NCBI GenBank assembly: GCA_946479615.1
Contig: CAMLGR010000135.1
Coordinates: 1 to 13,060 of the forward strand
Direction of reading: 5' to 3'
Length of the DNA stretch: 13,060 bases
Source of the DNA: an uncultured Bacteroidota bacterium
GTDB lineage: Bacteria > Bacteroidota > Bacteroidia > Chitinophagales > Chitinophagaceae
In this document: positions 1 through 13,060 of the stretch, in pieces
How positions within the stretch are numbered: the stretch's first letter is position 1
How the letters are laid out: every line of letters begins with the position of its first letter
Notes under the pieces: generated by a model
Seen by the model: the letters and a program-made list of their open reading frames with translations, nothing else
Told to the model about the DNA's origin: nothing
Databases searched by the model: none
Position numbers and translations under genes: made by a program

Positions 1-109
1 CAATTCCCGAAGAAGGAAGCATCGACGAAGAACTGGAAATGGCATGAGCAGGCTGTAACGTAACCAGGCAAATGGATGCCATCAATACGGATAGTAAAAT
101 TTTTTTCAT
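1..109 (-). CDS. Secreted protein, N-terminal fragment (runs off left edge)
   Basis: A minus-strand reading frame starts at an ATG at 109-107 and stays open to the window edge, giving 36 residues. It begins MKKILLSVLMASICLVTLQPAHA, a textbook Sec signal peptide: a KK n-region, a hydrophobic core at about residues 4-17, and an A-H-A cleavage site near residue 23. The mature part starts with a serine-rich stretch (ISSSSSMLPSSGI). An AAGGAG-type ribosome binding site lies at 126-134, somewhat far (about 16 bases) from the start. The function cannot be told from this fragment; it is an exported protein, periplasmic or secreted. It is too short to have been found as a complete open frame. Confidence 0.72.
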   Translation of the reverse strand, partial: MKKILLSVLMASICLVTLQPAHAISSSSSMLPSSGI

Positions 110-217
110 AAGTTTTTATTTAATTGTTCTCCTTCAAAGCTATTCTTTATCTTAAAATTAACAATCCGCAAAGAATTAACATCTGTGCAAAAGTTTTACT
201 CCGGCATGGAAATAAAA

Positions 218-250
218 AAGTCTTATCCATGCCAGGCATGGATAAAACTT
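218..250 (-). terminator. Intrinsic terminator of the 63-residue gene
   Basis: Two 16-base arms (218-233 and 235-250) are inverted copies with one mismatch and almost no spacer, so the hairpin probably opens at its CCAGG centre. Read on the minus strand, the stem is followed at once by a run of T residues (complement of the A-rich 211-220). It lies 28 bases past the stop of the minus-strand gene at 278-469, the right place for its terminator. Confidence 0.7.
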
Positions 251-277
251 GTATGAAGTCTCGAAAAGATGGGCTTA

Positions 278-469
278 TTATCCTTTTCTCAAACTGTTCG
301 CAGATTTCGCTTGTTTGCGGATGTTCCACATATCAGCTACGCCGAAAACCTTTTTTACCGGGTTTGGCATTTCAAAACCTGTTGCAACTGTTTCTTTAAC
401 TTCTGTCAGCAGCGTCTTTAATTCGTCTGCATCCATCTGTACAATAGATGGCATAACATCATTCTTCAT
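278..469 (-). CDS. Small conserved-looking hypothetical protein (63 aa)
   Basis: A short soluble protein beginning MKNDVMPSIVQMDADELKTL. Residues 8-31 (IVQMDADELKTLLTEVKETVATGF) look like a beta strand and an amphipathic helix. The tail (VFGVADMWNIRKQAKS...) contains a 'V-F-[GS]-x-A-D-[ML]-W-N-I-x-[RK]-Q' stretch that resembles small uncharacterised Bacteroidota proteins encoded singly or in paralogous sets. No signal peptide, membrane segment or metal motif is seen. It is monocistronic, with its own hairpin terminator downstream, and a weak AGGA lies about 10 bases before the ATG. The function is unknown; the W-N-I-R-K-Q end with basic residues could suit nucleic-acid or protein binding, but that is a guess. 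Confidence 0.68.
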   Translation of the reverse strand: MKNDVMPSIVQMDADELKTLLTEVKETVATGFEMPNPVKKVFGVADMWNIRKQAKSANSLRKG

Positions 470-922
470 GATTATATATCCTGTTTTTGATTACAAAATT
501 ATTTCTGAGCAGCCGGGAGGAAAAACACCTAAGAATCGTTAGAAGAAAGTGTTGAATCTTATCACCTTGTTGTATGTATACTGTACAATGCTCAAATTGA
601 TGCCGCAAAGGTAATGCTTTTACAGCGATTTTTCAAAGCATAAATACCGTGAATTGTTGTTTTTGCCCTGTGAATGGTAAATTTTCCTAGTTAAATTGTT
701 TCCGGCAACGATTGCGTACACTTCTATGTGCCTATGTGGTAAGACTACGCAATTCTGTAATAGTAATAAGACCAACTGGCGTAGATTCACCACATAGGCA
801 CATAGAAACATAGGAATACATACATAGATGCAATTGAAAACAGGATTTCCGCAATCCGTTCAAACCGCAGCTCAAAATCAGAATGAATAACTTTACTATT
901 GTATCGATAATAACCGACACAC
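470..922. other. Intergenic region, divergent promoters and one inverted repeat
   Basis: No convincing gene lies in this 453-base stretch between the minus-strand small gene and the plus-strand protease, so it must hold both promoters. The DNA is AT-rich. Besides the inverted repeat at 722-807, I see no RNA gene and no clear Bacteroidota -33/-7 promoter pair. The short frames here have no ribosome binding sites and no protein-like composition. Confidence 0.6.
722..807. repeat. Inverted repeat IR1 (CTATGTG-word stem-loop)
   Basis: Left arm 722-740 and right arm 789-807 are perfect 19-base inverted copies. Each arm holds the word CTATGTG twice, 8 bases apart. An inner six-base pair (CTACGC at 745-750 and GCGTAG at 779-784) extends the stem. 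The right side continues with further partial words (CATAGG, CATAG) up to about 828. The arm words and the loop (CTACGC..TTCTGTAATAGTAATA) match the repeat at 2214-2342, so the two are copies of one family. Confidence 0.9.
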
Positions 923-2191
923 ATGAAAAAACTCGTTCTTATCTATTCTTTGTTTGGCTTTCTTGCATTGCCTGCAGCGGCACAGACAAATGACAGCCTG
1001 TACAGATTGTATAAGGCCAAACAATTTCCTGAACTGGAAAGGGACAATACCGATAAAAGCCACGCGCTTTATTTTTTTTATAAAGCCGTCTATGCAAATG
1101 TTTCCAATCAACCGGCTTCTTCCAACCGATACCTGGATACATTTGTACAAAACAGGAAGAAATTACCTGCGGCGATCGGTTTCGCATACTGGAGATTGAG
1201 AAATGACAACGATGTAAAGCTCTTTGATTATAAGAATGCATACGCTACCCAGCAGATCCTTCTAAAGAATTATAAGAAGAAATACAGTAAACGCGATTAT
1301 ACCGCCGAAAAATATACCGGCGAGATCTGGCGCACCCTTTCCAACGAGAAACCACAACGCACCGAACGCAGCGGTTCTTCCCGTCTTCCTCTTACGCGCG
1401 ATTTGGCGGGGTTGATCAATATTCGTGTAAAAGCCGGTGATACCGATACCAGTTTTGTATTCGATACCGGCGCCGGCATGTCATCCATTACCGAAAGTCT
1501 TGCACAAAAAATGAGCCTGCGGATATTGCCAGGCAATGAGATCAAAGTATCAGGCTTCAACAATGTTTTCAACCCGGTACAGATCGCAGTAGCTGATGAA
1601 TTACATATCGGCGATATCATTATCCGCAATGAACCTTTTCTTGTTTTTAAAGACGAAGCATTAAGTTTTGCCGGAGGCGCTTACAAGATCAATGGCATTA
1701 TCGGTTTCCCGATCGCTAAAGAACTCGGCAGCCTGACGATCACTCCCACTGAATTACTGGTCAATGATCTGGCCAAAGAAGATAAAACGCCGGAAAAGAA
1801 TCTTTTTATCGAACTATTACATCCTGTTCTTTTCCTGAAGTATAAGGAAAAGCTCCTGCCTTTTAATTTCGATACGGGAGCCAATACTTCACAATTCTCC
1901 AAAACTTTTTTTGATGCGTATGGCAAAGAACTGGAGGCGGGTAATCAGTATGAAACAAAACAAAATGCCAGCGCCGGTGGTGTGCGGACTTATAAGGCAT
2001 TGATCGCTGATACCCTGGTGGTATGGCTGGGCAGACAACCCATCGGTTTTTCAAAAATCGAGATCGATGCCGAAGATTATCACGTATCGGGTGAAGAATT
2101 GTATGGCAATATCGGCCAGGATTTGCTGAAGCGATATAAAAAAGTGACGATCAATTTTAAAAATAATTACCTGAAGCTGGAAGACCAATAG
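923..2191 (+). CDS. Secreted two-lobed retropepsin-like aspartyl protease
   Basis: Predicted aspartic peptidase exported by Sec. Residues 1-21 are a signal peptide (MKKLVLIYSLFGFLALPAAA, cleaved before Q21 or T22). Residues about 22-150 are a helical N-terminal region of unknown role with several K/Y-rich helices. Two retropepsin-type lobes follow. The first has FVFDTGAG at 178-185 with IIGFPI at 259-264. The second has FNFDTGAN at 314-321 with NIGQDLL at 396-402. Each lobe thus keeps the D-T-G-A catalytic loop and the later hydrophobic-G-x-D/P motif of this family, so one chain could form the active site that retropepsins build by dimerising. Substrates are unknown; periplasmic or surface action is inferred from the signal peptide. 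The gene stands alone, flanked by related inverted repeats. The ATG is followed directly by the signal peptide, which supports this start. A single-chain design with both aspartates (D181, D317) makes activity plausible. Confidence 0.92.
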   Translation: MKKLVLIYSLFGFLALPAAAQTNDSLYRLYKAKQFPELERDNTDKSHALYFFYKAVYANVSNQPASSNRYLDTFVQNRKKLPAAIGFAYWRLRNDNDVKLFDYKNAYATQQILLKNYKKKYSKRDYTAEKYTGEIWRTLSNEKPQRTERSGSSRLPLTRDLAGLINIRVKAGDTDTSFVFDTGAGMSSITESLAQKMSLRILPGNEIKVSGFNNVFNPVQIAVADELHIGDIIIRNEPFLVFKDEALSFAGGAYKINGIIGFPIAKELGSLTITPTELLVNDLAKEDKTPEKNLFIELLHPVLFLKYKEKLLPFNFDTGANTSQFSKTFFDAYGKELEAGNQYETKQNASAGGVRTYKALIADTLVVWLGRQPIGFSKIEIDAEDYHVSGEELYGNIGQDLLKRYKKVTINFKNNYLKLEDQ

Positions 2192-2213
2192 CTTCTTATT
2201 TTCTACAATAAAA

Positions 2214-2342
2214 CCTATGTGAAACCTATATGCCCTATGTGCCTATGTGGTAAAAACTACGCCCTTCTTTTTAGTAATAGTATCAAAACTGTAAGTTTTT
2301 CTTTACCACATAGGCACATAGGGCATATAGGTTTCACATAGG
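2214..2342. repeat. Inverted repeat IR2 with perfect 41-base arms
   Basis: Left arm 2214-2254 and right arm 2302-2342 are perfect reverse complements over 41 bases, with a 47-base loop. Each arm carries four CCTAT[GA]TG words starting 8-11 bases apart (left arm: 2214, 2225, 2234, 2242). The repeat starts 23 bases past the protease stop codon. The loop begins with the same CTACGC..TTCT..TAGTAATA sequence as IR1, in the same orientation. It could act as a very stable 3'-end structure on the protease mRNA. Confidence 0.95.
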
Positions 2343-2376
2343 CCGTATTATTATTCGTGAAATAAATTCCCCATAG

Positions 2377-2589
2377 ATCATTCTAAACTGGCAGGTCTTT
2401 TGTTCCGGTTTCAGAACCATAGAGAAAAGGAGGAGCACAGAGATTGGGAATGACTTTGTAACTCCAAAAATCGAAGAAAAACTTCCACTCGTCGACATAA
2501 TCGGATCATCCGGCGAAATCTTTTTCGGCAACTTCGTTTACTCCGGATATTTGTTCCCAGAAAATAAGATCATTCAAATAACCCGATAA
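2377..2589 (+). pseudogene. Possible gene remnant, open frame without a start
   Basis: A plus-strand frame is open from 2377 to a TAA at about 2587-2589. Its second half reads like real protein: GNDFVTPKIEEKLPLVDIIG, then SSGEIFFGNFVYSGYLFPEN and KIIQITR. There is no ATG in this frame; an AAAGGAGG sequence at 2426-2433 sits 9 bases ahead of an ATT codon (2443). It may be the decayed end of a gene, or chance. I cannot assign a family. Confidence 0.22.
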
Positions 2590-2728
2590 ATTTCCGATCC
2601 GTACACAACGAAGACTAAATCCGAACAGTTACCCCTTTTGAAAGCCATGCCGATTCAATAAGTCAAAATCTTGTTCCCGTTGAAAATCTTCACTCTCGTC
2701 CAAACCGTCCAAACAAAAGATTTTGATC

Positions 2729-2757
2729 GCTGCTCCCCACCGGAGCAGCTTTTTTTT
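2729..2757 (+). terminator. Intrinsic terminator, first of a twin pair
   Basis: GCTGCTCC (2729-2736) and GGAGCAGC (2742-2749) form a perfect 8-base stem around a CCACC loop, followed by eight T residues (2750-2757). This is a strong rho-independent terminator on the plus strand. No plus-strand gene ends just before it, so it ends either protease read-through or an unrecognised small transcript. Confidence 0.82.
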
Positions 2758-2779
2758 AAACGGCTTCATTTCGGCTGGC

Positions 2780-2809
2780 GACGGGTTTTTAATTAGCGTT
2801 AGACCCGTC
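2780..2809 (+). other. Hairpin between the twin terminators
   Basis: GACGGGT (2780-2786) pairs perfectly with ACCCGTC (2803-2809) around a 16-base AT-rich loop. Together with the second terminator this could be a folded short RNA, transcribed on the plus strand and ending at about 2848. Confidence 0.45.
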
Positions 2810-2819
2810 TGGGAAGTGG

Positions 2820-2848
2820 GCTGCTCCTGTAAAGGAGCAGCTTTTTTT
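2820..2848 (+). terminator. Intrinsic terminator, second of a twin pair
   Basis: The same 8-base stem as the first twin (GCTGCTCC 2820-2827, GGAGCAGC 2834-2841) with a different loop (TGTAAA), followed by seven T residues (2842-2848). It lies 91 bases after the first. Identical stems mean the two can also pair with each other. Confidence 0.82.
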
Positions 2849-2940
2849 ATGTCTGAACCAGGATTTGTGGGATTATTGGGATTGTGGGAAAGAGATGTTC
2901 AATAATCAATGTTCAAGGGCCTTCGGCTAATAATTATCTG

Positions 2941-3444
2941 TTATTTGAGGACTTTGCAGGTAACGAGAAGCTGGCCGGTATGGCGCATGGTATGTTCGGC
3001 AGCATGAAATAATAATCCGAGTACAGTAGAAGGAATCTGCCTGCGCCCTACTCCTCTTGAATCAGTCAGCGTGTTGCTATCTGTATTTTTTAATTGTGTA
3101 ATGGCTTTCCCGATGACCTCATCGATATGGTTTAGCAAAGAGCTGGTCTGTATGGTATCGTTTCTTTTTCCTTCCCTCGCCAGGTAATCCAATTGCATTT
3201 GATCGAGTTGTTGTCCACGTGCATACGTAAATAACCGGTCTATAACACCCCCAATATGCTGAAGATGAAAAGCCACGGATGCATTGTTCTTTGGTTGTTC
3301 CCAGATCATCGCTTCGGGGAAATCAGCAATAGCTTCTTTTATTTCTTTTTGCGCCTGTAAGAAGGCATGAGCGACTGATTGCAGCAGTGCAGGAACTTCC
3401 GGCACCGGGCCCTGCAGCCAATATTCAAGGGTTGATGTTTGCAT
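2941..3444 (-). CDS. DinB-fold metal-binding protein
   Basis: A cytoplasmic four-helix-bundle protein of the DinB/YfiT superfamily. With the start at 3444 (MQTSTLEYWLQGPVPEVPAL...) it has 167 residues, normal for the family; a frame extending upstream to 3516 has an atypical G/F/Y/C-rich leader and is probably not translated. The metal-site histidines are visible: HLQHIGGVIDR at 60-70 (H63 the likely ligand) and HAAEHTMRHTGQL at 147-159, where H151 and H155 fit the H-x3-H of the last helix. Known members bind a divalent metal (Zn or Ni), and some are thiol-dependent transferases for bacillithiol or mycothiol; many are uncharacterised. No partner gene is next to it: it is divergent from the membrane-protein pair at 3652 and has no obvious terminator. 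The specific reaction is unknown. Confidence 0.88.
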   Translation of the reverse strand: MQTSTLEYWLQGPVPEVPALLQSVAHAFLQAQKEIKEAIADFPEAMIWEQPKNNASVAFHLQHIGGVIDRLFTYARGQQLDQMQLDYLAREGKRNDTIQTSSLLNHIDEVIGKAITQLKNTDSNTLTDSRGVGRRQIPSTVLGLLFHAAEHTMRHTGQLLVTCKVLK

Positions 3445-3651
3445 AGGCAAAATTACGCGGCAGAAGTATCCGGCAATAAACCAGCTATATCCTTGTCCGT
3501 TAAAAAACGGCGGCATATACCGTGTTTTTCACCTTTTTCAGTCCTGGTCTATCATGTAGCTTCATCAGGCTTCTGCATCAGATCCCAACCCGCTTAATTT
3601 CCCATATAACCTGGCAGCACTGATCCATTCAGCATAAAAGAATCCTGGATT

Positions 3652-4056
3652 ATGTATACTATCAATAAACTCATCGGTTTTTTACAGGGTCTTATTGCGA
3701 AAGAAAGAAAACAGGCTTATACTTCCATTTATGTTGTCATTGGCGGCATAATAGCAGGTACTCTGCTGGGCACTTTGCTTTTTAGCAAGGCTGATTTTAT
3801 GAATATACTGGTTCAATTAAGCGGCCTGGGAATTTCTCTTAGTACGATCGCTGGCGTTTGTTATTACCTGTATAAGTATGACGAAAAAGAAAACAGGAAA
3901 CAGGATTTTCTCGATCACTTACATAATGAAATCAAACAGGGATCTCTTGCTGACAGAAAGATCGATCCGAAAGTCAGTGAACTGATCTTAAAAATGCTCC
4001 AGGATAAAATGGAAGAATCTCCTAACGAACCAATGATTAAAAAAGATGAAAAATAA
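3652..4056 (+). CDS. Small two-helix membrane protein, unknown function
   Basis: A 134-residue protein with two predicted membrane helices at about residues 24-44 (TSIYVVIGGIIAGTLLGTLLF) and 50-72 (MNILVQLSGLGISLSTIAGVCYY). The short N-terminal part is basic, and a charged C-terminal tail of some 60 residues (YDEKENRKQDFLDHLHNEIK...) looks helical or coiled-coil. Both ends are probably cytoplasmic. No catalytic motif is visible and I do not recognise the family. Its stop codon lies inside the next gene (11-base overlap), so the two are translationally coupled and likely work together. No strong ribosome binding site precedes the ATG, as is common in Bacteroidota. The architecture resembles small membrane anchors or holin-like proteins, but nothing in the sequence supports a lytic role. 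Confidence 0.72.
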   Translation: MYTINKLIGFLQGLIAKERKQAYTSIYVVIGGIIAGTLLGTLLFSKADFMNILVQLSGLGISLSTIAGVCYYLYKYDEKENRKQDFLDHLHNEIKQGSLADRKIDPKVSELILKMLQDKMEESPNEPMIKKDEK

Positions 4057-4816
4057 TACTTCCCGGATAATACTGCTGCTTATCGCGTCTATAGCTGTAT
4101 CGTTTATTTTTTACGTACAGGGCGCCAAGCTGGAAGAGAAGGATAAGATCATCAATAAACAAACAAAGGACAGCCTTACAGTTGAATTGAAATACAAAGA
4201 TTCGATGATCCGCTATTTACGTGACAGCATACATTTCCCCGCTTCTAAAATTCAACCTGCTCAAATACAGGTTCATGTACCTCCGCCTATCGCTATCCAT
4301 TCGCCTGCAGCTCCGGCGGTTACGGTAATAATTAAGGATACAATAGTCCCCCCGGCTCAAACAACATCTTCGATAATTACAGGAGACAATGACTTATCCA
4401 TCTACGATACCTCCGGCATGAAAAAGAATAAAGATCAATATAACACGGAATTGAGAGCGCAGCTAAATAATTTATGCCTTACCCAGGCATTCACATTACG
4501 GGATACTATCAAAAATAAAATTCTGCTTACGACCGCTCAAAACATAAGGGCCTCCATGTCCCAATATAAAATATCCCTTGCTAAAGACGTAGAAAGATTC
4601 CGGGTAAACAACAGCATAGGTCCATCAAAGACATTGGCACAAGTGAATTATAAGCCTGTCTTAAGAACGGATGATTACCTGGATGATCTGGTTGACAATC
4701 TTATTTCTGCATTGGAAAATATCAACAATAAAAATGCATTAAGCAATGCCAGGATCGGGCTGCAATACATTTGTCTTTGGAATCAGAAGCAAAATGAATA
4801 TTTCAGGATCTATTAA
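4046..4816 (+). CDS. Single-pass membrane protein with coiled coil and proline linker
   Basis: A 256-residue protein of unknown function. Residues 8-23 (IILLLIASIAVSFIFY) form one N-terminal membrane helix or uncleaved signal anchor. Residues 27-62 are strongly charged with heptad-like spacing (LEEKDKIINKQTKDSLTVEL...), a probable coiled coil. Residues 66-107 are rich in P, A and V (VHVPPPIAIHSPAAPAV), an extended linker. Residues 128-256 form a helical C-terminal domain ending in WNQKQNEYFRIY. With a short positive N-terminus, the bulk should lie in the periplasm. The start overlaps the preceding gene by 11 bases, giving tight coupling. Such anchor, coiled-coil, linker and domain layouts occur in envelope-spanning proteins, but the end domain is not recognised. 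Confidence 0.72.
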   Translation: MKNNTSRIILLLIASIAVSFIFYVQGAKLEEKDKIINKQTKDSLTVELKYKDSMIRYLRDSIHFPASKIQPAQIQVHVPPPIAIHSPAAPAVTVIIKDTIVPPAQTTSSIITGDNDLSIYDTSGMKKNKDQYNTELRAQLNNLCLTQAFTLRDTIKNKILLTTAQNIRASMSQYKISLAKDVERFRVNNSIGPSKTLAQVNYKPVLRTDDYLDDLVDNLISALENINNKNALSNARIGLQYICLWNQKQNEYFRIY

Positions 4817-4847
4817 TTATCAAAATAATTAAAATCTGATGCTAATC

Positions 4848-4869
4848 GCCCATGGTTAAAACCATGGGC
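4848..4869. terminator. Perfect 10-base-stem hairpin after the membrane-protein pair
   Basis: GCCCATGGTT (4848-4857) and AACCATGGGC (4860-4869) are perfect inverted copies with a two-base spacer. It lies 32 bases past the plus-strand stop. There is no T tract on either side, so it is either a weak terminator for the membrane-protein genes or an mRNA-end-protecting stem. Confidence 0.5.
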
Positions 4870-4891
4870 TCATCATCATTCATTATCATAA

Positions 4892-4920
4892 AACAAAAAA
4901 GCCCTCAATAATTGAGGGCT
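4892..4920 (-). terminator. Intrinsic terminator of dnaK
   Basis: AGCCCTCAA (4900-4908) and TTGAGGGCT (4912-4920) form a 9-base stem with a TAA loop. On the minus strand it is followed by TTTTTTGTTT (complement of 4892-4900). It lies about 55 bases past the dnaK stop, so it fits as that gene's terminator, and it separates dnaK from the convergent membrane-protein genes. Confidence 0.85.
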
Positions 4921-4974
4921 TCACTATTTCCTGAAAATCTATTAATCCTTTCAATCCAGGTTCAGACAAGATAA

Positions 4975-6882
4975 TTACTTCACTTCTTCATAAGGAACAT
5001 CCGTCACATTATCACCCTGGGCAGCGCCGGTGTTTTGTTGTCCGCCATCAGCACCTGGCTGTTCTGCTCCCGGTTGTCCCTGTTGTGCATTATAGATATC
5101 CTGGCTCGCGGCTGTCCATGCGGCATTCAATTCAGCAGAAGCTGTATCGATAGCTGCAATATCCTGGGCCTTGTGCGCTTCTTTTAATTTTTCCGCTGCT
5201 GATTCAATCGCCGCTTTTTTATCAGCCGGGATCTTATCGCCGTATTCCTTGATCTGTTTCTCTGTCTGGAACACGAGGCTGTCAGCACTGTTAAGCTTGT
5301 CTACTTTTTCACGCTCGGCTTTATCAGTAGCTTCATTGGCTCTTGCTTCCGCTTTCATCTTTTCCACTTCATCCTTGCTTAAACCGCTACCTGCTTCGAT
5401 ATGGATCTTTTGTTCCTTACCGGTGCCTTTATCTTTCGCTGTTACGTGCAGAATACCATTAGCATCGATATCGAATGTGACTTCGATCTGTGGCACACCG
5501 CGCGGAGCCGGTGGTATACCATCGAGATTGAAAATACCAAGGCTCTTGTTGTCTTTCGACATGGAACGTTCACCCTGTAATACGTGTATCTGTACACCGG
5601 GCTGGTTATCGCTGGCAGTAGAGAATGTTTCTGATTTCTTGGTAGGGATCGTTGTGTTGCTATCGATCAGCCTTGTCATTACACCACCCATAGTTTCAAT
5701 ACCGAGTGACAATGGCGTAACGTCGAGCAGCAATACATCTTTTACTTCACCGGTCAATACAGCACCCTGGATAGCGGCACCAACGGCTACTACTTCATCA
5801 GGATTCACGCTCCGGTTTGGTTTCTTACCAAAGAATTTCTCTACGATCTCCTGTACTTTAGGAATACGAGTAGAACCACCTACGAGAATCACTTCATCGA
5901 TTTGTGAAGAGGAAAGGCCAGCATCTTTCAATGCGGCTTCGCAGGGCTTCAGACAACGACTGAATAAGTTATCCGCCAGTTGCTCGAATTTAGCACGGCT
6001 CAGTTTTTTTACTAAGTGCTTGGGAACTCCGTCAACGGCTGTGATATAAGGAAGATTGATCTCTGTTTCGCTGGAAGAAGACAATTCTACTTTTGCTTTT
6101 TCAGCAGCTTCTTTCAAACGTTGCAGGGCCATAGGGTCCTTGCGCAGATCGATGGCTTCATCTTTTTTGAATTCGTCGGCCAGCCAATCCATGACTACTT
6201 TATCAAAATCATCACCACCAAGGTGCGTATCACCATTAGTGGATTTTACTTCAAATACTCCGTCACCCAGTTCCAGTACAGAAATATCGAATGTACCACC
6301 ACCAAGATCAAATACAGCGATCTTCTGATCGTGTTTGCCTTTATCCAGGCCATAAGCAAGAGCAGCTGCGGTAGGTTCGTTAACGATCCGGCGAACGGTC
6401 AGACCGGCGATTTCACCTGCTTCTTTGGTCGCCTGGCGCTGGGCATCATTAAAATAAGCAGGAACAGTGATCACTGCTTCGGTTACTTCCTGCCCCAGGT
6501 AATCTTCAGCTGTTTTCTTCATTTTCTGAAGAACCATGGCAGAGATTTCCTGTGGCGTATAAGGACGGCCATCTATGTCAATTCGTACGGTATTATTGTC
6601 ACCTTTCATGACCTTATAACTCCAGTGACTGATTTCCTCGGTCACTTCGTTAAACTGGCGACCCATAAAACGCTTCACCGAAGTGATGGTGTTTTGGGGG
6701 TTGGTGATCGCCTGGCGCTTGGCCGGGTCACCTACTTTGCGTTCGCCATTTTTTAAAAAAGCCACTACAGACGGGGTTGTACGACGGCCCTCATCGTTGG
6801 CTATAACCACTGGTTCGCTGCCTTCCATAACTGCTACGCAGCTATTCGTGGTTCCAAGGTCTATTCCTATTATTTTTCCCAT
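4975..6882 (-). CDS. dnaK: Molecular chaperone DnaK (Hsp70)
   Basis: A full-length 635-residue cytosolic Hsp70 that binds exposed hydrophobic peptide segments in an ATP-driven cycle with DnaJ and GrpE. The actin-like ATPase domain covers residues 1 to about 382, with phosphate loop 1 IDLGTTNS at 7-14, loop 2 FDLGGGTFD at 191-199 and the adenosine motif [10 protein letters not shown] at 332-341. The interdomain linker VLLLD is at 383-387. The beta-sandwich substrate domain (about 390-500) contains the [12 protein letters not shown] motif. A helical lid (about 505-600) is followed by a Q/G/A-rich flexible tail. The tail ends D-V-P-Y-E-E-V-K; many bacterial DnaKs end in a similar acidic motif. 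The protein has no N-terminal extension, and the ATG is preceded by AAGGAG 11 bases upstream (6894-6899). The gene is monocistronic here: dnaJ and grpE are not adjacent. Certain assignment. Confidence 0.99.
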
Positions 6883-6932
6883 AATTAAAATTTCTCCTTT
6901 TTTATACTTCCTTCCGGAAGATATAATGCTTT

Positions 6933-6947
6933 GTCAATCATTGTGCC
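6933..6947 (-). promoter_or_regulatory. Candidate promoter of dnaK, sigma-54-like
   Basis: On the minus strand this reads GGCACAATGATTGAC, close to the sigma-54 pattern TGGCAC-N5-TTGC with the GG and the final dinucleotide (here GA instead of GC) ten bases apart. It lies about 51 bases before the dnaK ATG and would give a leader of about 40 bases. The same bases contain TTGACA, a sigma-70-like -35, though with no clear -10 at normal spacing. No CIRCE operator (TTAGCACTC-N9-GAGTGCTAA) is present. An adjacent 10-base palindrome, CTTCCGGAAG (6911-6920), lies in the presumed leader and could be an operator. Confidence 0.3.
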
Positions 6948-7370
6948 GTGAAAGGGAAAAGTGAAAAAATGGCAGTCTGACAGGTGAGAAAGATGTGATT
7001 TGGCACTTACGGGGTTGGGCGGCTGTCTTACAGAGGGCTGAGTAGAACACGGATGGTATGGATGAAAGGATATGAATTGGATAATGATAAAACCCCTGAA
7101 ATCCAATCCATTTAATATCCTTTTATCCACTTCTATCCGTGTTCTATATCATTAGCTGGCGGGCAAAAGGAACCTTCTTTCGACAAAGACCCTTATACCC
7201 GTGTTTTCCTCGTTCAACAAAGGGTTGTTATACCCTGTTCCCCGGTTTTTCAAACATCGACCTTCAACCTTATAGGTTAAGCACGTTACTGGATTTCTTC
7301 TTTTAACGACTATAGAAAAGGCGCTGATAGTAGAGGTATTTTATTTCAACAGAAAATAAATAAATCAGCT
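6948..7370. other. Intergenic region between dnaK and the amidase gene
   Basis: A divergent gap that must hold promoters for dnaK (minus) and for the amidase operon (plus). It contains inverted repeat IR5 (7043-7146). Right of it, 7155-7370 is AT-rich without recognisable genes or RNA structure; no confident promoter pair is seen, and the amidase ATG is preceded by AT-rich DNA without a Shine-Dalgarno. Confidence 0.55.
7043..7146. repeat. Inverted repeat IR5 (GGAT-word stem-loop)
   Basis: Left arm 7043-7082 and right arm 7101-7146 are imperfect inverted copies. They share TAGAACACGGAT at the outer end, with GGAT words at 7051, 7060, 7068 and 7079 in the left arm and matching ATCC words in the right. 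The arms differ by several indels, so the stem is interrupted. The loop is only 18 bases. Confidence 0.85.
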
Positions 7371-8219
7371 ATGCCACAAAGCGTTTTCCGCATCTTCCTT
7401 TTTACAGAGTTTGCGGATTATATCCGCCAGACCGCCTTCCAGCGAAAGATCCGGTTCGTCCAGAACCACCACACCTGGAAGCCCGACTACTCTAATTTCA
7501 ATAAACCTGGCGTGGCCCATATGACCTTACTGGAAAATATGCGGCAAGACCATATCCACTCCCGCGGCTGGAGCGATATCGGCCAGAATATTACCATTTT
7601 CCCCGATGGAAAGATTGGCCTTTGCCGCGCACTCGATATCACCCCCGCCGGCATATATGGCGCCAATACCGGCGGTATCTGCATCGAGAACCTTGGCAAT
7701 TTTGATACCGGCGGCGATGCCATGACGGCCGCGCAAAAAGAAGCCATTGTTAATACCAATGCCATCCTTTGCCTGAAATTCGGATTACAACCCCGCCCTG
7801 CCGAAGTCGTTTACCATCACTGGTATGATACCAAAGGCAACCGCTTCTCCGACGGGGATATCAATTCAGGCAAAGTATTGCTGAATAAACTACAGAAAAC
7901 ATGTCCCGGCACCAATTTCTTTCCTGCTCCCGGCCAGGTTTTTAAAGGCAATACGATCACAGCCGCCATTGCCAATTTCTATCCGTTGATCACTACGGCC
8001 ATGGCGCAATTACAGCAGGCGCCGGTAGCACCCGTTCATACCACTGAAAAAACGGTGACGGCAGATACACTGAATGTACGCGCTGGTCGTGGCATAGAAT
8101 TCAATATCGTGCGTAAGCTCCCGAAGAATATGAAAATACAGGTGTATGAAACAGTCAGCGAATGGTCACGCATCAATCCTGCTGCGGAAGAATGGGTAAG
8201 CGCTAAATATCTTTTATAA
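7371..8219 (+). CDS. N-acetylmuramoyl-L-alanine amidase (PGRP type) with SH3 tail
   Basis: Predicted zinc amidase that cleaves the bond between N-acetylmuramic acid and L-alanine of peptidoglycan. The amidase_2/PGRP domain spans about residues 25-200. Zinc ligands are visible: the HH-T motif at 33-35, YHHWYD with H149/H150, and C178 in KTCPG. GWSDIGQNITIFPDG at 66-80 is the central strand motif; the tyrosine seen at this place in T7-type amidases is Q72, as I recall for a Bacteroidota subgroup, so it need not mean inactivity. A bacterial SH3 domain follows at about 228-282 (TADTLNVRAGRG...EWVSAKYLL), typical for cell-wall binding. There is no signal peptide or membrane segment, so the enzyme is cytosolic, as in phage endolysins or recycling amidases, or leaves by another route. 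The next gene starts 18 bases on, in the same operon. Confidence 0.92.
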   Translation: MPQSVFRIFLFTEFADYIRQTAFQRKIRFVQNHHTWKPDYSNFNKPGVAHMTLLENMRQDHIHSRGWSDIGQNITIFPDGKIGLCRALDITPAGIYGANTGGICIENLGNFDTGGDAMTAAQKEAIVNTNAILCLKFGLQPRPAEVVYHHWYDTKGNRFSDGDINSGKVLLNKLQKTCPGTNFFPAPGQVFKGNTITAAIANFYPLITTAMAQLQQAPVAPVHTTEKTVTADTLNVRAGRGIEFNIVRKLPKNMKIQVYETVSEWSRINPAAEEWVSAKYLL

Positions 8220-8237
8220 TAACTAAAACTGATTGCA

Positions 8238-9431
8238 ATGGATACTATGTCAACCGGTACTTCCAAACCAAGTATCTGGGAATTCAAAAAATACAAAGAG
8301 TACGAATGGTTCCGTTTCCTGGTGATCAAACTGATTACACTGGTAATACTATATATCGTTGTTCATTTGGTCGTCGATTCCAAAAACAGCAAGTTTGGCT
8401 ATGAATATTCCAAACTGGATGCGAAACAAATACAGCAGATCAACCGGATCTATTTTGATTCTGCCGGCACAACAGAACCAACACCGCAACCGGATTCAAA
8501 CGGGGTTCCGGTGCCTGTCAGTGAAAAAACCGAAAAGAAACCCGACCGTTGTATCCGTGCCATCAGCTATATCAGTAACGAATACAATCATAAGATCGAG
8601 AAAACACAACTCGATTCAATCAGGAATTATATCTGTTCATCTTCATCTTCTTTTGAAGTCACAAATTTTCTTTCTGATGTACGATTACAGGTACGATCTT
8701 ATTTCTGGCTGACGGGTCCGATGGTTTATTTTGAAATCATCTTTTGGTCCATCTTCGGTGTGATCTGTTCCTTACTGTTCAATCTTGGCCTTGTAAGCCG
8801 TGGGAGTGCGACTTCCGGTAATACAAGTACCGAATTTGACAGCGCCGAAATTCCTTCGCAGGTCGCAAAGATATTATACGCTCCTATCTGTACACTGGTG
8901 ATCGTACTGGGATATAATTTTTTCAATGATGAAAATATCGTGGATATCAGTTCGAGCAAAGGTGTTATCGTATTTGCCTTTATCGGCGGTTTTTATAGTT
9001 CCAGGCTGATCGCCTTTCTTGATCGCTTAAAGGAAGTACTGTTACCACATAGTGCTGCATCGGATGTTCCATCCAACAATATAACAGCACCCCCGCCGAT
9101 CAATGAAGTATCGATCGCACTGGAACTGGATGAGGATTTCACACCGGAAGATTTAAAAAATGACATTATTGAGACAGGTCTTGGAGATGCTGCTGTCACC
9201 CTGCAGAATGATAAAGGCGATGCGCCTGTTACTGCTGCACGAAAGGGAGAAGATCAATCGGCTGTTTTTATGGTATCCAATCTCAAACCTGGCAAGTATA
9301 TAGTGAAAGCTGCCTGGTCGAAAGAGATCAATGGTACGCCTGTGAACCTGGAGGCCGTACAGGAAGCTGATATAAATTCCGGTGATATGCCTGTTACTAT
9401 CAAATTAAAGAAGTCCAAAGAAGAAGGCTAA
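8238..9431 (+). CDS. Four-helix membrane protein with cytoplasmic beta-rich tail
   Basis: A 397-residue protein that I do not recognise. Predicted membrane helices are at about residues 28-46, 161-184, 209-227 and 241-259. Between helices 1 and 2 lies a polar region of about 110 residues with a P/T-rich part (TTEPTPQPDSNGVPVPVSE) and two cysteines (C105, C133), probably periplasmic and possibly disulfide-bonded. After helix 4 comes an amphipathic stretch, a P/N linker (275-287) and a C-terminal domain at about 288-391. That domain has a run of predicted beta strands and the sequence VFMVSNLKPGKYIVKAAW, the pattern of prealbumin-like or carboxypeptidase-regulatory beta-sandwiches, which usually bind proteins or sugars. 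It sits 18 bases after the amidase gene, so the two are probably cotranscribed. A role as membrane anchor, channel or sensor is inference. Confidence 0.78.
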   Translation: MDTMSTGTSKPSIWEFKKYKEYEWFRFLVIKLITLVILYIVVHLVVDSKNSKFGYEYSKLDAKQIQQINRIYFDSAGTTEPTPQPDSNGVPVPVSEKTEKKPDRCIRAISYISNEYNHKIEKTQLDSIRNYICSSSSSFEVTNFLSDVRLQVRSYFWLTGPMVYFEIIFWSIFGVICSLLFNLGLVSRGSATSGNTSTEFDSAEIPSQVAKILYAPICTLVIVLGYNFFNDENIVDISSSKGVIVFAFIGGFYSSRLIAFLDRLKEVLLPHSAASDVPSNNITAPPPINEVSIALELDEDFTPEDLKNDIIETGLGDAAVTLQNDKGDAPVTAARKGEDQSAVFMVSNLKPGKYIVKAAWSKEINGTPVNLEAVQEADINSGDMPVTIKLKKSKEEG

Positions 9432-9433
9432 AC

Positions 9434-9586
9434 TCTGTGGCCCTCTGTGTCTCCTCTGTGGCTCTCTGTGTATAATTCCTGTAAGAGAGTTTCAATTCGT
9501 AAGTTAATCCTGTAATGCTTTAACCCGGTACTTTACTCCTTGAGTTATACGCAGAGAGCCACAGAGGAGACACAGAGGGCCACAGA
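9434..9586. repeat. Inverted repeat IR3 (CTCTGTG-word stem-loop)
   Basis: Left arm 9434-9475 and right arm 9545-9586 are 42-base inverted copies with a single mismatch that is still a G:U pair in RNA. The loop is 69 bases. The left side holds CTCTGTG at 9433, 9443, 9454 and 9464, a spacing of 10-11 bases that matches one helical turn. It begins two bases after the stop codon of the membrane-protein gene. Confidence 0.95.
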
Positions 9587-9625
9587 AGGGTAATACAACG
9601 GAACGGGTATTGCAGGAATGTAGCG

Positions 9626-9676
9626 CCTTCGATATCTTCAACATTTATTCTTATCCCAATCATAAACCTTCGATAT
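9626..9676 (+). repeat. 10-base direct repeat before the patatin gene
   Basis: CCTTCGATAT occurs at 9626-9635 and again at 9667-9676, the second overlapping the ATG of the patatin gene. It may be an operator pair or mere chance; ten bases in AT-rich DNA is weak evidence. Confidence 0.3.
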
Positions 9677-10997
9677 GAAATATAAAATCCTCTCGCTCGA
9701 TGGCGGCGGTTCCTGGTCGCTTATACAGGCCCGTGTTCTTTTAGATATTTATGGGGATATCCGCGGGCATGCCTTACTGAAAGAATTTGACATGGTCATT
9801 GCCAATTCAGGTGGCAGTCTCGTACTCGCCTGCCTCTGCAATGACATGACCGTAAGTGAGATCATTTCTGTACTGGGAAATGAAAAAGACCGTAAACAGG
9901 TTTTTTCCCCACTTACCTTCTGGGAAAAACTGCAATGGAAAAATATAGCGAGCCTTTTCACCAAGGTATTAGGCCCGCGCTACCGGATGAAAAGAAAACT
10001 GGAAGGACTGCAAAGAGTACTGACAGAACATGATCACTTAAATAAAGAAGGTAAGATCGATACACCAATCGTAAACACGGCGCTTTATAAATTACCAACG
10101 ATCATCGGCAAGCCTTCCCTTCAAATACTGATCGTGGGCTACGATTATTTCCGGAGAAGAGTGAGTTTTTTCCGCTCCAATACAAAAAGTCTGACCGATA
10201 GTTTCAGCAAGTATTATTCCATCACGCTCGGTCATGCGATCCATTGTTCGAGCAATGCACCCGTGAATTATTTTGATGGCCCGGCCGAGATACAAATTGC
10301 CAGAACCGATGTAAACGATACCCGCACCTCCTGGTACTGGGATGGCGCTGTATCCGGTTTCAACAATCCCGTGCTGGCAGGATTGGTAGAAGCCTATACG
10401 AACAATTATTTATCACAACCGGAATATTGCATTCTCTCTATCGGTACGAGTACCGGCTCACCGGTTGTACTTACCGATGCGGGCACATCCACCGATCCTG
10501 TTGTAAAAAATGAAGCATTAAAGAATGCCGGTAACAAGTTTGCCATTACCGATACCAGTTCCGGTTTTGTACAGGATATAAAAAAGTTATCGACAAGTAT
10601 CCTGGGCGATCCGCCGGATTCAGCCACATTTATCGCTTATTGTTTTCTCGATCCATCATTAACCAATAAGGCCAACCTGGTCAGGATAAATCCCTGCCTG
10701 CAGGTAGAAAAAGATGGCAACGGAATTTATGTACCACCAATGGTATATAGGAATATGACTGATGGTGTGAAGCGGTTCCAGGATCTGCTGGATCTCGATA
10801 TGGATGCCGTGGAAGATAAACAAGTAGCATTGATACAAGAGCTCTGCGATAAATTTATCGTAACAGGTAATGGCGACAGTCTTCCGAATCAACTGATCCG
10901 CGGCAGTTACCCGAAAAATGCACAGGATAAAGAGACAAGATACCTGGGTCATCCTACTTATAAACTGGCCAAAGAACAATGGATAAAGTGCAGGTGA
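9675..10997 (+). CDS. Patatin-like phospholipase
   Basis: Predicted soluble serine lipase or acyl hydrolase of the patatin/cPLA2 fold, using a Ser-Asp dyad. The oxyanion-hole motif is SLDGGGSW at residues 7-14. The nucleophile elbow is VIANSGGSLV at 41-50, so S45 is the likely nucleophile; the usual G-x-S-x-G has alanine in its first place (A-N-S-G-G). The strand CSSNAPVNYFDG at 191-202 matches the A-S-x-A-P-x-Y-F block, and the catalytic aspartate is D223 in WDGAVSGFNNP. The length (440) suits the family; about 200 C-terminal residues have no known motif. No signal peptide or membrane helix: cytoplasmic or peripherally bound, acting on membrane lipids. It resembles patatins used as effectors in antiphage systems such as CBASS, but no nucleotide cyclase gene is in the window. 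It follows inverted repeat IR3 and precedes IR4. Confidence 0.92.
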   Translation: MKYKILSLDGGGSWSLIQARVLLDIYGDIRGHALLKEFDMVIANSGGSLVLACLCNDMTVSEIISVLGNEKDRKQVFSPLTFWEKLQWKNIASLFTKVLGPRYRMKRKLEGLQRVLTEHDHLNKEGKIDTPIVNTALYKLPTIIGKPSLQILIVGYDYFRRRVSFFRSNTKSLTDSFSKYYSITLGHAIHCSSNAPVNYFDGPAEIQIARTDVNDTRTSWYWDGAVSGFNNPVLAGLVEAYTNNYLSQPEYCILSIGTSTGSPVVLTDAGTSTDPVVKNEALKNAGNKFAITDTSSGFVQDIKKLSTSILGDPPDSATFIAYCFLDPSLTNKANLVRINPCLQVEKDGNGIYVPPMVYRNMTDGVKRFQDLLDLDMDAVEDKQVALIQELCDKFIVTGNGDSLPNQLIRGSYPKNAQDKETRYLGHPTYKLAKEQWIKCR

Positions 10998-11011
10998 GAG
11001 CGAACAGAAGC

Positions 11012-11193
11012 AAGTGTCAAGTTTTAGGTGTTAGATTTTAGGTGTGGAGGGATTGAAGATTTGGCTATTCACTATGTAATCGTATTTTGGTTTCACGCAG
11101 CGGATGCGGAGAAGCGGCGGCAATATGATTAACCTGATCCTCATCCAACACCTAAAATCTAACACCTGAAACCTAACCTTAACCCTGACACTT
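11012..11193. repeat. Inverted repeat IR4 (TTAGGTG-word stem-loop)
   Basis: Left arm 11012-11047 and right arm 11145-11193 are inverted copies with AAGTGTCA at the outer ends and a perfect 20-base inner core (AGGTGTTAGATTTTAGGTGT in the left arm). The right arm has about 12 extra bases, an additional partial TTAGG word. The loop of 97 bases contains a GC-rich, G-heavy part (CGCAGCGGATGCGGAGAAGC, about 11095-11114). It begins 15 bases after the patatin stop. Confidence 0.88.
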
Positions 11194-11224
11194 ATTTTGT
11201 AGCTTGTAACATTAAAAAACCAGT

Positions 11225-13060
11225 ATGCCTGTCCTCCGTTTCTTTACCCGCTTTTTTGGTACCATCTTTCCCAATTTCATCCGGCTGATCAAGGCCTTCC
11301 GCGACAAAACCCGCAAGCTGCCTTTCTGGATTGCGATAATGGATTTCCTGTTTGTATTACGCGGCATGGCGCTCTTCCTGGTATTGAACCTGGCTGGCCT
11401 GGTTTTCTTTTTTGTATTGAGCCAGGGGATCGACCTGTTAACAGCTATTATGGAGGATTCAAAAAGAAGCTATACGGGCTCTATCCTTTGGCTGGTACTC
11501 GGAACTTTTTGCTGGAGCGTGGTCGCAGAATTCGGAGCAAGGTATTCGATGAATGTAACAGACAATTCCGGCAAGACGCTGACCGATGAAAGAGTTGAAT
11601 GGCGAAAATTATTACAGACTTTTTTCTCACGATTCTTTTTATTCCTTCCTCCACTCACCTTGCTGTTTGGATTTACCAGGGCTGCCGTAGTGAATTATGA
11701 TTTCTCATTCGCCGGATTTTTTCAATCACTAAAAGATGTGGGCATAACATTGCTCGTATTTATACTGCTGTTTATTCTCATTTATAATTTATATGAGGAC
11801 CGGCGATGGATCAATAACCTTGGCAAATGGTTACGCTTTCTTCGTCTCGGTAAAGCCGGACAACCCGATGATGAATTAAAATGGCAGGGTAAGCTATATG
11901 GTATTTACCGGGATTATATTTTCATGTACCCGGAATCTGCTTTGCCACCCGGTATCGATGATCCCCAAAAAGAAGGAAATGGCGACGCGCTTACCCATTT
12001 CCCACAATCGGAAAACATAACACCCCGCAACAGGGTTCCCGCGCGATTTATTTTAAAACGATTCGAGCGGCCCGCCCCGGATGATATCTGGTGCCGCTGG
12101 ATCTATAAAGTGCCTTTGTCATTTTTCCCGCGTTTACATCGACAAGTATTGATCATTACGCTTACCGGCATCCTGCTGATCTTTACCATCAGCTTTTTAC
12201 CTATTGACGCCTATAAAGGAATCGGCTCACCAGGACTTATCACGTTTGCATTCGCCTCCTGGCTGGCCGTATACATAGGTATTCTTTTCCTGGATCATGC
12301 CAACCCGTTTAAAATAAATCCTCCCTGGCGTTTATTGTTTTTTGGCTGGATGATCTTTTGTTCGTTCATCAATAATGATCATCCCATACGCAAGAAAACA
12401 AATGATGCTACAGCTATCGATACAAGGCCCCTGCTACGCGATCATTTTCATAAATGGGCGGCGCTTCATCCGAACGACAGTATCATTGTGTTTGTTTGCG
12501 CCGAAGGCGGCGCGATGCGTACCGGTGCTTTTTCTTCGATGATTCTTTCGCGCATCCAGGATATCGATTCTTCTTTTAAAGAAAGAATATTCGCCTTCTC
12601 ATCCGTATCAGGAGGTTCATTAGGGGTAGGCTATTTCAATGCACTGGCCTATTTCAATTCGCATAAGGATCTATTGAGCAGTGGTAACTTTTACAAGGAC
12701 CAGGCAAAAGATTTTTTTTCGCGGGATCACCTGGCACCCATCATTGGTAAAATGTTTTACGGCGATCTTGTCAACCTGTTCAGCCCGCGGATGATCCCCG
12801 CATTTGACCGCGCAGCTGCTCTGGAAAAATCATGGGAACGCGCCTATGATTCAGATGCAGCTTATAATAATAATATGAATGTGTTCTCTTCCGATTATTT
12901 CGCTGTTTACCGTCCCGTTGACAGTATTTTTTATCCTGCCTGGTTCATTAACAGCGAAGAAGTGGAAACAGGTTTGCAGGGATGGATCACGAATATAAAT
13001 CCACAAACACTCCCGTTGAGCGCTGACAGGGATATCCTGAAAAAAGTACAGGGTACGATC
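11225..13060 (+). CDS. Polytopic membrane protein with patatin-like domain (3' end cut off)
   Basis: The frame is open from an ATG at 11225 to the right edge, 612 codons with no stop; an in-frame TAA at 11213-11215 makes this the first ATG. The N-terminal half is membrane-embedded, with likely helices near residues 36-66, 86-101, 137-152, 173-191, 308-326, 337-356 and 368-383. A cytoplasmic part at about 192-300 separates two groups. A patatin-like domain starts near 418: CAEGGAMR at 425-432 is the oxyanion-hole region and FSSVSGGSLG at 458-467 the nucleophile elbow, with S462 as the likely nucleophile. The first glycine of G-x-S-x-G is serine here, parallel to the alanine in the upstream patatin. 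The catalytic aspartate would lie past the edge. A lipase tethered to the membrane it may cut is the plain reading; the product and trigger are unknown. It is co-directional with the amidase, membrane-protein and patatin genes. Confidence 0.87.
   Translation, partial: MPVLRFFTRFFGTIFPNFIRLIKAFRDKTRKLPFWIAIMDFLFVLRGMALFLVLNLAGLVFFFVLSQGIDLLTAIMEDSKRSYTGSILWLVLGTFCWSVVAEFGARYSMNVTDNSGKTLTDERVEWRKLLQTFFSRFFLFLPPLTLLFGFTRAAVVNYDFSFAGFFQSLKDVGITLLVFILLFILIYNLYEDRRWINNLGKWLRFLRLGKAGQPDDELKWQGKLYGIYRDYIFMYPESALPPGIDDPQKEGNGDALTHFPQSENITPRNRVPARFILKRFERPAPDDIWCRWIYKVPLSFFPRLHRQVLIITLTGILLIFTISFLPIDAYKGIGSPGLITFAFASWLAVYIGILFLDHANPFKINPPWRLLFFGWMIFCSFINNDHPIRKKTNDATAIDTRPLLRDHFHKWAALHPNDSIIVFVCAEGGAMRTGAFSSMILSRIQDIDSSFKERIFAFSSVSGGSLGVGYFNALAYFNSHKDLLSSGNFYKDQAKDFFSRDHLAPIIGKMFYGDLVNLFSPRMIPAFDRAAALEKSWERAYDSDAAYNNNMNVFSSDYFAVYRPVDSIFYPAWFINSEEVETGLQGWITNINPQTLPLSADRDILKKVQGTI

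Follow-up and report, generated by a model that had tools for sequence, protein, structure and literature searches.

Word-built inverted repeats of a Chitinophagaceae contig as probable gene-less miniatures of single-gene elements

The analysis indicated that the five long inverted repeats of the window (the whole stretch of 13,060 nucleotides from an uncultured Chitinophagaceae bacterium that was analysed) are, with a probability of roughly two in three, gene-less miniatures of single-gene selfish elements with word-built inverted arms, an assignment drawn solely from arm design and words. Gene-bearing forms hold one lone gene inside the arms, encoding a GxxExxY protein, which belongs to the PD-(D/E)XK nucleases, or else a four-helix-bundle protein of the S23/IVP type; neither gene is present in the window. 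IR1, IR2, IR3 and IR5 appear to carry nuclease-type words (CACATAG, CACAGAG and CACGGAT/GGAT), and IR4 carries TTAGATT, a putative S23-type word assigned by eye. The encoded protein may bind the word array and break or move the arms, may also act in trans on gene-less copies, and would drift together with its word, giving rise to lineage dialects. The sequence-only reading had proposed a process that makes or spreads such elements, and the dispersal seen in relatives agrees with it; that reading gave no mechanism, and a class of single-gene elements is likely to be the process because two families of small genes lie between word arms. To our knowledge, the GxxExxY and S23/IVP genes have no settled role; both presumably sit beside such words, and we take S23/IVP to be related to Avd. 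The cyanobacterial STRR repeats belong to the same background.

All five repeats proved to be real and intergenic, as had been claimed, and no ORF was found inside any of them (Table 1). Among 200 dinucleotide-shuffled versions of the window, the top ungapped score was 15, reached once, and IR5 thus barely exceeds chance by this measure and is the weakest of the five; by folding it is strong. Doublets of the 7-nt word CRCNNAG occurred nine times across IR1-IR3, compared to a mean of 0.18 and a maximum of 2 in 300 shuffles. The words of IR4 lie outside this grammar, and by eye its arms look similar to the AG-type arms of S23/IVP genes. No Rfam match listed for the window exceeded the gathering score, the best being MIR9486, a microRNA family (60.1 bits against a cut-off of 100), and rRNA was absent among the matches with E up to 1. 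A comparison of IR2 with plasmids found no relative (best E 0.4).

Table 1. Inverted repeats of the window, with their arms, words, scores and surroundings.
Repeat	Span	Arms	Words and layout	Ungapped score	Folding z	Surroundings
IR1	722-807	722-750 and 779-807	CTATGTG (reverse complement CACATAG); GTGGTAA towards the loop, i.e., inside-out	20	-7.9	probably between divergent genes, if the 63-aa minus-strand ORF 278-469 is a gene
IR2	2214-2342	2214-2254 and 2302-2342 (41 nt, perfect)	CTATGTG, four words in each arm; single CTATATG variant mirrored in both arms; GTGGTAAA towards the loop	41	-15.6	22 nt past a stop codon
IR5	7043-7146 with bulges allowed; 7059-7129 ungapped	bulged stem	ACACGGAT and GGAT words	15	-7.9	between divergent genes, dnaK (minus) and a plus-strand ORF at 7371
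IR3	9434-9586	9434-9475 and 9545-9586 (42 nt, one mismatch)	CTCTGTG at 10-11 nt spacing	39	-12.6	starts 2 nt past a stop codon
IR4	11016-11177	11016-11045 and 11148-11177	TTTTAGGTG, TTAGGTG and TTAGATT	22	-6.5	18 nt past the end of the ORF terminating at 10997

The expectation that most elements would have words of their own was borne out for CTATGTG, CTCTGTG, TTAGGTG/TTAGATT and GGAT, but not between IR1 and IR2, which share CTATGTG. These two are probably copies of one another, since the word is common and the loops look related by eye (ACTACGC..TTCT..TAATAGTA). A search for relatives of these loops gave 32 pattern matches, every one with two mismatches, in 29 of 196 genomes, compared to 34 in the controls, and hence found nothing. 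Proximity to stop codons, which had also been pointed out, applies to only three of the five repeats (IR2, IR3 and IR4).

The comparison was made in relatives and other genomes, not in the window's own genome. A first, narrower pattern matched in one of 12 genomes of several phyla and a wider one was needed; a periodicity score with a fixed shift failed on the word arrays because their spacer lengths vary. With the arm grammar, matches were found in 95 of 198 Bacteroidota genomes, upholding the claim that such repeats are frequent in this phylum, as well as in 34 of 80 Acidobacteriota and 54 of 150 Pseudomonadota genomes, and the richest single genome had 176 arm matches against one in the control. 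The distribution of arms is dispersed, patchy and dialect-like: same-word copies are scattered within a genome (39 pattern matches in G004 and up to 24 in one Mucilaginibacter), and the favoured word differs by genome, as would be expected from the earlier suggestion of a shared design with many words and not one transposon. Words are conserved and spacers drift. In G276, 32 arms from 16 elements fit one consensus, and about half of them share the non-word tail CTTTGCAAAC. Elements were missing from orthologous sites in the compared genomes, and inversion, arm loss and nesting were each seen as single examples. By eye, without a systematic scan, no target-site duplication was apparent in the 12-nt flanks of the printed elements. 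Orientation was ordinary for 54 arm pairs and inside-out for six in 209 loci, and IR1-IR3 are inside-out relative to most copies elsewhere; consequently, simple internal deletion does not yield their layout.

The association with genes was investigated in 18 genomes chosen for arm richness, a choice that favours CRCNNAG words. By a word-blind criterion (an inverted repeat around the gene that none of 100 shuffles equalled), brackets were found around 38 of 54 GxxExxY genes, 18 of 27 S23/IVP genes, 11 of 28 RAYT genes and only one of 72 random ORFs (105-170 aa, taken from stretches of G004 and G006, i.e., other sets than the gene loci), leaving 16 GxxExxY and nine S23/IVP genes without a significant bracket. 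At scores of 14 or more the respective numbers were 34, 17, 11 and 0, and the RAYT brackets were the simple palindromes of the RAYTs themselves. On named plasmids, with slightly different settings, three of eight GxxExxY and eight of 12 S23/IVP genes were bracketed, the other five and four having no bracket. Of 65 GxxExxY matches, 26 (22 of the 56 full-length ones) had CRCNNAG arms in the usual orientation on each side, no more than 260 nt away; four more had the 5' arm only and four the 3' arm only. Such arms bracketed none of 30 S23/IVP and none of 29 RAYT loci. Thirty of the 34 full-length GxxExxY genes without a CRCNNAG bracket were tested, and 21 were enclosed by a significant inverted repeat (one that no more than one of 100 shuffles equalled); four of these repeats were CRC-type variants and the rest had other words, e.g., CRCAGAT, CACCGAT, CACGAAT and GGATT, the last of which matches the word type of IR5.

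Arm density in the first 30 GxxExxY loci (L426 and L440 being parts of one gene) was 3.59 per kb near the gene compared to 0.12 per kb farther away. In the reverse test, 309 loci, picked mostly by their words, were searched by tblastn with one GxxExxY protein; the gene was found in ten, each with an arm within about 90 nt and five with arms on both sides; the arms of L175 point the opposite way. In one genome, an internal-deletion series was observed in which the gene-bearing form of 442 bp is accompanied by forms of 322, 215 and 206 bp that retain the arms, with about 87-94% identity. The family profiles TIGR04256 and PF13366 fit all six proteins scanned from bracketed genes, TIGR04256 with 119-159 bits against a cut-off of 35, and the GxxExxY alignment showed an H..D..ExK..QxxxY signature, which we take to be of the RecB/Cas4 type. 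A comparison of this alignment with solved structures gave a single match, a ribosomal protein (E 0.28), and phages gave no GxxExxY match.

It is possible, though rather unlikely, that the genes are passengers and that another enzyme (a transposase, a reverse transcriptase or a replication process) spreads the arms, small genes being caught repeatedly. One design common to two unrelated protein families is consistent with this, and both of these non-homologous proteins may be passengers. Also consistent with it are a MITE of about 200 bp in G256, which has its own 17-bp TIRs and a word repeat inside, and a Gemmatirosa plasmid on which the gene is flanked by two complete miniature repeats. However, both families are strongly enriched compared to the 72 random ORFs (only these two and RAYT were tested on purpose), many of the genes have an arm within tens of bases, and the obvious candidate, RAYT, does not adjoin arms. 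The last point also bears on the idea of REPIN-type repeats mobilised by a RAYT (Y1) transposase, in favour of which the palindromes are intergenic and patchy, GTGG at the arm ends recalls the REP foot, and a strong Y1_Tnp match (E < 1e-20) is present in 14 of 15 arm-bearing Mucilaginibacter genomes compared to 25 of 46 others. Although both thus co-occur between genomes, the 30 RAYT loci (96 kb) contain no word arms and have different palindromes; the link was rejected, and we regard this explanation as highly improbable.

A role in RNA, in which selection would favour the hairpins as terminators, processing sites or stabilisers of 3' ends, with stems that matter and words that do not, appears improbable. 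The stems are very stable, three of the window repeats follow stop codons, and some loops in G004 contain terminator-like hairpins by eye; the sense strand folds better in eight of 11 co-directional cases, among which one locus figures twice, a bias that was dropped since the cases are too few. Against this role, arm-to-arm spacer pairing is at chance (Watson-Crick at 28 of 92 spacer positions in 46 elements, mostly of Mucilaginibacter, with 28.4 expected), and the arms of a single element do not resemble each other more closely than arms taken from separate elements (0.585 compared to 0.617 in G276; 0.787 compared to 0.818 in G004); moreover, divergent genes flank IR5 and probably IR1, and 46 of 61 Mucilaginibacter congeners have no match to the strict pattern. 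Local origin, by which word slippage and template switching would build each repeat in place with no mobility, fits the identical arms of IR2, variant word and all spacers included, a state that a recent inverted duplication on the spot would leave, and the agreement of words inside one arm, which is above the genome average. It is hard to hold for the repeats of relatives, given dispersed families that include loops or tails, one word family nested inside another (a single example), absence at orthologous sites and the bracketing of two gene families, and is in our judgement quite unlikely as a whole.

Single-gene elements with word-built arms, the reading we prefer, share features with several known systems. 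In the portions of the source covered, the 23S rRNA IVS of Coxiella burnetii is described as 428 nt long with terminal inverted repeats pairing into a 28-bp stem and an S23p ORF in the loop, and is termed selfish and suspected of mobility (PMC4990558). The elements considered here are likewise small, with the S23p ORF within terminal inverted repeats at 18 of 27 IVP loci elsewhere and no ORF in the repeats of the window; unlike that IVS, which in the part covered resides in 23S rRNA helices and is cut by RNase III (PMC4990558), they are intergenic, their arms are repeated words that vary by element, a second, unrelated protein family is involved and gene-less forms are abundant. As with MITEs, going by the text covered, they are short, non-coding, gene-adjacent and dispersed in relatives, with inverted terminal arms (PMC3733652), and the only window repeats resembling such copies are IR1 and IR2. 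They differ from MITEs in having word arrays instead of one fixed TIR and in the lack of a target duplication by eye (PMC3733652); the parent gene is no known transposase, and the parent-like gene-bearing forms come from other genomes. REP/REPIN sequences, as portrayed in the sections covered, are also intergenic palindromes in inverted pairs with a patchy distribution (PMC6006769, PMC3733652), and differ in the absence of word arrays and in the palindromes that flank RAYTs; the REP foot is GT[AG]G, and here GTGG stands at the arm end, where it belongs to the final word and to the stem. TAACTGA heptamer repeats of Bacteroidetes, Cyanobacteria and Beggiatoaceae, for which the covered text suspects horizontal transfer without a mechanism, are similarly short intergenic arrays of 7-nt words (PMC4679880). 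They are direct, of one word and mostly upstream of starts, in contrast to the inverted arms, other words and downstream position of three of the five repeats here, and gene bracketing is unmentioned in the text covered (PMC4679880).

A broader reading, for which we see an even chance, is that of an unrecognised class of single-gene mobile elements in which two unrelated small proteins, one a RecB/Cas4-like nuclease and the other an S23/Avd-like four-helix bundle, would share an end design of inverted arrays of a short, lineage-varying word; the class would span at least Bacteroidota, Acidobacteriota, Pseudomonadota, Cyanobacteriota and Gemmatimonadota, and word-built hairpins, perhaps with some known heptamer arrays, would be its gene-less offspring. 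Repeats, GxxExxY and S23/IVP would then gain a testable explanation together, the repeats as ends and the genes as cargo, and a new question would arise of how the several copies of an element stay in step as the recognition word drifts. In titles and abstract openings of the open-access literature, the word sequences led to nothing on bacterial repeats, and neither an explanation of the widespread word-built repeats nor an earlier print record was found there. One paper on Bacteroides capsule loci contains CTCTGTG four times.

Analysis of the window sequence confirmed all five word-built inverted repeats where the sequence-only reading had placed them. In 200 dinucleotide shuffles of the window, the top ungapped inverted-repeat score was 15, reached once, and the folding z-scores of the five repeats ranged from -6.5 to -15.6. 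Nine doublets of CRCNNAG, the general word of IR1-IR3, were detected in the window, every one within IR1-IR3 (CACATAG/CACAGAG read on the other strand), against a mean of 0.18 and a maximum of 2 in 300 window shuffles. The proposed proximity to stop codons held for IR2, IR3, and IR4 and failed for IR5, which lies between divergent genes, as does IR1 if its neighboring 63-aa ORF is real. Among the best 120 matches listed for the window's patatin-like protein in a large protein set, identity did not exceed 72%, and the nearest genome locus, in a Chitinophagaceae MAG, reached 65%; the probable source is an uncultured Chitinophagaceae relative. Elsewhere in the window, the TTCAAT words may represent a lone leftover arm of another word family, and two terminator-like hairpins occupy a convergent gap.

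Positions, words, and ungapped inverted-repeat scores of the features described
Feature	Sequence	Positions	Word or motif	Score
IR1	window	722-807	CTATGTG	20
IR2	window	2214-2342	CTATGTG	41
Hairpins, ~90 nt apart	window	2729-2749, 2818-2843	GCTGCTCC in both	
Repeated words	window	2886-2945	TTCAAT (ATGTTCAATAATCAATGTTCAAGG)	
IR5	window	7043-7146	GGAT	15
IR3	window	9434-9586	CTCTGTG	39
IR4	window	11016-11177	TTAGGTG/TTAGATT	22
Two miniature repeats and gene between	L513, Gemmatirosa plasmid	508-1169		
22-nt direct repeat	L518, Fusobacteriota plasmid	~640-670, 1100-1123	CAGATTTAATCCGTGTACCTAT	
Tandem ~75-bp units	L071, genome G044	1501-1720	CTCTGTG, GGTTAAA at end	

Word arms were found to be widespread. 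The two-word pattern matched 49 of 97 relatives of genome G001 and gave 39 matches (control, 0) in genome G004, where 11 of 20 fetched loci held inverted pairs with loops unlike one another, some with terminator-like hairpins, and the rest were single or degenerate arms. A strict arm pattern matched 15 of 61 Mucilaginibacter genomes, with up to 24 matches per genome and none in the control. Copies of one element, loop included, recurred at about 72-80% identity in the same and other genomes. The general pattern, TWACCRCNNAGN{1,2}CRCNNAG, was matched in 95/198 Bacteroidota, 34/80 Acidobacteriota, and 54/150 Pseudomonadota genomes; since its reversed control also matched (maximum 4 in any one genome), many matches in low-count genomes must be chance. 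At least 10 matches were counted from the tables in 25, 13, and 14 genomes, respectively, and one Acidobacteriota genome had 176 against 1 in the control.

Word-built arms were associated with two families of small, stand-alone genes, GxxExxY (PF13366) and S23/IVP (PF05635), present respectively in 16 and 15 of 18 arm-rich genomes versus 3 and 0 of 14 well-known control genomes. CRCNNAG arms, often 20-60 nt from the domain match, flanked 26 of 65 GxxExxY matches on both sides, oriented as in most miniatures; four more had only a 5' arm and four only a 3' arm, and an opposite-direction arm occurred at three loci. Among 30 GxxExxY genes lacking the CRCNNAG bracket, 21 were surrounded by an inverted repeat, which in 17 of the 21 was built from other words, including GGATT, like IR5. 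In Bacteroides finegoldii, one of the named-plasmid cases, CACAGAG arms lie on both sides of a GxxExxY gene between radA and another gene. Conversely, 10 of 309 loci, most fetched through words, held a GxxExxY gene near an arm. Alignment of 17 GxxExxY proteins showed conserved H, D, ExK (K in at least 90%), and QxxxY residues, a pattern compatible with an active nuclease; no related solved structure was found.

For S23/IVP genes, no CRCNNAG arms occurred within 260 nt, and eight doublets lay farther away in the 98 kb covered. When any inverted repeat was allowed, 18 of 27 were bracketed; their words are of AG type, for example TTAGATTTTTAG, and resemble IR4 in style. Random ORFs of similar size were bracketed in 1 of 72 cases. 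In named plasmids, 8/12 S23/IVP and 3/8 GxxExxY genes were bracketed; two Nostoc S23 genes carried GGGAACA or TAGGGAG arrays. Several lone genes of either family are lodged between genes of unrelated operons (fabD/fabG, with just the 5' arm visible, cas6/cas4, and ribonucleotide reductase). Three cyanobacterial plasmid loci (L520, L522, L527) hold S23/IVP inside CRISPR-cas operons (cas6/cas4 twice, cas10/cmr3), all three with inverted word arms.

The RAYT transposase was rejected as a partner: none of 30 RAYT loci had a word arm, and the 11 of 28 genes bracketed by any inverted repeat had simple palindromes. Strong RAYT matches were commoner in arm-bearing Mucilaginibacter genomes (14/15 versus 25/46 others). 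Separately, four Mucilaginibacter gaps (L187, L188, L191, L128) contained GTAGAGACGCG-type palindromes, a REP-like family apart from the word repeats.

By eye, arms comprised 2-4 words spaced 8-9 nt; in Mucilaginibacter, successive doublets were separated by about 21 nt. Across 32 arms of genome G276, constant word letters were conserved at about 90% and the two purine positions mostly at 50-80%, versus 30-50% for outer-doublet and 60-70% for inner-doublet spacers. In orthologous elements, 88% of word positions (240/273), 53% of spacers (16/30), and 82% of the rest (249/302) were retained, in a small sample of four sets whose words were partly picked by the search. Of 106 arms, 91 had the same A/G letter in both words (expected within genomes, 73.1; 0/2000 shuffles as good) and 46 the same middle letters (expected across all genomes, 20.5; within genomes, 39.6, with 36/2000 shuffles as good). 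Because spacers of opposite arms in relatives' elements paired no more than by chance (28/92 versus 28.4), and arms of one element were no more alike than those of different elements, the feature kept in these relatives is the word, not the hairpin. Unlike these elements, IR2 and IR3 have opposite arms that match nearly perfectly, even in the spacers and a variant word; this suggests a recent inverted duplication or conversion at these sites.

Sequence comparisons indicate that word-arm elements behave like mobile DNA. Orthologous Mucilaginibacter gaps differed: some held the element, whereas others lacked it, had something else in its place, or kept a single arm. Between two species (L131/L306, region 88.5% alike), one appeared inverted by eye, and other word families were nested inside loops. 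Inspection of 12-nt flanks by eye showed no target duplication for word elements. Elsewhere, 54 ordinary pairs were counted versus 6 of the inside-out type, with opposite word orientation, to which IR1-IR3 belong; this layout also occurs inside a 200-bp MITE of genome G256 that has 17-bp terminal repeats of its own.

Genome G570 shows how gene-bearing elements become gene-less: seven loci share a common sequence 87-94% identical, and internal deletions shorten the arm-to-arm length of about 440 bp to 322, 215, or 206 bp. Two long copies are broken, and a second family includes two more deleted copies. The window repeats are best read as gene-less miniatures of single-gene elements, whose encoded protein would move the arms. 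Word and grammar strongly suggest that IR1-IR3 belong to this class; the suggestion is weaker for IR5 and weakest for IR4.

Three further arrangements were observed. In the Gemmatirosa plasmid, two complete 75-bp miniature word repeats surround a GxxExxY gene like a composite element; in the Fusobacteriota plasmid, the direct repeat flanking such a gene is a possible target duplication; and in G044, the word arm lies within a longer direct repeat.
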